From: Kribbella capetownensis
GTDB lineage: Bacteria; Actinomycetota; Actinomycetes; Propionibacteriales; Kribbellaceae
Direction: 5' to 3'
NCBI RefSeq assembly: GCF_004331485.1
Contig: NZ_SJKD01000001.1
Location: forward strand, 1 to 64,000
Length of the DNA stretch: 64,000 nt
A program made the position numbers and the translations under genes. This document shows, piece by piece, positions 1 to 64,000 of the stretch. Numbering within the stretch: the stretch's first letter is position 1; every line of letters begins with the position of its first letter. Below the pieces are notes generated by a model, which was not told the origin of the DNA, searched no databases, and saw only the letters and a program-made list of their open reading frames with translations.

Positions 1-64
1 GGTCCACATCGAAGGCGGCGCCCGCCACAAATCCACCTGATATCCAGTACGACAGCTGAGTGAG

Positions 65-1099
65 TCAGGTGAGCTCGGCGCGCAGGATCGATGCTGCGCC
101 GGCCATGGCGCGCATCTTTCCCTCCGCACTCGCGCGCGGGAGGTACTTCATCCCGCAGTCCGTGGCGATGGTGATCCGGTCCGGCGAGGTGTAGGCGAAG
201 GCACGGCGGACCCGATCAGCGACCAATTCGGCGGACTCGACCTCGTGGTCCGCCAGGTCGATGACGCCCAGGATGACGGTCTTCTCGCTGAGGTCCGTCA
301 GGACGCCGAGATCGAGACCCGACTGTGCGGTCTCGATCGAGATCTGGTCGGCCGAGCAGCCGGCCAACTCGGGGAGGAACGAGTACCCCTCGGGCCGTTC
401 GTGGATGATCGCGGCGTACCCGAAGCAGATGTGTACGGCGGTCGTGCCGGTGACGCCGTCGAGCGCGGCGTTGAGCGCGGTGAGGCCGTACTCCCGGGCC
501 GCCTCAGGCCGTGCCTGCATGTACGGTTCGTCGATCTGGACCAGGTCGGCGCCGGCGGCATGCAGGTCCTTGATCTCGGCATTGACCGCGGCTGCGTACG
601 CCAGAGCTGCCGACGCGAGGTCGGGGTAGTGGTCGTTCTGCGCCTGCTGCGACATCGTGAACGGACCCGGCACGGTCATCTTGACCGTGTGATCGGTGTT
701 CGCCTTCAGGAACTCCAGATCGCGTACGCCGACGGGGTGCGACCGCACGATCGGGCCGGCGATCCGCGGCACCGGGTTGGGATGCCCGCTGCGGTCGAGC
801 GCCGTACCAGGGTTGTCGAGATCGATTCCCTCGAGGGCGGTGGCGAAGTGGTTGCTGTACGACTCGCGCCGCATCTCTCCGTCGGTGATGATGTCGAGTC
901 CCGCCGCCTCCTGGGCGCGGATGGCCAGCAACGTCGCGTCGTCTTGCGCCTGCGCGAGGTACTCCGGCTGCACCCGCCACAGCTCTCTCGCCCGCACCCG
1001 CGGAGGGAAGCGGCCGGCGAGCTTGGCCCGGTCGATCAGCCAGTCCGGCTGGGCGTAGCTGCCCACCAGCGAGGTCGGCAGGATCGGTGTCGCAGTCAT
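65..1099 (-). CDS. MetE C-terminal-domain methionine synthase-like protein
   Basis: A 344-aa protein resembling the C-terminal, zinc-binding catalytic half of cobalamin-independent methionine synthase, which moves a methyl group from a folate or other donor to a thiol. Candidate zinc ligands are H223 and C225 (HIC), E256 (ISIET) and C315 (TDCG). ITDGEMRRES and VQIDEPYM are also family signatures. The folate-binding N-terminal half of full MetE (about 750 aa) is absent, as in archaeal-type and paralogous short forms, so the methyl donor and acceptor are unknown. I start at the ATG at 1099 because family similarity begins there; an upstream in-frame start adds 17 unrelated residues. It is divergent from the MFS gene at 1206. 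Confidence 0.85.
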   Translation of the reverse strand: MTATPILPTSLVGSYAQPDWLIDRAKLAGRFPPRVRARELWRVQPEYLAQAQDDATLLAIRAQEAAGLDIITDGEMRRESYSNHFATALEGIDLDNPGTALDRSGHPNPVPRIAGPIVRSHPVGVRDLEFLKANTDHTVKMTVPGPFTMSQQAQNDHYPDLASAALAYAAAVNAEIKDLHAAGADLVQIDEPYMQARPEAAREYGLTALNAALDGVTGTTAVHICFGYAAIIHERPEGYSFLPELAGCSADQISIETAQSGLDLGVLTDLSEKTVILGVIDLADHEVESAELVADRVRRAFAYTSPDRITIATDCGMKYLPRASAEGKMRAMAGAASILRAELT

Positions 1100-1205
1100 T
1101 CTCGTGACTCTAGACCTGCCGATGCCCTCTGAGGAGGGCGTCCACTGCATCTCGTCCGGGGCGGGTGAGGCGAGGGGTCCGGCCGGCGAATTAGCGTGAC
1201 CGGAT

Positions 1206-2702
1206 ATGAGTGAGGCCCCGACTCAGACGCGCGCGACCGGCGTGCTTGCCGCCACTTGCCTGTCGACGCTGGTCGTCAATGCGAACACGTCCGCCGTCAG
1301 CATCCTTCTTCCCGCGATCAGCGAGGACACCGGCATGGGCGTCACGACGCTCCAGTGGGCGGTGACGGGCTATTCACTGGTCGGTGCCGCGGTCATCGTG
1401 ACGTCGGGCTCCATGGGAGATGTCTTCGGTCGCAAGAGGATCTTCCAACTCGGTCTGCTGGTGTTCGTCGCATCCTGCGTGCTCATTGCGCTGTCGAGCA
1501 GCGGTGGAATGGTGATCGCCGGGCGAGTCATCCAAGGAGCCGCCGGCGCGACCATCCTGGCGTGCGGACTCAGCCTGCTCTCGGTGGCCAATACTGGTTC
1601 TGAACAGCTACGTGCGGTGTCGCTGTGGGGAGCAGCCGCCGCGGTGGGGGCGGCGCTGGGTCCGCTGCTCGGCGGCGTACTCGTTGACACCACCGGGTGG
1701 CAAGGCCTGTTCTGGGTCGACGCGGTCGTCGCCGTCCTCTGCATGGTTCTTACCTACTTCACCGTGTCGGAGTCGCGCGATCCCAACCGCTCCCGTTCGA
1801 TCGACTATGCGGGCACCCTGCTCGTCGCCCTGACGCTCGCCCCGCTGATCCTTGCCCTCAGCAAGGGCAGCGCTTGGGGATGGGCGTCTGTCGCCACCAT
1901 CGGCTGCTTCGTGATCTCCGTTGTCTCCGGCTACCTCTTCGTCGTCATCGAGGGTCGCGTCAAGGTTCCTCTCCTCGATCTGGCCCTGCTACGCAACCGC
2001 ATCCTGGTCGGCGCGACCATCGCCATCCTCATCGGCGCGGGCACCATCAACGGACTGATGTACCTGCTCAGCCTCTACTTCCAGGATCCCGCCAGCTTGG
2101 GCTTCACGCCCCTGCAAGCTGGTCTCGCCACTCTCCCGGCGACGGCCGGGCTCGTCGCGATCGCGCCCCTGGTCCCGCGACTCGCTTCGCGCGTGGGTGG
2201 CAGGCAGGTCATCGCGGCGGGATTCCTCCTCACCGCCATCGGGTTCGCCGCCGTGGGGTTCGTCCAGTCGGACTGGAGGTACGCCGCTTTCATCCTTCCG
2301 CTGATCGCCATCGCCGTCGGTATGGGGCTGTCCAACGGACCTGCTTCGTCGGCGTCGACCGCCTGCGTGGCGGAGAACCAGGTGGGCGCTGCCTCAGGCG
2401 TCTCCAACATGGCCCGGTACGTCGGCGCCGCCGTGGCCACGGCCCTCGCGGCCACCATCTACGGCAGCGTGATAGCTGATCAAACCGCCGCAGGTGCCGC
2501 GAAGGGCGATGCCCTGGCTTCCGGGCTGAGCGCCGCATCGTGGGTGATGGCGGCGATCAGTGCCGCAGGACTCCTGATGGCCGTAGTCATGGGACGGCAC
2601 TCCACTGCGCGCGGCACCCTGCAGGACGCGGCCGCCGCAGCCGCGGCCCACACTCACACGCTCCCCACGTCGGCGACCCCCGTCGCCGATCGAGCCACCT
2701 GA
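1206..2702 (+). CDS. MFS drug exporter, DHA2 (EmrB/QacA) family
   Basis: A 498-aa integral membrane protein with about 14 hydrophobic segments, the DHA2 proton-driven multidrug efflux layout. The region near residues 50-85 carries WAVTGYSLVGAA followed by the loop 2-3 signature GDVFGRKR. The C-terminal 35 residues are Ala/His/Thr-rich and probably cytoplasmic. The ATG follows a short spacer from the divergent MetE-domain gene, so the two may share a promoter region of about 100 bp. The ThrE-like gene begins 22 bp downstream on the same strand, so they may be cotranscribed. The substrate cannot be read from sequence. Confidence 0.9.
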   Translation: MSEAPTQTRATGVLAATCLSTLVVNANTSAVSILLPAISEDTGMGVTTLQWAVTGYSLVGAAVIVTSGSMGDVFGRKRIFQLGLLVFVASCVLIALSSSGGMVIAGRVIQGAAGATILACGLSLLSVANTGSEQLRAVSLWGAAAAVGAALGPLLGGVLVDTTGWQGLFWVDAVVAVLCMVLTYFTVSESRDPNRSRSIDYAGTLLVALTLAPLILALSKGSAWGWASVATIGCFVISVVSGYLFVVIEGRVKVPLLDLALLRNRILVGATIAILIGAGTINGLMYLLSLYFQDPASLGFTPLQAGLATLPATAGLVAIAPLVPRLASRVGGRQVIAAGFLLTAIGFAAVGFVQSDWRYAAFILPLIAIAVGMGLSNGPASSASTACVAENQVGAASGVSNMARYVGAAVATALAATIYGSVIADQTAAGAAKGDALASGLSAASWVMAAISAAGLLMAVVMGRHSTARGTLQDAAAAAAAHTHTLPTSATPVADRAT

Positions 2703-2724
2703 CTTCGCCCGAGCAGGCCAACGC

Positions 2725-3954
2725 ATGAGCCCGCCCGAATCGTTCGCGGTGACAGTCAGGATCGCCAAGCTCCTGCTGGCATCCAGCGGTGAAGGTGTCG
2801 AGATGCTCGAGAAGTACGTCGCGTGCGTCTCAGGAGCGTTCCGGATCGACGTCACACTCCTGGTCCTGCCTGAGCAGGTGCTGCTCGCCTCGCCGGGCGC
2901 TCCAACGGTCGCCGTCGTACGCTCCGCGCCGGGCCTTTCCCGGCTGGACCAGGTGGCCGACCTCAAGGTGCTCGTCGCGGACATCGAGGCGGGACTGGGC
3001 CCGGCGGACGCCCTGCGTCGCGTCGACGAACTTGCCGCCCGCCCGCCACGATGGCCGGCCTGGTTGCGCGTCCTCGGTGTCGTGCTCTTCGCGGCGGGCT
3101 TCGCGCCCAGCGTCGTGGCCACCTGGTCCGAGCTCGCCACGTCGGCGCTGCTAGGTGCCGTCATGGGCGTGCTCATGGTGTTCTTCGAGCACCGCCGCTT
3201 CGAACCGTTGCTGCCGTTCGTCGCGGCGTTCCTCCTGACGGTCCTCGCGGCGACCCTGCTCGACGGGCTGACGTCGGTGTCCGGTGTCGTGCTGGTCGTC
3301 GTACCGGCGCTGTTCGTTGTCGTTCCCGGGGACTACCTGTCCGCGGCCGCCGCCGAGCTGGTGAGCGGGCACCTCAGCGCCGGCGCCGTACGGCTGGTGT
3401 ACGCCGCGTTCGTGCTCGGCATGCTCGTCGTCGGCATCGTCGGTGCCGCCCAGCTGACCGGCCGCGAGCAGGCATTGGCCGAGACGGTCGTGGTGCCCGA
3501 GCTGCCGTTCGTGGTGGTCGTGCTGGCCTGGATACCGTTCTCGTGCGGCCTGGTGCTGGCCTTCAACGGGTACCCGAGCATGGTGCCATGGCTGGTACCG
3601 ACCGTCATCGGCACGTACCTGCTTCAGCAAGGTGTCACCAGGCTGGGAGGCGACGTCACCGGAACGCTCATCGCGGGGATCGCGCTCGGCGCCGTCGCGA
3701 ACCTCCTGTCGGCGCCGAACCACCGGCCACCGCGCCTGCTCCTGCTGGTCGGTGGATTCTTCGTGCTCACTGTCGGCGGGCTCGGGCTCCGTGGCTTCAC
3801 GGCGATGGTCGGTGGGGACGTCATCTCCAGCTTCGACGACCTGCGGGGTTTCCTACTTCAGGTGCCGACAGTGGCGATCGCCATCGCCATCGGGGTACTG
3901 GCTACAGTCCGTCGGTCCGGGCCGACGGTTTCACCCGGCGTACGGCGTCGTTGA
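2725..3954 (+). CDS. Threonine/serine exporter (ThrE) family membrane protein
   Basis: A 409-aa protein of the ThrE family with both halves of the transporter in one chain. A soluble N-terminal part (about residues 1-120, LLLASSGEGVEMLEKYV) is followed by about ten hydrophobic segments from residue 110 to 400. ThrE in Corynebacterium exports threonine and serine using the proton gradient. The length is below some ThrE proteins (about 490 aa) but typical of the fused DUF1212/DUF3815 form. It follows the MFS gene by 22 bp without a strong ribosome binding site. Its stop lies 8 bp from the stop of the convergent gene at 3963. Confidence 0.85.
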   Translation: MSPPESFAVTVRIAKLLLASSGEGVEMLEKYVACVSGAFRIDVTLLVLPEQVLLASPGAPTVAVVRSAPGLSRLDQVADLKVLVADIEAGLGPADALRRVDELAARPPRWPAWLRVLGVVLFAAGFAPSVVATWSELATSALLGAVMGVLMVFFEHRRFEPLLPFVAAFLLTVLAATLLDGLTSVSGVVLVVVPALFVVVPGDYLSAAAAELVSGHLSAGAVRLVYAAFVLGMLVVGIVGAAQLTGREQALAETVVVPELPFVVVVLAWIPFSCGLVLAFNGYPSMVPWLVPTVIGTYLLQQGVTRLGGDVTGTLIAGIALGAVANLLSAPNHRPPRLLLLVGGFFVLTVGGLGLRGFTAMVGGDVISSFDDLRGFLLQVPTVAIAIAIGVLATVRRSGPTVSPGVRRR

Positions 3955-3962
3955 TCTCACCG

Positions 3963-4370
3963 CTAGGCCACCTTGACGATCTTGCATTCAATGCCTGCCG
4001 CTCCGATCGGAGCCTCCGCCGGAGTGGTTCCTCCGAAGGTCGTCGTACCGCGAACCTCGAAGGTCTGACCGCCGATCCTCTGCTGCGAGGTTGCATCCAG
4101 GACCTCGACGGTCACCGAGTAGCTCGTCGCGTCACCTGAAATCGTGCCGTTGATCGTTACCGTGCCCTGCGATCCGACGGTGTTCACCTGGCAGTCGACG
4201 CTGGTCTTGTAACTCTTCAAGGCGCCCCCTCCCACCACACCGGTCAGGTAGAGCACGACGGCAACGCCCATCAACGCCACCAGACCAAAGCCGATGAACA
4301 TCCGAATGCGCCTGGAGCGCGATTGCGAGCCATAGTCATCGTTGGCCAAGGTCCACTCGCTGGTCGGCAT
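3963..4370 (-). CDS. Small single-pass membrane protein, function unknown
   Basis: A 135-aa protein with a polar N-terminus of about 23 residues ending in basic SRSRRIR, one membrane segment at about residues 24-45, and a C-terminal outside domain rich in Thr/Val/Gly. That domain alternates like an immunoglobulin-type or FxLYD-type beta fold (VTINGTISGDATSYSVTVEVLD) and has two cysteines, one near each end, that could form a disulfide. A purine-rich ggggga sits five bases before the ATG. I do not recognise a named family and assign no function. Confidence 0.7.
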   Translation of the reverse strand: MPTSEWTLANDDYGSQSRSRRIRMFIGFGLVALMGVAVVLYLTGVVGGGALKSYKTSVDCQVNTVGSQGTVTINGTISGDATSYSVTVEVLDATSQQRIGGQTFEVRGTTTFGGTTPAEAPIGAAGIECKIVKVA

Positions 4371-4574
4371 CGCTGTCCCCCGTAATCCTGATGCACGCTA
4401 GGCGCCGGTCGGTGTGCCCAGCCGACGAGACAGCCTAGGCAACTGTGAGCCAACCAGGCTGTGATCCGCGTCTCCCGCCGCCAGATTTGTCGTTGCGGAG
4501 GGCCGGGGCCGGGGCTGATACTGCGTCACGGTGCCGGGTGGCCAGCTCGGCGGAGTGGATTGGAGGCGCCGCTC
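4371..4574. other. Gene-free stretch upstream of the attenuated MFS gene
   Basis: Together with the leader at 4575-4693 this is the only gap over 300 bases in the window. It separates two divergent genes, so it should hold both promoters, but I see no clear -35/-10 pair. The right half is G-rich (ccggggccgggg near 4505) and ends in the ribosome binding site ggagg at 4562-4566 of the leader peptide. No credible gene lies on either strand. Confidence 0.5.
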
Positions 4575-4649
4575 GTGAACACCGCATCTGTGCGGTGCGC
4601 CTTGCTGTGCGCGCCAGAAGCTGACCACTTCGCTTCGCCCACCGGCTGA
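4575..4649 (+). CDS. 24-residue leader peptide upstream of the MFS gene
   Basis: A short open frame begins at GTG 4575, nine bases after a strong ggagg at 4562-4566, and ends at TGA 4649, 48 bases before the MFS start at 4697. The peptide opens NTASVRCALLCAPEAD and ends SPTG. Its last codons and stop lie over the left arm of the 9-bp hairpin at 4636-4671. Leader peptides placed like this before actinobacterial and Gram-positive efflux or ribosome-protection genes act as attenuators: a stalled ribosome refolds the RNA. That this one does so is inference from layout. Confidence 0.55.
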   Translation: MNTASVRCALLCAPEADHFASPTG

Positions 4650-4671
4650 CCTGCTTCGTTCACGGTGGGCG
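4580..4671 (+). promoter_or_regulatory. Two hairpins in the MFS leader (candidate attenuator)
   Basis: Hairpin 1 pairs 4580-4586 with 4591-4597 (caccgca / tgcggtg, 4-base loop) inside the leader peptide. Hairpin 2 pairs 4636-4644 with 4663-4671 (cgcccaccg / cggtgggcg, 18-base loop) and spans the leader stop codon. It ends 11 bases before the gggaga ribosome binding site of the MFS gene at 4683-4688. No long U run follows, so control of translation is more likely than termination. Confidence 0.5.
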
Positions 4672-4696
4672 CGTTCCCTCATGGGAGACCACCTTG

Positions 4697-5965
4697 ATGT
4701 ACGAAGACTCCTTCGCCCGTAGTCGCCGCCCGCTGACCACAGTCCTTGCCGCCAACATCGTTTCGATCACCGGGAACTGCCTGACGGGCATCGGCGTGCC
4801 GTGGTTCGTACTGCAGAGCACCGGCAGCGCCACCAAGGCCGGGATCGTCGCGTTCTGCACACTGCTGCCCGTCGTACTCGCCGCGATCGTCGGTGGTCCG
4901 GTCATCGACCGGATCGGGCGCCGGCGGGTGAGTGTCACGTCGGACCTCGTCTGTGGCGCGGCTGTCGCCATGGTCCCGCTGCTTCAGCTCGCCGGGGTAC
5001 TGCAGTTTTGGATGCTCTGTGGGCTGATGGCCGTGACCGGGCTGTTCCACGCTCCTGGCCAGACGGCCCGCGGCGTACTGTTGCCCTCACTCGCGAAACG
5101 TGCTGCGATGCCGCTGACTCGGGCAGCCGGGCTGTACGACGGCGCCTCGCGGTTCGCGGGACTGATCGGCTCGGCACTCGGCGGCATCCTGGTCGCGGTA
5201 CTGGGATCCGAGAACGTCCTGCTGCTGGACGCCGGGACCTACGCGGTGTCCGCGTTCATTCTCTTGTACGGGTTGCGCGACCTACCCGAAGCCGGGCCTC
5301 AGTCGCGCGGCGAGCCGACGTCGCTGCGTGTGTATCGCCGCGAGCTGGGTGAGGGATACCGGTTCGTGGCGGCGACGCCGCTGCTTCTGGGCATCTGCCT
5401 CATGACGCTGGCCACCAGGGGCCTCGACCAGGCGTGGAGCGCCGTACTCCTCCCGGTCCACGCACGCGAAAGGCTCGGCGGCTCAGTCGATCTCGGGTTG
5501 CTGGAGGCATCGTTCGGGATCTGCGCGCTGACGAGCGCGCTGGTCTACGGAGCGGTGGGCAGCCGCTGGCGGCGGTGGCCGGTGTTCACGGTCGCGTTTC
5601 TCATCGTCGGTACGCCGCGCTTCGTCGTGGCTGCCTGCACCGACCACTTCGCGCCGTTGGCCGTGATGATGTCGATCGAGGGCCTCGCCTGCGGTGTGCT
5701 CAACCCCATCATGGCCTCGGTCATGTACGAGACAGTGCCGGAGGAACTGCGCAGCCGGGTGCTCAGCGCAACAACCGCCTCGTTCCTGACGATCACTCCA
5801 CTCGGCGGCCTCGCCGCGGGATTCATGGTCGACTCGGCCGGCCTGTTCACGGCGATGCTGACTGTCGGCGGTGCCTACCTCCTCGCCACACTCTGCCCCG
5901 TCATCTTCCCGACCTGGAGAAAGATGGACCACACAAACACTCCGAAGGCAGCCGTGAGCGCGTGA
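4697..5965 (+). CDS. MFS efflux protein (MFS_3 / macrolide-efflux type)
   Basis: A 422-aa membrane protein with about 12 hydrophobic segments. The loop 2-3 signature is GPVIDRIGRRRVSV near residues 65-78. It resembles the MFS_3/MefA/Tap-like group, which includes macrolide and tetracycline efflux pumps, though the substrate cannot be fixed from sequence. The ATG at 4697 follows gggaga at 4683-4688; a TTG codon just before it would add one residue. The leader peptide and hairpins upstream would suit induction by a ribosome-targeting drug. A hairpin at 5976-6005 follows the stop. Confidence 0.85.
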   Translation: MYEDSFARSRRPLTTVLAANIVSITGNCLTGIGVPWFVLQSTGSATKAGIVAFCTLLPVVLAAIVGGPVIDRIGRRRVSVTSDLVCGAAVAMVPLLQLAGVLQFWMLCGLMAVTGLFHAPGQTARGVLLPSLAKRAAMPLTRAAGLYDGASRFAGLIGSALGGILVAVLGSENVLLLDAGTYAVSAFILLYGLRDLPEAGPQSRGEPTSLRVYRRELGEGYRFVAATPLLLGICLMTLATRGLDQAWSAVLLPVHARERLGGSVDLGLLEASFGICALTSALVYGAVGSRWRRWPVFTVAFLIVGTPRFVVAACTDHFAPLAVMMSIEGLACGVLNPIMASVMYETVPEELRSRVLSATTASFLTITPLGGLAAGFMVDSAGLFTAMLTVGGAYLLATLCPVIFPTWRKMDHTNTPKAAVSA

Positions 5966-5975
5966 CCGATCGCGG

Positions 5976-6005
5976 CCGGCAGAGGTCCCGTGAGATTTCT
6001 GCCGG
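5976..6005 (+). terminator. Hairpin after the MFS gene
   Basis: An 8-bp inverted repeat (ccggcaga at 5976-5983 pairing with tctgccgg at 5998-6005, 14-base loop) lies 10 bases after the MFS stop. There is no U tract, as is common for actinobacterial terminators. It may separate this gene from the YCII-family gene at 6089. Confidence 0.4.
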
Positions 6006-6088
6006 TGGCCTGTCGGATCCACGGTGCGGCGTTCGTTGCACGGGTGACAGGCAGCCGGAGACTGGCCGCCGGGACAAGGAGTCATGAG

Positions 6089-6442
6089 ATGCCGAAGTAC
6101 CTGATCTCGTTCGAGAAGGACGCGATGGACCATATTCCCGAGGAGGACTTCGCTGAGGTGGGCGCGGCCGCCCGCGCGGTGTGCCAGGAGGCCGAGGATG
6201 CCGGCGTGTTCGTCTTCTCCGATGGTCTGAGTTACGACGACGGCGACGTGGAGCACGCCGTGGTGGACGTTGACGCGATGGTCATCGACGGCCCGTACCC
6301 GGAGAGCAAGGAGCTCATCGGTGGCATCTTCATCGTCGACGTACCCACCCGGGAGGCAGCCCTGGAGTGGGCCGCAAAGGTCGCGGTCGCCTGCCGCTGT
6401 GCGCAAGATGTCCGCAAGTTCCGCGGCCCAAACGCCGTCTGA
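6089..6442 (+). CDS. YCII-related (DGPF-type) domain protein
   Basis: A 117-aa protein of the YCII-related family, small dimeric alpha-beta barrel proteins often annotated as DGPF-domain. The signature is VIDGPYPESKELIGGIFIVDV, with the usual DGP(F/Y) plus the acidic segment, followed by REAALEWA. Family members are mostly uncharacterised, and some sit beside ECF sigma factors. I start at ATG 6089, after aggag at 6077-6081; upstream in-frame codons lack family similarity. It stands alone between a transporter and an esterase gene on the same strand. Confidence 0.8.
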   Translation: MPKYLISFEKDAMDHIPEEDFAEVGAAARAVCQEAEDAGVFVFSDGLSYDDGDVEHAVVDVDAMVIDGPYPESKELIGGIFIVDVPTREAALEWAAKVAVACRCAQDVRKFRGPNAV

Positions 6443-6598
6443 TCGAACCGTGGTCGATGGCGGTGGTAGTTGCAGACCGGCCGTCGTCGTCTCGGAGCCG
6501 TTCGATGTCGGCGCCACCCCACGACACGGGGTGGCTGGCGGTCGAGGCGCCGGTGAGCTGGGATTGACCTACGGTGGGACGACGCCGAAGGGAGATGC

Positions 6599-7858
6599 AT
6601 GGCCGACGAGATCAACAGTCCACGTCTGCAGAAGCTTGATCCGGCCGGAACTGAGGAGTTCTGGGCCGACGTCACCGAGCAGGGTGCACCACTGGTGGAG
6701 CCTGTGCTGGATGACGACGACGATGTATGGCTGACATTCCTCTACCGTTCGAGCGAGCCTGTCACCGGCGTCTCGGTGTTCGGCGGCCCAGCAGGATGGG
6801 ATGCGCCAGACAACCAGATGCACCACCTGGACGGCACCGACGTCTGGTACCTGACCTGCCGGGTCCGCGCTGATCTGCGCTGTACCTACCGGCTGGCGGT
6901 CGATGACGTGGACAGTGCTGCGGCCAAGGCGGAGGACTGGCAGGAACGTACGGCGAAGTGGTTCACCGATCCACTCAACCCGGCAACGTTCGTCTATCCC
7001 GCGGACGAATTCCTTGACTCCGACGAGACCGTGGTGTCGTTGATCGAGCTATCGGCCGCGCCTGCTCAGCCGTGGCTCGCGCCACGGCCCGACGTCAAGC
7101 CCGGCGAGCTCGTCCAGCATCTGCACCGGAGCGAGATCCTCGGCAACGAGCGCCGCATCTGGGTCTACACCCCGCACGGCTATCGGCCGAACGACGAACC
7201 GTATCCGTTGCTCGTGCTGTTCGACGGCGACGTCGTACGCGGCCCGATCCCGTTCCCCACGATCCTGGACAACCTCATCGACGACGGCCGCATCCCGCCG
7301 ACGGTGGCCGTCCTCGTCGACAGCCTGACCCAGGAAGTCCGCAACCGGGAACTCCCCTGCGGCAAACCCTTCCTGAAGTACCTGACCGACGAACTGCTGC
7401 CCTGGGCTCGCGAGCAGTACCGGATCACGACCGATCCCGCGCGCACGATCGTGGCGGGTCAGAGCCACGGCGGTCAGGCGGCCGCGTTCGCGGCACTCAA
7501 CCGCCCGGACATCTTCGGCACTGTGATCTCGCAGTCGGGATCGTTCTGGTGGAGCCCCGACGACGACCACGAACACGAGTGGCTGACCCGCCAGTACGCC
7601 GAGACCGAACGACAGCCCGTGCGGCTCTACCTCGAGGTCGGCCTGCAGGAACGCGGTTCAACCCCTGACGACGGCCCCTCCATGGTGGTCGCGAACCGCC
7701 ACTTTCGAACCATCCTGCGCAGCAAGGGCTACGACGTGACGTACACGGAGTACAACGGCGGCCACGACTACGTCTGCTGGCGCGGCTCACTCGCCGACGC
7801 ACTCACCACTGTCACGGCGGGGTCAGTTGCCGGCGTAGCTGATGGACACGGCGGTTGA
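6599..7858 (+). CDS. fes: Enterochelin esterase-like hydrolase (Fes family)
   Basis: A 419-aa cytoplasmic alpha/beta hydrolase of the Fes family, which cleaves ferric catecholate siderophores to release iron. Residues 1-150 match the Fes N-terminal beta domain (VWLTFLYRSSEPVTGVSVFGG). The catalytic half carries the nucleophile elbow GQSHGG with Ser289 and the terminal GGHDYVCWR with His389. An acidic member is probably in the segment before it. No siderophore synthesis or uptake gene is nearby, so it may act on imported xenosiderophores or on another ester. The ATG at 6599 follows gggag. Its 3' end overlaps the convergent lipoprotein gene by 36 bp. Confidence 0.85.
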   Translation: MADEINSPRLQKLDPAGTEEFWADVTEQGAPLVEPVLDDDDDVWLTFLYRSSEPVTGVSVFGGPAGWDAPDNQMHHLDGTDVWYLTCRVRADLRCTYRLAVDDVDSAAAKAEDWQERTAKWFTDPLNPATFVYPADEFLDSDETVVSLIELSAAPAQPWLAPRPDVKPGELVQHLHRSEILGNERRIWVYTPHGYRPNDEPYPLLVLFDGDVVRGPIPFPTILDNLIDDGRIPPTVAVLVDSLTQEVRNRELPCGKPFLKYLTDELLPWAREQYRITTDPARTIVAGQSHGGQAAAFAALNRPDIFGTVISQSGSFWWSPDDDHEHEWLTRQYAETERQPVRLYLEVGLQERGSTPDDGPSMVVANRHFRTILRSKGYDVTYTEYNGGHDYVCWRGSLADALTTVTAGSVAGVADGHGG

Positions 7859-8239
7859 GCTGCTGCTGATCTTGCCGCTGTCGACTTTCTTGCCGCTGAC
7901 AACCAGTACGACGGAGAGGCCGTCGGCGCCCTTGGTCTTGTGCAGGTTGACGGTGTAGGAACCGTTCGAGGCCTTGACCTGGAACGTGGCGGATCCACAG
8001 CCCTTCTTGCTCGTCGCGCCGATCCGGCCCGCCCAGCAGGTCTTCTTCGACGCCGTGATCCGGACGGTGGCACCCGACTGCGTGCTGGTCTTCCCCTTCC
8101 CCTTCCCCTTCGCACTCCCGCTCCCGCTGCTGCTGCCACCGGTGCTGGTGCCGGGCGTGGTCTTGATCGGTTCGCAGCCGGTCAGCACCAGCGGGACCAC
8201 AAGTGCGACCGCGAGGGCGGTCCATCGGCGGGCAGACAT
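7823..8239 (-). CDS. Small exported lipoprotein, last gene of the peptide/M50 operon
   Basis: A 138-aa protein with a lipoprotein signal (VPLVLTGC, lipid-anchored Cys22) followed by a flexible Gly/Ser/Lys linker (repeats of KGKG at about residues 45-50). The C-terminal beta-rich domain of about 85 residues contains two more cysteines that could pair. The order signal, linker, small beta domain suggests a tethered module outside the membrane. The gene starts 13 bp after the CxxC-repeat protein, with ggagg seven bases before the ATG, so it is very likely cotranscribed. No recognised family. The 3' end overlaps fes. Confidence 0.75.
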   Translation of the reverse strand: MSARRWTALAVALVVPLVLTGCEPIKTTPGTSTGGSSSGSGSAKGKGKGKTSTQSGATVRITASKKTCWAGRIGATSKKGCGSATFQVKASNGSYTVNLHKTKGADGLSVVLVVSGKKVDSGKISSSSTAVSISYAGN

Positions 8240-8252
8240 CGGGGGCCTCCGG

Positions 8253-8927
8253 TCATCCGGTTTTGACGGTCAGTTGTGGCTTCAGGCTGGTCGGCTTCAG
8301 CTCCTTGCGAACCAGCGCTTCGATATCGGCAAGCCCACCGCTGTTCTTCGTCGCGGTGAGGCGCGCCGCCTTGCTGCCGGTCGAAAGCTGGGCCTCGAGT
8401 TCTCGCGCCATCGCCTCGAGCTGTTGCCGGCCGTGCCGCGAGAACGCGCGGTGCTTGCTGGTGACAACGACGATCTGCACCGCGACGGCCGAGGTCGTGC
8501 AGCCGGAACAGGCCGCGTTGACCGCGAAGGCACGGTTTCGAGCCGTGACCGTCGCACCGGGACGGACCACGACAACCTGCACGGACACGCTGGTCGCTCG
8601 GCAGTTGCTGCAACTCGACCAGGCGTTCGCGACGTTGTCCGCCGTACGCTTCTTGGCCTTGTTCACGTAGATGACCTGCACTGCCGAAGCGCTGGCGCTG
8701 CACGAGTCGCAGGTCGCCGTTGCGGTGGCCACGGCATCTGCCTGGGCTCGCTTGCCGCGGGCACGTTCGAACATGGCGGTCCGGTCGGTGTCCGAGCTGC
8801 CGGCCGTCGCAGGGTTGGCGGACGCGACCAGGTCGAAGTCCTGGCCGCTGCGGAACGTGAGGACGCTCGCGCCCATGACGAGGGACGCAACGACGGTGAT
8901 CGCTTGGAGTCGCCGGCTGAGGTTCAT
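8253..8927 (-). CDS. Exported CxxC-repeat protein
   Basis: A 224-aa protein with an N-terminal hydrophobic signal or anchor (about residues 9-25), then three repeats of 33-34 residues centred on CDSC (73-76), CSNC (106-109) and CSGC (140-143). Each CxxC is followed eight residues after its second Cys by Gln (84, 117, 151) within an alternating hydrophobic strand such as SVSVQVVVV or AVAVQIVVV. The tail (about 160-224) is helical and charged. The repeats share this frame with the two small peptides upstream in the operon. The ATG overlaps the M50-MinD stop (ATGA), so translation is coupled. CxxC pairs outside the cell could form disulfides or bind metal. Function unknown. Confidence 0.75.
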   Translation of the reverse strand: MNLSRRLQAITVVASLVMGASVLTFRSGQDFDLVASANPATAGSSDTDRTAMFERARGKRAQADAVATATATCDSCSASASAVQVIYVNKAKKRTADNVANAWSSCSNCRATSVSVQVVVVRPGATVTARNRAFAVNAACSGCTTSAVAVQIVVVTSKHRAFSRHGRQQLEAMARELEAQLSTGSKAARLTATKNSGGLADIEALVRKELKPTSLKPQLTVKTG

Positions 8928-11233
8928 GAGGCTCCTTCGCCTGTCAGGGACGGATCAACCACCGACACGGGACTCCAGCGGTTCGTGGTGAAGCCGCCGG
9001 CGACCAGTTCGGCCAGTTCCAGGTACGCATCGCGGGTTGCGGAGCGCAAGTCGTCGAGGCCGACCGCTGCTCCGCTGTCCAGCGCCGGGTCCCACGGGAT
9101 GCGGACCGTCCCGGCGCAGCGACTGTTGAAGTGGTTCTCGATCTCGTCGAGCTGGAGCCAGCGCGGCTTGCCTCTGGTCGTGTTGATCACGGCCACCGCG
9201 GACGACACCAGGTCGGCGTGCCCGTGCTGGTCCAGCCAGTCCAGCGTCCCGGCCGCGACCCGGGCGCCGTCGAGTGCCGGTGGCATCACGACGACGATCT
9301 GGTCAGCCTCCCGCAGGATGCCCTGAATGGCGCCGTCCAGGATGCCGGTGCCGGTATCGACCAGGATCAGGTTGTAGTGCTGGGTGAGCAGGTCGAGCAC
9401 GGCGCGGTAGTCCCGGTCGCCGAGCGCCTGGCTGATGGTCGGGTCGTCATCGGACGCGATCACCTCGAGCCGGCTCGGTGCCTGCGAGGTGTACTCGCGC
9501 AGATCGGCGTACTTCGTGATCAGATCGCGCTCGCCCAGGAGGTTGGTCACCGTGGCCGGGGACTCCCGGCGGACCCGGTAGATGAGCGAGCCGGCGTCAG
9601 GGTTCGCGTCGAGCGCGACCACTCGGTCGCCTCGGTGCATCGCGAGCGTGTGACCCAGCATCAGCGTAGTCGTGGTCTTTCCAGCCCCGCCCTTGCGGCT
9701 CAAGGTGACCACTCTGCGCGGGCCGCGCAGCGCCGTACGGACCCGGTCGATCCGCTCCAGCTCGCGCTGCTCGGCGAGGCTGGGCCCGACGTTGATCCGG
9801 CCACTCGAGACGAAGTACAGGCTGTGCCGCCATCCGTTCCGGGGTGGCGTCACCCGCCGGCGGAGCATCTTGTCCTCGGTGAACAGGGCAGCACCGGTCG
9901 CGCCGCTGATGTGGTCCATCGGTTCCTCCTCGGCCGGCGACGGCGGGGTCTGCCGGGTTCGAACCGCGCGTACGACGTGCAGCAGGGATCGGACGAGTAC
10001 GACGCTCAGCCCGACGATCGGGAGCGCGATCGCCAGCAGAGACAGCAGCGCGAGCGTCGCTGCGCCGATCTGCCCTGCCGCGACGAGTGTTCGTACGCCG
10101 GCCCACAACTCACTCGAGCGATCCCAGAACCCGGCGAGGTAGCCAGGGGCGTTCCAGGTCAGGAGGCCCAGACCGATGAGCAGGGCGGGGACGGTGACCA
10201 GCACCCAGGTCGTGACCACGATCCGGGTACGGAACCGCAGCGTCGCCACCCCGGCATCGTTGCGGCGACCCGGCAGAAGGCTCACCAGAATGGGCCGGAC
10301 ATGCCCGAAGAGATTCGGTACGCCGGCCAGGTCGCCGAGAATGTAGTACCCGTCGAACCGGACCACCGGCAGCAGTTGCTGGATGATCTCCAGGTGGGAC
10401 AGCGCGATCACCGCGAGCAGGGGCGCCCATCCGGTCCACAGGTACATCCCGGCCGCGACCACGATGTAGACCGCGTTGAAGTAGACGCCGCCCAGATCGG
10501 TCCGGAGCCGGCCGGCCCGGTTGAGCCGGTAGGCGCTGGTCACGTTCGTGTAGAACGCAGGGATCCAGAGGTAGAGCCCGACGCCGATCTGTCCGGGCTT
10601 GGCGCCGCCGTACCGGCAGCCGGCCGCGTGACCGAACTCGTGGAAGAGCGTGGCCAGTAGCAACAAGATCAGGACGGCCAGCACCCCGGCCGGATCGACC
10701 AGGGCGGCGAAGACGTCCGAGGCCGCCAGGGTGGTCAGCACCCAGACGTCGAAGGCGATCACGGCCGCCAGGACCGTGAAGATCACGGGCCGGTGGAACA
10801 ACGGTGCGAAGATCCGTGCGATCGTGCGGACCGCACCGGGCGGCAGCAGCACGCCGCGCACGCTCAACGCGAGCAGGGGATCCGCCTTCTCCTGTCCCAC
10901 CGGGGCGCCGTTCCAGAGCGCGACCAGGCCGGACGGACCGAGCTTGTCGTTGATCAGGCGGACCAGATCGTCGGAATCGAGACGCTGACCGTACGCGCGG
11001 CTCACCCGCTGCGCCAGCAGATCGGTCGACGAGCGTCCGTCGGCGTTGTCCACGATCAGGTAGAGCAGCTTGGTCAGCAGAACCATCTGCCGGTCGGCGC
11101 GTTCGACCAGATAGCGCTCGTCCCGGAACCCGGACCCCTCGTACCGCCCGAGCAGGCGTACGCCGCCGACCCGGCTCGGCCTGGGTCCGCCGCGCACCGG
11201 GACCGCGCGGAGGTGGTCTTCTGTCGTTGTCAC
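8924..11233 (-). CDS. M50-family membrane metalloprotease fused to MinD/ParA-like ATPase
   Basis: A 769-aa protein. Residues about 25-110 look like a PqqD-type winged-helix domain (YLVERADRQMVLL, then SRAYGQRLDSDDLVRLI). Residues about 135-420 hold several membrane segments with the M50 zinc site HEFGH (198-202) and the third-ligand region FDGYY (D294), as in putative peptide zinc metalloproteases. After a Pro/Glu linker, residues about 505-750 form a MinD/ParA ATPase with deviant Walker A KGGAGKTT (K514, K519) and VDTGTGILD. The ATPase half resembles MinD-like proteins of actinobacterial type VII secretion loci, but no ESX gene is near. GTG start; a G6 tract at 11245-11250 could be the ribosome site. 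It probably processes or moves the upstream peptides (inference). Confidence 0.85.
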   Translation of the reverse strand: MTTTEDHLRAVPVRGGPRPSRVGGVRLLGRYEGSGFRDERYLVERADRQMVLLTKLLYLIVDNADGRSSTDLLAQRVSRAYGQRLDSDDLVRLINDKLGPSGLVALWNGAPVGQEKADPLLALSVRGVLLPPGAVRTIARIFAPLFHRPVIFTVLAAVIAFDVWVLTTLAASDVFAALVDPAGVLAVLILLLLATLFHEFGHAAGCRYGGAKPGQIGVGLYLWIPAFYTNVTSAYRLNRAGRLRTDLGGVYFNAVYIVVAAGMYLWTGWAPLLAVIALSHLEIIQQLLPVVRFDGYYILGDLAGVPNLFGHVRPILVSLLPGRRNDAGVATLRFRTRIVVTTWVLVTVPALLIGLGLLTWNAPGYLAGFWDRSSELWAGVRTLVAAGQIGAATLALLSLLAIALPIVGLSVVLVRSLLHVVRAVRTRQTPPSPAEEEPMDHISGATGAALFTEDKMLRRRVTPPRNGWRHSLYFVSSGRINVGPSLAEQRELERIDRVRTALRGPRRVVTLSRKGGAGKTTTTLMLGHTLAMHRGDRVVALDANPDAGSLIYRVRRESPATVTNLLGERDLITKYADLREYTSQAPSRLEVIASDDDPTISQALGDRDYRAVLDLLTQHYNLILVDTGTGILDGAIQGILREADQIVVVMPPALDGARVAAGTLDWLDQHGHADLVSSAVAVINTTRGKPRWLQLDEIENHFNSRCAGTVRIPWDPALDSGAAVGLDDLRSATRDAYLELAELVAGGFTTNRWSPVSVVDPSLTGEGAS

Positions 11234-11244
11234 GATGCGGTTGT

Positions 11245-11273
11245 CCCCCCAGTGCGGGGGGCGCAGGCCCCCC
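11245..11273 (-). promoter_or_regulatory. Mutually exclusive G/C-tract hairpins before the M50-MinD start
   Basis: In transcript order the 63-base gap between peptide A and the protease holds a G6 tract (11268-11273), a C6 tract (11256-11261) and a second G6 tract (11245-11250). The first G6 plus C pairs with the C6 as a 7-bp stem with a CTGC loop. Alternatively the C6 pairs with the second G6, which is the only purine-rich site before the protease GTG at 11233 (11-base spacer). This would set a low protease-to-peptide ratio by partial termination or by hiding the ribosome site. Function is inferred. Confidence 0.5.
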
Positions 11274-11296
11274 GCCAGTTCCGTGCGCCGAAGAAG

Positions 11297-11494
11297 CTAA
11301 CGCTGGAACGCAGCCAGGTGCTGCAGTGCGGCGGCCGTGGCGGTCGAGCCGATCGTCCCCGCATTCACCGCGATCGCCAGGTTGACGGCCGTGATGTTGG
11401 TGATGTTGATCAGTGCCAGTGCCTCGCGCATGGGCAGCAGCTCGGCCGACTGGCCGGCGACGTCCGTACCCGAGATCCTGCCGAGATCCGTCAT
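11297..11494 (-). CDS. Small peptide A (paralogue of peptide B), candidate precursor or structural peptide
   Basis: A 65-aa peptide without cysteine. The N-terminal 20 residues are polar (GTDVAGQSAELL), followed by LPMREAL and then an Asn/Ala/Thr/Ile-rich segment. Asn sits at 30, 33, 38 and 44, and TIGS (47-50) is followed eight residues later by Gln58. It aligns without gaps to peptide B (offset two residues): LPxREAL, NxxNITAxNxAxAxNA and the S-x7-Q frame all match. The same frame recurs in the CxxC protein downstream. ggggg lies five bases before the ATG. The pattern could be a leader-core precursor for the M50 protease or an assembling beta peptide; I cannot choose from sequence. Confidence 0.7.
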   Translation of the reverse strand: MTDLGRISGTDVAGQSAELLPMREALALINITNITAVNLAIAVNAGTIGSTATAAALQHLAAFQR

Positions 11495-11566
11495 CGAAAC
11501 CCCCTCGTTCCCGCGGCGTGCGGACGGCGCACTGGGTCAACGCCGCCCGCACACCCGATTCGGCGG

Positions 11567-11758
11567 CTAGTGCTGGTGGACGAAAATCGTCTGCACAGCC
11601 ACGGCCTTCGCCGCTGAGAAGTGCGATGCTGCGTTGAGCGCCAGCGCCGTGTTGTTCGCCGTGATGTTCGCAAAGTTGAATGAACCCAGCGCCTCACGTT
11701 CGGGGAGAACCTGGACTTCTTCCAGGTCGAGCTCCACCGTTGTCACCTTCTCGTTCAT
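11567..11758 (-). CDS. Small peptide B (paralogue of peptide A), first gene of the operon
   Basis: A 63-aa peptide with an acidic N-terminal part (VELDLEEVQVLPEREAL) typical of RiPP leader regions, then an Asn/Ala-rich core (Asn at 28, 31, 35, 36, 42), SHFS (45-48), and AVAVQTIFV with Gln56 eight residues after Ser48. That last stretch matches repeat 3 of the exported CxxC protein (AVAVQIVVV), with Ser in place of both Cys. No Cys and few Ser/Thr argue against a lanthipeptide. The ribosome site ggaggggg precedes ATG 11758, the strongest in the operon, suggesting the peptide is made in excess. It lies first behind the SARP-type repeats. Confidence 0.7.
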   Translation of the reverse strand: MNEKVTTVELDLEEVQVLPEREALGSFNFANITANNTALALNAASHFSAAKAVAVQTIFVHQH

Positions 11759-11822
11759 GAGTCACCCCCTCCGCCCTTGTCGGTGCTCACAGCCAGTGGA
11801 TGCCTGTTGGCATCCTCAGGGT

Positions 11823-11862
11823 GTTGTCACAGCGTTGTCCCGGCGTTGTCACAGCGTTGTCA
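11823..11862. promoter_or_regulatory. Four 11-bp direct repeats (SARP-type binding site)
   Basis: GTTGTC occurs at 11823, 11834, 11845 and 11856, exactly 11 bp apart, with heptamers GTTGTCA, GTTGTCC, GTTGTCA and GTTGTCA. Heptamers repeated every 11 bp, one helical turn, are the hallmark of SARP-family regulator sites. A SARP gene lies 500 bp to the right. The site sits in the 225-bp gap between peptide B (leftward) and the 75-aa gene at 11984 (rightward), so it could activate either or both. The matching -10 element is not obvious. Confidence 0.7.
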
Positions 11863-11983
11863 GAAGACGGTGGTCGACGTAACGGCGTACTTCGGGGATC
11901 GTTGGGCTCATCGTGAGTCTCCCCGTGGCCCGAGCCCGAACGACGCCAGGCAGCCGGCCGGATGACTCCCGGGGGAGTGGATC

Positions 11984-12211
11984 ATGACCGATCACGCGCA
12001 GTCCGAGCCCGTGCCCGACGCGGCGGCACTGGTCATCCGGGTCTGGCGGGAACCGACCGATTTGGCCGGCATCAAGGCGCGCATCACCCGGCGGCCCGAT
12101 CTGGGCGCCGACGCCGAGACGACCGCTGTAGTGACCTCACCGGACGCCGTCTACAGCGAGGTCCGCGCCTGGCTCGAAGAGTTCGTCAACCGAACGGGCG
12201 GCCAGTCTTGA
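11984..12211 (+). CDS. 75-residue acidic protein of unknown function
   Basis: A 75-aa soluble protein with no signal or membrane segment. It opens with a flexible acidic end, then a beta-alpha pattern (ALVIRVWREP, GIKARITRR, AETTAVVTS), and ends with the helix VYSEVRAWLEEFVNRT. A gggggag lies seven bases before the ATG, so it is very likely expressed. It sits between the SARP-type repeats and the SARP gene and is divergent from the peptide operon, which suggests membership of that system, perhaps as an accessory or immunity-like factor (inference). I do not recognise a family. Confidence 0.65.
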   Translation: MTDHAQSEPVPDAAALVIRVWREPTDLAGIKARITRRPDLGADAETTAVVTSPDAVYSEVRAWLEEFVNRTGGQS

Positions 12212-12236
12212 CATCCGGCCATTCCTGTCCCATGTT
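12208..12236 (+). promoter_or_regulatory. Candidate promoter for the SARP gene
   Basis: TTGACA at 12208-12213, a 17-base spacer and CATGTT at 12231-12236 give a good vegetative-type -35 with a weak -10. Transcription would begin near 12243 and leave a leader of about 118 bases before the SARP start at 12361. It overlaps the stop of the 75-aa gene. Confidence 0.45.
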
Positions 12237-12360
12237 TCAGAGAGTGCGTGGCAATTGGTGGTTCAGCCGTCACGCACAGCGGGGACATCTGCGAGCAACA
12301 CAGCCGGGGGGCAGGCTCGACTGACGCGCGCCGTCGCATCCCCGAGGGGGAGGCCGTGCG

Positions 12361-13140
12361 GTGCGGACGTTCTTAGAGAGCGAATTTCGACTTCAGTTGC
12401 TCGGCGACTGGCTCCTGACCGTTGCCGACGAGCCGGCCGACGCGGCCGAACCGATCGATCTGCCGGCCGGTCCGCAGCACCTCATCGCGCTGCTGGCCCT
12501 CAACGGCCGCTGCGCACGGACCCACACGGCGGCGACGCTCTGGCCGGACTGCACCGACGAGGTCGCGGCCGCCCGTCTTCGCGCGGTTCTGTGGCGGCTG
12601 CGGCACCGGCATGTCGGCGTACCGCCCGTACTCGAGATCGGCGACTCCTCGCTGTCGCTGGCGGTCGACGTCGATGTGGACGTCGACCGTTTGCTTGACT
12701 GCGCCGAGCTGCTGATCCGCGACCACCCCGACCGCGGCACCGACGAGGCCGAAGACGCCGCTCTCGTCGTACTGCACTCCTCGGAACTTCTCCCCGGGTG
12801 GTACGACGACTGGGTGCTGGCCGCCCGCGAACGACTGCAGTACCTGCGGCTGGGCGCGCTCGACGCCCTCGCAACTAGGCGCCGACGGCAACGACGTACG
12901 CACGAAGCGCTCCAGGCCGCGCGGGCCGCGATCAGCATCGAACCGCTGCACGAGAGCGCGCACCGCACGATCGTCGAGACCCACTTGGACAATGGCGATC
13001 TCGTTGAGGCGATCAACCATTACCAACGATTCCAGGAGATGCTCGGCCGCGAACTGGGACTCCCACCCAGCGACCTGTTCCGCGAGGTCGTGAGCCCCTA
13101 CCTGGCCGTTGCCTCTCGCAAGGTGGCCCGAACTCGCTGA
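12361..13140 (+). CDS. SARP-family transcriptional activator (BTAD domain)
   Basis: A 259-aa protein of the Streptomyces antibiotic regulatory protein type. It has an OmpR-like winged helix at residues 5-95 (FRLQLLGDWLL, then LPAGPQHLIALLALNGR and AARLRAVLWRLRHR) and a bacterial transcriptional activation domain at about 100-245 (GWYDDWVLAARERLQYL, ending INHYQRFQEMLGRELGLPPS). It has no NB-ARC or TPR extension, so it is a small SARP. SARPs bind heptamer repeats 11 bp apart, and four such repeats lie upstream of the peptide operon at 11823-11862, the likely target. GTG start, placed where the winged helix begins. Its stop is 13 bp from the convergent LLM gene. Confidence 0.9.
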   Translation: MRTFLESEFRLQLLGDWLLTVADEPADAAEPIDLPAGPQHLIALLALNGRCARTHTAATLWPDCTDEVAAARLRAVLWRLRHRHVGVPPVLEIGDSSLSLAVDVDVDVDRLLDCAELLIRDHPDRGTDEAEDAALVVLHSSELLPGWYDDWVLAARERLQYLRLGALDALATRRRRQRRTHEALQAARAAISIEPLHESAHRTIVETHLDNGDLVEAINHYQRFQEMLGRELGLPPSDLFREVVSPYLAVASRKVARTR

Positions 13141-13153
13141 ACCCGGTCGGCCT

Positions 13154-14023
13154 TCAGGTCAGGCCGGTTGCGGCGGCGGTCAGGTTGATCTGGTGGGGGT
13201 CGGGGTTGGCGGGGAACAGGATCAGCTCGTCGCAGCCTGCGGCGGTGAAGCCGGTGACGGCGTCGGCGACTGCTTGTTCGGTGGTCAGGGCGTTGCCGAT
13301 GATCCGCTCGGCGTACGGGCCGGCGAAGCTGTAGTAGTCGCCGAGGTAGCGCCGCGCGTGCTCCTCGGCGTCGTCGCCGAGACTCACGTAGCCGATGGCG
13401 ACCAGGCGCGGCTGTCCTTCACGTCCCGCCTCGCGCCAGGCGCTCCTGGCCGTGTCGGCTGCGGCCGCGAAGGCGTCCGGACCGCCGGCGCCGAGGATCC
13501 AGCCGGCGCCGTACTCCGTCATCCGGCGGAAGGCGGCGGGAGAGCCACCACCGATGAGCAGCGGCGGGCCGCCTGGTTGCACCGGGGCCGGCCCGATCGC
13601 ACCGGCGTACCCGCGCGGCTCACCGGCCCACACCGCCCGCATCTCCGCGAGTTGCGCGTCGAACGCCTTGCCACGCTTCTCGTACGGCGATGCCGTCGCC
13701 TCGAAGTCGTCCGGCCTCGCTCCGACCGCGATGCCGACCGTCAACCGGCCGTCGGACAGACGATCCACGGTGGCCAGTTGCTTGGCCAGCAAGGCGCCGT
13801 TGCCACGGAACGGGCCGATCATGATGGCCGTCGTCAGACCGATCCGGCTGGTCACCGCCGCCGCGGCGGCCAGCGCCGGTATCGCGTCCAGATTCCCGTA
13901 CACGAGCCGGTCGAGCGTCGCCAGGGTGGAGAACCCGGCCTGCTCGGCGGCCTGCGCCCAATCCAGGATCAGTCGAGCGCGAATTCCCGGAATCGTGGAC
14001 GGCAGACCGACACCAACATCCAT
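13154..14023 (-). CDS. LLM-class flavin/F420-dependent oxidoreductase
   Basis: A 289-aa TIM-barrel oxidoreductase of the luciferase-like monooxygenase superfamily. Supporting segments are DWAQAAEQAGFSTLATLDRL (strand 1), LAAAAAVTSRIGLTTAI, LLAKQLATVDRLSDGRLTVGIAVGARPDDFEA and the late IGYVSLGDDAEEHARRYLGDYY. In actinobacteria this subgroup often uses coenzyme F420, but the cofactor and substrate are not certain here. The ATG at 14023 follows aaggag. It is divergent from the exported peptidase gene, with about 100 bases between them. Confidence 0.85.
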   Translation of the reverse strand: MDVGVGLPSTIPGIRARLILDWAQAAEQAGFSTLATLDRLVYGNLDAIPALAAAAAVTSRIGLTTAIMIGPFRGNGALLAKQLATVDRLSDGRLTVGIAVGARPDDFEATASPYEKRGKAFDAQLAEMRAVWAGEPRGYAGAIGPAPVQPGGPPLLIGGGSPAAFRRMTEYGAGWILGAGGPDAFAAAADTARSAWREAGREGQPRLVAIGYVSLGDDAEEHARRYLGDYYSFAGPYAERIIGNALTTEQAVADAVTGFTAAGCDELILFPANPDPHQINLTAAATGLT

Positions 14024-14126
14024 GAGAGCTCCTTGGTTGAAATGTTCGCGACCTCACCAGACTGCACCGTCGTCTTGACTCTGTCTTGGGTGGCGAGGAG
14101 GGTCGACAGCAGGGGTGGGGATTCCA

Positions 14127-15596
14127 ATGGATATCCGACGAATTCGCAAAGTACTGGCCGTCCTGGGTTCCGGGTTGCTGGTGTCGACGACATTCGTGTC
14201 GGCGGCACAGTCCGATACTGCGACCTCGCCGTACCACATCAACTTCGCGCCTTGTCCGGGATCGGCTGTGGTCCGGTGCGGCACGTTGCGCGTGCCCGCG
14301 GACTGGTCGGCCCCGAGGGGTCCGAAGATCACTGTGGCGGTGGCTCGCCGTCCCGCGGACGACCCTGCGCACCGGATCGGCACGCTGTTCTACAACCCCG
14401 GTGGTCCGGGCGACGGCGCGGTCGACAACGTCATCGCCGCCGAGACCTACTTCTCCGCGACGTTGCGGGCTCGGTTCGACATCGTCGGCCTCGATCCGAG
14501 AGGCGTCGGTGGCAGTACGCCGATCCGCTGCGGCGTACCGGCGCTGACCCCTGACTACGCGTTCTTCCCACGCACGCAAGCAGAGTTCGACGCGATGGTC
14601 GCGCACAATCGCGCGCTCGCGCGGAGCTGCCTGCAGCAGACCGGACCGCTGTTCGTGCACGCGGACACCGTGAGCGTGGCCCGCGACCACGAGGCGGTCC
14701 GGATCGCCCTGGGCGTCTCGAAGGTGAACTGGCTCGGGCTGTCCTACGGCACGCAGGTCGGAGCGCAGTACGCCCAACTGTTCCCGAAGCACACCCGAGC
14801 AATGGTTCTGGACGCGGCTCTCGACCACAGCAGCCCGGACGTACAACTGATCGCCGATGCGGCCAAGACCGTGGAGGAGGCGTTCGAGCGGTTCGCCGAC
14901 TGGTGTGACACCGCTCCCGACTGCGTCCTGCGGGGTCAAGACGTCCGTGCGGTGTACGACAACCTCGTCCGGAGCGCCGACCGGAATCCGATCCCGGTCG
15001 AAGGAGCCCTGCGCCCCGTCACCGGCGACGACATCCGGATGAACACCCCGAACTGGCTCGTCGCGAAGACACCCAACGTCCTCGCGGGAGAGCTGTCCTG
15101 GCCCGTCTTCTCGGAGGTCCTCAGGCGGGCCGTCGCCGGGGACGCGCAGTTCTTCGCCTTCCCGCCGCCCGGAGGTCCGACCGACTTCCTGTTCTCCCGG
15201 ATAGCAAATCACTGCGGTGACTACGTGTCCGGCATCCACACCTTCGCGGAGATGCGGCAGCGCGTCGAGATGGGCCGGCAGTTGGCGCCGCACCTGCAAG
15301 GCGCCTCGGAGTTCTGGCAGGGCGGCCTGTGCATCGGCTACCCCTTCAAGGTCGCCAACCCCCAGCGCAGCCTGAACGTGAAGGGCGTGCCCACCCTCAT
15401 CGTCCACGCGACCCACGACCCGTCCGTCTCCTACCAGTGGGCGTTCGGCCTGGCCGCCCAGATCCACGGCAGCAGCGTCCTCTCCCGCCTCGGCGACGGC
15501 CACACCTCCTACTACACCTCCGCCTGCGCCCGCGAAGCGACGGACCACTTCCTCCTCACCAAACAGTCCACCCCAGCCCCGGTCTGCACCACCTAG
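14127..15596 (+). CDS. Secreted alpha/beta hydrolase of the tripeptidyl aminopeptidase type
   Basis: A 489-aa exported serine hydrolase. It has an N-terminal signal peptide (VLAVLGSGLLVSTTFVSAAQS), an oxyanion region FYNPGGPGDGAVDN, the nucleophile elbow GLSYGTQVG near residue 210, and a TAP-like C-terminal domain with VHATHDPSVSY and GDGHTSYY, which supplies the acid and His. Relatives (SlpD/SlpE, tripeptidyl aminopeptidase) trim peptides outside the cell. No lipobox is evident, so it is probably secreted. I choose ATG 14127 because gggg precedes it at the right distance; a GTG at 14115 would add four residues. Confidence 0.85.
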   Translation: MDIRRIRKVLAVLGSGLLVSTTFVSAAQSDTATSPYHINFAPCPGSAVVRCGTLRVPADWSAPRGPKITVAVARRPADDPAHRIGTLFYNPGGPGDGAVDNVIAAETYFSATLRARFDIVGLDPRGVGGSTPIRCGVPALTPDYAFFPRTQAEFDAMVAHNRALARSCLQQTGPLFVHADTVSVARDHEAVRIALGVSKVNWLGLSYGTQVGAQYAQLFPKHTRAMVLDAALDHSSPDVQLIADAAKTVEEAFERFADWCDTAPDCVLRGQDVRAVYDNLVRSADRNPIPVEGALRPVTGDDIRMNTPNWLVAKTPNVLAGELSWPVFSEVLRRAVAGDAQFFAFPPPGGPTDFLFSRIANHCGDYVSGIHTFAEMRQRVEMGRQLAPHLQGASEFWQGGLCIGYPFKVANPQRSLNVKGVPTLIVHATHDPSVSYQWAFGLAAQIHGSSVLSRLGDGHTSYYTSACAREATDHFLLTKQSTPAPVCTT

Positions 15597-15599
15597 GGC

Positions 15600-16061
15600 T
15601 TAGTCCAGGCAGAATTCGTTGCCTTCTGGGTCGGTCATGGTGATGGTGCCGAGAGCCAGGGGCGGTTGGGGGTCGAAGCGGCGTACTCGGTGGGCTCCCA
15701 GGGCGACCAGGCGGGCGCACTCGGCCTCGAGGGCTGCCATGCGTTCGTCGCCTTCGAGGCCGGGAGCTGCTCGGACGTCGAGGTGGACTCTGTTCTTGGC
15801 GGCCTTGTCCTCGGGCACCTGCTGGAAGAACAGCCGTGGGCCGTTTTCGTCCGGGTCTTCGAGGGCCGAGCGGGTGTTGCGCTGATCCTCCGGTACGCCG
15901 ACGCGCTCGAGGAACTCGTCCCACGCCGCCAGCGGGTCGGCGCCCTCGGGCAGTTCGACACCAGGCGGCCCGGGGTGAACGTAGCCCAGTACGTCGCGCC
16001 AGAAGTACGACAGCGCCCGCGGGTCGTGCGCGTCGAAGGTGACCTGGAATTCGCGGCTCAT
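15600..16061 (-). CDS. VOC-family (glyoxalase-like) protein
   Basis: A 153-aa protein of the vicinal-oxygen-chelate/glyoxalase-like domain type, with the opening FQVTFDAHDPRALSYFWRDVLGY, the middle RLFFQQVPEDKAAKNRVHLDV and the closing TMTDPEGNEFCLD. The HLDV and the final Glu are the usual metal-site positions, though many homologues are binding proteins without known reaction. ATG 16061 is preferred because ggag lies seven bases before it; an upstream in-frame ATG adds 12 residues. Its stop lies four bases from the convergent peptidase stop. Confidence 0.8.
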   Translation of the reverse strand: MSREFQVTFDAHDPRALSYFWRDVLGYVHPGPPGVELPEGADPLAAWDEFLERVGVPEDQRNTRSALEDPDENGPRLFFQQVPEDKAAKNRVHLDVRAAPGLEGDERMAALEAECARLVALGAHRVRRFDPQPPLALGTITMTDPEGNEFCLD

Positions 16062-16123
16062 CGCCATACTCCATCCGTCGCGGTTCTCATGTCCCACTCT
16101 GACGCCGCGGGCGCCCGGACCTG

Positions 16124-16435
16124 TCAGCAGGTGCCGTTCAGCACCGGAAAGTGCATGACGACCACACCACCGGTGGCGTAGTTGGCGACATCGGCAGTCA
16201 CCTGCCGGCCCTGCGGAGACGACCTCGCCGCGGTCATTGCCGCAGCGTCAGCGAAGTCGGCCTCGAAGACCGCGAAGTACGGCGTCTGTCCCTGCGTCGC
16301 TGCCACCTCGAAGCTGTAGCGGTACGCGAGCAGGCCCGGCATGCGCGTGACCAACGGGAGGTGCTTGCTCACGTAGTAGTCGCGGAAGTGGTCGGGATCG
16401 GTGGGCTCGGGATACAGGACCAACAGCTTGTGCAT
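16124..16435 (-). CDS. EthD-family protein
   Basis: A 103-aa dimeric alpha-beta barrel protein of the EthD family. Its opening KLLVLYPEPTDPDHFRDYYVSKHLPL is diagnostic (DPxxFxxYYxxxHxPL). EthD proteins occur with ring-degrading enzymes and ether degradation, with poorly known activity. The ATG at 16435 follows ggagggg, and the upstream extension in the same frame is spurious. It is divergent from the HxlR regulator at 16527, 91 bases away, which probably controls it, perhaps in response to quinone or electrophile stress (inference from HxlR relatives). Confidence 0.85.
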   Translation of the reverse strand: MHKLLVLYPEPTDPDHFRDYYVSKHLPLVTRMPGLLAYRYSFEVAATQGQTPYFAVFEADFADAAAMTAARSSPQGRQVTADVANYATGGVVVMHFPVLNGTC

Positions 16436-16526
16436 TACAACCCCTCCAAATGCTTCGGAAAACGAATCGGCGGAGGCTACGATAGTGTGTCTGATATCGA
16501 AGCGGCAAGAGGGGACGGAACGACGG

Positions 16527-16907
16527 ATGGCGACACCCAGGCCAGGACGAGCGGTCAGAGGTTCGAGCACCGGCCGGCCGGTGATGGCCGCCCTCGACCT
16601 GTTCGGCCGTAGGTGGAACCTGCGGATCGTCTGGGAACTGCGAGACGGGCCGGTCGGGTTCCGTGCATTGCAGGAGCGCTGCGACAACATGTCCTCCAGC
16701 GTGCTGCGGCAACGGCTGACCGAACTGCTCGACGCCGCCCTCGTCGAGCAGCAGCCGGACACCACCTACGCCCTCACCGAACTGGGCCACGGCGCCCGCC
16801 GCGCGCTGCGCCCGCTCGTCCGGTGGTCCGCCGAGTGGGCCGAGACCCTCTCCGCCGCCTCAAACCACAGCGGGACATGGCGGTCAGGTGGTGCCGAGGA
16901 GGGGTAG
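16527..16907 (+). CDS. HxlR-family winged-helix regulator
   Basis: A 126-aa regulator. The winged helix carries the HxlR pattern ALDLFGRRWNLRIVWELRDGPVGFRAL, then LRQRLTELLDAALVE and YALTELGHGARRALRPLVRWSAEW. The usual N-terminal cysteine of redox-sensing members is absent, so sensing by Cys near the start is unlikely. ATG 16527 begins the family homology. It faces the EthD gene across a 91-base gap and probably regulates both. The 3' end overlaps the convergent DUF2000 gene by 24 bp. Confidence 0.85.
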   Translation: MATPRPGRAVRGSSTGRPVMAALDLFGRRWNLRIVWELRDGPVGFRALQERCDNMSSSVLRQRLTELLDAALVEQQPDTTYALTELGHGARRALRPLVRWSAEWAETLSAASNHSGTWRSGGAEEG

Positions 16908-17327
16908 GCGCTTGGTCAGTTTGGTGACTTTGCTTCTTGGGCCGGCGATGACGAGGCCGATGATGTTGCTGTCGGCGGCGTTCGTGGTGGCCAGGGTGGT
17001 GAGGTAGTCGTCGTACGTTCGGGCTTGGCGTGCTGTCTCGGTGAGGCAGAGGACTGTGAGTTCGTCGTCGGAGTTCGCGGTCCGGAACAAGGACGTCAGC
17101 TCCTCTGCGGGGGCGTGCAGGATCGGCACGGGGGTCGTGACGATGCCGGGATACCGGGTGCCGGAGGCATCGTTGCCGGCCGGGCCGAGGGGAAGACTCG
17201 CGGCGGCACCGACGCTCGCGCCCAGAACCGTGGCGGCGTTCACCGCGTGCACGAGTGGGAGGCCGGTCTTGACGGTGAGAACCACACGCACCGGCGTCAC
17301 CTCAGATCGTTGAATTGATTGATGCAT
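16884..17327 (-). CDS. DUF2000-family protein
   Basis: A 147-aa protein of the DUF2000 family, structurally related to peptidyl-tRNA hydrolase II folds and common beside Lrp/AsnC regulators. Evidence is RVVLTVKTGLPLVHAVNAATVLGASVG near the start, GIVTTPVPILHAP in the middle and VIAGPRSKVTKLTKRLPLLG at the end. Its reaction is unknown. ATG 17327 is one of two close starts (the other is 17333). The Lrp-type regulator starts 60 bases away on the other strand, a recurring pairing that suggests direct control. Confidence 0.8.
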   Translation of the reverse strand: MHQSIQRSEVTPVRVVLTVKTGLPLVHAVNAATVLGASVGAAASLPLGPAGNDASGTRYPGIVTTPVPILHAPAEELTSLFRTANSDDELTVLCLTETARQARTYDDYLTTLATTNAADSNIIGLVIAGPRSKVTKLTKRLPLLGTT

Positions 17328-17386
17328 GGGCATGACCGTTGCACAGACCCAGCCGGTACGGCGCGGATCGGCGATATGTTCGGCAG

Positions 17387-17869
17387 ATGGCCACAGATTC
17401 GAACCTCGATCGAACGGATCGGGACATCGTCCGGGAGTTGCAGCGCAACGCCCGCGTCCCGATGCGCGACCTTGCAGAGATCGTCGGCGTCGCTCCATCG
17501 ACCTGCTCCGAACGCATCCGCCGGCTTCAGTCTCGCGGGATCATCACCGGATTCCATGCCGCCGTGGACCTGCCGAACCTCGGCCGCGCGGTCCAGGCCA
17601 TGGTCTTCGCCCAGGTCCGCCCACTCAGCCGCGATCTCATCGCCACGTTCCGTCGCGACGTACTGGCGATGCCCGAAACGATGGCCGTCTTCGTTCTGGC
17701 CGGCGGAGACGACTTCCTCGTGCACGTCGGAGTGCCGGACATCCAAGGCCTGCACTCGTTCTTGGTGGACAAGCTGAGCAGTCGACGTGAGGTCGTGCAG
17801 TTCCGCAGTTCGATCATCTACGACCACGGCGAGAAGCGCGCCCTCGAGGATCTCAGGAGCTATGACTGA
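17387..17869 (+). CDS. Lrp/AsnC-family transcriptional regulator
   Basis: A 160-aa regulator. The helix-turn-helix lies at residues 8-55 (LDRTDRDIVRELQRNARVPMRDLAEIVGVAPSTCSERIRRL, read in parts), followed by the RAM ligand-binding domain (about 65-150, with VFVLAGGDDFLVHVGVPD). Members sense amino acids and form octamers. Its partner is probably the divergent DUF2000 gene. ATG 17387 is preferred over upstream in-frame codons because homology starts there; TATGTT at 17375-17380 could be a -10 giving a nearly leaderless transcript. The stop overlaps the convergent methyltransferase by 10 bp. Confidence 0.9.
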   Translation: MATDSNLDRTDRDIVRELQRNARVPMRDLAEIVGVAPSTCSERIRRLQSRGIITGFHAAVDLPNLGRAVQAMVFAQVRPLSRDLIATFRRDVLAMPETMAVFVLAGGDDFLVHVGVPDIQGLHSFLVDKLSSRREVVQFRSSIIYDHGEKRALEDLRSYD

Positions 17870-18627
17870 GAGCGCCCGCGCGCGAGGTGAACGGTGATGT
17901 CGGCGGCGATCGCGACTGTCTCCGGCAGCACCCGCAAGATCTCGCGGTATACCTGCTCTCGGACCGCGGCCGGCAGTTCGAGGTACGCCGAGATCGTCGA
18001 CAGAAGGCCGACGTAGTCACCCGCACTCATCGTCCAGCGCCGCTCGATCACCACCTGCCGAACGTCGCTGAACCACTCAGACCGTTGGAGCTCCGTGCCC
18101 GGCCACTGCATCTCATGGTCGGGAGGCGTTCCATCCGGAGACGGAATGTCGTCGGCCTCCAAGAACGGCGCCCGGGCCGCGCGAACCGCTTCCTCCACCG
18201 CCGGCTCAGCCAGCCCGACCGGCCCCGCGAACGACGCGAAGACGCCACCCGGCTCCAGTAGCCCGGCGATGCGCGACCACCGGCCGTCTGGGTTCGTCCA
18301 GTGCAGCGCCGCAGCCGCATAGACAAGCCCGTACCGCTGCCCCGATCTCAGCTCCTCGAAGGCGGCTCGCACAGCCGTGACGTGCGCCGGCACATGCCTA
18401 CGCAGCTCGGCGAGCATGGCATCGTCGGGCTCGGTCGCGGTGACTGCGACCCCTCGGTCGGCAAACAAGCGCGTCGCCTTGCCGGTCCCAGCGCCGATCT
18501 CGAGGGCAGTCCGAACCGGCTGGCCGGCGTACGTCATCACCAGGTCGGAAAGCTCCACGGGATATCCCGGCCGGAACCGTTCGTAGGCTTTCGCCATTGC
18601 TCCGAAACTCAACGCGCGACCAGACAT
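17860..18627 (-). CDS. Class I SAM-dependent methyltransferase
   Basis: A 255-aa Rossmann-fold methyltransferase (type 11-like). It opens SFGAMAKAYERFRPGYP; motif I is ALEIGAGTGKATRLFADRG, motif II is VTATEPDDAMLAELRR, and the post-motif strand is YGLVYAAAALHWTNPDGRW, which marks the SAM site. This set matches the ubiquitous UbiE/Tam-like group with unknown small-molecule targets. Starts at 18636 or 18627 are both possible; I prefer 18627, with agg eight bases upstream. It is divergent from the MFS gene at 18717. Confidence 0.85.
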   Translation of the reverse strand: MSGRALSFGAMAKAYERFRPGYPVELSDLVMTYAGQPVRTALEIGAGTGKATRLFADRGVAVTATEPDDAMLAELRRHVPAHVTAVRAAFEELRSGQRYGLVYAAAALHWTNPDGRWSRIAGLLEPGGVFASFAGPVGLAEPAVEEAVRAARAPFLEADDIPSPDGTPPDHEMQWPGTELQRSEWFSDVRQVVIERRWTMSAGDYVGLLSTISAYLELPAAVREQVYREILRVLPETVAIAADITVHLARGRSQS

Positions 18628-18716
18628 GCCGAGCATCCTGGCACGAGCGTGCCGGCAATTCATGGTCTTTTCGCGGGACCGGAAGGCGACCCGCGGGCGT
18701 GTCAGAGTGAGTCACT

Positions 18717-19919
18717 GTGAGCTGGCGCGCGGATTTTGCGGTCTTACGGCATCGCGAGGTGCGGCTGTTTCTGGGCGCCCGGTTCATCTCGTTGCTCGGT
18801 TCGGCGGTCGGACCGATCGCGTTGGCGTTCGCGGTGCTCGATCTGTCCGATTCCGCGCGGACATTGGGCCTGGTGCTGGCGTCTCAGAGTGTGCCGATGG
18901 TCAGCTTGATGCTGCTCGGTGGAGCGATCGCCGATCGGCTGCCCCGCCGGTTGGTGCTCGTGGTGGCGCACCTCGTCTGCGGTACGACGCAGGCGACGGC
19001 GGCGGTTCTGCTGCTGAGCGGCCAGGCCGAGATCTGGCACCTGATGGTGCTCGGGGCAACAAACGGCGTCGCGACCGCCGTGTCATTACCCGCGTTGTCG
19101 GGAATCCTGCCCGAGCTGGTGGACGCGGCCGAACTGCCGCAGGCCAACGCGGCCTCAGGGATCGCTCGATCCACCGGGACCCTCCTCGGCGGCGCAGTCG
19201 CCAGTGTGATCGTCGGTTTCATCGGCCCTGCGCCCGGGCTGGCCGTCGATGCCGCCGCCTTCCTGCTGGCCGCGGCACTGCTGTCGCGCCTTCCGCTGAC
19301 CCGCCTCGCCCGTACGTCGAAGTCGTTGCTCAAGGACCTCGTCGAAGGCTGGTCGGACTTCATCAGGACTCGGTGGGTCGTCGTGATCAGCCTGGTGATG
19401 TTCGCGAATCAGTTCGTCTGGGTCGGCTGCTGGGTGACCCTCGGCCCGGTCATCGCCGACGAGTCGTTCGGCCGGGCCGGCTGGGCGATCTCGAGCGTGT
19501 TCCTGGGCCTCGGCTTTCTCACCGGCGGATTCCTCGTCCTCAGGGTGAAACCGAGCCATCCCCTGCGCTTCGGCATTCTCGGCATCCTGCTGATGATCCC
19601 CGCTCTGCTGTGCCTCGCGCTCGCACCTCGGCTCCCCCTGGTGGCCCTGTGCGCGCTGGGCGTCGGCATCGGATTCCAGGCCATCAGCGTCGGCGTCGAC
19701 ACCGCACTCGGTCAGCACATCCCACTCGGCAAGCTGTCCCGCATCTCGTCGTACGTCATGCTCGCCACATACGCCGCGATGCCGCTCGCCCAACTCACGG
19801 TGGGCCTCATCGACACCAGCCCCCGCACAGTCGAACTCGCGGCGGCCGCCGCCTTCACCACAACCCTGCTGCTAGCCCTCTGCGTCCCCAGCGTCCGCAA
19901 CCTGCCCCGCCTGACCTGA
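18717..19919 (+). CDS. MFS transporter (MFS_3, EntS-like)
   Basis: A 400-aa membrane protein with about 12 hydrophobic segments and the loop signature GGAIADRLPRRLVLVVAH near residues 65-82. The opening LRHREVRLFLGARFISLLGSAVG is typical of the MFS_3 group that includes enterobactin exporter EntS and drug pumps. Substrate unknown. GTG start, 53 bases from the divergent methyltransferase gene. Its last 48 bases overlap the end of the convergent DinB-family gene. Confidence 0.85.
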   Translation: MSWRADFAVLRHREVRLFLGARFISLLGSAVGPIALAFAVLDLSDSARTLGLVLASQSVPMVSLMLLGGAIADRLPRRLVLVVAHLVCGTTQATAAVLLLSGQAEIWHLMVLGATNGVATAVSLPALSGILPELVDAAELPQANAASGIARSTGTLLGGAVASVIVGFIGPAPGLAVDAAAFLLAAALLSRLPLTRLARTSKSLLKDLVEGWSDFIRTRWVVVISLVMFANQFVWVGCWVTLGPVIADESFGRAGWAISSVFLGLGFLTGGFLVLRVKPSHPLRFGILGILLMIPALLCLALAPRLPLVALCALGVGIGFQAISVGVDTALGQHIPLGKLSRISSYVMLATYAAMPLAQLTVGLIDTSPRTVELAAAAAFTTTLLLALCVPSVRNLPRLT

Positions 19920-20660
19920 CGAGATGGCGTCGAGGTCGCGAACGGCGTAGCGGTGGTGTTCCCACTCCTCTTGGAGGATTACGTGCAGGCAGGAGAGAAC
20001 GGTCTCGGGGTACTCGGGGGCGTGCGGGTTCTTGCGCGCCTCCGCCAATGTCTGCGGTGTCACCGCCGCCACAAACTCGCGCACCGTGGCGACGTGACCC
20101 GCGCGGACCTCGAGGACCTCGGCGTACGTCGGCTCGGTCTTCGTGAGGGCCGACGTGTCCGCGCCGTCGTTCTTGGTGGCGGTGTCCATCTGACCGATCG
20201 GATGGAACGGTTGTTCGAGCTCGAGGATCGCCCGGCCGAGCCACACGTCCGTGGCGTGAACCAGGTGGCGGAGCGTCTGGGCGAACGACCACTCGCCGTC
20301 CACCGACACGTCGACCGTGCCGGCCGGCATCGCCGCGGCGCGGTCCAGCGTCGCCGCCCAGGTGCGCTCGAGTGCGGCCCAGGCCTCGCGCAGGCCGTCC
20401 GGATCCCCGGCCCGCCGGAGCTCGCGGCCGGGAAAGCGCCGGTCGAGCTCGGCCTCAACGTACGGGATCACGTCGATTCCGTTCAGGCGGAAGAAGCCCT
20501 CGCCGTCGGAGAGCCAGGGCGCGTCGATGTCAGCCTTCCCGATGTCGACACCGCGCATCACGACGCCGGACAGGTCGGACTCCACGAACCGCGCCCCGTG
20601 CAGATCCGTCCCGACGAACTTCGCGCCCCGCAGGTCGTCGGACTGGGTGAAAGTTGCCAT
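19872..20660 (-). CDS. DinB-superfamily protein with N-terminal pentapeptide repeats
   Basis: A 262-aa protein in two parts. Residues 1-50 contain pentapeptide-type repeats (DLRGAKFVGTDLHGARF, then SDLSGVVMRG), which form a right-handed beta helix. Residues about 75-240 are a DinB-like four-helix bundle (WAALERTWAATLDRAAAMP, FAQTLRHLVHATDVWLGRAI, CLHVILQEEWEHHRYAVRDL), whose His residues usually bind a metal. DinB relatives include thiol-dependent transferases using mycothiol or bacillithiol. ATG 20660 follows aggag; the upstream extension is spurious. It is divergent from the MocR regulator. Confidence 0.8.
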   Translation of the reverse strand: MATFTQSDDLRGAKFVGTDLHGARFVESDLSGVVMRGVDIGKADIDAPWLSDGEGFFRLNGIDVIPYVEAELDRRFPGRELRRAGDPDGLREAWAALERTWAATLDRAAAMPAGTVDVSVDGEWSFAQTLRHLVHATDVWLGRAILELEQPFHPIGQMDTATKNDGADTSALTKTEPTYAEVLEVRAGHVATVREFVAAVTPQTLAEARKNPHAPEYPETVLSCLHVILQEEWEHHRYAVRDLDAISSGQAGQVADAGDAEG

Positions 20661-20736
20661 GACGTCTCCTCGTCGAGCGTCTGCTGCCGGTGGCGAGAGG
20701 TTAGCCGTTGAGCCGGGCAATGGCGAGAATGCGGAC

Positions 20737-22140
20737 ATGGATCTGCATCTGCATCTGGGCGGGGAGGGCGGACTGGCCGAGCAGATCTATGCACAGTTGC
20801 ACGAGCGGATCCGGACCGACGCCTTGCCGGCGGGGACCGTGCTGCCGTCGTCGCGTGAGCTCGCGGAGCGATTGTCGGTGTCGCGGGCGACCGTGGTCGC
20901 GGCGTACGAGCGGCTCGCCGCGCATGGGTTGATCCGCTCGCGGGCCGGGATCGGAACGTTCGTCACCGGGGCACGTGTCCCCGCCACGCCCGCGCCACCC
21001 GCGTCCCCGCTGCAGCCACGGGCGATCTGGAGCGCCGAGCAGTTCGCCATACCGGATCTGATCGTCGACGCCGAGTTCGATTTCGCGCCTGGTATCCCCG
21101 GGCGGACCCAGTTCCCGTTCGCACGGTGGCGAGCGTTGATCAATGATCAACTGCGGACTCGGACCGATGTGGGCTACGCCGATCCGGCGGGCTCGGCCCG
21201 GCTGCGTGATGCGCTCGCGCGGCATCTGGTCGTCAGCCGAGGTGTCCGGATCGCGCCCGAGCAGCTGGTGATCACCACCGGTGCACAGCAGGCGTTCGAC
21301 ATCGCCGCGCGGGTCCTGCTCGAGCCGGGCGACACGGTGGCCATCGAGGATCCCGGCTACCTACCGGCGTACCGCGGATTCCTTGCGCATGGAGCCCGCG
21401 TCGTCGGAGTGCCCGTCGACAGCGAGGGGCTGGTTGTCGAGCGGCTTCCGGCCGAGACGCGGTTGGTGTACGTGACGCCGTCGCACCAATTCCCGCTCGG
21501 CATGCCGCTGTCGGAGTCGCGCCGTACTGCGCTGCTCGCGTGGGCCGCCGAGCACGATGCGGCGATCGTCGAGGACGACTACGACTCGGAGTTCCGCTTC
21601 ACCGGACGTCCGCTCACTCCCCTGCAGGCGACCGACAAGGAGGGTCGCGTGCTCTACGTCGGTTCCTTCTCCAAGACACTGTTGCCCGCGCTGCGGGTCG
21701 GGTTCCTCGGCGTACCGGCACCGCTGGGTGAAGCCGCCCGCCGCGCGAAGTTCGTCGCCGACTACGGCACCGCCGGTCACGTGCAGGCCGCTCTCGCAGC
21801 CTTCATCGAGGAGGGCGATCTGGCCCGCTACATCCGGCGGATGCGGCGCTCGTACGAACGTCTGCACGACCTGTTGTCCGGCACTCTGCGTGCGGACTTC
21901 GCGGACGCACTCGAGCCGATCGAGTCCAGCGGCGGGACGCACATGGCCGCATTGCTGACATCCGGACAACCGAGCGACACCGTACTCGCCGCGCGCGCCC
22001 TCACCGCGGGCGTGAACCTCGGGACGATCTCGCGCTGGGGCATCGATCGCCTGGGACCGAACGGCTTCGTCTTCGGGTACGGCGCCGTCCCGGCCGACCG
22101 GATCCCGGCTGCGCTGGCCGCGCTGCGCCGCGTTATCTGA
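20737..22140 (+). CDS. MocR/PdxR-type regulator (GntR DNA-binding plus aminotransferase fold)
   Basis: A 467-aa regulator. The GntR winged helix is at residues 15-80 (LAEQIYAQLHERIRTDALP, LPSSRELAERLSVSRATVVAAYERL). A fold-type-I aminotransferase domain follows from about residue 105, with DVGYADPAGSARLRDALARHL, EDDYDSEFRF and the PLP lysine in SFSKTLLPALRVGFL. MocR proteins sense PLP or amino-group compounds and control vitamin B6 or amino acid genes. The divergent DinB gene is 76 bases away, and no obvious PLP gene is adjacent, so the target is not clear. The downstream gene is monocistronic. Confidence 0.9.
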   Translation: MDLHLHLGGEGGLAEQIYAQLHERIRTDALPAGTVLPSSRELAERLSVSRATVVAAYERLAAHGLIRSRAGIGTFVTGARVPATPAPPASPLQPRAIWSAEQFAIPDLIVDAEFDFAPGIPGRTQFPFARWRALINDQLRTRTDVGYADPAGSARLRDALARHLVVSRGVRIAPEQLVITTGAQQAFDIAARVLLEPGDTVAIEDPGYLPAYRGFLAHGARVVGVPVDSEGLVVERLPAETRLVYVTPSHQFPLGMPLSESRRTALLAWAAEHDAAIVEDDYDSEFRFTGRPLTPLQATDKEGRVLYVGSFSKTLLPALRVGFLGVPAPLGEAARRAKFVADYGTAGHVQAALAAFIEEGDLARYIRRMRRSYERLHDLLSGTLRADFADALEPIESSGGTHMAALLTSGQPSDTVLAARALTAGVNLGTISRWGIDRLGPNGFVFGYGAVPADRIPAALAALRRVI

Positions 22141-22235
22141 TCGAGATTGGACTGGCGCAGAACAGCTCGAATCGGCCCCGCCACCGGACCGGCACCGTTC
22201 CTAGGCTGCCGCGGACATCCATCACAGGAGGCCTG

Positions 22236-22730
22236 ATGAGATCCCTGCGCATCGCCGCAATCGCCATCGCCTGTGCCGGCGTCATCGCCGGCACCTCGCT
22301 CGCCAACGCATCGCCCCGCTGCGAGGAGGTCGAGGCGACGATCTACGACAAGGTTGTCGACGTGGGGTGCCCGCCGCCGACCCAGGTGTGCGTGGCCGGC
22401 TTCGTCCGCGGCAAGCACGGCTTCGACGGGACGACCGTGTTCATCCTCGGCTCCCGCGGCGTAGCACCGGCGACGGCTCCCGACCAGCGGCCGGTCAGCG
22501 GCGCGCTCACCTACACCTTCAAGGACGGGGCGACGCTCACCGCACTCGAGACGAGCATCGGCAACGTCGACACCACCACCGGCGCCGGACACGCCGGCGG
22601 CACCCAGCAGTTCACCGGCGGCACCGGCCGCTACGAAGGCGCCACCGGCTACGCCTACCTGGGCCAGCACTGGGAGGTCGACCACTTCGTCACCCAGATC
22701 AAGGGCGAAGTCTGCCGCTCCAAGCACTAG
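22236..22730 (+). CDS. Secreted protein with allene-oxide-cyclase-like barrel pattern
   Basis: A 164-aa exported protein. A signal peptide (IAAIAIACAGVIAGTSLANA) is followed by a mature domain with cysteines at about 29, 45, 51 and 160 that could form two disulfides. The segment QQFTGGTGRYEGATGYAYL matches the strand-turn pattern of allene-oxide-cyclase/dirigent-like barrels (FxGGTGxFxGAxG). Enzyme activity is not implied. A cacaggagg precedes the ATG. A strong terminator follows directly after the stop, so the gene stands alone. Confidence 0.75.
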   Translation: MRSLRIAAIAIACAGVIAGTSLANASPRCEEVEATIYDKVVDVGCPPPTQVCVAGFVRGKHGFDGTTVFILGSRGVAPATAPDQRPVSGALTYTFKDGATLTALETSIGNVDTTTGAGHAGGTQQFTGGTGRYEGATGYAYLGQHWEVDHFVTQIKGEVCRSKH

Positions 22731-22738
22731 CCGGGCCA

Positions 22739-22779
22739 CTGGCGGGTTGTTTCACCACTGGCACGCAACAACCCGCCAG
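22739..22779 (+). terminator. Strong bidirectional hairpin terminator
   Basis: A perfect 13-bp inverted repeat (ctggcgggttgtt at 22739-22751 pairing with aacaacccgccag at 22767-22779, 15-base loop) lies nine bases after the secreted-protein stop. It could serve the convergent ArsR-type gene too, whose stop is at 22815. A further acaacccgcca copy follows at about 22787. Confidence 0.85.
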
Positions 22780-22814
22780 CCGGCACACAACCCGCCATCC
22801 GCCATGTGACTGGG

Positions 22815-23771
22815 TCAGTCGGGTTCCGTGCCGGTGAGGAGGGCGGCTAGCTGGGTGGGTTTGTAGAGGACCTGTTTGCCGGTGCGTTGGGGTTCTACCA
22901 GCCCGGTACGGCGGAGGAGCTGCAACTGCTGGCTGACGGCTGAGGGGGTGACCTTGAGCTCGGCAGCGACGTCGGTCGTGGTTCTGGGGTGGGTGAGGAG
23001 TTCGAGGATGCGGGTGCGGGCGGTGCCGATGAGTTGGGCCAGGTCGCGGCGCGACGGTGGGTCGACGACCGACCAGAGGTTCGCCTGGCCGCGCGGCGGG
23101 TAGCCGAGGATCGGTTCGGCGCCGACGTCCATCGGGATCACGGCGTGCGGGCCGAAGAGGGTCGGCTGGAGGACAAGGCCACGGCCGTCGACACTTTCGG
23201 TGCGGCTGACCTCGCTGACGCGGTCGACGCGCAGCAGGCCGTCGCCATAACTGATGGCCGGCCCGAGTTCGTTCAGCATCACGCCCGTACCTCGCTGAGT
23301 GACGACATGCCCGCGGTAGCTGATGTCTGCGGTCAGCAGCGTGCGCATCCGATTCCAGTACGGCGCTATCGCGGACTGCCAGTACTCGCGGAGAGCGTCG
23401 ACCACCTTCGTCACGCCGTCGGCCCCGACCAGCTCAGCGGGGACCTCACCGTGGACCCCGACGAGCTGGCGTTCGAACGTCTCGCGGTCCACCGAGCCGA
23501 TGAGGTCGAGCTCGTCGGCGATCTGCGTGAGCGGAGAGGTGGGCCGCGGCGTCAGGAAGTCCGGACTCCCCATCGTGTCGTTGACCAGCCAGCGCAGCAC
23601 GCTCCAGTCCAGCGACTCGAGCAACGGCTGAACCGCCCGGACCCATGGCAGTTGGAGCGGGAACCGGCCGGGGTCCTGCAACGCGCGCAGCGACAGCACA
23701 GTCTCGGCCGCGGGCGAGACCGCGAACCGGACATCCTCAAGGTCCCGCGAGGTCAACTCATACGTGAGCAC
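22815..23771 (-). CDS. ArsR-type winged-helix regulator with DUF5937 domain
   Basis: A 318-aa protein. About residues 1-230 form the DUF5937-like N-terminal domain (FAVSPAAETVLSLRALQDP). The C-terminal 80 residues are an ArsR-like winged helix (RTRILELLTHPRTTTDVAAELKV, then AVSQQLQLLRRTGLVE and KQVLYKPTQLAALL). Family members usually repress an adjacent exporter, here most likely the divergent MFS-YceI pair at 23847. GTG start at 23771 with agggggg seven bases upstream. No cysteine metal-binding motif typical of ArsR/SmtB metal sensors is visible, so a small-molecule ligand is likelier. Confidence 0.85.
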   Translation of the reverse strand: MLTYELTSRDLEDVRFAVSPAAETVLSLRALQDPGRFPLQLPWVRAVQPLLESLDWSVLRWLVNDTMGSPDFLTPRPTSPLTQIADELDLIGSVDRETFERQLVGVHGEVPAELVGADGVTKVVDALREYWQSAIAPYWNRMRTLLTADISYRGHVVTQRGTGVMLNELGPAISYGDGLLRVDRVSEVSRTESVDGRGLVLQPTLFGPHAVIPMDVGAEPILGYPPRGQANLWSVVDPPSRRDLAQLIGTARTRILELLTHPRTTTDVAAELKVTPSAVSQQLQLLRRTGLVEPQRTGKQVLYKPTQLAALLTGTEPD

Positions 23772-23846
23772 GCCTGCCCCCCTTGTCGATGTAGCCCAAT
23801 CCTAAATCGTTCGCAGGCCGCTGCGGCGCCCGGCAACAGTCGGGGG

Positions 23847-25061
23847 ATGAGTATCGAGGTTGCCGTCGACGCGCGCCCGCGCACGACGTTGCTCGGCGTA
23901 CTGGCCGTGTGTTCGGCGGTCGGCGTCGGGACTGTCTACTTTCCGCAGGCGCTGCTGCCCTCCGTCGCAGCATCCCTGCACGTGCCGTTGTCGGACGCGG
24001 CGCTGGTCGTGACCGCGCCACAAGCCGGGTACGCCGTCGGCATCCTGACCGTCGTACCGCTGGGTGACACCGGTGTGCAGCGGCGGCTGCTGACCATCTT
24101 GTTCGCTAGTGTCGCGGTCTTCGCGATCGCAGCCGCGGCCGCACCGTCGTTGCCGGTCCTGGTGATCGCATCGTTCCTGATGGGCTGTGCGACGGTCGCG
24201 TCGCCGGTGATCGGTCCGTACGTCGCGGGGATGACCGGATCGCGCCGCTTGGGCAGCATCAACAGCGTCCTGCTCAGCGTGGGCATCCCCGGGATGATCC
24301 TGTCGCGCGCGATCGCCGGGTTCCTGGGCGAGGAGTACTCGTGGCGATACGCCTACCTGGGTGCGGCCGTGCTGGCGCTGGTATGCGCCGCCGTCGCGTG
24401 GACTCGCCTCCCCGTGCCGGTGCACGTCGAGCCGGCGGAGTTCCCGCAGTACCTGCGCCGGCCCTTCGACCAACTGAGGTTACGTAGCGGTCTGCGTCGA
24501 TCGGCGGTCTACCAGGCCTGCACGTTCGCGGGCTTCACCGGCACCTGGGCGACCCTGGTCCTCGTCCTGCAGGATTCCTTCGGCCTCGGAGCGGGCGCAC
24601 TCGGCTGGATCAGTCTGGTCGCGATCGCCACGATGGCCGTCGTCCCGTGGACCGGTCGCATCGTCGATCGCCGTACGCCGGACGCCGTGACGGCCTGGAT
24701 CCTGGCCGGAACCGTTCTCGCCGCCGTACTCATGCTGGGTGCGTACGCCGGTGGTGCGCTGGGACTCACGCTCCTCGTGGCCGGCGTACTCGTCCTCGAT
24801 GTGTCGATGCAGTCGGGGATGGTCGCGAACGTCACCCGGATGTACCAACTCGACCCCGGCCGGCGCAGCGCGATGAACACGGCGTACATGGTCTGCGCCT
24901 ACTCCGCCGGCAGCCTCGGCTCCTGGACCGCCGTACGCCTCTACCACGCCCTCGGCTGGTGGACAGTCCCCACCTTCGTCGCCGCCCTCGCAACCCTCGC
25001 CCTCCTCCGCCTGGTCCTGAAGCCTGACAGTTCGGGGAGGAGTCTCGTCGTACATGTATGA
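23847..25061 (+). CDS. MFS transporter (arabinose/drug exporter type)
   Basis: A 404-aa membrane protein with 12 hydrophobic segments, of the DHA1-like group seen as sugar-efflux or drug-efflux pumps (TTLLGVLAVCSAVGVGTVYFP at the start, SFLMGCATVASPVIGPYVAG in segment 4). ATG 23847 is 75 bases from the divergent ArsR/DUF5937 regulator, its probable repressor. The upstream g-tract is too close to be a good ribosome site, so the transcript may be leaderless. The stop overlaps the YceI start by four bases (ATGA). Confidence 0.85.
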   Translation: MSIEVAVDARPRTTLLGVLAVCSAVGVGTVYFPQALLPSVAASLHVPLSDAALVVTAPQAGYAVGILTVVPLGDTGVQRRLLTILFASVAVFAIAAAAAPSLPVLVIASFLMGCATVASPVIGPYVAGMTGSRRLGSINSVLLSVGIPGMILSRAIAGFLGEEYSWRYAYLGAAVLALVCAAVAWTRLPVPVHVEPAEFPQYLRRPFDQLRLRSGLRRSAVYQACTFAGFTGTWATLVLVLQDSFGLGAGALGWISLVAIATMAVVPWTGRIVDRRTPDAVTAWILAGTVLAAVLMLGAYAGGALGLTLLVAGVLVLDVSMQSGMVANVTRMYQLDPGRRSAMNTAYMVCAYSAGSLGSWTAVRLYHALGWWTVPTFVAALATLALLRLVLKPDSSGRSLVVHV

Positions 25062-25585
25062 CTACGACGACGGTATTGAGGCAACTGACCGGGGACTACG
25101 CGGTGGATGTGGCGCGGTCGCGGTTGGGGTTTACGGCGCGGCACACGGTGGGGCCTCGGGTGCCTGGGGAGTTCGAGGTGTTCAGTGGGGTGCTGCGGCT
25201 GGACGGGGAGGATCCGGCGCGGTCGACAGCGGATCTGACGATTCAGGCGGACAGCATTCAGACCGGCGACCGGCGGCGGGATGCGGCGCTGCGTGAGCAC
25301 TTCCTCGACGCCGAGACGTATCCGTCGATCAGGTTCCGGTCCACGAAGGTGAGCCAGACAAGTGTGACGACGTTCACGGTGACGGGAAATCTCACGATCC
25401 GCGGCGCCACCCGGCCGGTCGTCGTACCGCTCGAACTGGTAGGCACCGACGATGGAGTCGCCTTCACAGGATCGCTTCCGCTGCTGCGCAAGCGCTGGTC
25501 GGTGAGCTGGAACGCCGCCATCAACCTCATGGTCGCCCAGAAACTCGACCTCCACCTGGAGCTCACGGCCAGCCGCATCGCCTGA
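25058..25585 (+). CDS. YceI-family lipid-binding protein
   Basis: A 175-aa protein of the YceI/polyisoprenoid-binding lipocalin-like family: GDYAVDVARSRLGFTARH at the start, then FSGVLRLDGEDPARSTADLTIQADSI, REHFLDAETYPSIRF and GNLTIRGATRPV. YceI proteins hold isoprenoid or amphiphilic molecules in a beta barrel. No signal peptide is present, as in many actinobacterial cytoplasmic forms. Its ATG overlaps the MFS stop, so the two are translationally coupled and may act on the same hydrophobic molecule (inference). Confidence 0.9.
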   Translation: MTTTTVLRQLTGDYAVDVARSRLGFTARHTVGPRVPGEFEVFSGVLRLDGEDPARSTADLTIQADSIQTGDRRRDAALREHFLDAETYPSIRFRSTKVSQTSVTTFTVTGNLTIRGATRPVVVPLELVGTDDGVAFTGSLPLLRKRWSVSWNAAINLMVAQKLDLHLELTASRIA

Positions 25586-25629
25586 CCGCCTGGGTTGTCT
25601 CGATCGCCTTGGGTGGTTAGTGTCGAACT

Positions 25630-25724
25630 GCCGCGGGAGCTCGCACCGGAGCGGGCTGAGAGGGCGACTGTGTACGGCGTCGCCGACCGCTGAACCTGAA
25701 TCGGGTAATTCCGGCGTAGGGAGG
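25630..25724 (+). promoter_or_regulatory. TPP riboswitch (THI element)
   Basis: The conserved thi-box blocks are present in order: gcgggagct, gctgagaggg, then gctgaacctga, tcgggtaatt and ccggcgtaggga. These form the thiamin-pyrophosphate-binding aptamer. The last block runs directly into the ggagg ribosome site of thiS at 25719-25724. Ligand binding would therefore hide the site and stop translation of thiS-thiG when thiamin is plentiful. I see no separate terminator hairpin. Confidence 0.92.
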
Positions 25725-25729
25725 AAGCG

Positions 25730-28591
<2,862 letters not shown>

Positions 28592-28679
28592 GCGCCGTCT
28601 TCCGTTCGTCCCCGCCCGGTTGGGAAACCGCCTTCCGAAGCCTATTCGAGCCTCGGCCACTGTGTTACCTTCTCAGGAA

Positions 28680-28693
28680 AGAAACCGGTTTCT
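28680..28693. promoter_or_regulatory. LacI-type operator palindrome
   Basis: AGAAACCGGTTTCT is a perfect 14-bp palindrome with the central CG of LacI-family operators. It sits 17 bases before the hydrolase GTG and 88 bases before the divergent LacI-DUF6807 start, where a bound repressor would block the hydrolase-RidA promoter. Confidence 0.8.
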
Positions 28694-28710
28694 CAACCCT
28701 GTGAGGTGGC

Positions 28711-29742
28711 GTGAGACCCAGCGCACTGGGCGGGTACGACGACTGGCCGGACTTCGTCCGGGACACCCTGCCACTGACCGGCGACGAACTGACCACGAAG
28801 GTCGCCGGGCTGCTCGGCGTACCGGAGCCCGGTGCTGCGCCCGCCGTGCGGACTGTAGACGAGTGGCAGTCCGACGGCGTCCAGACCAGTGAGTTGCAGT
28901 GGACCACACCGTTCGGACCGCCGACGCGTGCGTGGTTGCTCCGGCCGGCCGGGCGAGCGCCGCGGGCCGGATTGCTTGGACTGCACTGCCATGCCGGGGT
29001 GAAGTCGATCGGTGCCGAGCGACTGGTCGACGTACCGCGGCCCAGCCGGGTCGCGGTCAGGGTCCGCGACGATCTGTACGAGGGCCAGGCCGCCGCCGGT
29101 GTGCTCGCCCGCGCCGGCTTCGTGGTGCTGTGTCATGACACGTTCGCCTGGGGTTCCCGCCGCTTCGAGCTGCCGGCCGAAGACGACGAGTCGTACGACG
29201 TCGCCGCGGCCCTTCATGAGCACACGGTCGCGAAGGCGGCCGGAATCCTCGGTACGTCGCTGGCCGGCATGGTCGCGTACGACGACCTGACCGCGCTCAG
29301 CGTGTTGCGCGGAATCGACGGCGTGGACAAGGTCGGCGTCTTCGGACTGTCCGGCGGTGGTGGCCGGGCCGCGATCCTCACCGCGCTCGCCCCCGGCATC
29401 GAGGCGTCGGCCGTGGTCTGCATGATGACCACCTTCGCCGGGCTCATCCCGTCGTACGTCGACGTCCACTCGTGGCTGTTCTCGACCCCCGGCCTGGCCC
29501 GGCACCTCGATCATCCGACCCTCGCCGCCGGCCGCGCCCGCCACCAGCAACTCGTCGTGTACGCCGAGGACGACGAACTGTTCAGCCCGGTTGGCATGCA
29601 CGACGCCGACCGCGAACTGACCGAACACTTCCACTACGGCCCCGGCAGCTACGAAGGCGTCTTCCTCCCCGGCCGGCACCGCTTCGACGCCGGGATGCAG
29701 CGGCTCGTCGGCGACTTCCTCACCAAGGCGTTGTATACCTGA
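28711..29742 (+). CDS. Alpha/beta hydrolase (dienelactone hydrolase/acetyl xylan esterase-like)
   Basis: A 343-aa hydrolase with no signal peptide. The oxyanion side is LLGLHCHAGVKSIG, the nucleophile elbow is FGLSGGGGRAA near residue 215, the acid region is VYAEDDELFSP near 285, and the catalytic His is in LPGRHRFDAGMQ. Relatives deacetylate sugars or open lactones. Together with the LacI-type operator this points to carbohydrate breakdown. GTG start with gagg upstream. RidA-like gene follows by 29 bases on the same strand. Confidence 0.8.
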   Translation: MRPSALGGYDDWPDFVRDTLPLTGDELTTKVAGLLGVPEPGAAPAVRTVDEWQSDGVQTSELQWTTPFGPPTRAWLLRPAGRAPRAGLLGLHCHAGVKSIGAERLVDVPRPSRVAVRVRDDLYEGQAAAGVLARAGFVVLCHDTFAWGSRRFELPAEDDESYDVAAALHEHTVAKAAGILGTSLAGMVAYDDLTALSVLRGIDGVDKVGVFGLSGGGGRAAILTALAPGIEASAVVCMMTTFAGLIPSYVDVHSWLFSTPGLARHLDHPTLAAGRARHQQLVVYAEDDELFSPVGMHDADRELTEHFHYGPGSYEGVFLPGRHRFDAGMQRLVGDFLTKALYT

Positions 29743-29771
29743 GTGCGGACGACCCGACTCTGGAGGAACTC

Positions 29772-30161
29772 TTGAGCAAGCTCTCACACCCGCAACCGGA
29801 AGGTGTTGCCCCAGGCAACGGTTACAGCCACGTCGTGACCGGCCCCGGCCAGTGGGTGGCGATCGCCGGGCAGGTCGCACTGGACGCCGACGGCGCGTTC
29901 GTCGGCGTCGGCGACCCGGCCGCCCAGGCCCGGCAGGTGTTCGCGAACCTGGACGCCTGCCTCAAGGCCGCCGGCGCCACCTTCGCCGACGTGGTCAAGC
30001 TGAACTTCTTCGTCACCGACATCGCTTACCTGCCGGCGATCCGCGCCGCCCGCGATGCGTACGTCGACACCACCAATCCGCCCGCGAGCACGGCCGTCCA
30101 GGTGGTCGCACTCTTCAGCCCCGACGCCCTGCTGGAAGTCGAGGCCTACGCGATCGTCTGA
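29772..30161 (+). CDS. RidA-family protein (Arg-less variant)
   Basis: A 129-aa YjgF/YER057c/UK114 trimeric protein. The middle (GQVALDADGAFVG, ANLDACLKAAGATFADVVKLNFFV) and end (ALLEVEAYAIV) fit the family. Canonical RidA deaminates reactive enamines using an Arg in a PAR motif; here the position reads PAS (NPPASTAVQVV), so deaminase activity is doubtful and this is more like the Rid4-7 groups. Start is TTG 29772, chosen because ggagg lies five bases upstream and similarity begins there. It is cotranscribed with the hydrolase under the LacI-type operator. The end overlaps the next gene by 16 bp. Confidence 0.85.
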   Translation: MSKLSHPQPEGVAPGNGYSHVVTGPGQWVAIAGQVALDADGAFVGVGDPAAQARQVFANLDACLKAAGATFADVVKLNFFVTDIAYLPAIRAARDAYVDTTNPPASTAVQVVALFSPDALLEVEAYAIV

Positions 30162-31030
30162 CGCAGCAGGTCGACGGCGACGCGCGCGGCCTCGCCGATC
30201 GCTGCGTCGACCCGAGGCTGGCGGAAGTCGCCGCGAGCGGCGAGCGTGAACACGGCGATCGCAAAGGCAGCGCCACCCGGCAGCGTGACGACCCCGACCT
30301 CGTGCCGCAAAGCCCCGAACGTCCCGGTCTTCCCCGCGACGCGCACGCCGTCGTGCGGGAAGCCGGACGCCAGCCGATGCATGAACAGTTGCCGATGCAT
30401 CGTCGCCCGGACGAACGCCGTCTGCTGCTCGGACAGCAACTCCCCCGTCCACAACCGCCGCAGCAGCGTCGTCAGGTCACGCGGGCTGCTCGCCGACGCG
30501 TTCGCCGCCTCGTACACGCCGACCGGATCGGTCTGATCGTTGTCGGCCAGTACGGCGAGCGCCGCGTCCGGATCGTCCGCCCCGGTCCGGCTCTGCAGGT
30601 CACGCAGGTTGCCCGCGGTCCCCCGTCGTACCCAGGTCCGTTTCAGGCCGAAGGATTCCAGCAGTTCCGCGAGCCGTTGCAGACCGACCACATCCAGCAG
30701 CGCATCCGCGGAGGCGTTGTCGGACACGGTGATCATCGACACCGCCAAGTCCCGCAGCGACATCGTCACCGGGTCCGCCAGGATCGACACCCCGGTCGGT
30801 CCAGCCGTCCGCGTCGACGGATCCAGCGTCAACTGCCGCCGCGGATCCACCTCGCCCAGATCGACCAGCCGGCAGAAGCCCGCGAGCAACGGCACCTTGT
30901 AGACCGACGCCATCGGTACGACGGTGTCCGCGTCGACGTCGACCGTCGCTTCCGGCGCGTCGAGCGCGACCGCGTGCAGCCAACCGCGAACGCCGGCGTC
31001 CTCGAAGACCGCGCGGATCCGGGCGCTCAT
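30146..31030 (-). CDS. Class A beta-lactamase-fold serine hydrolase, cytoplasmic
   Basis: A 294-aa protein with the penicillin-recognising triad: SVYK (Ser42, Lys45), SDN (103-105) and KTG (234-236). Two things are odd for a resistance enzyme. There is no signal peptide, so it should stay inside the cell, and the omega loop lacks the ExxLN that carries the deacylating Glu166. It may therefore be a relative acting on another amide or ester. The ATG overlaps the LysR gene stop (ATGA), an arrangement reminiscent of AmpR-type control but on the same strand. Without the Glu it may bind beta-lactams slowly or not at all. Confidence 0.8.
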   Translation of the reverse strand: MSARIRAVFEDAGVRGWLHAVALDAPEATVDVDADTVVPMASVYKVPLLAGFCRLVDLGEVDPRRQLTLDPSTRTAGPTGVSILADPVTMSLRDLAVSMITVSDNASADALLDVVGLQRLAELLESFGLKRTWVRRGTAGNLRDLQSRTGADDPDAALAVLADNDQTDPVGVYEAANASASSPRDLTTLLRRLWTGELLSEQQTAFVRATMHRQLFMHRLASGFPHDGVRVAGKTGTFGALRHEVGVVTLPGGAAFAIAVFTLAARGDFRQPRVDAAIGEAARVAVDLLRQTIA

Positions 31031-31908
31031 GACGCCACCATCGCATCGGTCAACCGAGCCATCACATCCGCCGGGCGGAGGAACGGCGTACGGGTCCTGG
31101 ACCACACCAGCCGAAGACGCACCGGCAGTGGATTGTCGACAATCCGATGCCTGCCGACTCCAGGCGCCGTCAGCGAAGGATCGGCAGTCACCACGATCGC
31201 CTGGCCGGCGGCCGCCATCGCGAGCCCGGCTCGCTCGTCCGTGACCACGACCGTGCCACCGTCCGGCCGATGCAGTGCGAGCGTGTCCAGGAACAGATCC
31301 CGAGCGGCCGGTGCCTCGGCCCGCGGCCGAACGGCGATTGGCACCCCGGCCAACCGCCGCAGCGCAACCTCATCCCCGTCGTTCGCGCCGAGTCCCTTTG
31401 GTGCGAGTGCCCACGTCGGCAGCAACGTCACCGGCCCAGCCTCGAGCCCGTCGAGTACGGCGGGATGCAGTACGGCGGCCAACGTCAGCCGACCCGCGGA
31501 CACCTGGCCCACGAGCGAGCTGGTCGGCGCAGACACGACAGTCACCCGGCTACCGGGAATCGCAGCACCACAAGCCGCGGCCACCGCCGCGCCCGCCGAC
31601 GGCGGAACCTCCGGCGCCAGCCCAAGCCGGATCTCGGGACCTTCCGGATCACGGGACACCGCGGCCTGACGCAGTTCCTCCATCGAGGTCAGCGCGCGAC
31701 GGGCGTACGGCAGCAACGCGGCGCCGGCCGGCGTCAGCTCGACCCGGCCCTGCCCGCGCTCGAACAGCTTGGCGCCGACCAGCGCCTCGAGCCGCCGCAG
31801 TCCCTGGGACAGCGGCGGCTGGGTGATGCCGACCACCCGGGCGGCGTCGCCGAAGTGCTGCTCGTCGGCCAGCGCGATGAAGATCTGCAGATGCCGTTCG
31901 GTCAGCAT
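31027..31908 (-). CDS. LysR-family transcriptional regulator
   Basis: A 293-aa regulator. The helix-turn-helix lies at residues 3-60 (LTERHLQIFIALADEQHFGDAARVVGITQPPLSQGLRRLEA, read in parts) and the effector domain spans about 90-290. ATG 31908 begins the family match; the longer in-frame opening is spurious. Transcription is leftward with the beta-lactamase-fold gene, coupled by the ATGA overlap. The divergent partner is the Tat-exported MBL protein at 32026, 117 bases away, with an ATGC-N6-GCAT site between them. Confidence 0.9.
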   Translation of the reverse strand: MLTERHLQIFIALADEQHFGDAARVVGITQPPLSQGLRRLEALVGAKLFERGQGRVELTPAGAALLPYARRALTSMEELRQAAVSRDPEGPEIRLGLAPEVPPSAGAAVAAACGAAIPGSRVTVVSAPTSSLVGQVSAGRLTLAAVLHPAVLDGLEAGPVTLLPTWALAPKGLGANDGDEVALRRLAGVPIAVRPRAEAPAARDLFLDTLALHRPDGGTVVVTDERAGLAMAAAGQAIVVTADPSLTAPGVGRHRIVDNPLPVRLRLVWSRTRTPFLRPADVMARLTDAMVAS

Positions 31909-31950
31909 TGACCTGGCTGACCTGCGGCGATATCTCCAGACAATCGATTC

Positions 31951-31964
31951 ATGCGCAAGAGCAT
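31951..31964. promoter_or_regulatory. Candidate LysR operator
   Basis: ATGC at 31951-31954 and GCAT at 31961-31964 are inverted with a six-base spacer, close to the T-N11-A layout of LysR sites. It lies in the 117-base gap between the divergent LysR and MBL genes. The assignment rests on position and symmetry only. Confidence 0.35.
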
Positions 31965-32025
31965 ATTCGACAGGCTGCAGCGCCCTCGCCTTGACTGAAG
32001 GTCCAGTACGACGAGAGGAGACAGC

Positions 32026-32958
32026 GTGAAGGTGAGTCGTCGAGGCATGCTGACCGGCGCAGCCGCGGCCGCGGCCGGAGCCACCGGGGTCATCGGAATG
32101 GACACCCGCGGCGAAGCGGCACCAACAGCGAGTGCACCGACGGACCGGACGCCGGTCGAGTTCACCTGGCTCGGCACCCACGCGTGGCAGATCCGGTGCG
32201 GCAAGCACATCGTGCTGACCGATCCGTGGCTGACCCGCTTCGAGACCGGGACGTTCACACCGGACGGCGTGAATCCGAAGACCAGACTGGTGATCGACGA
32301 GGCCGTGATCGATCGCCACCTCACCGCGGCCGACGCGATCCTCGTGCACCACGGGCACTACGACCACATGGCCGACGTACCGTACGTCGCGCAGAAGACG
32401 CAGGCGACGGTCCTCGGCACCCACTCGCACGTCAACCTGCTGCGGGCGATGCGGACGCCCAAGGACCTGCTGTCACCCGTGCGCGGCGGTGAGTACCTCG
32501 CGTTCGACGGCTTCACCATCGAGGTCTTCCCGTCACTGCACTCGTGCGGCGGGAAACGGCACGACTACGCGTTCGCGGGCTACCGCCTCGACGCCGTACC
32601 GCCCAGGCCGCGGGTGATCGAGGACCTGGTCGAGGGCGGCACGCTCGCGTACGTGATCACGATCGGCGGCCTGCGCATCCTCAGTCTGAGTACGGCGAAC
32701 TTCGACCCGAACGCACTGCGCGATCTCGAGGTCGATGTGGTCCTCGCCGCGCCCGGCGGCGAGCCCGGCATCACGGACCGACTGCTCCGGACGATCAAAC
32801 CGGTGCGCACGGTGCTGGCAACGCACTGGGACGACTTCGGCAAGCCCCTCGATCAACCGGCCGTGCCGTGGACCGACCTCACCCCGCTGCGCACGTCGGT
32901 CGAGCGCACCGGGGCGAAGTTCGTCGTACTGGAGTTGCTGGCGAAGGTCACGCTCTGA
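32026..32958 (+). CDS. Tat-exported MBL-fold metallohydrolase
   Basis: A 310-aa protein with a twin-arginine signal (SRRGMLTGAAAAAAGATG) and a metallo-beta-lactamase fold. Its metal site is VHHGHYDHM (HxHxDH), with further ligands at THSH and the late ATHWDD. The small beta-lactamase-like hydrolases of this L-ascorbate-6-P lactonase/UlaG type act on lactones or phosphoesters. GTG start with aggag upstream. It lies opposite the LysR gene and probably responds to the same signal. The stop overlaps the convergent GNAT gene by 11 bases. Confidence 0.85.
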   Translation: MKVSRRGMLTGAAAAAAGATGVIGMDTRGEAAPTASAPTDRTPVEFTWLGTHAWQIRCGKHIVLTDPWLTRFETGTFTPDGVNPKTRLVIDEAVIDRHLTAADAILVHHGHYDHMADVPYVAQKTQATVLGTHSHVNLLRAMRTPKDLLSPVRGGEYLAFDGFTIEVFPSLHSCGGKRHDYAFAGYRLDAVPPRPRVIEDLVEGGTLAYVITIGGLRILSLSTANFDPNALRDLEVDVVLAAPGGEPGITDRLLRTIKPVRTVLATHWDDFGKPLDQPAVPWTDLTPLRTSVERTGAKFVVLELLAKVTL

Positions 32959-33697
32959 CGCGGTAGTGGTACTGCGAGACCGTCCGGAAGCCAAGGCGGT
33001 CGTACAGCGCACGGGCTGGGGTGTTGGCCTCGACGACGCAGAGGAAGACGCGCTCGACACCCCGGCTCGTTGCCTCCTGCAACAAGGCGCGGATGACCGC
33101 GCGGGCCAGGCCCTGGCGGCGGAAGGCTTCGTCGACGGCCAGGCAGTAGAGGCCGGCCCAGTCGTCGACGAGTGCGAGCCGGCCGATCGCCTTGACGTCC
33201 TCGGCTTCGCCCGGCAGGACGGCGTAGAGCGCGCGGCCGCGCTCGAGGATCTGCTGGGCGGACGCCTGCTCGGCCGGACCGCCGCCACGACCGTCGACGG
33301 CCCACCAGCACTTCATCCAGCGATCACTGGGCACCGAGGAAATATTCACGTCGGCGTCCGACTCGGGGAGCTTGGCGAGTACGTCGGCGATCTCGGCGCA
33401 CTGCACCAGCGTCGGGTTGCGGACCTCGTAGCCGCGCGCCTCGAGCTGGGCGTCCAGGTCGGTCGGCTGGGCCGCCGGGCTGATCTGGAACGACGGCGTG
33501 ATGCCGTGCGCCTGATACAGGTTTTCCACGTAGTCCAAGGCTTTTCCGAGGTCGAACGGCGCACCCGCGGGGAGCACCGAGTTGGCTCGGAGGGTGACAC
33601 CGTCGTTGCGTCGGACCAGCCAGCCGTCCAGCTCGGTGCTGTGCGCGGCGGGCCAGCCCTGGTTCATCAGGTTGTCGATGCAAGCAGCGGTTATCAC
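32948..33697 (-). CDS. GNAT-family acetyltransferase
   Basis: A 249-aa acetyltransferase. The N-terminal region (NQGWPAAHSTELDGWLVRRNDGVTLRANSVLP, read in parts) is typical of the long actinobacterial GNATs. The acetyl-CoA site is LAVDEAFRRQGLARAVIRALL near residue 195, with the closing ANTPARALYDRLGF. GTG 33697 is my best start; a TTG at 33733 would add 12 residues, and neither has a strong ribosome site. Substrate unknown. Confidence 0.8.
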   Translation of the reverse strand: MITAACIDNLMNQGWPAAHSTELDGWLVRRNDGVTLRANSVLPAGAPFDLGKALDYVENLYQAHGITPSFQISPAAQPTDLDAQLEARGYEVRNPTLVQCAEIADVLAKLPESDADVNISSVPSDRWMKCWWAVDGRGGGPAEQASAQQILERGRALYAVLPGEAEDVKAIGRLALVDDWAGLYCLAVDEAFRRQGLARAVIRALLQEATSRGVERVFLCVVEANTPARALYDRLGFRTVSQYHYRVRA

Positions 33698-33749
33698 CCG
33701 TCCGAGCCTAGAACCAATCGGATCGAATTGCAACCGAATGGAAGTTTAT

Positions 33750-35159
33750 TCATCGAATGCGTAGGGATCCGATCGCGTCCGCGAGCAGGTCGATGCCCTC
33801 GACAACAGCCTTCTGGGTCAGTCCGCCGTACCCGAAGACCAGTCCGGCCGGCCCAGGTGACGCGACCCAGTACGGCGTCAGTCCGTAAACACCGAGGCCG
33901 CGTTCGAGCGCCGCCGCCTGGACGTCAGCCTCGGTCAGATCCGGCGGCAGCAACGTCATCACGTGCAGCCCGGCGGAGATCCCGGCCGGCACCAGCTCGG
34001 GCAGTCGCGCCGCGAGCCGGTCGACCAGCGTGTCCCGCAGCAAGCGGTACCGCGGCCGCATGCGGCGTAGGTGCCGATCGAACTCACCGCGAGCGACGAA
34101 GTCCGCGAACGCCAACTGGTCGAACACCGGCGACCCGCGGTCGTCCATCAGCTTCGCCCGCGACATCGGCTCGACCAGCCGGGTCGGCAGGATCAGCCAG
34201 CCCAGCCGCAGCCCCGGCGCCAGCGTCTTGCTGGCCGTGCCGGCGTACGCGACCCGGTCCGGCGCCAGCCCCTGCATCGCACCGATCGGCTCGCGGTCGT
34301 ACCGGTACTCCGCGTCGTAGTCGTCCTCGATGACCAGCCGATCGCCCTCGGCGGCCCACGCCACCAGCGCCGCCCGCGTCTCGGCCGACGCGACCGCGCC
34401 GGTCGGGAACTGGTGCGCGGCGGTCACCAGTACGACGTCCGCACCGGACCGCTCGAGCGCGTCCACGTCGATGCCCGACTCCAGCACCGGTACGCCGACC
34501 GCCTCGAGACCGGCCGCTCGAGCCACCTCGCGCAGATCGTTGTCGGATGGATCCTCGACCGCCAGACAGCGATACCCCTGCTCGGCAAGGACCTGCAGGA
34601 GCAACCGCGATCCCTGCGCGAAGCCGTTGCAGATCATCATGTGTTCCGGGCGAGCCGCCGTACCGCGAACCCGATTGAGATAGTCGGACAGCGCCGTCCG
34701 CAGCTCGATCGTGCCGCGCCCGTCGAGATAGGCGAGGCTTTGGTACGGCGTCTCGTTCAGCACCCGGCGGATCGAGCGGAGCCACGCGGCGCGCGGGAAC
34801 TGCGAGACGTCCGGACGGCTGTAGCGGAAGTCGATCCGCGGCTCCCCGGCCGGCGTCGCGACCGCGCCGTCCGGCTCGACGATCTCCACCGGCGCGACCT
34901 GCGTGTACCCGCCGCCCCGGCTGACCAGATAGCCCTCCGCGACCAGCTGTTGGTAGGCCTCGACCACGACACCACGCGACAACCCGAGGTCGTCCGCCAG
35001 CGCGCGGGTCGATGGCATCACGGTGTCGGCGCGCAGCAGGCCCTCGCGGATCCGGGCCCGGATCCCGCCTTCGAGCTGCTGATGCAGCGGTACTCCGGCG
35101 TCCCGGCGGAGCTCGACCAGCAACTCACCGGCGCCTGAACTGGTCCTGATTCGACTCAC
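33750..35159 (-). CDS. MocR/PdxR-type regulator
   Basis: A 469-aa regulator: GntR winged helix at residues 20-85 (PLHQQLEGGIRARIREGLL, MPSTRALADDLGLSRGVVVEAYQQL), then an aminotransferase fold with LAYLDGRGTIELRTALSDYL, EDDYDAEYRYD and the PLP lysine in TASKTLAPGLRLGWL. GTG start, 74 bases from the divergent flavin oxidase gene, which it probably regulates in response to an amine or amino acid. This is the second MocR in the window; the first is at 20737. Confidence 0.9.
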   Translation of the reverse strand: MSRIRTSSGAGELLVELRRDAGVPLHQQLEGGIRARIREGLLRADTVMPSTRALADDLGLSRGVVVEAYQQLVAEGYLVSRGGGYTQVAPVEIVEPDGAVATPAGEPRIDFRYSRPDVSQFPRAAWLRSIRRVLNETPYQSLAYLDGRGTIELRTALSDYLNRVRGTAARPEHMMICNGFAQGSRLLLQVLAEQGYRCLAVEDPSDNDLREVARAAGLEAVGVPVLESGIDVDALERSGADVVLVTAAHQFPTGAVASAETRAALVAWAAEGDRLVIEDDYDAEYRYDREPIGAMQGLAPDRVAYAGTASKTLAPGLRLGWLILPTRLVEPMSRAKLMDDRGSPVFDQLAFADFVARGEFDRHLRRMRPRYRLLRDTLVDRLAARLPELVPAGISAGLHVMTLLPPDLTEADVQAAALERGLGVYGLTPYWVASPGPAGLVFGYGGLTQKAVVEGIDLLADAIGSLRIR

Positions 35160-35233
35160 GAAACTGGACCTTATCGGAGTACCGCTTCGCTGTCAGGGTG
35201 GTGAACACAACCCGCTGCGAAGGAGCCAGAACG

Positions 35234-36520
35234 ATGACCACCCTGCTACGCGCCGGCGACGCCGGCTACGACGAGGCCCGCACCGTCTGGAACGCGATGG
35301 TCGACCGACGCCCCGCCGTGATCGCCCGGTGCCACGACACCGCCGACGTGGTGGCCGCGGTCCGGTTCGCCCGGACGGCCGGACTCGAGATCGGGGTCCG
35401 CTGCGGCGGCCACAACATCGCCGGTCTCGCTGTGCCGGACGGCGGCCTGATGATCGACCTCACGCCGATGAACGCGGTCCGGGTCGATCCTGAGCGGCAA
35501 CTGGCCTGGATCCAGGGTGGCGCGTTGCTGGGTGAGCTGGACCGGGCCGCGCAGGAACACGGCCTGGCGACGACCGCGGGCAACGTCTCGCACACCGGCG
35601 TCGGCGGCCTGACCCTCGGCGGCGGGATGGGCTGGCTGGCCCGGCAGTTCGGTCTCGCCTGCGACAACGTGGCGTCGTACGAGGTGGTCACGGCGGACGG
35701 CGAGGTGGTTCGCGCGAGCGCCGAGGAGAACCCGGAACTGTTCTGGGGACTGCGCGGCGGTGGCGGGAACTTCGGGATCGTCACGTCGTTCGAGTTCCGC
35801 CTGCACCAGGTCGGGACGCGGGCATTGGTTGCCGAGTTCACCTATCCGGCGTCGGCAGGTTTCCCGGTACTGCGGGGCTGGCGGGAACTCAACGCGCAGG
35901 CACCGCGCGAGGCGACGTTCACCGCGACCATCAAGGCGGACACCGTCACCGTTGGGTACGTGTGGGTCGGGAGCGGCGGCTACAACCTGCTGCCGGCGTT
36001 CCGTGCGCTGGGTCCGGTGCTGGAGGAGTCCATCGAGGAGATGCCGTACCTGACCTTGCAGAGCCGCGACGACAACGTGCAGGGACACCGCTACCGCCGC
36101 TACTGGAAGGGCCACTACTTCAAGGCGTTGCCGGACGACGCGATCCGCGCCCTGCTGCAGACTCCCGGTGTGGCTGCGAGCCTGCAGGCGTACGGCGGTG
36201 CGATCGCCGACGTACCGGACGAGGATGCCGCGTTCAGCCACCGGCACACCTTGTTCGAGTTCGTCACCGCGACGCGGTGGGAGGACCCGGCGGAGGACGA
36301 GGCACGGATCACCCAGCTTCGTGAGTACGCCGCGACGCTGGAGCCGTACGCGAACGGGGCCTACGTGAACACGCTCAACGGTGACCCGATCAACCGTGCC
36401 TTTCCGCCGGCGAAGCTGGCCCGGCTGGTCGCGCTCAAGACGGCGTACGACCCGGACAACGTCTTCCACCTGAACCAGAACATCAACCCCGGCGAGCCAG
36501 CCACCACCGCGGCCGCCTGA
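35234..36520 (+). CDS. FAD-linked oxidase, berberine-bridge (BBE) type
   Basis: A 428-aa flavoprotein of the FAD_binding_4 group. RCGGHNIAGLAVPDGGLMID (near residue 66) includes the His that usually carries covalent FAD. GGGMGWLARQFGLACDN and WGLRGGGGNFGIVTSFEF are also typical, and the C-terminal BBE segment is VFHLNQNINP. Relatives oxidise sugars or alkaloids such as nicotine-type amines and pass electrons to oxygen. ATG 35234 follows aaggag. It is opposite a MocR regulator, which fits an amine-type substrate (inference). No signal peptide. Confidence 0.85.
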   Translation: MTTLLRAGDAGYDEARTVWNAMVDRRPAVIARCHDTADVVAAVRFARTAGLEIGVRCGGHNIAGLAVPDGGLMIDLTPMNAVRVDPERQLAWIQGGALLGELDRAAQEHGLATTAGNVSHTGVGGLTLGGGMGWLARQFGLACDNVASYEVVTADGEVVRASAEENPELFWGLRGGGGNFGIVTSFEFRLHQVGTRALVAEFTYPASAGFPVLRGWRELNAQAPREATFTATIKADTVTVGYVWVGSGGYNLLPAFRALGPVLEESIEEMPYLTLQSRDDNVQGHRYRRYWKGHYFKALPDDAIRALLQTPGVAASLQAYGGAIADVPDEDAAFSHRHTLFEFVTATRWEDPAEDEARITQLREYAATLEPYANGAYVNTLNGDPINRAFPPAKLARLVALKTAYDPDNVFHLNQNINPGEPATTAAA

Positions 36521-36536
36521 CTGATACCTGTGGACG

Positions 36537-36902
36537 GTGGACTTCGAGGCCGTGTTCGCCGACGTGGCGCGGGTGATCGAGGGCGCCGGCGTCTTCATCA
36601 TGGCGATCGGCCTCGCGGTCGTCCTGATCCGCTACGTGTACGACGTACTGCACCATGGCACCAACACCTACCAGCGTCTGCGCGTCAACCTCGGCCGGGT
36701 CATCCTCCTCGGTCTGGAGATCCTGATCGTCGGCGACATCATCCGCTCGATCCTCGTCGACACCTCGGTCCAGTCCGTCCTCGTCCTGGGCCTGATCGTC
36801 GTCATCCGCACCGTCCTCAGCTTCGCCCTCGAGGTCGAGATCTCCGGCTCCTGGCCCTGGCAGCAACACCGCACGACGGAGGATCGGCTGGACGCGGCAT
36901 GA
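36537..36902 (+). CDS. DUF1622 membrane protein
   Basis: A 121-aa protein with three hydrophobic segments (about residues 12-36, 50-72 and 75-95) fitting the DUF1622 family of small integral membrane proteins. Charged and aromatic residues flank the segments (RYVYDVLHHGTNTYQRLRVNLGR). Function unknown. GTG start 16 bases after the oxidase stop, so it is probably cotranscribed. The next gene begins four bases after its stop. Confidence 0.8.
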   Translation: MDFEAVFADVARVIEGAGVFIMAIGLAVVLIRYVYDVLHHGTNTYQRLRVNLGRVILLGLEILIVGDIIRSILVDTSVQSVLVLGLIVVIRTVLSFALEVEISGSWPWQQHRTTEDRLDAA

Positions 36903-36906
36903 TGGA

Positions 36907-37410
36907 GTGGTGACAACAGAACTGACGCCGGAACTGGCAGCGACGATCGAGGAGGCGTTCGGGCGGCGGGACCGGTCGAACATGCAGCCGACGATCGACT
37001 ACTTCGAGCGGCTGCTGATCGAGCATCCGGGCAACCCGTACGTGCTGTACGAGGTTGGCGGGTCGTACGACAGCGACGGCCAGGAAGCGAAGGCGATCGA
37101 GTACTACGAGCGCGCGCTGCCCGGGTTGAGCGGGGAGACGCGACGCAAGTGCCTGCTGCAGTACGGCAGCACGCTGCGCAACCTCGGCCGGTTCGACGAC
37201 TCGCTGGACGTGTTCAAGAAGGCCTGCGCGGAGTTCCCGGAGTCGGACTCGCTGCGGGTGTTCAAGGCGCTGACCCTGCACGCGGCCGGGCAGAAGGACA
37301 AAGCACTGGCGTCGTTGCTGCTCGTCATCGCCGACCGCGTGGACAGCGCGGAGATCAAGCGCTACGAGGCCGCCATCCGCGGCAACGCCGACTACCTGGC
37401 CGGTCTCTGA
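36907..37410 (+). CDS. Tetratricopeptide-repeat protein
   Basis: A 167-aa helical protein with tandem TPR-like units (EHPGNPYVLYEVGGSYDSDGQEAKAIEYYERAL, read in parts, then NLGRFDDSLDVFKKACAEFP and AAGQKDKALASLLLVIADRV). The repeats form a protein-binding solenoid; no catalytic part is visible. Two GTG codons in a row (36907 and 36910) can start it. It follows DUF1622 by four bases. Its stop lies seven bases from the convergent rhodanese gene. Confidence 0.8.
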   Translation: MVTTELTPELAATIEEAFGRRDRSNMQPTIDYFERLLIEHPGNPYVLYEVGGSYDSDGQEAKAIEYYERALPGLSGETRRKCLLQYGSTLRNLGRFDDSLDVFKKACAEFPESDSLRVFKALTLHAAGQKDKALASLLLVIADRVDSAEIKRYEAAIRGNADYLAGL

Positions 37411-37416
37411 GCCCGG

Positions 37417-37884
37417 TCAGCAGGCGCAGGCGATCCCGAGCGGCGCGGTGAGCGGATCGGTCGCGCGGCGTTCGATGCCGCCGGCCGTCTGCACCGGCAA
37501 CCCTTCGCGGGTCCAGTACTCGAACCCGCCGATCATCTCCTTCACCGGATAGCCGAGCCGGGCGAACTCGAGCGCCGCCTTGGTCGCCCCGTTGCACCCC
37601 GGCCCCCAGCAGTACGTCACCACCGTCACACCTTCGGGTACGACGGACGCCGCGCGCGCAGCGATCTCGCGGGTCGGCAGGTGGATCGCGCCGGGCACGT
37701 GACCCTGGTCCCAGCTCTCCTGACTGCGACTGTCGATCAGCACCCAACCGATAGCCCCGGCACCGATGTCCGCGGCCACATCGGAGACGTCTGCCTCGAA
37801 CGACAACCGGCCGGCGAAGTGCGCGACGGCTGCGTCGCGGCGCGCGGCCGGCGTCTGCAGGACAACCGAGGTCAGAACGGTCAT
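37417..37884 (-). CDS. Single-domain rhodanese-like protein
   Basis: A 155-aa sulfurtransferase-like domain. The substrate loop VLIDSRSQESWDQGHVPGAIHLP (read in parts) precedes the active-site loop YCWGPGCNGA with Cys92, and a second Cys97 sits in the same loop. The end EMIGGFEYWTREGLPV is the usual rhodanese close. A C-terminal CAC adds two more cysteines. ATG 37884 follows aggag. It could accept sulfane sulfur or sense redox; partner unknown. NhaA-DsbA lies behind it on the same strand. Confidence 0.85.
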   Translation of the reverse strand: MTVLTSVVLQTPAARRDAAVAHFAGRLSFEADVSDVAADIGAGAIGWVLIDSRSQESWDQGHVPGAIHLPTREIAARAASVVPEGVTVVTYCWGPGCNGATKAALEFARLGYPVKEMIGGFEYWTREGLPVQTAGGIERRATDPLTAPLGIACAC

Positions 37885-37978
37885 GGCGGGCTCCTCAACA
37901 CTGATCGGAGCCACCAGCGTCAGGCATCCGCGCCATCCCGCGACAGTGGCAGAAATGCCCTGGTACCACAAGATCCAG

Positions 37979-39862
37979 TCAGCCCCGACGGTTGATCTTC
38001 GCCCGCGCGCGGGCCACGTGGATCGCGGCCTTCAGCGTCTCGACGTCATACGCGCCGTAGTGCCGCTGCCCGTTGATGAAGAACGTCGGAGTTCCCGACA
38101 CGCCACTCAGATCGGCTGATTCCACGTCCTGCGCGACCCGGGCCGCCGCGACGTGCCGCTTCACCTCGTCGTGCAGCCGGTCCGTGTCGAGTCCGAGCTG
38201 AGCGGCGTACCCGAGCAGGTCGGCCGGCTGCAGCTTGTCCTGGTTCGCGAGCAGCAGGTCGTGCATCTCCCAGAAGGCCCCCTGGGCGGACGCCGCCTCC
38301 GACACCTCGGCCGCGATCTGCGCCTGCGCGTGCACGTCACTCAGCGGCAGGTGCCGCCAGACGTAGCGCAGGTCGTCGTCCAGGAGCAGCTTGCGGACGA
38401 TGGGCTCCGCCCGCCCGCAGTACGGGCACTCGAAGTCGCCGTACTCGACCAATGTCACCGACGCGTCATGCGGACCGCGGATGTGGTCGCGCTCGGGATC
38501 CACCGCGTCGATCAGGTCGACCAGCTGCTCGGCGTCGCCGAGGAGCGCCATCGCCTTCTTCGGTGGCGACAGCAGCTTCGCGGTCCGGAACACCAGCCAG
38601 GTCAGGACGGACGCCACCACGACCGCCGACAGCAGGCCGAGCTTGGCCTCGACCAACTCCTGTCCATCGAAGGCGATCGTTGCTATCAGCAAGGACACGG
38701 TGAAGCCGATGCCGGCGATCGTCCCGCTGCCGATCACGCCGGCCCAGCCGACCTGCGGGCGGAAGCGGCCGCCGGTGGCGCGGTCCAGCAGCCAGGACGC
38801 ACCGGTCACCGCGACCGGCTTGCCCACGACGTACCCGATCAGGATGCCGAGCGTGATGGGTGCGGTGTACGCCCGGCCGAGGAAGTCCAGGTCGATCGGG
38901 ATGCCGGCGTTGGCCAGCCCGAACAGCGGAACGATCAGGTAGCTGGCCCAGGGGTGGTACAGGAACTGCAGGCGCTCGTTCGGTGAGATCGTCGCGGTCA
39001 GTCCGACCGTCGCGGACCGCGCCAGTTCGGGCGTCGGCTGCTCACGGAACAGGCGGACCAACCCGGTCGCCTGCTCGAGTTCCTCACGCCCCGGCGTGTA
39101 CGCCGTTGCCGTCAGGCCGATCGCGAGTCCGGCGACCACGGGGTCGACGCCACTCGTGAGCAGCGCGGCCCACATGACCAGGCCGAGGACGACGTACAGC
39201 CAGGCGATGCGGACGCGGTAGATGGCCAGCGTCAGGACGACGGCGAACGCGACGATCGCCGCCGCCAGCATCGTCAGGTCGACGTCCTCGCTGTAGACGA
39301 CGCCGATCACGACCAGCGCGAGGAGGTCGTCGACGACGAACACCGTCAGCAGGAAGACCCGGATCCGATCGGGGACGCCGCGGCCGACCAAGGCGAGCAG
39401 GCCGAGCGCCAGCGCGGTGTCGGTGGACATCGCGACTCCCCAGCCGTGCGCGCCGTCGCCGCCCAGGTTGAAGGCGAGATAGATGAGGACCGGCACGATC
39501 ATTCCGGTGACGCCGGCCAGCACCGGCAGCACGAAACGGCTGCGCTCGCGCAGGTCGCCGAGGTCGAATTCGCGGCGCGCCTCCAGACCGACGACGAGGA
39601 AGAACAGCGTCATCAGGCCGCTGTTGATCCACTCCCGTAGGTCGAGGCTCAGGACGTGGTCTCCGAGGCCGACGGACAGTTCGGTCCGCCAGAAATCGTC
39701 GTACAGCTCGGGAGCGACGTTGGCCCACAGCAGGGCGACCACGATGGCTGCGGCGAGGACTCCGGAACTGCCCGCTTCGGTCCGCAGAAAGGCACGCATC
39801 GGTGCCGCGAACTCCCGCCGCCAGCTGGTCTGGCCGCTCAGCAGAGCGGAGAAGTCCGTCAT
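37979..39862 (-). CDS. nhaA: Na+/H+ antiporter NhaA fused to a DsbA-like thioredoxin domain
   Basis: A 627-aa fusion. Residues about 20-410 are the NhaA antiporter with many membrane segments (GLEARREFDLGDLRERSRF, FFLVVGLE, VFLLTVFVVDDLLALVVIGV with the paired Asp of the ion site). After a cytoplasmic linker, a DsbA/thioredoxin-like domain starts near residue 450 with CPYC (about 478) and the cis-Pro region GTPTF. NhaA keeps pH and sodium balance. The redox domain may gate the antiporter (inference). Weak ribosome site; an upstream in-frame GTG adds a few residues. A palindrome lies just upstream at 39882. Confidence 0.9.
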   Translation of the reverse strand: MTDFSALLSGQTSWRREFAAPMRAFLRTEAGSSGVLAAAIVVALLWANVAPELYDDFWRTELSVGLGDHVLSLDLREWINSGLMTLFFLVVGLEARREFDLGDLRERSRFVLPVLAGVTGMIVPVLIYLAFNLGGDGAHGWGVAMSTDTALALGLLALVGRGVPDRIRVFLLTVFVVDDLLALVVIGVVYSEDVDLTMLAAAIVAFAVVLTLAIYRVRIAWLYVVLGLVMWAALLTSGVDPVVAGLAIGLTATAYTPGREELEQATGLVRLFREQPTPELARSATVGLTATISPNERLQFLYHPWASYLIVPLFGLANAGIPIDLDFLGRAYTAPITLGILIGYVVGKPVAVTGASWLLDRATGGRFRPQVGWAGVIGSGTIAGIGFTVSLLIATIAFDGQELVEAKLGLLSAVVVASVLTWLVFRTAKLLSPPKKAMALLGDAEQLVDLIDAVDPERDHIRGPHDASVTLVEYGDFECPYCGRAEPIVRKLLLDDDLRYVWRHLPLSDVHAQAQIAAEVSEAASAQGAFWEMHDLLLANQDKLQPADLLGYAAQLGLDTDRLHDEVKRHVAAARVAQDVESADLSGVSGTPTFFINGQRHYGAYDVETLKAAIHVARARAKINRRG

Positions 39863-39881
39863 GGGGTTCACTCTAGCGTTT

Positions 39882-39897
39882 TGGGTCCAGCGACCCA
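39882..39897. promoter_or_regulatory. Palindrome upstream of nhaA-dsbA
   Basis: TGGGTC (39882-39887) and GACCCA (39892-39897) form a perfect inverted repeat with a 4-base centre. It is flanked by T-rich and A-rich arms, about 20 bases before the nhaA start and about 117 before the divergent GAF-ANTAR gene. It could be an operator or a 5' hairpin. Confidence 0.35.
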
Positions 39898-40013
39898 GAA
39901 AATTCCTCGGCGGTCCAGCTAACAGATTCCGGGCAGTGGGCTGCATCATGTCTCCTGAGGATCACTCCAGCCACGGGGTGCCCGATGGCTCGAGCACGAC
40001 TGGAGTCCCTGTG

Positions 40014-40715
40014 ATGACCGATCAGGATCTCGCCGCGACGTCGGCGGACGCGTTCGCGCGTCTGGCGATCGAGCTGCACGACGCCCCAGGGGTGGACGAG
40101 ACGGTCGACGCCGTCGTTCAGTTCGCCCTGCAGGCGCTCAACTGCACGTACGCCGGTGTGGCGTTGTATTCCCGTGGATCACAGGCGGAGATCGCCGCCG
40201 TCACCGATCCGGTTGTCAGGGACGTGTACGACCTGCAACTCGGCACCCAGAACGGTCCGTTGGTCACCGCGTTGCGGGACCGGTCCACGGTCCTGATCCG
40301 CGACACCACAACCGACGACCGCTGGCCGGAGTGGGCCGCGAAGGTTGCCGCGCTCGGGGTGCGCAGCGTGCTCGACGTACCGCTGGCGACTGGTGGTGCG
40401 GCTCGTGCGACGGTCGGCGTACTCGGGCTCTACAGCCCGTTCCCGGATGCGTTCACGGAGGACGACGAGGCGATCGCCCACATCCTCGCCCGGCACGCAT
40501 CCGTTGCTCTCGCCTCCGCGCGGCACGAGCGGTCGATGGCGCAGGCCGTCGATGCCCGCAAACTCGTCGGCCAGGCGATGGGCATCCTGATGGAACGCTT
40601 CGACGTCGACGGCGACCGGGCCTTCGCCATCCTCAAGCGCTACTCCCAGGACACCAACACCAAACTCCGCGACGTCGCCCAGCAACTCATCGACACCCGC
40701 AAACTCCCGCGGTAG
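40014..40715 (+). CDS. GAF-ANTAR RNA-binding regulator
   Basis: A 233-aa two-domain regulator. Residues about 5-150 form a GAF sensor domain (VVQFALQALNCTYAGVALYS, VRSVLDVPLA, GVLGLYSPFPDAFTEDDEAIAH). Residues about 160-225 form an ANTAR output domain (MAQAVDARKLVGQAMGILMERF, AFAILKRYSQDTNTKLRDVAQQL). ANTAR proteins bind hairpins in RNA to stop transcription ending. Target transcripts are not evident nearby. ATG 40014 follows ggag; an ATG at 39948 would add 22 residues without clear ribosome site. Only three bases separate its stop from that of the convergent SDR gene. Confidence 0.85.
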   Translation: MTDQDLAATSADAFARLAIELHDAPGVDETVDAVVQFALQALNCTYAGVALYSRGSQAEIAAVTDPVVRDVYDLQLGTQNGPLVTALRDRSTVLIRDTTTDDRWPEWAAKVAALGVRSVLDVPLATGGAARATVGVLGLYSPFPDAFTEDDEAIAHILARHASVALASARHERSMAQAVDARKLVGQAMGILMERFDVDGDRAFAILKRYSQDTNTKLRDVAQQLIDTRKLPR

Positions 40716-40717
40716 CG

Positions 40718-41548
40718 CTACACCGCGGTGCCGGTCACGCGGCTGATCAGGGCGTCGAAGGCGCGGTCCGGGAGAACGCGGCGGAGGGTGATGAGTGGCT
40801 TGGCGGCGAAGCCGGCGGTGTAGCGGGTTCGGGGACCGCGGGCGGTGACGGCTTTGGCAATGGCGTCGGCGATGACTGTGGGCGGGGAGTTCCGGCGGGC
40901 GTTGGCTTCGGAGGCCATCGACGCGGCCATGGCGCCGGCCCGCTTGGCGTACGGGCCGTCGGCGGAGACCTTGCGCAGGTTGCCTGCGGCAATGTCGCCC
41001 CACTCGGTCTGGATGCTGCCCGGCTCGATCACGACCACGTCGACGCCGAAGGGCTTGGTCTCCAGACGCAGGCAGTCGCTGAGCGCCTCCAGTGCGAACT
41101 TCGTGCCGTGGTACCAGCCACCGAGCGGCGTGTAGATCCGGCCGCCCATCGAGCTGATGTTCACGATCGTGCCGCTCCGCTGCGTCCGCATCCCGGGCAG
41201 CACCAACTGGATCAGCCGCGCGGCACCGAACACGTTCACCTCGAACTGGTACCGCGCCTCGTCCAGCGGCACCTCCTCAACAGCGCCGTACGACCCGTAG
41301 CCAGCGTTGTTGACCAGTACGTCGATCCGCCCTGTCTCACTGAGGATGCGGTCGACTGCGGTCCGCAGCGAGTCGTCATCGGTGACGTCCATGGCGATGG
41401 TCCGGATGCCGTCGGCGGCCAGCTGCTCCATCCGGTCGACGCGGCGGGCGGCGCCGTACACGACATACCCGAGCGCGTGCAGTTTCCGCGCGGTGGCCTC
41501 GCCGATACCGGACGAGGCGCCGGTGACGAGGGCGATCCTGGCTGTCAT
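40718..41548 (-). CDS. Short-chain dehydrogenase/reductase (SDR)
   Basis: A 276-aa oxidoreductase with the NAD(P)-binding GASSGIGEA, the NNAG motif, catalytic Ser in NISSMGG and YHGTK (Tyr and Lys of the catalytic set). The Arg pair after the first strand (AARRVDRM) suggests NADPH. C-terminal extension of about 60 residues is typical of the actinobacterial SDR-ketoreductase type. The TetR-family regulator is encoded divergently with two operator copies between them, so this is its probable target. Substrate unknown. Confidence 0.9.
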   Translation of the reverse strand: MTARIALVTGASSGIGEATARKLHALGYVVYGAARRVDRMEQLAADGIRTIAMDVTDDDSLRTAVDRILSETGRIDVLVNNAGYGSYGAVEEVPLDEARYQFEVNVFGAARLIQLVLPGMRTQRSGTIVNISSMGGRIYTPLGGWYHGTKFALEALSDCLRLETKPFGVDVVVIEPGSIQTEWGDIAAGNLRKVSADGPYAKRAGAMAASMASEANARRNSPPTVIADAIAKAVTARGPRTRYTAGFAAKPLITLRRVLPDRAFDALISRVTGTAV

Positions 41549-41568
41549 GGCACTCCCAGGGGATAAGC

Positions 41569-41605
41569 TGAACGCTGGTTCACGCCTATCATGAACCTGC
41601 GTTCA
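41569..41605. promoter_or_regulatory. Two TetR-type operators
   Basis: Two copies of the palindrome TGAAC-N4-GTTCA lie at 41569-41582 and 41592-41605, centres 23 bp apart. They fill the gap between the divergent SDR (start 41548) and TetR (start 41636). Two helical turns apart, they fit cooperative binding of TetR dimers to control both genes. Confidence 0.75.
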
Positions 41606-41635
41606 CGATCTTGCAACGCCCAGCCGAGGAGGCCC

Positions 41636-42187
41636 ATGAGCCCGCGCGCCGACGCGGTCCGGAACCGGACGAAGATCCTGGACGCCGCCCGGGAGCAGAT
41701 CACCCTGCACGGCCCGGACGCCGGGATGGACGAGATCGCCGCGGCCGCCGGGGTGGCGGTCGGCACGCTGTACCGGCACTTCCCGAACAAGACCGACCTG
41801 GTCAGCGCGGTCCTCACCGAGCACCTGGATCGCGTCGCCGACGACATCGAGGCGGCCCGGGAGCGGACGGCCGGCGGCGCCAAGGCGATGGACGAGATCC
41901 TCGGACTCGTCGAGCGCGTGCTGGAGGCATCCGCCACGGATCACGCGGTGAAGGCCGCGGCCCGCCTGCTCGGCGCGTATCCGACCGACGAACTCGTGGA
42001 AGATCGCACCGGCACGGCCTTGGCGGAACTGATCCAGGCCGCCCAGGCCGACGGCGAGCTGCACGACGACGTGACGGTCCAGGACTTTTATCTGCTGATC
42101 AACACAGCCCCCACCGACCAGCCTCCGGCGGTGCGATCCCGGTGGCTCACTCTGGTGCTACCGGGCCTGACGACCCGCGGCCGCTGA
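41636..42187 (+). CDS. TetR-family transcriptional repressor
   Basis: A 183-aa regulator with the TetR DNA-binding region at residues 8-55 (RTKILDAAREQITLHGPDAG, IAAAAGVAVGTLYRHFPNK) and a helical ligand domain after it. ATG 41636 follows gaggagg; longer in-frame openings have no ribosome site. It faces the SDR gene over the twin TGAAC palindromes, so it probably represses itself and the SDR until a small molecule binds. Confidence 0.9.
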   Translation: MSPRADAVRNRTKILDAAREQITLHGPDAGMDEIAAAAGVAVGTLYRHFPNKTDLVSAVLTEHLDRVADDIEAARERTAGGAKAMDEILGLVERVLEASATDHAVKAAARLLGAYPTDELVEDRTGTALAELIQAAQADGELHDDVTVQDFYLLINTAPTDQPPAVRSRWLTLVLPGLTTRGR

Positions 42188-42448
42188 TCGGCCCGACGCT
42201 TTTATCCGTCCTGCGGGCGAAGGCCGGGGTTACTTTTCTGACAGCGTTGTCCCCGATCCTTTCTGGCCGAGTAGGGGCATACTTCGTAAAGAATTGGGTA
42301 CGGCGCCGTTGGTGCGTTCACCATTTCGAGGGGTGTGGACACCTACACGACGTTGGGTTGATCTCGACGCCGGGGCTTGTGCGGCCAGAACCGCGGACCG
42401 GGTCACGTCCCGGCGTCCATCCCCAGCGTGCGCGGATACCCTGTCGAA
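42188..42448. other. 261-base gap between TetR and ROK genes
   Basis: No coding region is seen on either strand. The left part is relatively A/T-rich (acttttctgac; actttcg-type words near 42235-42290). The palindrome GGTGTggACACC lies at 42332-42343, about 110 bases before the ROK start and is a possible operator. No transcription stop hairpin is clear. Confidence 0.35.
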
Positions 42449-43588
42449 ATGGGTGAGTGGCGTCCGCTGACCGGACCGTCGCGGCAGGTCGCGTTGGAGA
42501 TCCTGCTCGACGGGCCGCTGTCGCGTGCCGAGTTGTCACGCCGCGTGGGCCTGTCGCCGGGGAGTCTGACCCGGCTGACCAAGCCGATGGTGGAGTCCGG
42601 TCTGCTGGTCGAGGTCGCCGGAGGACCCACAGACGCCCGGGTCGGCCGGCCGTCGCAGCCGCTCGATCTCGACCCCGGCGCACACCACTTCGTCGGCATC
42701 AAACTCACTGGTGACACGGCAATCGGCGTACTCACGACCTTGCGTGCCGAGGTGATCGCGAGTGCCGAGCGCCCGCTGACCGATCCGACGCCGTCCGCGG
42801 TGGCTGCGCTCGTTCTCGAGCTCACCGACGACCTCGCTCTCCAGGCGCCTGGGCCGATCACCGGGCTCGGTGTGGCGCTCGGCGGCCGGGTGGCGAACAA
42901 CTCCGAGGTCCGTTGGGGGCCGTACCTGAACTGGGTCGACGTACCTTTCGGCGAGATCCTCGCCGCCCACACCAGTACGCCGGTCGTGATCGCGAACGAC
43001 CTGGTCGCGCTGACCGAGGCGACCCATTGGTTCGGCGCGGGCCGCGGCGTCGACCGCTTCGTACTGCTGACGATCGGCGCCGGAGTCGGGTACGGCCTGA
43101 TTGTCCACAATCGGATCGTGGACAGCCCGGACACGAGTATCGGCACGATCGGCCACTACCCCCTGCTGCCGGACGGACCCCGTTGCGATCGCGGGCACCA
43201 CGGCTGCGCGATCAGTCTGCTGACAGTCGGCGCCATCACCGAACAGGTCGGTGCGGCGCTCGGCCGATCGGTCGACTACGAGGAATGCCTCGACCTCGCA
43301 GCCAAAGGCGATCCGGCCGCGAGCCAGGTGATCAGCCGCGCCGGCCGCGCATTGGGCCGGCTGATCGCGGCGGCCGCGAACTTCACCATGCCCGAACTCG
43401 TCGTCCTCGGCGGCGAGGGCGTCCGCCTGGCCGACGTCGCGCACGACGATCTCTTGGCCGGGCTGCACGCCGACCGGCACCCGTCCAGCGTGGAACTGCC
43501 GATGGTCCTCCAGCCTGCCGACTTCAGCGAGTGGGCCCGCGGCGGCGCGGTGGTCGCCATCCAGACCTTCGTACTCGGACGCGAGTAA
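42449..43588 (+). CDS. ROK-family transcriptional regulator
   Basis: A 379-aa protein: an N-terminal winged helix (residues 5-65, LTGPSRQVALEILLDGPLSRAELSRRVGLS, read in parts) followed by a ROK sugar-kinase fold (GVALGGRVANN, VVIANDLVALTEATHWFGAG, LLTIGAGVGYGLIVHN, CDRGHHGCAI resembling the ROK zinc motif). NagC/Mlc-type repressors sense sugars through this fold; ATP-site residues are incomplete, so kinase activity is unlikely. ATG 42449 begins the family match. No sugar gene is adjacent, so its targets are unknown. Confidence 0.85.
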   Translation: MGEWRPLTGPSRQVALEILLDGPLSRAELSRRVGLSPGSLTRLTKPMVESGLLVEVAGGPTDARVGRPSQPLDLDPGAHHFVGIKLTGDTAIGVLTTLRAEVIASAERPLTDPTPSAVAALVLELTDDLALQAPGPITGLGVALGGRVANNSEVRWGPYLNWVDVPFGEILAAHTSTPVVIANDLVALTEATHWFGAGRGVDRFVLLTIGAGVGYGLIVHNRIVDSPDTSIGTIGHYPLLPDGPRCDRGHHGCAISLLTVGAITEQVGAALGRSVDYEECLDLAAKGDPAASQVISRAGRALGRLIAAAANFTMPELVVLGGEGVRLADVAHDDLLAGLHADRHPSSVELPMVLQPADFSEWARGGAVVAIQTFVLGRE

Positions 43589-43624
43589 CTGACTATCGAA
43601 CAATAAACAGTTACGATCCTCCGT

Positions 43625-44302
43625 ATGGACGATCTCCTCAGGCGGTGGGTGGACGGCTGGCGGCGCTGCCGTGGCCTCGAGCCGGCGATCGAGTACGACG
43701 ATGCGTTCGCCGTCGTACTGCGGTTGCCCGGACGAGATCGGGAACTGTTCGCCCGCGCGGATGACCCAGCGGTGGTCGACCATCTGGTGGCGCGGACGTC
43801 CGAGGACGTCTGGCTGACTGTGACCACCCAGCATGGCGACGAGATCACGCGACGCCTCAGCGCCGCCGGGTTGGAACCGTTCGCCGAGCAGAAGGTATTG
43901 ATGTCGATCGAGCTCGCCGATCAGCCGCAGCCGGAGCCGCCCGCGTCGTACCAGGTGACGACGCAGACCGACGACGCGCTGGAGTACGTGCGACTGCTCC
44001 ACGAAGGTGAGGTCGCGGCTCGCGGCATGGTGGCGATTGTCGACAATGATGCGGTCATGCATGACATCCACACCGATCCGGCGCATCGGCGACGCGGACT
44101 CGGCAGTGTGGTGATGGGTGCGCTCAGCCGGCGGGCCATCGAACGCGGCGCACGGACGGGTCTGCTGATGGCCACCACCGAAGGCGTTCGCCTCTACACG
44201 AAGCTCGGCTGGTTGCCGGAAGCAACGATGGTGACGGCGACCGGGTCAGGCGGTGCGGGCCCGGTGGGCGGCGACCTTGGTGCGGTTCTGGCAGGCCGTT
44301 GA
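43625..44302 (+). CDS. GNAT-family acetyltransferase
   Basis: A 225-aa protein whose C-terminal half is a GNAT domain (EYVRLLHEGEVAARGMVAIV, DIHTDPAHRRRGLGSVVMGALSRRA for the acetyl-CoA loop, and VRLYTKLGWLP). The first 90 residues are less conserved. CTGACT at 43589, a 17-base spacer and TACGAT at 43612 place transcription start at the ATG, so it may be leaderless. The last 57 bases overlap the convergent CGNR gene. Substrate unknown. Confidence 0.8.
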   Translation: MDDLLRRWVDGWRRCRGLEPAIEYDDAFAVVLRLPGRDRELFARADDPAVVDHLVARTSEDVWLTVTTQHGDEITRRLSAAGLEPFAEQKVLMSIELADQPQPEPPASYQVTTQTDDALEYVRLLHEGEVAARGMVAIVDNDAVMHDIHTDPAHRRRGLGSVVMGALSRRAIERGARTGLLMATTEGVRLYTKLGWLPEATMVTATGSGGAGPVGGDLGAVLAGR

Positions 44303-44788
44303 GCAGAACCGCTGGGTGCGGTTCTTGGTCGCGTCGAGGAAGAGGTCCTCGCACCGCTCCGCCTCGCACCGACGGAGGCGATGGGCGTCGTCACTGCCGA
44401 GCAGCATCGCCACCGCGGTGGCGAACTCGGCCAGCCAACCTGTCGCCTCGGACACGTCCGGACCGGCGAAGTGCAGATGCCACGGTGCGCCGTCGTCCCG
44501 GACGAGCTGCGGCGCGGCCTTGGTTACCCGGAGTAAGTTGTTCACCAGCTCGACCGCCGGATCGACCTCCGGCAGGTGGCTGAGGGCGTCGTACAGGGTC
44601 TTGCCGCCGGACGCGTACTCCGCAGGATCCGGGGAGCCGACGCGGTTGGTGGTCAGCCGCAGCACGTCGGCGACGGACTCCGTCGAGGGCGCGGTGGCGG
44701 GCCGTCCCTGGCGCCACGCGGAGCCGAAAGTGTTCGCCAGCGCGATCGCCGCGAGGAGCGACGCCTTCAGGTGATCGGTGGCTTCCAC
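44246..44788 (-). CDS. CGNR zinc-finger regulator-like protein
   Basis: A 180-aa protein with an N-terminal ABATE-type helical domain (LLAAIALANTF, LSHLPEVDPAVELVNNLLR) and a C-terminal CGNR zinc finger, where RCEAERCEDLFLDA and RFCSTACQNRTK give the four Cys. The NR of CGNR reads CQNR, a minor change. Such proteins are thought to bind stress-related nucleic acid or act as regulators. GTG 44788 is chosen; an upstream ATG extension lacks homology. It is divergent from alr at 44911. Confidence 0.8.
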   Translation of the reverse strand: MEATDHLKASLLAAIALANTFGSAWRQGRPATAPSTESVADVLRLTTNRVGSPDPAEYASGGKTLYDALSHLPEVDPAVELVNNLLRVTKAAPQLVRDDGAPWHLHFAGPDVSEATGWLAEFATAVAMLLGSDDAHRLRRCEAERCEDLFLDATKNRTQRFCSTACQNRTKVAAHRARTA

Positions 44789-44910
44789 TCGTCCATTATG
44801 ACGAGGCAGGTCAGCCCAGGGCATGCCAACTCGTACTACCAGGGTCGTACACCCGGCCCGGGCAACATCGTTCCTTACTCCGATGATCCTGATGGTTGCC
44901 AGAAACAACA

Positions 44911-46059
44911 ATGGCGGTCATGAACCTGGTTCAGGCCGTGTCTGATGGTCGGGCAGCACGTGGGATTGCCGGACTCTCCGAGGCGGTCGTCGATCTCTCG
45001 GCCGTCCGCGACAACGTCCGGACCTTCCGGCGGCTCGTCCCGCAGGACGTGATGGCCGTGGTCAAGGCCGACGCCTTCGGCCACGGCGCCGTACCGGTGG
45101 CCCGCGCGGCGGTCGAGGCCGGGGCGACCTGGCTCGGTGTGGCTCGCGCCGACGAGGCGCTGCAGTTGCGCGCCGGCGGACTGACAACTCCGATTCTCAC
45201 CTGGCTGTACGACGCCGCCGAGCTGATGCTGCTCGGTGACGTCGACGTGGACGTGAGCGTCTCGACGATCGCCGAACTCCAGCGCGTCGCTTCGATCCCG
45301 TCCGTCCACTGCGTGCACCTCAAGCTGGACACCGGACTGCACCGGGCCGGCAGTGCACCTGACCAGTGGATCGAGCTCACCCGTGCGGCGGCGCATTACG
45401 AGGCGCTCGGCGCCGTCACGGTCCGCGGGATCTGGTCCCACCTCTGGCACGGCGACTCCGCCGACGCCGTGCACAGCCAGAGGCAGCTCCGGCTCCTGCG
45501 GACCGGGGTGAGTCTCGCACGACGGGCCGGTCTGCGGCCCAGCGTCGTACACCTGGCCAATTCGGCCGGTGCGATCACGCTCGACGCGCCGGACTGCGAT
45601 CTGGTCCGGATCGGCGCCGGTCTGTACGGCATCGACGAGACAGGCATCGGGCTGCGGCCGGCGATGCGGCTGATGAGCAAGCTGGCCCAGGTACGCCGGA
45701 TCCACGCCGGTGAAGGGGTTTCGTACGGCCATGACTACATCGCGCCGCGGGACACCACGGTCGCCTTGGTCCCACTTGGGTACGCCGACGGCATCCCGCG
45801 GGTCGCGGCCGGCCAGGCGAGTGTGCTCTGCCGGGGCGTCCGGATGCCCGTGATCGGGCGGATCGCAATGGACCAGTTCGTCGTCGACGCCGGTGACCTG
45901 GCGGTCGAACCGGGCGAACCGGTAACCATCTTCGGCGACGGCTCGCAGGGTGAGCCGACCGCCAGGGACTGGGCCGGCTGGGCCGGCACCATCCCGCACG
46001 AGATCTACTGCGGCATCGGATCCCGGGTGCCCCGACGCTACGAGGAAGGCAACCGATGA
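44911..46059 (+). CDS. alr: Alanine racemase
   Basis: A 382-aa PLP enzyme that interconverts L- and D-alanine. The PLP lysine is K52 in VVKADAFGHG (usual AYGHG, with Phe here). The second catalytic Tyr is in GVSYGHDYI near residue 269, and PLGYADGIPR, RGVRMPVIGRIAMDQ and FGDGSQGEPTARDWA are also typical. Length fits the family. The first of three genes coupled by 4-bp overlaps with ddl and vanX. A TTG at 44896 could extend it by five residues. The cell probably has another alr, so this copy may be specialised. Confidence 0.9.
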   Translation: MAVMNLVQAVSDGRAARGIAGLSEAVVDLSAVRDNVRTFRRLVPQDVMAVVKADAFGHGAVPVARAAVEAGATWLGVARADEALQLRAGGLTTPILTWLYDAAELMLLGDVDVDVSVSTIAELQRVASIPSVHCVHLKLDTGLHRAGSAPDQWIELTRAAAHYEALGAVTVRGIWSHLWHGDSADAVHSQRQLRLLRTGVSLARRAGLRPSVVHLANSAGAITLDAPDCDLVRIGAGLYGIDETGIGLRPAMRLMSKLAQVRRIHAGEGVSYGHDYIAPRDTTVALVPLGYADGIPRVAAGQASVLCRGVRMPVIGRIAMDQFVVDAGDLAVEPGEPVTIFGDGSQGEPTARDWAGWAGTIPHEIYCGIGSRVPRRYEEGNR

Positions 46060-47021
46060 AGGTCGCGGTAGTGATGGGCGGCGTGAGCCCCGAACACCAG
46101 GTCTCGCTGGCGAGCGGCAGAGGCATCGCGAAGGCGGTCGAGATCCTCGGCCACACGGCGATCCCGCTGGTGATCGATGCCAAGGGCAACTGGATCGACG
46201 GGCAGCACGAGGCGATCGAGATCCTGCAGGCCTGCGACGTCACCGTCCCGGCCCTGCACGGCGAGGGCGGCGAGGACGGCACCCTCCAGGGATTCCTCAA
46301 CCAACTGAAGGTCCCGTACGTCGGCAGTGGCGTCGCGGCCAGCGCGGTCGGTCTGGACAAACACCTCACCAAGGCGGTCCTCAGAGCCCACGGAATCGCG
46401 GTTACTCCAGGGGTGACACTCAGCGGACCGGATCTCACCGACACCGAGGCCGCGATGCAGACGATCAAGGCGGCCGGCCTGGACTTCCCGGTGTTCGTGA
46501 AGCCGGGCAACGGCGGCTCGAGCTACGGCGTGACCAGAGCGACCGACCTGACCTCGCTGGCGCGGGCGATCGCGGACGCCGCCGACGTCGATCCGCACGT
46601 ACTGGTCGAACGAGAGATGGTCGGCCGAGAGATCGATCTGGCTGTGCTGCAATTCCCTGACAGCCACGTCGACACCGCGCCCGCACTGGAGATCCACAGC
46701 GATCCGACCCAGCCGTTCTTCAACGCGACTGCCAAGTACGACAGCAGTGCCACGCGTTTCGTCGTACCCGCGCCGCTGGAGCCTGCGTTGGCCGAGCGAC
46801 TGCGGCGTACGGCGATCGAGGTCTTCGAGGTGCTCGGGTGTGAAGGGCTGGCCAGGGTGGACTTCTTCGTCCCGGCCGAGGGCGCGCCGGTGGTCAACGA
46901 GATCAACACGTTCCCCGGGTTCACCCCGGCCTCGCAGTTCCCGCGGATGTGGGCGGCGGCCGGCATGAGCTACGCCGACGTGGTCGACACGCTGTTGCGA
47001 ACGGCGGTGGCGAACGGATGA
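46056..47021 (+). CDS. ddl: D-alanine-D-alanine ligase family enzyme
   Basis: A 321-aa ATP-grasp ligase. Evidence is MGGVSPEHQVSLASG at the start (Glu13 of site 1), the ATP segment FVKPGNGGSSYGV, LVEREMVGREIDLAV, and the end GLARVDFFVPAEGAPVVNEINTFPGF with metal ligands. The omega loop contains AKY, as in D-Ala-D-Ala or D-Ala-D-Ser ligases, not the His loop of VanA-type D-lactate ligases. The ATG overlaps the alr stop and the stop overlaps vanX. It links D-Ala for peptidoglycan. Whether it makes a variant dipeptide cannot be read. Confidence 0.88.
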   Translation: MKVAVVMGGVSPEHQVSLASGRGIAKAVEILGHTAIPLVIDAKGNWIDGQHEAIEILQACDVTVPALHGEGGEDGTLQGFLNQLKVPYVGSGVAASAVGLDKHLTKAVLRAHGIAVTPGVTLSGPDLTDTEAAMQTIKAAGLDFPVFVKPGNGGSSYGVTRATDLTSLARAIADAADVDPHVLVEREMVGREIDLAVLQFPDSHVDTAPALEIHSDPTQPFFNATAKYDSSATRFVVPAPLEPALAERLRRTAIEVFEVLGCEGLARVDFFVPAEGAPVVNEINTFPGFTPASQFPRMWAAAGMSYADVVDTLLRTAVANG

Positions 47022-47668
47022 CCGTCCTGCTGAGCGACGAGCGGATCACCACGATCCCGGTGGCCGAGACCGGCGAGCCGCTGGTCGACCTCTACACCCG
47101 CGGCATCTCGACGCCGAACCAGCAGTTCGCCCGTGAGAGTGTGGCCGACCGACTGGCCGTGGCGGACACCTTCCTACCGGCAGGGATCCAACTGCATGTG
47201 GTGGAGGGGCTCCGACCGATCGAGAGCCAGCAGGAGATCTACGACGGCTACCGGGCCGAACTCGAGCGCCTGCACCCCGGCATCTCCGATCACGACGTAC
47301 ATGTCCTGGCGAGCCGGTTCGTGTCCCCGGTCGAGGTGGCGCCGCACGTCGCCGGCGCCGCTGTCGACCTCACACTGATCGGCGCCCACGGCCCGCTCGA
47401 CCTGGGTACGCCGATCGACGCGACACCCGAGCAGAGCAACGGCGCGTGCTTCTTCGATGCGACCAACATCAGCCGGGACGCACGGACCAACCGGGCGTTA
47501 CTGGCCGACGTACTGTCCGCGGCTGGGCTGGTGAACTATCCGACCGAGTGGTGGCACTGGTCCTTCGGCGACCGCTACTGGGCCTTCCTCGAAGAGCGCG
47601 GGGAGGCGCTCTACGGACCGGCCCACGCCGGTGCGGCCGCGGTCGTGATGCGGTCCGGACGGGTGTAG
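47018..47668 (+). CDS. vanX: D-Ala-D-Ala dipeptidase (VanX family)
   Basis: A 216-aa zinc dipeptidase. The site matches VanX in order and spacing: Arg66 (GLRPIES), His110 and Asp117 ([13 protein letters not shown]), Glu177 and His180 (EWWHWS). No signal peptide, so it acts in the cytoplasm. VanX cuts D-Ala-D-Ala so that resistant precursors are used, or recycles peptidoglycan dipeptides. Coupled to ddl by a 4-bp overlap, it would break what ddl makes, which is hard to explain unless the ligase makes a different product or expression is balanced. The end overlaps convergent fdhD by 58 bases. Confidence 0.88.
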
Positions 47669-48462
47669 ACGTTCATACTGCCGTTGCGGATGAAACCGGC
47701 CAGGGTGATGCCGGCCTCCTCCGCCAGATCGACCGCGAGGGACGAGGGCGCGGAGACGGCGGCGAGAACCGGGATGCCTGCCATCACAGTCTTCTGCGCG
47801 AGCTCGAACGACGTACGCCCGGAGACGACCAGGATGCAGCCGGCGGCCGGGATCATGCCGCCGAGGACAGCCCAGCCGACCACCTTGTCGACTGCGTTGT
47901 GACGCCCTACGTCCTCGCGGACGACGAGTAGTTCGCCGGTCGCTGTGAACAGGCCGGCCGCATGCAGTCCGCCGGTCCGGTCGAAGACCTGCTGCTTGGC
48001 CCGCAACGCGTCGGGCAGCCCGGCCAGTACGTCGAACGGCACGGTCATCGGATCGTCTGCCGGGGAGAATCGCGTCTTCACCCGGACGGCGTCCAGGGAC
48101 GCCTTGCCGCAGACGCCGCAGGACGAGGTGGTGTAGAAGTTGCGCTCTACACCGGCGAGAGGCGGCGGTACGCCGGGAGCCAGGCCAAGGTCGAGGACGT
48201 TGTAGGTGTTGCGGCCTTCGTCGTCAAAGGAATCGCAGTACCGCGCTTCGCGGATGTCGTCGACACTTCCGATCACGCCTTCGGTGTGCAGGAAGCCGTG
48301 GGCCAGCTCGACGTCGTGGCCGGGGGTGCGCATCGTGACGGCGAGCGGTTTGCCGTCGACGCGGAGCTCGAGAGGTTCCTCGACGGCGATCGAGTCCGGG
48401 CGCTTCCGCTCGCCTCCCGGGCCGAGACGCAGTACCGGACGGCGCGCGATCACACGGCCCAT
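47611..48462 (-). CDS. fdhD: Formate dehydrogenase sulfurtransferase FdhD
   Basis: A 283-aa protein that moves sulfur from a cysteine desulfurase to the molybdenum cofactor of formate dehydrogenase, which needs it to work. The active Cys pair is in [10 protein letters not shown] near residue 125; [18 protein letters not shown] and [12 protein letters not shown] are also typical. ATG 48462 begins the match (MGRVIARR); it overlaps the moeA end by 13 bp, so the two are coupled. Last of the formate dehydrogenase gene group. The 3' end overlaps vanX. Confidence 0.92.
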
Positions 48463-49616
48463 GGGCGTGCTCCTGGATCGAGTGGCAGCAGTCGTGCGGC
48501 GATCGCTTCGGCCGGTCCGGGGTCGACGACGGCCAGTGCGTCGGCTGCGGCTGGGCCTCGGAGCATTGCGGATCCGCCATGCCCGACCGGTACGGCGCCG
48601 TACGGCTCGAGGCGGACCGGGACGAGGCGGGTGCTGTGGGGGTGGCACTGGAGGCCGCCGGGGATGGGGGTCAGCGTGAGGCCTGGGAGTGAGAGGCCGC
48701 GCATGCGGAGGAGAGCCGAGACGCCGAGGGTCAGGAAGGCGACGAGGGCGGCGAAGGGGTTGCCGGGGAGCCCGAGCACCAAGCGGCCGTCGGGCAGCTG
48801 GGCAAGGGCTTGGGGGTGGCCTGGGCGGCAGGCGACTCCATCGACGATCAGGTCGGCGCCGAGGGCGGACAGCGCCGGGCGGAGATGGTCGGCTGGACCG
48901 GAGGCGGACGAGCCCGAGACGAGGATGAGCTCGGCGTCTGCTGTTTCGAGGGCGTTGATCAGGCTGGTGCCGTCGTCCGGCAGATGGCTGATGGGTGCCG
49001 CGGTTGCGCCGGCGCGGGTGATCAGGCCGGGGAGCATCGGGCCGATGGCGTCGCGGACGCGGCCCGGTCCGGACGGGCCGCGGTGGACGAGTTCGTCGCC
49101 GGTGACGAGGGCGGCTACGCGCGGTTTGGGGATCACGGTCAGCCGGTTGAGGCCGACGCTTGCGGCTAGACCCAGTACTGCGGGATCGACGGTCACGCCG
49201 GCCGGCAGGAGTTGTTCACCGGCCTTGCACTCTTCTCCCGCCCGCCTGATGTGTTTGCCTTCTTCACTTGGGCCGTCGAGGCAGTCGCCCAGGAGCACGC
49301 TGTCCTCGGAACGCATTACCGACGTTGCATCCGCCGGCACTGCGGCTCCTGTCACGATGCCGCAGGCTTCACCTTCCTCCAACGTCACAGGGTCGGCGCA
49401 CCCGATCCCCACGTGCCCGGTCACCCGCCAGGGTCCGGTGCCTCGCACTGCAAAGCCATCCATGGCCGAGCGATCCACCGGTGGCACGGCGACCGTAGAT
49501 ACCAACGGCGCGGCCAGCGTGAGCCCGTCCGCGTCACTCAAACTCCGCGAGACCGCCCCCAGTGGCGTCCCCGCGGCATGAGCCATCTGCCGAGCAAAAT
49601 CCCAAGAAACATCCAC
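48450..49616 (-). CDS. moeA: Molybdopterin molybdotransferase MoeA
   Basis: A 388-aa enzyme that inserts molybdate into adenylated molybdopterin. Landmarks are [21 protein letters not shown]-type region replaced here by [49 protein letters not shown] and [19 protein letters not shown], plus the C-terminal domain IV. GTG 49616 follows cggggg. In SSASG the usual SGG(V/A)S pattern has one Gly missing, a mild departure. It supplies the FDH cofactor together with the downstream fdhD. It follows fdsD by 107 bases with a hairpin in between. Confidence 0.9.
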
Positions 49617-49678
49617 CCGCCGCCCCCGAAGCACACGGCCAGTACCGTCCGCTACCCGGCCGGGATCCGGTGCCGCAG

Positions 49679-49710
49679 CCCCGCCCTCCTCCACCTGTTG
49701 GAGGGCGGGG
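49679..49710 (-). terminator. Hairpin between fdsD and moeA
   Basis: An 11-bp perfect inverted repeat (ccccgccctcc at 49679-49689 with ggagggcgggg at 49700-49710, 10-base loop) lies 13 bases after the fdsD stop. It has no U run, and may stop or weaken transcription so that moeA-fdhD is made at lower level than the enzyme, or may protect the 3' end of the enzyme transcript. Confidence 0.6.
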
Positions 49711-49723
49711 TCGTGGTCTGTGG

Positions 49724-49942
49724 TCACTTGGCGGCCAACTGCTTGGCTGCCAGGGCGGCGATCGGGTCCAGGTCTTCGGCGCCTGACTCGACGTGGGCTA
49801 TCAGGGCCTGCTTCATGCGCGGGTCCCAGACAGCATTCATGTGGGTGGCGACCGCGGTGGCGGCGTCGGTGGGTGAACGGTGCGCGAACTGGGCCGCGAT
49901 CTCGTTCGCCAGCCGGACGTGCGGCGGCACCCCGGCGCTCAT
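49724..49942 (-). CDS. fdsD: Formate dehydrogenase delta subunit FdsD
   Basis: A 72-aa helical protein of the FDH delta family (VRLANEIAAQFAHRSPTDAATAVATHMNAVWDPRM, read in parts; the WDPRM is diagnostic). In Fds-type enzymes the delta subunit helps cofactor insertion or sulfuration and stabilises the complex. Its ATG overlaps the fdsA stop by four bases, so it is made together with the large subunit. Confidence 0.88.
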   Translation of the reverse strand: MSAGVPPHVRLANEIAAQFAHRSPTDAATAVATHMNAVWDPRMKQALIAHVESGAEDLDPIAALAAKQLAAK

Positions 49943-52761
49943 CGGTTGCCGCCGGCAACGACAGGCTCACGCTCGGCCTGGCTGTCCACCCGGCCGGGCA
50001 GCAGGTCGACCTGGACCGCGGTCACCTTGTACTCCGGGCAGTTCGTGGCCCAGTCGGAGTTGTCCGTGGTGATCACGTTCGCCCCGGTGACCGGATGGTG
50101 GAACGTCGTGTAGCAGACCCCGACCGGCATCCGGTCGGACAGCTTGGCCCGCAGTTCGGTCCGTCCGACCCGGCTCGACAGCGCAACCTGGTCGCCGTCC
50201 TCGATCCCGCGGACCTCGGCGTCGTGCGGATGCATTTCCAGGATGTCCTCCGGGTGCCAGGCGACATTCGCCGTACGACGGGTCTGGGCGCCGACATTGT
50301 ATTGCGACAGGATCCGCCCGGTGGTGAGGATCAGCGGGAACTTCCGCGTCGACCGCTCCGTCGTCGGCACATAGACGGTCTCCATGAACCGGCCCTTGCC
50401 GCGGGTGAACTCCTCCTCGTGCATGATCGGCATCCCGTTCGGGAAGTCCACGTTGCACGGCCACTGGATCGAGCCCACCTCGTCCAGCTTCTTGAACGAG
50501 ACGCCCATGAACGTCGGCGTGGTCTGCGCGATCTCGTCCATGATCTGACTGGCCGAGTCGTAGTGCATCGGGTAGCCCATCGCCTGGGCGATCTCGCAGA
50601 CGATCTCCCACTCCTGCTTGCCGGTCTCCGGCGCCATGATCGGCCGGACCCGGTTGATCCGCCGCTCGGCGTTGGTGAACGTGCCGTCCTTCTCCAGGAA
50701 CGATGTCCCCGGCAACAACACGTGCGCGAACTTCGCGGTCTCGTTGATGAACAGGTCCTGGACGACGAGCAGGTCCAGAGCGCCCAGCGCCGCGAACACG
50801 TGCTGCGTGTTCGGGTCGGACTGTGCGATGTCCTCACCCTGCACGAACAGCCCTCGGAACGATCCCTCGATCGAGGCGTCGAACATATTCGGGATCCGCA
50901 GACCTGGCTCGTTCAGCAGCGGCGTACCCCAGAGCTTCTCGTAGACCTCGCGGACGCCGTCGTCGGACACGTGCCGGTAGCCGGGCAACTCGTGCGGGAA
51001 CGAACCCATGTCGCACGAACCCTGCACGTTGTTCTGCCCACGCATCGGGTTCACGCCGACGCCGGGGCGGCCGATGTTGCCGGTCGCCATCGCGAGGTTC
51101 GCCATCCCCATCACCATGGTCGAACCCTGGCTGTGCTCGGTGACGCCGAGCCCGTAGTAGATCGCGCCGTTGCCGCCGGTCGCGTACAGCCGGGCCGCCG
51201 CGCGGATCTCCTCGGCCGGTACGCCGCTGATGTCGGCAACCGCCTCGGGGCTGTGCTCGGGCTGCGCGATGAACGCCTCCCACGTCTCGAAGTCCTCGCA
51301 CCGGTCCGCCACGAACGCACGGTCGACCAGGTTCTCGGTGACCACGACGTGCGCGATCGCGTTGATGATCGCCACGTTCGTGCCCGGCGCGAGCCGCAGG
51401 TGGTGCGCGGCCTCGATGTGCGGCGAGCGGACCAGGTCGATCCGGCGCGGGTCGACCACGATCAGCTTCGCGCCCTGCCGGAGCCGCTGCTTCATCCGGG
51501 ACGCGAAGACCGGGTGCGCATCGGTCGGGTTCGCGCCGATCACCAGGATCACGTCGGCCTCCTCGACCGACTTGAAGTCCTGGGTGCCGGCGGACTCGCC
51601 GAACGTCTGCTTCAGGCCGTACCCCGTCGGCGAGTGGCAGACCCGCGCGCAGGTGTCCACGTTGTTGTTGCCGAACACCGCGCGGACCATCTTCTGTACG
51701 GCGTAGACCTCCTCGTTGGTCGTCCGCGACGAGGTGATCGCGCCGATCGAGCCCGGCCCGTACTGCGCCTGGATCTCGCGCAGCCGCCGTGCGGTGAACG
51801 AGATCGCCTCGTCCCAGGAGACCTTCCGCCACTCGTCCGCGATCGTGTCGCGCACCATCGGCTCCAGCACCCGGTCCGGGTGGCTGGCGTACCCGAACGC
51901 GAACCGGCCCTTGACGCAGGAGTGGCCCTCGTTCGCGCCGCCGTTCTTGTACGGCACCATCCGCACCAACTCGTCACCGCGCATCTCGGCCTTGAACGAG
52001 CAGCCGACACCGCAGTAGGCGCAAGTGGTGATGACGGACCGCGTCGGCATACCCAGCTCTACGACGGACTTCTCCTGCAGCGTCGCGGTCGGGCAGGCCT
52101 GCACGCACGCCCCGCAGGACACGCAGTCGGACTCCATGAAGGACACGCCGGCACCGGCCGCAACCTTCGAGTCGAACCCGCGACCCTCGATCGTCAGCGC
52201 GAAAGTTCCCTGTACTTCGTCACAGGCGCGGACGCAGCGCGAACACGCGATGCACTTGGACGCCTCGAAGTCGAAGTACGGGTTGGAGGAGTCGGTCGGC
52301 AGGTCCAGGTGGTTGGCGCCGGCCTCGACGCCGGAGCCGTACCGGACCTCGCGCAGGCCGGTGACGCCGGCCATGTCCTGCAGTTCGCAGTCGCCGTTGG
52401 CCGAACAGGTCAGGCAGTCCAGCGGGTGGTCGGAGATGTAGAGCTCCATCACGCCCCGGCGGAGTTTGCCGAGCCGTTCGTTCTGCGTCCGCACGGACAT
52501 TCCGGGTGACACCGGTGTCGTGCAGGAGGCCGGCGTACCGCGGACTCCGTCGATCTCGACCACGCACAGCCGGCAGGAGCCGAACGCCTCCAGGTTGTCG
52601 GTGGCGCACAGCTTCGGGACGTCGACCCCGGCCTGCTTGGCCGCGCGCATGACCGAGGTCCCGGGTGGGACGGTCACCGCGATCCCGTCGATGGTCAGTT
52701 CGACGGTGGCTTCGCCGGGGCGTTCCGGCGTACCGAAGTCGGGTTCCTTGAGCAGGGTCAT
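49939..52761 (-). CDS. fdsA: NAD-dependent formate dehydrogenase alpha subunit FdsA
   Basis: A 940-aa catalytic subunit. The N-terminal [2Fe-2S] domain (about 1-90: FGSCRLCVVEIDG and further Cys) is followed by a His-ligated cluster (SDHPLDCLTCSANGDC) and two [4Fe-4S] ferredoxin motifs (ACSRCVRACDEVQG; CVSCGACVQACPTATL). Then comes the molybdopterin domain, with CAYCGVGCSF binding one more cluster. The active site uses Cys in ARVCHSPTGYGLKQTFG, not selenocysteine. It oxidises formate to CO2 at a bis-MGD molybdenum and passes electrons to FdsB. Coupled at both ends by 4-bp overlaps. Confidence 0.95.
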   Translation of the reverse strand: MTLLKEPDFGTPERPGEATVELTIDGIAVTVPPGTSVMRAAKQAGVDVPKLCATDNLEAFGSCRLCVVEIDGVRGTPASCTTPVSPGMSVRTQNERLGKLRRGVMELYISDHPLDCLTCSANGDCELQDMAGVTGLREVRYGSGVEAGANHLDLPTDSSNPYFDFEASKCIACSRCVRACDEVQGTFALTIEGRGFDSKVAAGAGVSFMESDCVSCGACVQACPTATLQEKSVVELGMPTRSVITTCAYCGVGCSFKAEMRGDELVRMVPYKNGGANEGHSCVKGRFAFGYASHPDRVLEPMVRDTIADEWRKVSWDEAISFTARRLREIQAQYGPGSIGAITSSRTTNEEVYAVQKMVRAVFGNNNVDTCARVCHSPTGYGLKQTFGESAGTQDFKSVEEADVILVIGANPTDAHPVFASRMKQRLRQGAKLIVVDPRRIDLVRSPHIEAAHHLRLAPGTNVAIINAIAHVVVTENLVDRAFVADRCEDFETWEAFIAQPEHSPEAVADISGVPAEEIRAAARLYATGGNGAIYYGLGVTEHSQGSTMVMGMANLAMATGNIGRPGVGVNPMRGQNNVQGSCDMGSFPHELPGYRHVSDDGVREVYEKLWGTPLLNEPGLRIPNMFDASIEGSFRGLFVQGEDIAQSDPNTQHVFAALGALDLLVVQDLFINETAKFAHVLLPGTSFLEKDGTFTNAERRINRVRPIMAPETGKQEWEIVCEIAQAMGYPMHYDSASQIMDEIAQTTPTFMGVSFKKLDEVGSIQWPCNVDFPNGMPIMHEEEFTRGKGRFMETVYVPTTERSTRKFPLILTTGRILSQYNVGAQTRRTANVAWHPEDILEMHPHDAEVRGIEDGDQVALSSRVGRTELRAKLSDRMPVGVCYTTFHHPVTGANVITTDNSDWATNCPEYKVTAVQVDLLPGRVDSQAEREPVVAGGNR

Positions 52762-54296
52762 GCGCCGAAGTCCTTTCCGAAATGGCGGACGGCACTTTGT
52801 ACCGGCATGGGTGTCAGCCCGCCCATCGCGCAGAGCGAGCCGTCGGTCATCAGTTCACACAGGTCGTCGAGCAGGACGAGGTTCTTCTTCCGGTCCTCAC
52901 CGGCCACGATCCGGTCGATCGTCTCGACGCCGCGGACGGCACCGACCCGGCACGGGGTGCACTTGCCGCACGACTCGGCCGCGCAGAACTCGAACGCGAA
53001 CCGGGCCATCGAGGCCATGTCGACGGTCTCGTCGAACACCACGATCCCGCCGTGCCCGACCATCGCACCGGCCGCCGCGAACGCCTCGTAGTCCATCGGC
53101 AGGTCGAACTGTTCGACCGGGAGGTACGCCCCGAGCGGGCCGCCCACCTGGACGGCCCGCACCGGGCGGCCCGACGACGTACCGCCGCCGAAGTCGTTCA
53201 CGAGTTCGCCGAGAGTGATGCCGAACGCGGTCTCCACGATTCCGCCGCGGGCCACGTTCCCGCCGAGCTGGAACACGCTCGTGCCGAGCGATCGCCCGGT
53301 CCCGTACGCCGCGTAGGCCTCGGCATCCTCGGCCAGGATCACCGGGACAGTTGCCAGCGACAACACGTTGTTCACCACGGTCGGACGGCCGAAAAGCCCT
53401 TCCAGCGCAGGGATCGGGGGCTTGGCCCGGACCTGTCCGCGCTTGCCTTCGAGGCTCTCCAGCATCGACGTCTCTTCACCACAGATGTACGCGCCCGCAC
53501 CGACACGGACGTGCAGATCGAAGGCGAGCCCGGAGCCGAGGACGTCGGCTCCGAGCCAGCCCTTCGACCGGGCGATCTCGATCGCGGCCCTGAGCGTCGC
53601 CACCGCGTCGGGGTACTCGGACCGCAGGTACACGTATCCTTCCGAGGCCCCGACGGCGTACGCCGCGATCGTCATCCCCTCGATCAGCGTGAACGGATCG
53701 CCCTCGATCAGCATCCGGTCCGCGAACGTCCCGGAGTCGCCCTCGTCGGCGTTGCAGCAGACGAACTTGAGGTCGGACTCGGCGCCGAGGACGGTCCGCC
53801 ACTTGATGCCGGTCGGGAACCCGGCGCCGCCACGGCCGCGCAGCCCGGAGTCCACCACCGTCTCCACCACTTCGGCCGGCGTCCGCGCCAGCGCCTCCCG
53901 TAGTCCGCGCATCCCGCCGTACGACGTGTATTCCTCGGCGGAGAGTGGATCGGTCACCCCGACCCGGGCGAACGTGAGTCGTTGCTGCCGCTTCATCCAC
54001 GGCAGCTCGTCGACGACGCCGAGGTGGGCGCCGATGTCACCGCCCTCGCCGCTGAGCATGCCGGCCGCGAGCAGGCCGTCGACCTCCTCAGGAGCGACCG
54101 GGCCGTAGCCGACCCGGCCTTCGGCGGTCTCGACCTCGACCAGCGGCTCGAGCCAGAGCATGCCGCGCGAACCGTTGCGGACGACCTGCACGTCCTGGCC
54201 GTGCGCCGTGGCCGCCGCGGCGATCCGCTCGGCGACCTCGTCCGCTCCGACGGAGCGTGCGGCCGCGTCGCGCGGGACGTAGACACGGATGGTCAT
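52758..54296 (-). CDS. fdsB: NAD-dependent formate dehydrogenase beta subunit FdsB (NuoF-like)
   Basis: A 512-aa flavoprotein. The first 110 residues are a degenerate thioredoxin-like domain without cysteines. Then come the FMN site GRGGAGFPTG, the NADH site GAGAYICGEETSMLESLEG and a [4Fe-4S] cluster CGKCTPCR with a distant Cys (LCAMGG). It takes electrons from FdsA and reduces NAD+. The ATG overlaps the fdsG stop and the stop overlaps fdsA. Homologous to NuoF of respiratory complex I but with the Fds gene order. Confidence 0.95.
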   Translation of the reverse strand: MTIRVYVPRDAAARSVGADEVAERIAAAATAHGQDVQVVRNGSRGMLWLEPLVEVETAEGRVGYGPVAPEEVDGLLAAGMLSGEGGDIGAHLGVVDELPWMKRQQRLTFARVGVTDPLSAEEYTSYGGMRGLREALARTPAEVVETVVDSGLRGRGGAGFPTGIKWRTVLGAESDLKFVCCNADEGDSGTFADRMLIEGDPFTLIEGMTIAAYAVGASEGYVYLRSEYPDAVATLRAAIEIARSKGWLGADVLGSGLAFDLHVRVGAGAYICGEETSMLESLEGKRGQVRAKPPIPALEGLFGRPTVVNNVLSLATVPVILAEDAEAYAAYGTGRSLGTSVFQLGGNVARGGIVETAFGITLGELVNDFGGGTSSGRPVRAVQVGGPLGAYLPVEQFDLPMDYEAFAAAGAMVGHGGIVVFDETVDMASMARFAFEFCAAESCGKCTPCRVGAVRGVETIDRIVAGEDRKKNLVLLDDLCELMTDGSLCAMGGLTPMPVQSAVRHFGKDFGA

Positions 54297-54787
54297 CGGG
54301 CCTCCCCGAGAAGGGCGTCGAGCCGCGCCGGTGTGACGCGACCGTGCAGCTTCTCTCCGACCTGGACCGCGGGTCCGAGGGCGCAGTTGCCGAAGCAGAA
54401 GATCTCGTCGAGGGTGATCCGGCCGTCGTACGTCGTCTCACCGAAACCGCAGCCGATACTGCGCTTGGCATGCTCAGCCAGGTCAGCCGCACCGACCGAT
54501 CGGCAGGCCTCCGCCTGACAGATCGCGACCGTCGTCCGCCCGGCCGGTGCCCGGCGGAAGTCCTTGTAGAAGGTGACCACGCCGTGCACCTCGGCGACGG
54601 CGATGTTCAGTACGTCGGCGATGACCGGGATGTCGGTCTGGTCGACGTACTCCAACTCCTCCTGGACGGCGTGCAGGATCGGGATCAGCGCCCCCCGGAG
54701 CCCTCGCAGTTCGGTGGCTATCTCGCGTACTCGCTGGGCACGCCCGGGGACCGGGACGGGGGCTGCGGCCACGACCTCACTCGTCAT
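54293..54787 (-). CDS. fdsG: NAD-dependent formate dehydrogenase gamma subunit FdsG (NuoE-like)
   Basis: A 164-aa thioredoxin-fold protein with a [2Fe-2S] cluster bound by CQAEAC and CFGNC (about 35 residues apart), typical of NuoE/FdsG. It completes the soluble diaphorase part with FdsB. First gene of the operon. ATG 54787 has no ribosome site, and TTGACC/17/GAATGT at 54795-54823 places transcription start at the ATG, so translation is probably leaderless. Confidence 0.93.
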   Translation of the reverse strand: MTSEVVAAAPVPVPGRAQRVREIATELRGLRGALIPILHAVQEELEYVDQTDIPVIADVLNIAVAEVHGVVTFYKDFRRAPAGRTTVAICQAEACRSVGAADLAEHAKRSIGCGFGETTYDGRITLDEIFCFGNCALGPAVQVGEKLHGRVTPARLDALLGEAR

Positions 54788-54794
54788 GTATACA

Positions 54795-54861
54795 ACATTC
54801 CGTCGCCAGCATCGCAGGGTCAAAGCAAAGCTGCCTATCACCTGATAGCCGGCGTCTATCA
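54795..54861 (-). promoter_or_regulatory. fds promoter with CTATCA/TGATAG operator
   Basis: Read leftward, -35 TTGACC (54818-54823), 17 bases, then -10 GAATGT (54795-54800), with transcription starting near 54787, the fdsG start codon. Upstream lies the palindrome CTATCA-cc-TGATAG (54835-54848) and a further CTATCA half site (54856-54861), at about -48 to -75. That is where an activator such as the LysR-type FdsR of other bacteria would bind; no such gene is in the window. Confidence 0.6.
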
Positions 54862-54912
54862 AGGCCGCTGGCGAAATGTCGAGGCCGACTGGCCGGGTAC
54901 GACGTCCGGGGC

Positions 54913-55413
54913 ATGAACGAACACGGAGTGACCGGTGCAAGCACCGAAGTCCAGGTGGTGTTGAGGGTTCCCGTCGAGCAGGTGTGGGCGGGAATCACGG
55001 CCGTCGATCGGTACGGCGAGTGGAGTCCGGAGTGCTACTACGGTGCCTGGCTCGACGACGACCGGCTCGCGGCCGGAGCGCGGTTCGAGGCCCGGAACAG
55101 GTTCGCGGACGGGTTCGAGACATACGTCACGTGCGTGGTCACGGTCGCCGACGAGCTGACCAGGTTCGGCTGGGACGTGTACGGCGACGAGGACGAGCCG
55201 TTAGCCCATTGGGAGTACGACCTGCGGCCGCAGGGTTCGCAGACGTTGGTGCACCAGACCTTCACCCACGGTCCTGGTGACAGCGGCCTGCGGGCGGGTG
55301 TCCGCAACGACCCCACCCAAGCGGCGCACGTCATCCAGGGCCGGCTCGATCAGCTCGCCGGCAACATGCGCAAAACCCTCACCGCGATGGAGGCTGCGCT
55401 CCTCCCTGGCTGA
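54913..55413 (+). CDS. SRPBCC (START-like) family protein
   Basis: A 166-aa protein with the helix-grip fold (TEVQVVLRVPVEQVWAGITAVDRYGEWSPECY, read in parts; ARFEARNRFADGF; RLDQLAGNMRKTL as the long C-terminal helix). The cavity binds hydrophobic molecules; relatives include lyases and cyclases. The reaction is unknown. The ATG at 54913 is divergent from fdsG. Its stop is six bases from the convergent TRAP lipoprotein gene. Confidence 0.8.
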   Translation: MNEHGVTGASTEVQVVLRVPVEQVWAGITAVDRYGEWSPECYYGAWLDDDRLAAGARFEARNRFADGFETYVTCVVTVADELTRFGWDVYGDEDEPLAHWEYDLRPQGSQTLVHQTFTHGPGDSGLRAGVRNDPTQAAHVIQGRLDQLAGNMRKTLTAMEAALLPG

Positions 55414-55419
55414 CCCAGG

Positions 55420-56505
55420 TCACGGACACGGATCTGCCAGGTCCTGGGCGGGGACCTTGACGGACTGCTTCAGGGTGCGGATGCGCTCGATCTGCGCCTG
55501 GGTTTTGGCATCCTTCGCCAGTTCGGCGTACACGGGCTGGACGGCCTTGGTCAGCGCCGCGAGATCCGCGGTGCTGGCCGTGACGATCTTTCCCCCGAGG
55601 TTGCAGAACGCCACGGCATTGGCCGTCTCGGTGGTCCGGTTCGCGAGCACCCAGACCTGCAGGGCCTTCACCGAGTTCTGCAGGGCCGTCCGGTTGGCCT
55701 CCGACAACCCGGCGTACACCTCGGGGTTGATGACGAGGGTGTTCACCTTCTCGTTGAAGACGACGTTCCCGGCCGCGGTGGACGACGCCGGGAAGCCGCG
55801 GGCCAGCAGGAATCCCGCCTCGACGCCGGCCATCGACCCGTCCTGGACACCCTGGACGAAGGTGCTGTCGGTGACGTCGACCGGCTTTCCGCCGAGTGCC
55901 CGGAGGGTCGCCTCGGTGAGCACGGAATGAGGTGTCCGGATGGTCTGGAGGTTGTAGTCCTCGACCCGCACCAGCGCGTGCTTGAATCCGAACGTGTGCC
56001 GCGGACTCTCCGGCAGCAGCGTCAACCCCGTGACACCGGCCTTCTCGAGATCCGACATGAGCTCGGTGGACAGGTCGGAACTGGTGACGATCTTGTCGGC
56101 CAGCGCATCCGACGTGACCAGGAACGGAGCGTTGAGAGCACGGAAGGTGCTCACGCCTTCGGTGTCCCAGGCTCTGGCCGGGACCATCCCCATCCCGAGT
56201 TGCTTCTCCTTGACCATCCGGGCGATCTTCTGGTCCCACTCGACGGATTCCGGTCCGGACGCCTGCCAGACCGGATAGAGCAGCAGGTTCCCCTCGGAGC
56301 CTGTTCGGACCAGTTCGACCAGCTTCATGATCGCGATCCCACCAGGACTGTCCGGATCGTCGTCGGCCGTCCCGATCTGGATCGTCACCGGGCCGGCATC
56401 GGCCTCGGCGGCCTTGGTTTCAGGTGCATCGTCGCTGCAGGCCGCCCCCGCTCCCACCAGCATGAGTACCAGCGTGAAAATCCCCAGACGTCGCCTCGGA
56501 TTCAT
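55420..56505 (-). CDS. TRAP-transporter substrate-binding lipoprotein (DctP family)
   Basis: A 361-aa lipoprotein: signal and lipobox (VLMLVGAGAAC, Cys23), then a DctP-like binding fold (VTIQIGTADDDPDSPGG, SDLEKAGVTGLTLLPESPRH, TIRTPHSVLTEATLRALGGKPVDV, ALQNSVKAL). DctP proteins hand organic acids to a DctQ/DctM membrane pair. No DctQ or DctM gene lies in the window, so this is an orphan binding protein or partner of a distant transporter. ATG 56505 follows gggggag. It follows the MerR gene on the same strand. Confidence 0.85.
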   Translation of the reverse strand: MNPRRRLGIFTLVLMLVGAGAACSDDAPETKAAEADAGPVTIQIGTADDDPDSPGGIAIMKLVELVRTGSEGNLLLYPVWQASGPESVEWDQKIARMVKEKQLGMGMVPARAWDTEGVSTFRALNAPFLVTSDALADKIVTSSDLSTELMSDLEKAGVTGLTLLPESPRHTFGFKHALVRVEDYNLQTIRTPHSVLTEATLRALGGKPVDVTDSTFVQGVQDGSMAGVEAGFLLARGFPASSTAAGNVVFNEKVNTLVINPEVYAGLSEANRTALQNSVKALQVWVLANRTTETANAVAFCNLGGKIVTASTADLAALTKAVQPVYAELAKDAKTQAQIERIRTLKQSVKVPAQDLADPCP

Positions 56506-56565
56506 GGCTCCCCCCACGAACCACAGTGGCACGGCGCAGGCCGATCCGCCAGGCTGTGCTGGGGC

Positions 56566-56988
56566 TCAGGAGGCGGCTGAGGTATCGGTGGGGCCAGGCG
56601 CTACCCAGAGGCAGTCGGCGGTGCCCTCGTCGAGACTCTCGGTATAGATGTCGACCTTGTGAGTGATCACGTTCAGGCACTCGTTGAGTTCCTGGATCTG
56701 CGCGCTGACGTAGTCCTGGTGGCTGCGAAGCAACGCCAACCGGTCCTGCTCGTTGCCCGGCCCCTGGCGCACGAGATCGGTGTACTTGCGGATCGTGTCG
56801 AGCGGCATACCGGACGAGCGGAACTTGATGCACATGTCCAGCCAGTCGACGTCGTCCTCGGTGTAGACGCGCCGCCCGTTCGACTCTCGCCGGACCGGGT
56901 CCGCGAGCAGCCCCTCCCGCTCGTAGAACCGCAGCGCGTGCACGCTCAGCCCGGTCCGCTCCGCCACCTGCCCGATGCTCAGACCCAT
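56566..56988 (-). CDS. MerR-family transcriptional regulator
   Basis: A 140-aa regulator with the winged helix at residues 4-70 (LSIGQVAERTGLSVHALRFYEREGLL) and a coiled dimerisation helix. It lacks metal-binding Cys in the usual place and matches the small-molecule or redox group often found near aldo/keto reductases. ATG 56988 follows agggtg. Its own promoter region (57011-57029) carries GACCTAGA-N4-GGTCCAG, matching the site in the promoter of the aldo/keto reductase gene at 58214. Confidence 0.88.
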   Translation of the reverse strand: MGLSIGQVAERTGLSVHALRFYEREGLLADPVRRESNGRRVYTEDDVDWLDMCIKFRSSGMPLDTIRKYTDLVRQGPGNEQDRLALLRSHQDYVSAQIQELNECLNVITHKVDIYTESLDEGTADCLWVAPGPTDTSAAS

Positions 56989-57010
56989 GGGCCGCACCCT
57001 AACCCGGCGC

Positions 57011-57029
57011 CTGGACCCACCTCTAGGTC
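57011..57029 (-). promoter_or_regulatory. MerR operator at its own promoter
   Basis: Read leftward the site is GACCTAGA-GGTG-GGTCCAG, sharing GACCTAGA-N4-GGTC(T/C)AG with the aldo/keto reductase promoter at 58150-58167. It lies 23 bases before the merR start, fitting autoregulation. Confidence 0.55.
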
Positions 57030-57052
57030 GTGGATGGATTGCCGGACACGGC

Positions 57053-58105
57053 CTAGCTGTTAAGCAAGGGCTTCAAGGCTGTGAGGGCCTGATGTACGTC
57101 GGCCCGTGTGGAATAGATGTGGAAGGACGCGCGGAGCTTGCCGTCGCGGACGGCGGCACGGATGCCGGCGGCCGCGAAGGCGTCCTCGGCTCCGGGGAGG
57201 TTGGTGCTGACGATCGCGCTGATCGACGGCGGCAGACCGAGGCCGGCGCGGAACTCGTTGGCCAGATCGACGTTGTGGCGGTTGATCGTCTCGATGCCGA
57301 TCTCCTCGACCAACTCGAGTGCCGGAGCGGCACCGACGAAACAGAACCAGGCCGGCGACTGGTCGAACCTGCGCGCGCCGTCGGCGAGGTCCATCCGGGT
57401 CCCGTAGTACGAGCCGTGCACGTCCTGACCGGCGTACCACCCGGCGGCCATCGGGCGGCACCGCTCCTGGAGTCGCGGCGAGAGGTAGCCGAGCGTGGCG
57501 CCACGCGGCGACATCAGCCATTTGTAGGTATGCGCGATCAACGCGTCGACGCCGTCAACGGTCAGCGGCAGCCAACCGAGCGCCTGGCTCGCGTCGATCA
57601 CCACGAGCGCACCGATCTCCTTGCTCGCGGCAACCACCGCGGGCAGGTCGAGGACGACGCCGGTCGACGACTGGACCGCACTCACCGCAACCAGGTCGAC
57701 ACCCGGACGAATCGAGGCGACCAACTGATCTCCTGGTACGCCGACGACCTCGATGCCACGGTCCTCGTGCACTTTCCACGGGAACACGTTCGACGTGAAC
57801 TCGACATCGTCGGTGAGAACCTTCGCGCCATCCGGCAGTGCGGCCGCGATCGGGACCAGCGCGGCCGAAACCGTGCTGCCGACGAAGACATCGCGTACGT
57901 CGGCTCCGACCATGCGCGCGAACGACTCCCGCGAGCGGGTCGTGGATTCGTCCCACGGTTCCCAACTCGTGGCGCCGACCCGCCAGTCGGACAGCACGGC
58001 CTGCAACGCTTCCCAGGCCGGCCGCGGCGGCAACCCGTAGGAGGCCGTGTTCAGCCAGCCCGGCTCCGGATCCCACAACCCCGCGAACTTGTCGACACCG
58101 CCCAC
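57053..58105 (-). CDS. Class V aminotransferase (cysteine desulfurase/isopenicillin N epimerase-like)
   Basis: A 350-aa PLP enzyme. It has GWLNTASYGLPPRPAWEAL at the start, VFVGSTVSAALVPIAAALP, the PLP aspartate and His in LVVIDASQALGWLPLTV, and the Schiff-base Lys in AHTYKWLMSPRGATLGYLSP. The short loop without a catalytic Cys speaks against a desulfurase, so it more likely acts on a kynurenine- or epimerase-type amine. GTG 58105 is preferred, six bases after gagga; another GTG at 58111 abuts it. It is divergent from the aldo/keto reductase gene. Confidence 0.85.
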   Translation of the reverse strand: MGGVDKFAGLWDPEPGWLNTASYGLPPRPAWEALQAVLSDWRVGATSWEPWDESTTRSRESFARMVGADVRDVFVGSTVSAALVPIAAALPDGAKVLTDDVEFTSNVFPWKVHEDRGIEVVGVPGDQLVASIRPGVDLVAVSAVQSSTGVVLDLPAVVAASKEIGALVVIDASQALGWLPLTVDGVDALIAHTYKWLMSPRGATLGYLSPRLQERCRPMAAGWYAGQDVHGSYYGTRMDLADGARRFDQSPAWFCFVGAAPALELVEEIGIETINRHNVDLANEFRAGLGLPPSISAIVSTNLPGAEDAFAAAGIRAAVRDGKLRASFHIYSTRADVHQALTALKPLLNS

Positions 58106-58146
58106 GTGCACTCCTCAACTCGGCTCTCGCCCCACCTTATGCGGGC

Positions 58147-58177
58147 TTGACCTAGACAGCGGTCTAGCTCCTAGCGT
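58147..58177 (+). promoter_or_regulatory. MerR-controlled promoter of the aldo/keto reductase
   Basis: -35 TTGACC (58147-58152), a 19-base spacer and -10 TAGCGT (58172-58177). The spacer is two bases longer than optimal and contains a perfect palindrome CTAGAC-AGCG-GTCTAG (58152-58167), the classic arrangement for MerR-family activation by DNA twisting. The same half-sites occur at the merR promoter (57011-57029). Confidence 0.8.
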
Positions 58178-58213
58178 CCGGACATCAGGTCACGACACAG
58201 GAGGAGTTCGTTC

Positions 58214-59257
58214 ATGCGTTATCGCACGCTGGGTGGGACCGGGATCGAGGTCAGTGTGCACTGCCTCGGAACCATGATGTTCGGTGCCGTCGGCAACCCC
58301 GACCACGAGGACAGTGTCCGGATCATCCACGCCGCCCTGGACCAGGGCATCAACTTCGTCGACACCGCGGACATGTACTCCACCGGTGAGTCCGAGGAGA
58401 TCGTCGGCAAGGCTCTGAAGGGACGCCGCGACGACGTCGTACTGGCGACCAAGGTGCACTTTCCGCTGCACGACGGGAGCCGCAACCAGAGCGGGAACTC
58501 GCGGCGGTGGATCACCCGTGCGGTCGAGGACAGCCTGCGCCGGCTCGACACCGACTGGATCGATCTGTACCAGGTGCACCGGCCGGATCACACCACGGAC
58601 ATCGAGGAAACACTGTGGGTGATGAGTGATCTCGTCTCCCAGGGGAAGATCCGCGCGTTCGGGTGCTCGGCGTTCCCGGCCGACGAGATGGTGGAGGCAT
58701 ACCACGTCGCGGAACGGCGTGGGTACGGGCGTTTCCGCACCGACCAACCGCCGTACTCGATGATCAGTCGCGGGATCGAGCGCTCGGTGCTGCCGACCTG
58801 CCGGCGACTGGGCATGGGCGTGCTCACGTACAGCCCGCTCGCGTGGGGCTTCCTGTCCGGCAAGATCCGCAAGGACCAGCCGATCGACCTCACCACCGGC
58901 CGCGCAGCCCTTGCGCCGCACCGTTTCGACCCGTCACTGCCCGCCAACGCCGCGAAGTACGACGCTGTCGAACGACTGATGGAAGTTGCCGAGGGCATCG
59001 GAGTGACGCTCCCCGAGCTGGCGCTGTCGTTCGTCACCACGCACCCGGCGGTCACCTCGGTGATCAACGGCCCGCGCACGATGGAGCAACTGGAGGGCTT
59101 GCTGAAGGCCGCCGACCTGATCCTGGACGACACGGTCCTCGACCAGATCGATGAGATCGTCCCACCCGGCACCGACCTCTACGAAGCCGACGCCGCCTGG
59201 CAACCCCAGTCGCTCGCGGACCTCGCCCAGCGCCGCCGGCCCGCCGCGGACCGGTGA
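58214..59257 (+). CDS. Aldo/keto reductase
   Basis: A 347-aa NADPH-dependent reductase of the AKR family. The barrel carries GINFVDTADMYSTGESEEIVG (catalytic Asp and Tyr), LATKVHFPL with Lys, and IDLYQVHRPDHTTDIEETL with His; the late IRGPRTMEQL-like coenzyme region reads VINGPRTMEQLEGLL. It reduces carbonyls with NADPH. caggaggag precedes the ATG. Transcribed from the MerR-type promoter, so probably induced by electrophiles or oxidants (inference). Confidence 0.9.
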   Translation: MRYRTLGGTGIEVSVHCLGTMMFGAVGNPDHEDSVRIIHAALDQGINFVDTADMYSTGESEEIVGKALKGRRDDVVLATKVHFPLHDGSRNQSGNSRRWITRAVEDSLRRLDTDWIDLYQVHRPDHTTDIEETLWVMSDLVSQGKIRAFGCSAFPADEMVEAYHVAERRGYGRFRTDQPPYSMISRGIERSVLPTCRRLGMGVLTYSPLAWGFLSGKIRKDQPIDLTTGRAALAPHRFDPSLPANAAKYDAVERLMEVAEGIGVTLPELALSFVTTHPAVTSVINGPRTMEQLEGLLKAADLILDDTVLDQIDEIVPPGTDLYEADAAWQPQSLADLAQRRRPAADR

Positions 59258-59279
59258 GGTCCGGCCCGCTGGCGGTCCA

Positions 59280-59711
59280 TTAGTCCTGAGCTGAGTGTGT
59301 GCGGATCTTCGTCACCAGGGCGTGCAGCGTCGCGCGTTCGGCTGCCGTCAGCGGCTGCAAGGTCGCCTTCTCTACGTCGCGGACTGTCCGCTGCGCTGTA
59401 GTCAGGGCAGTCCGGCCTCTGGTGGTGAGCGTGATCCGGTAGCGGCGGCGGTCGGCCGGGTCGCGCTCCCGCTGGACCAGCCGCTTCTCGATCAGCGCGT
59501 CCATCAGGCGGACCATGTCGGCGGGGTCCATCCCGAGCGCGGCCGCGAGCATGTTCTGCGCCGACGGGCCGAGCTCGGCCAGCTCCGCCAATGCGGCGTA
59601 CTCCCACAACGTGAGGCCGGGGCGCTCGGCCAGCCGGTCGGCGATCGCGCGCCGGCCGGCCACCGCCACCTTGTGCAGTACGAAGGTGGTCGTCCCGCTG
59701 AGCGTCTCCAT
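59280..59711 (-). CDS. MarR-family transcriptional regulator
   Basis: A 143-aa regulator with the MarR winged helix (LTLWEYAALAELAELGPSAQNMLAAALGMDPADMVRLMDAL, read in parts; VQRERDPADRRRYRITLT is the wing). ATG 59711 begins the family match; the longer in-frame opening crosses into the operator. The VOC protein is encoded divergently, 61 bases away, with a palindrome between them, so the pair is probably co-regulated. Confidence 0.88.
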   Translation of the reverse strand: METLSGTTTFVLHKVAVAGRRAIADRLAERPGLTLWEYAALAELAELGPSAQNMLAAALGMDPADMVRLMDALIEKRLVQRERDPADRRRYRITLTTRGRTALTTAQRTVRDVEKATLQPLTAAERATLHALVTKIRTHSAQD

Positions 59712-59729
59712 CGCGCTATTGTAGGCTCG

Positions 59730-59760
59730 AACCAACTGTTGGTTATGCCCAACTAATTGG
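59730..59760. promoter_or_regulatory. MarR operator
   Basis: AACCAAC-T-GTTGGTT is a perfect 15-bp palindrome at 59730-59744, followed by a second related site CCAA-ctaa-TTGG at 59749-59760. Both sit in the 61-base gap between divergent MarR and VOC genes. Confidence 0.75.
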
Positions 59761-59772
59761 AGATGCTCATCC

Positions 59773-60177
59773 ATGGACGCGCTCTACCCACGGCTGCTGG
59801 TCCGCGACTTCCCCGCCGCCGTCGACTTCTACCGGCCGGCACTGACTGAGCTGTACGGCGTTCAGCCGGTCAAGGTGATCCCCGAGGCGCAGTACGCGAA
59901 CTGGGATCTGGACGGCCAAACCGGTCTGGTGCTGTTCGGCCGGGCGATGATCGCGAGCACCATCGGCACGGACGCACTGCCGGCCGAGGCGGAATCCCAG
60001 GACGCGTCGATGCTGGTGCTGAAGGTCGACGCCGTGGACCCCGCGGCCGAGATCCTGGAGAAGCTCGGCGCCACTGTTCTGGCACCGGCCCAGGATCGCC
60101 CGCAGTGGGGTCCGAACCTCCGCACCGCCCACCTCCGCGCGCCCGACGGCACCCTGATCGAACTCCAGTCGTACTGA
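59773..60177 (+). CDS. VOC-family protein
   Basis: A 134-aa glyoxalase/bleomycin-resistance fold protein (LYPRLLVRDFPAAVDFYRPAL, then GLVLFGRAMI and HLRAPDGTLIELQSY with the metal-site Glu). Members bind or transform small metal-coordinated molecules; here the role is unknown. It is divergent from MarR and probably derepressed when MarR binds a phenolic ligand (inference from the family). Confidence 0.85.
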   Translation: MDALYPRLLVRDFPAAVDFYRPALTELYGVQPVKVIPEAQYANWDLDGQTGLVLFGRAMIASTIGTDALPAEAESQDASMLVLKVDAVDPAAEILEKLGATVLAPAQDRPQWGPNLRTAHLRAPDGTLIELQSY

Positions 60178-60234
60178 CCGCACTTTTCAATCGTTGGAAA
60201 TCGGGCACCGGGGTGGGGTAGATCGGAAGAAAGA

Positions 60235-60450
60235 GTGAGGTCGATGGCACCCCTGCCGCAGTCCATCCGCAACGCCGCGGAACCCTGGACAGCACAAGAA
60301 CTCAGCAAGCTCAAGGCACTCGCCGCAGAGAACCTGCCACCGTCGGTGATCGGTCTCCGGCTCGGTCGGCCGGAGGGAGCGATCCTCACCAAGGCGCTCC
60401 AGACCGGCATCACGCTCACCCCGCTGAACCGCCCGCCATACGGCACCTGA
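60235..60450 (+). CDS. Small helix-turn-helix/SANT-like protein
   Basis: A 71-aa protein with the pattern WTAQELSKLKALAAENLPPSVIGLRLGRPEGAI, read in parts, which looks like a Myb/SANT-type three-helix domain: a Trp-starting helix, an acidic helix, then a putative recognition helix with GRPEGAI. It may bind DNA, but no target is known. GTG 60235 or ATG 60244 may start it; ggaag precedes the first. No neighbour context. Confidence 0.65.
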   Translation: MRSMAPLPQSIRNAAEPWTAQELSKLKALAAENLPPSVIGLRLGRPEGAILTKALQTGITLTPLNRPPYGT

Positions 60451-60512
60451 CCGCCGGCGTCCCTGCGGCAACGTACCGTGGTGCTGCACGAACGGATCCC
60501 AGGGAGGGTGCC

Positions 60513-60713
60513 ATGAGTTTCGACAGGCCCGGTCTGCCGCACGCCGGCCACGAACTGCCCGCGGAGGTCGACGAGACGCTGGCCGAGGAGGGCGTCGAGC
60601 TGACCGGCCACGAGGCCGACATCCCGGATCACCCGGGCGGCCCGTCGGCCGGGCCGCAGCCGAACCCGCCCCGGCGCCCACCGCACAACGTGCCGCCGTC
60701 GACCGACGACTGA
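60513..60713 (+). CDS. Small acidic, proline-rich protein
   Basis: A 66-aa protein predicted to be mostly disordered: acidic first half (EVDETLAEEGVELTGHEADI), then a Pro-rich tail (PPRRPPHNVPPSTDD). agggaggg six bases before the ATG and typical codon use support expression. No known family. It lies between the SANT-like gene and the LacI gene. Confidence 0.6.
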   Translation: MSFDRPGLPHAGHELPAEVDETLAEEGVELTGHEADIPDHPGGPSAGPQPNPPRRPPHNVPPSTDD

Positions 60714-60775
60714 GCGGTCCGGGCTGTCCCGTGCATTACCGTGTGTGCCCATGACCGGTGGTAGGGGGTGATGCC

Positions 60776-61786
60776 GTGGCAGTGACGATGCGTGACGTGG
60801 CCCGGCATGCCGGGGTGTCGCCGAAGACGGTCTCGAACGTGATGAACGGGTATCCGTACATCCGCGAGGAGACGCGCACCAAGGTGCTCGCCGCGATCGA
60901 TGCGCTCGGCTACCAGATGAACATCTCGGCGCGGAACCTCAAGTCCGGCCGGACCGGCATCATCGGTCTGGCCGTGCCCGAGCTCAGCCTGCCGTACTTC
61001 GGCGAGCTCGCCGACGCGGTGATCGAGGCCGCCGAGCAGCACGGACTGACCGTGATGATCGAGCAGACCGGCGCGGACCGCGACCGCGAGCTGACCGTGA
61101 TCAACCGGCCGCGCGGCCACCTGGTCGACGGCCTGCTGTACAGCCCGCTCGGCCTCGGGCAGGAGGACATCGGGCAGCTCACCACGTCCGCACCGATGGT
61201 CCTGCTCGGCGAACGGATCTTCCACAGCCCGGTCGACCACGTGATGATCGACAACGTGGCCGGCACCAAGGCCGCGGTCGAGCACCTGCTGCAACTCGGC
61301 CGCCGCCGGATCGCCGTCCTCGGCGTCCATCCCGGCGAGAAGGTCGGCACCGCCGCCATCCGGTACGACGCCTATGCCGAGGCGCTGACCGAGCACGGCG
61401 TACCGGTGCCCGAGGAGCTCGCCTTCAGCGCGGGCAAGTGGCACCGCTCGACCGGCGCCGAGGCAACCCAGGCCCTGCTCGCCTCCGGGCGGAAGTTCGA
61501 CGCCGTCCTCGCCCTCAACGACACCCTCGCGCTCGGTGCGATCCGCACCCTCACCAAGCACGGCCTGCGCATCCCGGACGACGTGGCCGTCGCCGGCTTC
61601 GACAACATCGACGAGGCCCAATACAGCACGCCGACCCTCACCACCGTGGACCCCGGCCGCACCCAGATCGCCCGCACCGCGGTCGATCTCCTCGTCCGCC
61701 GGATGACCGGCGACGACTCCGAACACGAGGAGATCGTCGCGCCGTACGAGCTCCACACCCGCGAATCCACTCTCGGCACAGCCTGA
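60776..61786 (+). CDS. LacI-family regulator of the sugar ABC operon
   Basis: A 336-aa repressor with the LacI helix-turn-helix at residues 5-50 (TMRDVARHAGVSPKTVSNVMNG) and the sugar-binding fold after it (GRTGIIGLAVPELSLPYFGEL, VHVMIDNVAG-type region, VAVAGFDNIDEAQYSTPTLTTV). GTG 60776 with aggggg upstream is the best start. The sugar ABC genes start 74 bases downstream, behind tandem TACAcCGaTGTA sites that are its likely operators. Confidence 0.92.
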   Translation: MAVTMRDVARHAGVSPKTVSNVMNGYPYIREETRTKVLAAIDALGYQMNISARNLKSGRTGIIGLAVPELSLPYFGELADAVIEAAEQHGLTVMIEQTGADRDRELTVINRPRGHLVDGLLYSPLGLGQEDIGQLTTSAPMVLLGERIFHSPVDHVMIDNVAGTKAAVEHLLQLGRRRIAVLGVHPGEKVGTAAIRYDAYAEALTEHGVPVPEELAFSAGKWHRSTGAEATQALLASGRKFDAVLALNDTLALGAIRTLTKHGLRIPDDVAVAGFDNIDEAQYSTPTLTTVDPGRTQIARTAVDLLVRRMTGDDSEHEEIVAPYELHTRESTLGTA

Positions 61787-61822
61787 GCCCTTGACGGTCC
61801 CAAAGGGTCCGGGCATCATCTC

Positions 61823-61847
61823 TACACCGATGTAGTACACCGATGTA
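61823..61847 (+). promoter_or_regulatory. Tandem LacI-type operators before the sugar ABC operon
   Basis: TACACCGATGTA occurs twice (61823-61834 and 61836-61847), centres 13 bp apart, each nearly palindromic around the central CG as in LacI-family sites. The sequence lies 13 bases before the binding-protein start, so repressor binding would block this promoter. Confidence 0.75.
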
Positions 61848-61859
61848 AAGTAGGCTCGC

Positions 61860-63146
61860 ATGCTTGACGACCGCCCTCCTCGTCCACGGCGCAGAGCAGT
61901 ACTAGGTGGCATGCTCGGCGCCCTCGCGCTCACCGGTTGCGGCAGCCTCGGATCCCGGCCGCGGGTCCGGGAATGGAACCTGTTCGGCGGCGGTGACGGC
62001 GCCCGGCTGCTGCAGATCCATCAGCAGTACGTCGCCGAGCACCCCGACGTCGACTTCGAGGCGCACACGCTCGCCTGGGGTCCGCCGTTCTACACCAAGC
62101 TCGCGATGTCCGCGGCCGGCGGCCGCGCGCCCGAGGTCGCGACCCTGCATCTGTCCCGGCTGAAGGGATTCAGCCCGACCACGATGCTCGATCCCATCCC
62201 GGTCGACCTGCTCGAGGAGGCCGGCGTCCGCGAGTCCGACTTCCTGCCGGCGACCTGGAACCGCTGCATCGTCGACGGCAAGCTGTACGCCGTACCGCTC
62301 GACCAGCATCCGTTCGTCCTCTACTACAACACCGACGTCTGCAAGAAGGCCGGACTGCTCGGCCCGGACGGCAAGATCAAGCCGGTCAAGGGCGTCACCG
62401 AGTTCCTCGACATGCTCAAGGCGGTCAAGGAGACCACCGGCAAGTACGCCGCCTCGGTCGAGACCACGAACCCGTGGCGGATCTGGTGGACGCTCTACGG
62501 CCAACTGGAAGGCAAGTTCTTCAGCGACGACGGCACGCGGCTCGTCCTCGACGACGCCAAGGCGCTGGAAGCCCTGGAACTGATGGCGAAACTCGCCACC
62601 GACGGGCTGACCCCGAAGTCGTCGAACTACGCCGCCCTGGTCGCCCAGTTCACCAACGGCGACGCGGGTCTGAGTTTCAACGGTGAGTGGGAGGTGACGA
62701 CGTACCAGACCGCGAAGACGCCGTTCAGCATGGCGCCGTTCCCGGTCGTGTACGACGTACCGAGTTTCGCCGGGGACTCGCACACGTTCGTGCTGCCGCA
62801 CCAGGCCAACCGGAACAAGGACGACACCAAGGCGACGATCGAGTACATCGCCTGGATCCTCAAGCACAGTGCGGACTGGGCCGCCGGCGGCCACATCCCG
62901 GCGTACCAGCCGGTGGCGAAGAGCCAGAAGTACCTGGATCTCAAGCCACAGGCGGAGTACCGCAGCGTCGCGCCGGACGTGCTCTACGACCCGGACGGCT
63001 GGTTCAGCGGTTCGGGAGCGCAACTGGAGAACGAGGCCGGCGCCGCGTTCAGCGGAGTGTTCTCCGGCCAGGCGACCCCCAAGGCGGCGCTCGCGCAGTT
63101 CAAGGCCGCCACCCAGAAGCTCCTCGACACCCCGTCCCCGGTCTGA
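61860..63146 (+). CDS. Sugar ABC transporter substrate-binding lipoprotein (family 1)
   Basis: A 428-aa lipoprotein. A Tat-like basic start (RPRRRAVLGGMLGALALTGC, lipid Cys27) is followed by a family 1 solute-binding fold (HQQYVAEHPDVDFEAHTLAW, YAVPLDQHPFVLYYNTDV, WWTLYGQLEGKFFSDDG, FAGDSHTFVLPHQ). It catches a sugar or oligosaccharide outside the membrane. It begins 74 bases after the LacI regulator and is followed 15 bases later by the permease, so it is the first gene of an import operon. Confidence 0.9.
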   Translation: MLDDRPPRPRRRAVLGGMLGALALTGCGSLGSRPRVREWNLFGGGDGARLLQIHQQYVAEHPDVDFEAHTLAWGPPFYTKLAMSAAGGRAPEVATLHLSRLKGFSPTTMLDPIPVDLLEEAGVRESDFLPATWNRCIVDGKLYAVPLDQHPFVLYYNTDVCKKAGLLGPDGKIKPVKGVTEFLDMLKAVKETTGKYAASVETTNPWRIWWTLYGQLEGKFFSDDGTRLVLDDAKALEALELMAKLATDGLTPKSSNYAALVAQFTNGDAGLSFNGEWEVTTYQTAKTPFSMAPFPVVYDVPSFAGDSHTFVLPHQANRNKDDTKATIEYIAWILKHSADWAAGGHIPAYQPVAKSQKYLDLKPQAEYRSVAPDVLYDPDGWFSGSGAQLENEAGAAFSGVFSGQATPKAALAQFKAATQKLLDTPSPV

Positions 63147-63161
63147 CAGGAGGTCACGTTC

Positions 63162-64000
63162 ATGGCCGTACAGACACAACCTCAGGTCACCACGAGTACG
63201 CCGCGCACCGCGGCGAAGCCGGCGGCGGGACAGCCCTGGAAGGAACGCTGGGGCGGGCTGTTCTTCGTCGCGCCGTTCCTGCTGCTGTTCGCCGTCTTCA
63301 TGATCTGGCCGATCATCTCCGGCCTGTGGAACAGCTTCTTCAACACCAGTCTCGCCGGGGTGAAGCAGGAGTTCCTCGGGCTGCAGAACTGGCGGGAGAT
63401 GTTCGGCGATCCGGCCGTCTGGTCGTCGCTGAAGAACACCCTCGTCTTCACCGCGATGAGTACTCCACCGCTGGTCATCATCGCGCTCGTGATGGCATTG
63501 CTCGCCAACCGCAAAGGCCTGCTCGGCTGGCTGCTGCGCTTCTCGTACTTCGCTCCGTTCGTCCTCCCCGCGACAGTGGTCACCCTGATCTGGGTGTGGA
63601 TCTACCAGCCCGGGTTCGGTCTCGTGAACGGGCTGCTGACGGCCGGTGGGTTCGCCGAGATCGACTGGCTCAACACGGAGAACCGGGCCATGCTCGCGGT
63701 GGTGATCACGACGGTCTGGTGGACAGTCGGATTCAACTTCCTGCTCTATCTCGCTGCCCTGCAAGGGATTCCAGCCCAGGTCTACGAAGCGGCTGCGATC
63801 GACGGTGCGAACGGCCGGCAGCAACTGTTCCGGATCACGCTCCCGCTGCTGAGCCGGACCACCGGGCTGATCGTCGTACTGCAACTGGTCGCTTCGTTGA
63901 AGATCTTCGACCAGATCTACCTGATGACCAACGGCGGGCCGAACTTCGCGACCCGGCCGATCATCCAGTACATCTACCAGAACGGCTTCACCAACTACCG
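63162..64000 (+). CDS. Sugar ABC transporter permease (MalF type), cut by the window edge
   Basis: A membrane protein with ATG 63162 after aggagg at 63149-63154. At least 279 codons remain open at the edge. It has five or more hydrophobic segments (FFVAPFLLLFAVFMIWPIISG, FAPFVLPATVVTLIWVWIY, VVITTVWWTVGFNFLLYLAAL) and the EAA loop EAAAIDGANGRQQLFRITLP that contacts the ATPase. It is the first of the usual pair of permeases; the second permease and any kinase or hydrolase lie to the right. Confidence 0.92.
   Translation, partial: MAVQTQPQVTTSTPRTAAKPAAGQPWKERWGGLFFVAPFLLLFAVFMIWPIISGLWNSFFNTSLAGVKQEFLGLQNWREMFGDPAVWSSLKNTLVFTAMSTPPLVIIALVMALLANRKGLLGWLLRFSYFAPFVLPATVVTLIWVWIYQPGFGLVNGLLTAGGFAEIDWLNTENRAMLAVVITTVWWTVGFNFLLYLAALQGIPAQVYEAAAIDGANGRQQLFRITLPLLSRTTGLIVVLQLVASLKIFDQIYLMTNGGPNFATRPIIQYIYQNGFTNY

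Follow-up and report, generated by a model that had tools for sequence, protein, structure and literature searches.

The window, by which we mean the whole stretch of 64,000 nucleotides of Kribbella capetownensis DNA that was analysed, contains five leftward genes lying opposite a SARP gene. All five are on the (-) strand. The first two code for short leader peptides with one repeat-like core each: pepA (11567..11758; 63 aa, motif VLPEREAL) and pepB (11297..11494; 65 aa, motif LLPMREAL). They are followed by a gene for an M50-ParA fusion (8924..11233), a gene for an exported or membrane-anchored CxxC protein with three CxxC repeats resembling the peptide cores (8253..8927), which overlaps the fusion gene by 4 bp, and a gene for a lipoprotein (7823..8239; LTGC lipobox recognized by eye), accessory at most. 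The (+) strand carries an open reading frame of 75 aa (11984..12211) and the gene for the small SARP-type activator (12361..13140), with a BTAD domain (E 2.9e-13, 50.9 bits over 22.1) and a winged helix recognized by eye. All genes of the original prediction, including that for the SARP, proved to be open, and its domain assignments were borne out by BTAD and AAA_31 matches. Neither peptide gave a Pfam or NCBIfam match above cut-off, nor did the 75-aa protein or the lipoprotein. The operon block is kept in three further Kribbella genomes, and the flanking genes differ in two of those three.

Four GACAAC direct repeats with an 11-bp period are located ahead of pepA (11823..11861, (-) strand). 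Such 11-bp repeats had been noted before, and they are real as judged by a shuffle test and a genome-wide pattern search: at least three copies arose in 2 of 300 mononucleotide shuffles, and the three-copy pattern, with up to two mismatches allowed, has a single site in the 8.83-Mb genome (the reversed control pattern had one match). The repeats are the probable SARP operator of pepA. RNA folding placed a stem-loop in the pepA/pepB gap (11511..11558, (-) strand, approximate bounds), with z from -2.9 to -3.9 in five of five loci folded, slight covariation and a small unfavourable covariation term. Another stem-loop, in the gap between pepB and the protease gene (11254..11275, (-) strand), stands out only weakly from shuffled sequence in the window (z -1.4); its z ranges from -0.4 to -4.2 and exceeds shuffles in some loci only.

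The fusion protein consists of three domains with approximate bounds, all on the (-) strand: a PqqD/RRE-like N-terminal domain (10904..11170, about residues 22-110), an M50 site-2 protease domain (9974..10906) and a ParA/MinD ATPase domain predicted to be cytosolic (8954..9739). In the M50 half both the HExxH (residues 198-202) and the distal RFDG (residues 292-295) are retained; its profile gave nothing convincing against PDB sequences, the best match being the site-2 protease MJ0392 (E 0.53). With E values of up to 10 allowed, Pfam PqqD was matched by two of ten family members, the best E being 3.3e-4. The N-terminal domain of the protein in the window matched no Pfam family, and no RRE was found when the N-terminal domain profile was compared with PDB sequences. 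The ATPase domain matched AAA_31 (E 7.3e-9, 36.2 bits over 27) and, in the PDB, the MinD chain 1hyq (E 2.8e-5), and carries a deviant Walker A motif, KGGAGKT. AlphaFold gave a poor model of the entire protein from four rows (mean pLDDT 42.7).

Distribution of the protease loci

A scan of genome contigs with the fusion protein of the window returned two relatives in Kribbella and, in one further case, a match confined to the ParA part. Overall, seven loci with the M50-ParA fusion were found, four in Kribbella and three elsewhere, and pepA, pepB, the CxxC protein and the SARP are present in all seven; pepA is the first of the two peptides in the three loci outside Kribbella. The co-occurrence test suggested with the original prediction was thus run and passed.

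The set extends beyond these loci. Among 394 genomes the CxxC domain was detected in 38 (E <= 1e-4) and the protease in 58 (E <= 1e-40), and all 38 are among the 58. The core set occurs in numerous actinobacterial genera, some from the window's own class and some from beyond it. We then considered 46 protease loci scoring at least 479 bits, excluding the window (39 from class searches, six from a search of the genus Kribbella and one plasmid). In 43 of them a CxxC domain lies no more than 6 kb from the protease, a count that is biased because many loci were fetched for their CxxC domain; in two of the other three the contig stops 301 and 0 bp past the match. A gene with the leader motif was located upstream of the protease by script in 41 of the 46, and three more had been dropped by a filter; the remaining two have merely 115 and 43 bp of DNA upstream. 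As background, a looser motif placed anywhere was present in 249 of 5682 ORFs of comparable size. Unbiased clustering of 960 genes lying up to 7 kb from the protease, taken from 77 loci, identified the peptides (52 and 11 loci) and the CxxC proteins (23 loci, plus 26 fused) as the commonest neighbours; the next family reached 8 of 77.

In a quick tree of 83 rows, protease and CxxC domain are fused into one protein in 27, which lie in a single branch, and the seven ParA-bearing proteases are compatible with one origin. In a second protease clade (22 matches, 16 loci read), leader peptides accompany the protease in 14 of the 16 loci and the CxxC domain is absent from all of them, indicating that the core can do without a CxxC protein. 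The sequence comparisons therefore define the core as the protease and its leader peptides, often together with a CxxC domain, ParA being an add-on of one branch. Of the proposed five-gene system, a real conserved unit stands, whereas its bounds were too narrow and ParA is peculiar to one branch. On a Streptomyces plasmid, the peptide, protease and CxxC protein are all annotated as 'hypothetical protein'. On a phage contig, a peptide gene and a protease gene are paired a short distance behind the gene for a major head protein; phage records searched with this protease gave no match.

The lipoprotein, which had been placed in the outer part of the system, was found by tblastn (E 0.1) in all four Kribbella ParA loci and in none of the other three, which does not support it as a part. 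A 38-residue match in locus L072 (E 0.021) sits elsewhere in that locus and was left out of the count. The 75-aa gene, present at the same threshold in three of four Kribbella ParA loci and none of the other three, was likewise set aside. By eye, an ORF in another locus (L068:4603-4938) bears some resemblance to the 75-aa protein.

Peptides and the CxxC repeat

Peptides encoded beside the PqqD-like and M50 protease have the leader motif LPx[RK]E in common. Their C termini are variable, and apart from the shared leader motif the peptides have different cores; within the core, Asn, Ala and Gln recur at regular spacing. The C-terminal halves of PepA and PepB match the repeat of the CxxC protein, a point absent from the original prediction. 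We analysed this match with a profile made from 78 CxxC units, from which the Cys columns had been removed, and queried it with 43 peptides. A single ungapped register was obtained for 42 of the 43. For 27 peptides no more than 5 of 500 shuffles scored as well, and the other 16 were not clearly better than shuffles; the peptides are related to one another, as are the CxxC units, so these counts are not independent. Among the 43 peptides compared, the first Cys position of the repeat is occupied by Ser or Thr in 42 and the second by Ser in 33. Comparison of the peptide profile with that of the CxxC proteins gave the same register, weakly (E 0.0028, probability 11%). From these alignments, the CxxC protein seems to be built from the same repeat as the peptide cores.

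The CxxC protein has a signal or anchor segment, and hydropathy analysis of the fused relatives also gave an outward topology, which supports the earlier proposal that this protein lies outside. Its AlphaFold model, from three rows, was poor (mean pLDDT 51.5); Foldseek returned nothing at E 0.001 with it, and neither the CxxC nor the peptide profile had a convincing match among PDB sequences. A Pfam match to zf-C4pol (E 0.0025, below cut-off) was regarded as due to chance because of the CxxC spacing.

Relation to known systems

Daptides are matured by an RRE-site-2 protease, MpaP/DapP (PMC10036551). As described there, they share with the present loci a PqqD/RRE-like domain N-terminal to the site-2 protease, and a single locus likewise encodes several short precursors whose leader motif is conserved. 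The M50 half indeed matched the NCBIfam daptide metalloprotease NF041824 (E 9.6e-27, alignment starting at residue 42), but its 94.1 bits are below the curated cut-off of 300. The leader motif is LPx[RK]E here and, according to the same text, ELExMEAP in daptides, whose invariant C-terminal Thr is missing from the variable C termini observed here. A CxxC protein and ParA go unmentioned for daptides in the available part of PMC10036551. No decarboxylase, aminotransferase, methyltransferase or ABC transporter was found among 13 window proteins scanned with Pfam (4694-16097) or as a steady neighbour in the 77 loci. More generally, the 77 loci have no tailoring enzyme or exporter as a steady neighbour, in agreement with the earlier statement that both kinds of gene are absent. 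Within the window an MFS transporter is encoded at 4694-5965; in loci L072 and L076, ABC-type genes run convergently toward the CxxC gene.

The epipeptide protease family LiaK/YydH, found in a small-precursor context, is also of M50 type. The protease studied here scored 41.1 bits against this family (NF058609; cut-off 225), and no radical SAM protein was present among the scanned window proteins. In curli, a small repeat subunit (CsgA) is accompanied by a homologous anchored protein (CsgB), and Asn, Ala and Gln alternate. The likeness to the present loci is one of working principle only: searches for Curlin_rpt were negative in ten relatives (E 10) and in the window proteins (E 1), so membership in the curli family was rejected and the analogy retained; repeat spacing, compared by eye with the curli repeat, differs too. 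A further parallel is TmcP, by which the leader of TMcin is removed, since it is a membrane-embedded protease of the site-2 clan (PMC13252029). That paper assigns TmcP to the DUF3267 family and describes a precursor with a transmembrane helix and a locus with a DsbA-like protein, an ABC transporter and an escort protein, all of which set TMcin apart. In the open-licence papers searched, no description of the present gene set was found.

Proposed maturation scheme and possible roles of the peptides

We propose, with about even confidence in the scheme as a whole, that the operon represents one branch of a peptide-maturation system in actinobacteria. Judging by the repeat type, its uniqueness and the divergent layout, the SARP would bind the 11-bp repeats and activate pepA together with the genes that follow. 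The stem-loop after pepA, possibly joined by the one after pepB, could keep the peptides in excess over the protease. The PqqD/RRE-like domain would read LPx[RK]E and the site-2 protease would cut off the leader at the membrane, as suggested by domain content, motif conservation and co-occurrence; the same reasoning lends good support to the earlier proposal that the protease acts on the peptides. The freed cores, each forming one beta-arch-like repeat, may be released from the cytosol and join the CxxC protein in an assembly outside. The latter could serve as an anchored template or cap; its arch carries Cys, against mostly Ser in the peptides. In the branch represented by the window, the outer CxxC domain is a separate protein and the protease instead carries a ParA, predicted to be cytosolic, that would position or power the complex.

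Comparison with the nearest strain revealed a dS of 0.70 for pepA and of 0.02-0.20 for the other operon genes and the SARP gene, with the divergence peak mostly inside pepA. It looks as if pepA alone was exchanged between strains; as this comes from one strain pair only, the exchange may be neutral. The peptides beside the protease look structural, and a more far-reaching reading, less likely than not, is that they belong to phylum-wide, undescribed actinobacterial surface structures. Single-arch peptides released by leader-guided site-2 proteolysis would self-assemble into a filament or coat, nucleated by the Cys-locked homologue and coupled in one branch to a ParA motor, and the main subunit would be swapped as a variable surface allele.

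The exchange of pepA could also be explained if the peptides were secreted antagonists (bacteriocin-like) or kin-recognition signals, freed in active form by the protease, with the CxxC protein as an external decoy for self-protection. SARP control, the peptide and protease pair on the phage contig and the maturation of daptides by RRE-site-2 proteases (PMC10036551) all fit such a role. However, no partner gene covaries with pepA (in the same strain pair the CxxC protein is 94.6% and pepB 98.5% identical), the loci have no steady exporter or candidate immunity neighbour, and with a single strain pair compared the exchange may be neutral. We consider this explanation rather unlikely, though the best of the alternatives.

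A RiPP cluster whose tailoring enzyme is encoded elsewhere in the genome, the CxxC protein being a carrier or redox partner, is less probable still. The PqqD-like domain, the site-2 protease and the leader/core layout are RiPP features (PMC10036551), but no family other than the peptides and CxxC proteins recurs near the protease in more than those 8 of 77 loci. Nor did the first scan, of nine window proteins, detect a known RiPP tailoring enzyme, although a luciferase-like monooxygenase is encoded next to the locus (13154-14023); it is present in two of the seven ParA loci by a clustering that left out L072 and L076. Site-2 proteases frequently act in signalling, and a regulated proteolysis circuit, with the peptides as small regulators or baits and another membrane protein as the target, is improbable: peptides whose cores otherwise differ carry a common leader motif next to the protease, which points to the peptides being its substrates.

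RRE-guided site-2 proteases have so far been known from peptide natural products. If the peptides assemble, the loci would represent a new way for Gram-positive bacteria to build surface structures. Should they instead be antagonists, they would make up a large and so far unexploited family of peptides, easily searched for by LPx[RK]E beside PqqD-M50. Either way the system is testable, with its short peptides, a single protease with clear active-site residues and one operator.

Conservation of the gene set

All seven genes reported in the original prediction, five leftward ones plus those for the 75-aa protein and the SARP, were found in the window, which belongs to a genome of 8.83 Mb. The minus strand encodes two short leader peptides, pepA (11567-11758) and pepB (11297-11494), the M50-ParA fusion (8924-11233) composed of a PqqD-like domain, an M50 site-2 protease and a ParA/MinD ATPase, a protein with three CxxC repeats (8253-8927) and a lipoprotein (7823-8239). 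The 75-aa gene (11984-12211) and the SARP gene (12361-13140) are located on the plus strand. According to the coordinates, with each gene taken from start to stop codon, 72 bp separate pepA from pepB and 63 bp separate pepB from the protease gene; 4 bp are shared by the M50-ParA and CxxC genes. An esterase gene at 6599-7858 (Esterase, Enterochelin_N) runs towards the lipoprotein gene and shares 36 bp with its end (7823-7858).

A search of 38 Kribbella genomes, the window's own included, gave matches in seven: four encode the M50-ParA protein and three a relative 39-40% identical over the protease part. The closest named relative, K. pittospori, shows 98% identity across the M50-ParA protein. 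All four Kribbella loci with the fusion contain pepA, pepB, protease, CxxC protein, lipoprotein and SARP, and the flanking genes differ in two of them. Other genera contributed three further fusions (G045, G213 and G173), each with two leader peptides and a CxxC protein. A SARP lies opposite the peptides in 7/7 loci; Pfam detected BTAD in the SARPs of the window, L016, L072 and L076, and the window SARP used as tblastn query gave E values of at most 6e-31 in the six other loci, with 39-40% identity outside Kribbella. A usual absence of the peptides or the CxxC protein beside M50-MinD homologues had been named as evidence against a system. The prediction withstood this test, because all seven M50-ParA loci have both peptides and the CxxC protein. 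The set is a conserved genetic unit.

Each of the four Kribbella loci has 3 to 7 copies of a GACAAC-type repeat with an 11-bp period before pepA; the window and the K. pittospori locus (L015) are near copies of each other. In two loci from other genera, L072 and L076, another hexamer occurs three times at this period; no such repeats were found upstream of pepA in the third, L068. Three or more copies arose in 1 to 13 of 300 mononucleotide shuffles. When at most two mismatches were allowed, the three-copy pattern had no second site in the whole genome (two overlapping matches here; one match for the reversed control). The SARP probably controls the operon. Five loci were folded, and each has a strong predicted stem-loop between pepA and pepB (z -2.9 to -3.9); behind pepB, z ranged from -0.4 to -4.2. 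Alignment of the four Kribbella pepA-pepB stem-loops gave double changes in 3 of 17 pairs, several pairs broken in one sequence and a slightly unfavourable covariation term.

Peptides, probable leader recognition and the CxxC repeat

The invariant residues in an alignment of 23 peptides are L, P, R and E in the leader motif (LPx[RK]E) and A, N, A and Q in the core. Reading of this leader by the N-terminal domain of the protease is the most likely step, and the protease would also cut it. The case for leader reading is based on Pfam PqqD, which matches 2 of 10 family members (E 3.3e-4 for the best) and not the window's own domain, on the NCBIfam daptide protease model, which aligns from residue 42 of M50-ParA and so covers the domain, and on an account of daptides in which the leader is removed by an RRE fused to a site-2 protease (PMC10036551).

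The cores were compared with a profile that was built on 78 CxxC units of 41 proteins and excluded both Cys columns. One ungapped register fitted 42 of 43 peptides, with N0, A4, N6, Ser at 9 and 12, A18, Q20 and Q26 as typical residues. Position 9, the first Cys of CxxC units, is Ser or Thr in 42 peptides; at position 12, that of the second Cys, 33 peptides have Ser and 9 have Ala. Five or fewer of 500 shuffles equalled the fit for 27 of the 43 peptides, the other 16 being less clear. Profile-profile comparison of peptides and CxxC proteins returned the same register (E 0.0028, with a probability of just 11%). Peptides and CxxC repeat share this register, and homology of the two is likely, but not proven.

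Between the window and L015, dS was 0.70 for pepA, 0.02 for pepB, 0.11 for M50-ParA, 0.17 for the CxxC gene, 0.19 for the lipoprotein gene and 0.20 for the SARP gene. Divergence in 100-bp bins was 12, 23 and 15% across 11501-11800 and 0 to 13.3% elsewhere. In these otherwise close strains pepA (11567-11758; L015:6043-6234) is far more diverged than its neighbours and appears to have been swapped alone; this one pair fits replacement by an allele from another lineage. Against three relatives, pepA dN/dS was 0.07-0.20 in the leader and 0.39-0.53 in the core.

Spread and architectures of the family

Among 394 genomes of the class, the CxxC-domain profile had matches in 38 (20 of 138 genera) and the PqqD-M50 profile in 58, which include all 38. 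Protease scores form a higher and a lower group. Of the 46 loci that score at least 479 bits, six Kribbella loci and one plasmid among them, 43 have a CxxC domain within 6 kb, a biased count since the CxxC search itself supplied many loci, so that the genome-level 38/38 is the fairer figure. The domain was found in none of 16 loci read from the 22 lower-group matches. In a separate sample of 396 genomes of the phylum the protease occurs in 25, of which 19 are outside the window's class; 18 loci were retrieved from 28 matches, and a leader peptide was detected by profile in 13 of the 15 with a called protease gene. The set is widely spread. On the Streptomyces plasmid the peptide, protease and CxxC protein are each annotated as 'hypothetical protein'. 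A second protease clade (L095, L096, L097, L098-L106, L109, L110) has ELLPxR-type leaders with different cores, which are Asn/Ser-rich or contain conserved Cys, and lacks a CxxC protein. On the phage contig L112 (IMG/VR) the region 5527-7497 encodes a PqqD-M50-type protease and a leader peptide (TLLPARQTLG) whose core is repeat-like; a major head protein gene (3929-5050; phrog_2522, E 1.2e-93) lies a short way upstream.

The 77 loci with a called protease gene (6 of 83 were dropped for lack of one) hold 960 called genes within 7 kb of it. When all of these were clustered, the commonest family besides the protease was the leader peptides (52 loci), with a second peptide group in 11. By peptide profile, 66 loci have a leader peptide, and several of the other 11 have a motif peptide overlooked by the profile or gene caller (e.g. 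L019, L103). Separate CxxC proteins occur in 23 loci and fused ones in 26 more. The next family, an ABC-type ATPase, was found in 8 loci and every other in 6 or fewer; the set therefore includes neither a tailoring enzyme nor an exporter, as originally proposed for the window. Six Streptomyces-like loci (L085, L087, L088, L089, L090, L111) have a small helix-turn-helix protein (HTH_3 in the one scanned), mostly opposite the peptides, at the place of the Kribbella SARP. In five loci (L073, 7047-7838; L074, L075, L078, L141) an extra lipoprotein-like gene without a Pfam match adjoins the CxxC gene. In one Kribbella, genes that by eye resemble those for gas-vesicle proteins (L018:150-4703) precede a fused protease-CxxC locus by a few kb.

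Three arrangements recur among the 83 tree rows. In 27 the protease is fused to the CxxC domain and accompanied by a single long repeat protein, which has two blocks and the same leader; in 18 the CxxC protein is separate and accompanied by one to three short peptides; and in 7 the ParA fusion occurs together with two peptides and a separately encoded CxxC protein. The other 31 have no CxxC call, in some because the contig ends. In this quick tree with long branches the protease-CxxC fusions form one branch, except one contig-cut fragment, and the ParA fusions are consistent with one origin. The occurrence of protease and CxxC domain as a fusion suggests that they act together. Hydropathy and the positive-inside rule place the fused CxxC domain outside and the ParA domain inside; we infer that the CxxC part lies outside. 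Assembly might proceed on a Cys-locked template, with ParA as a possible positioning or driving ATPase. The system departs from daptides on criteria that were tested, and we do not classify it as one. By its core layout it represents a variant of RRE-site-2-protease peptide maturation.
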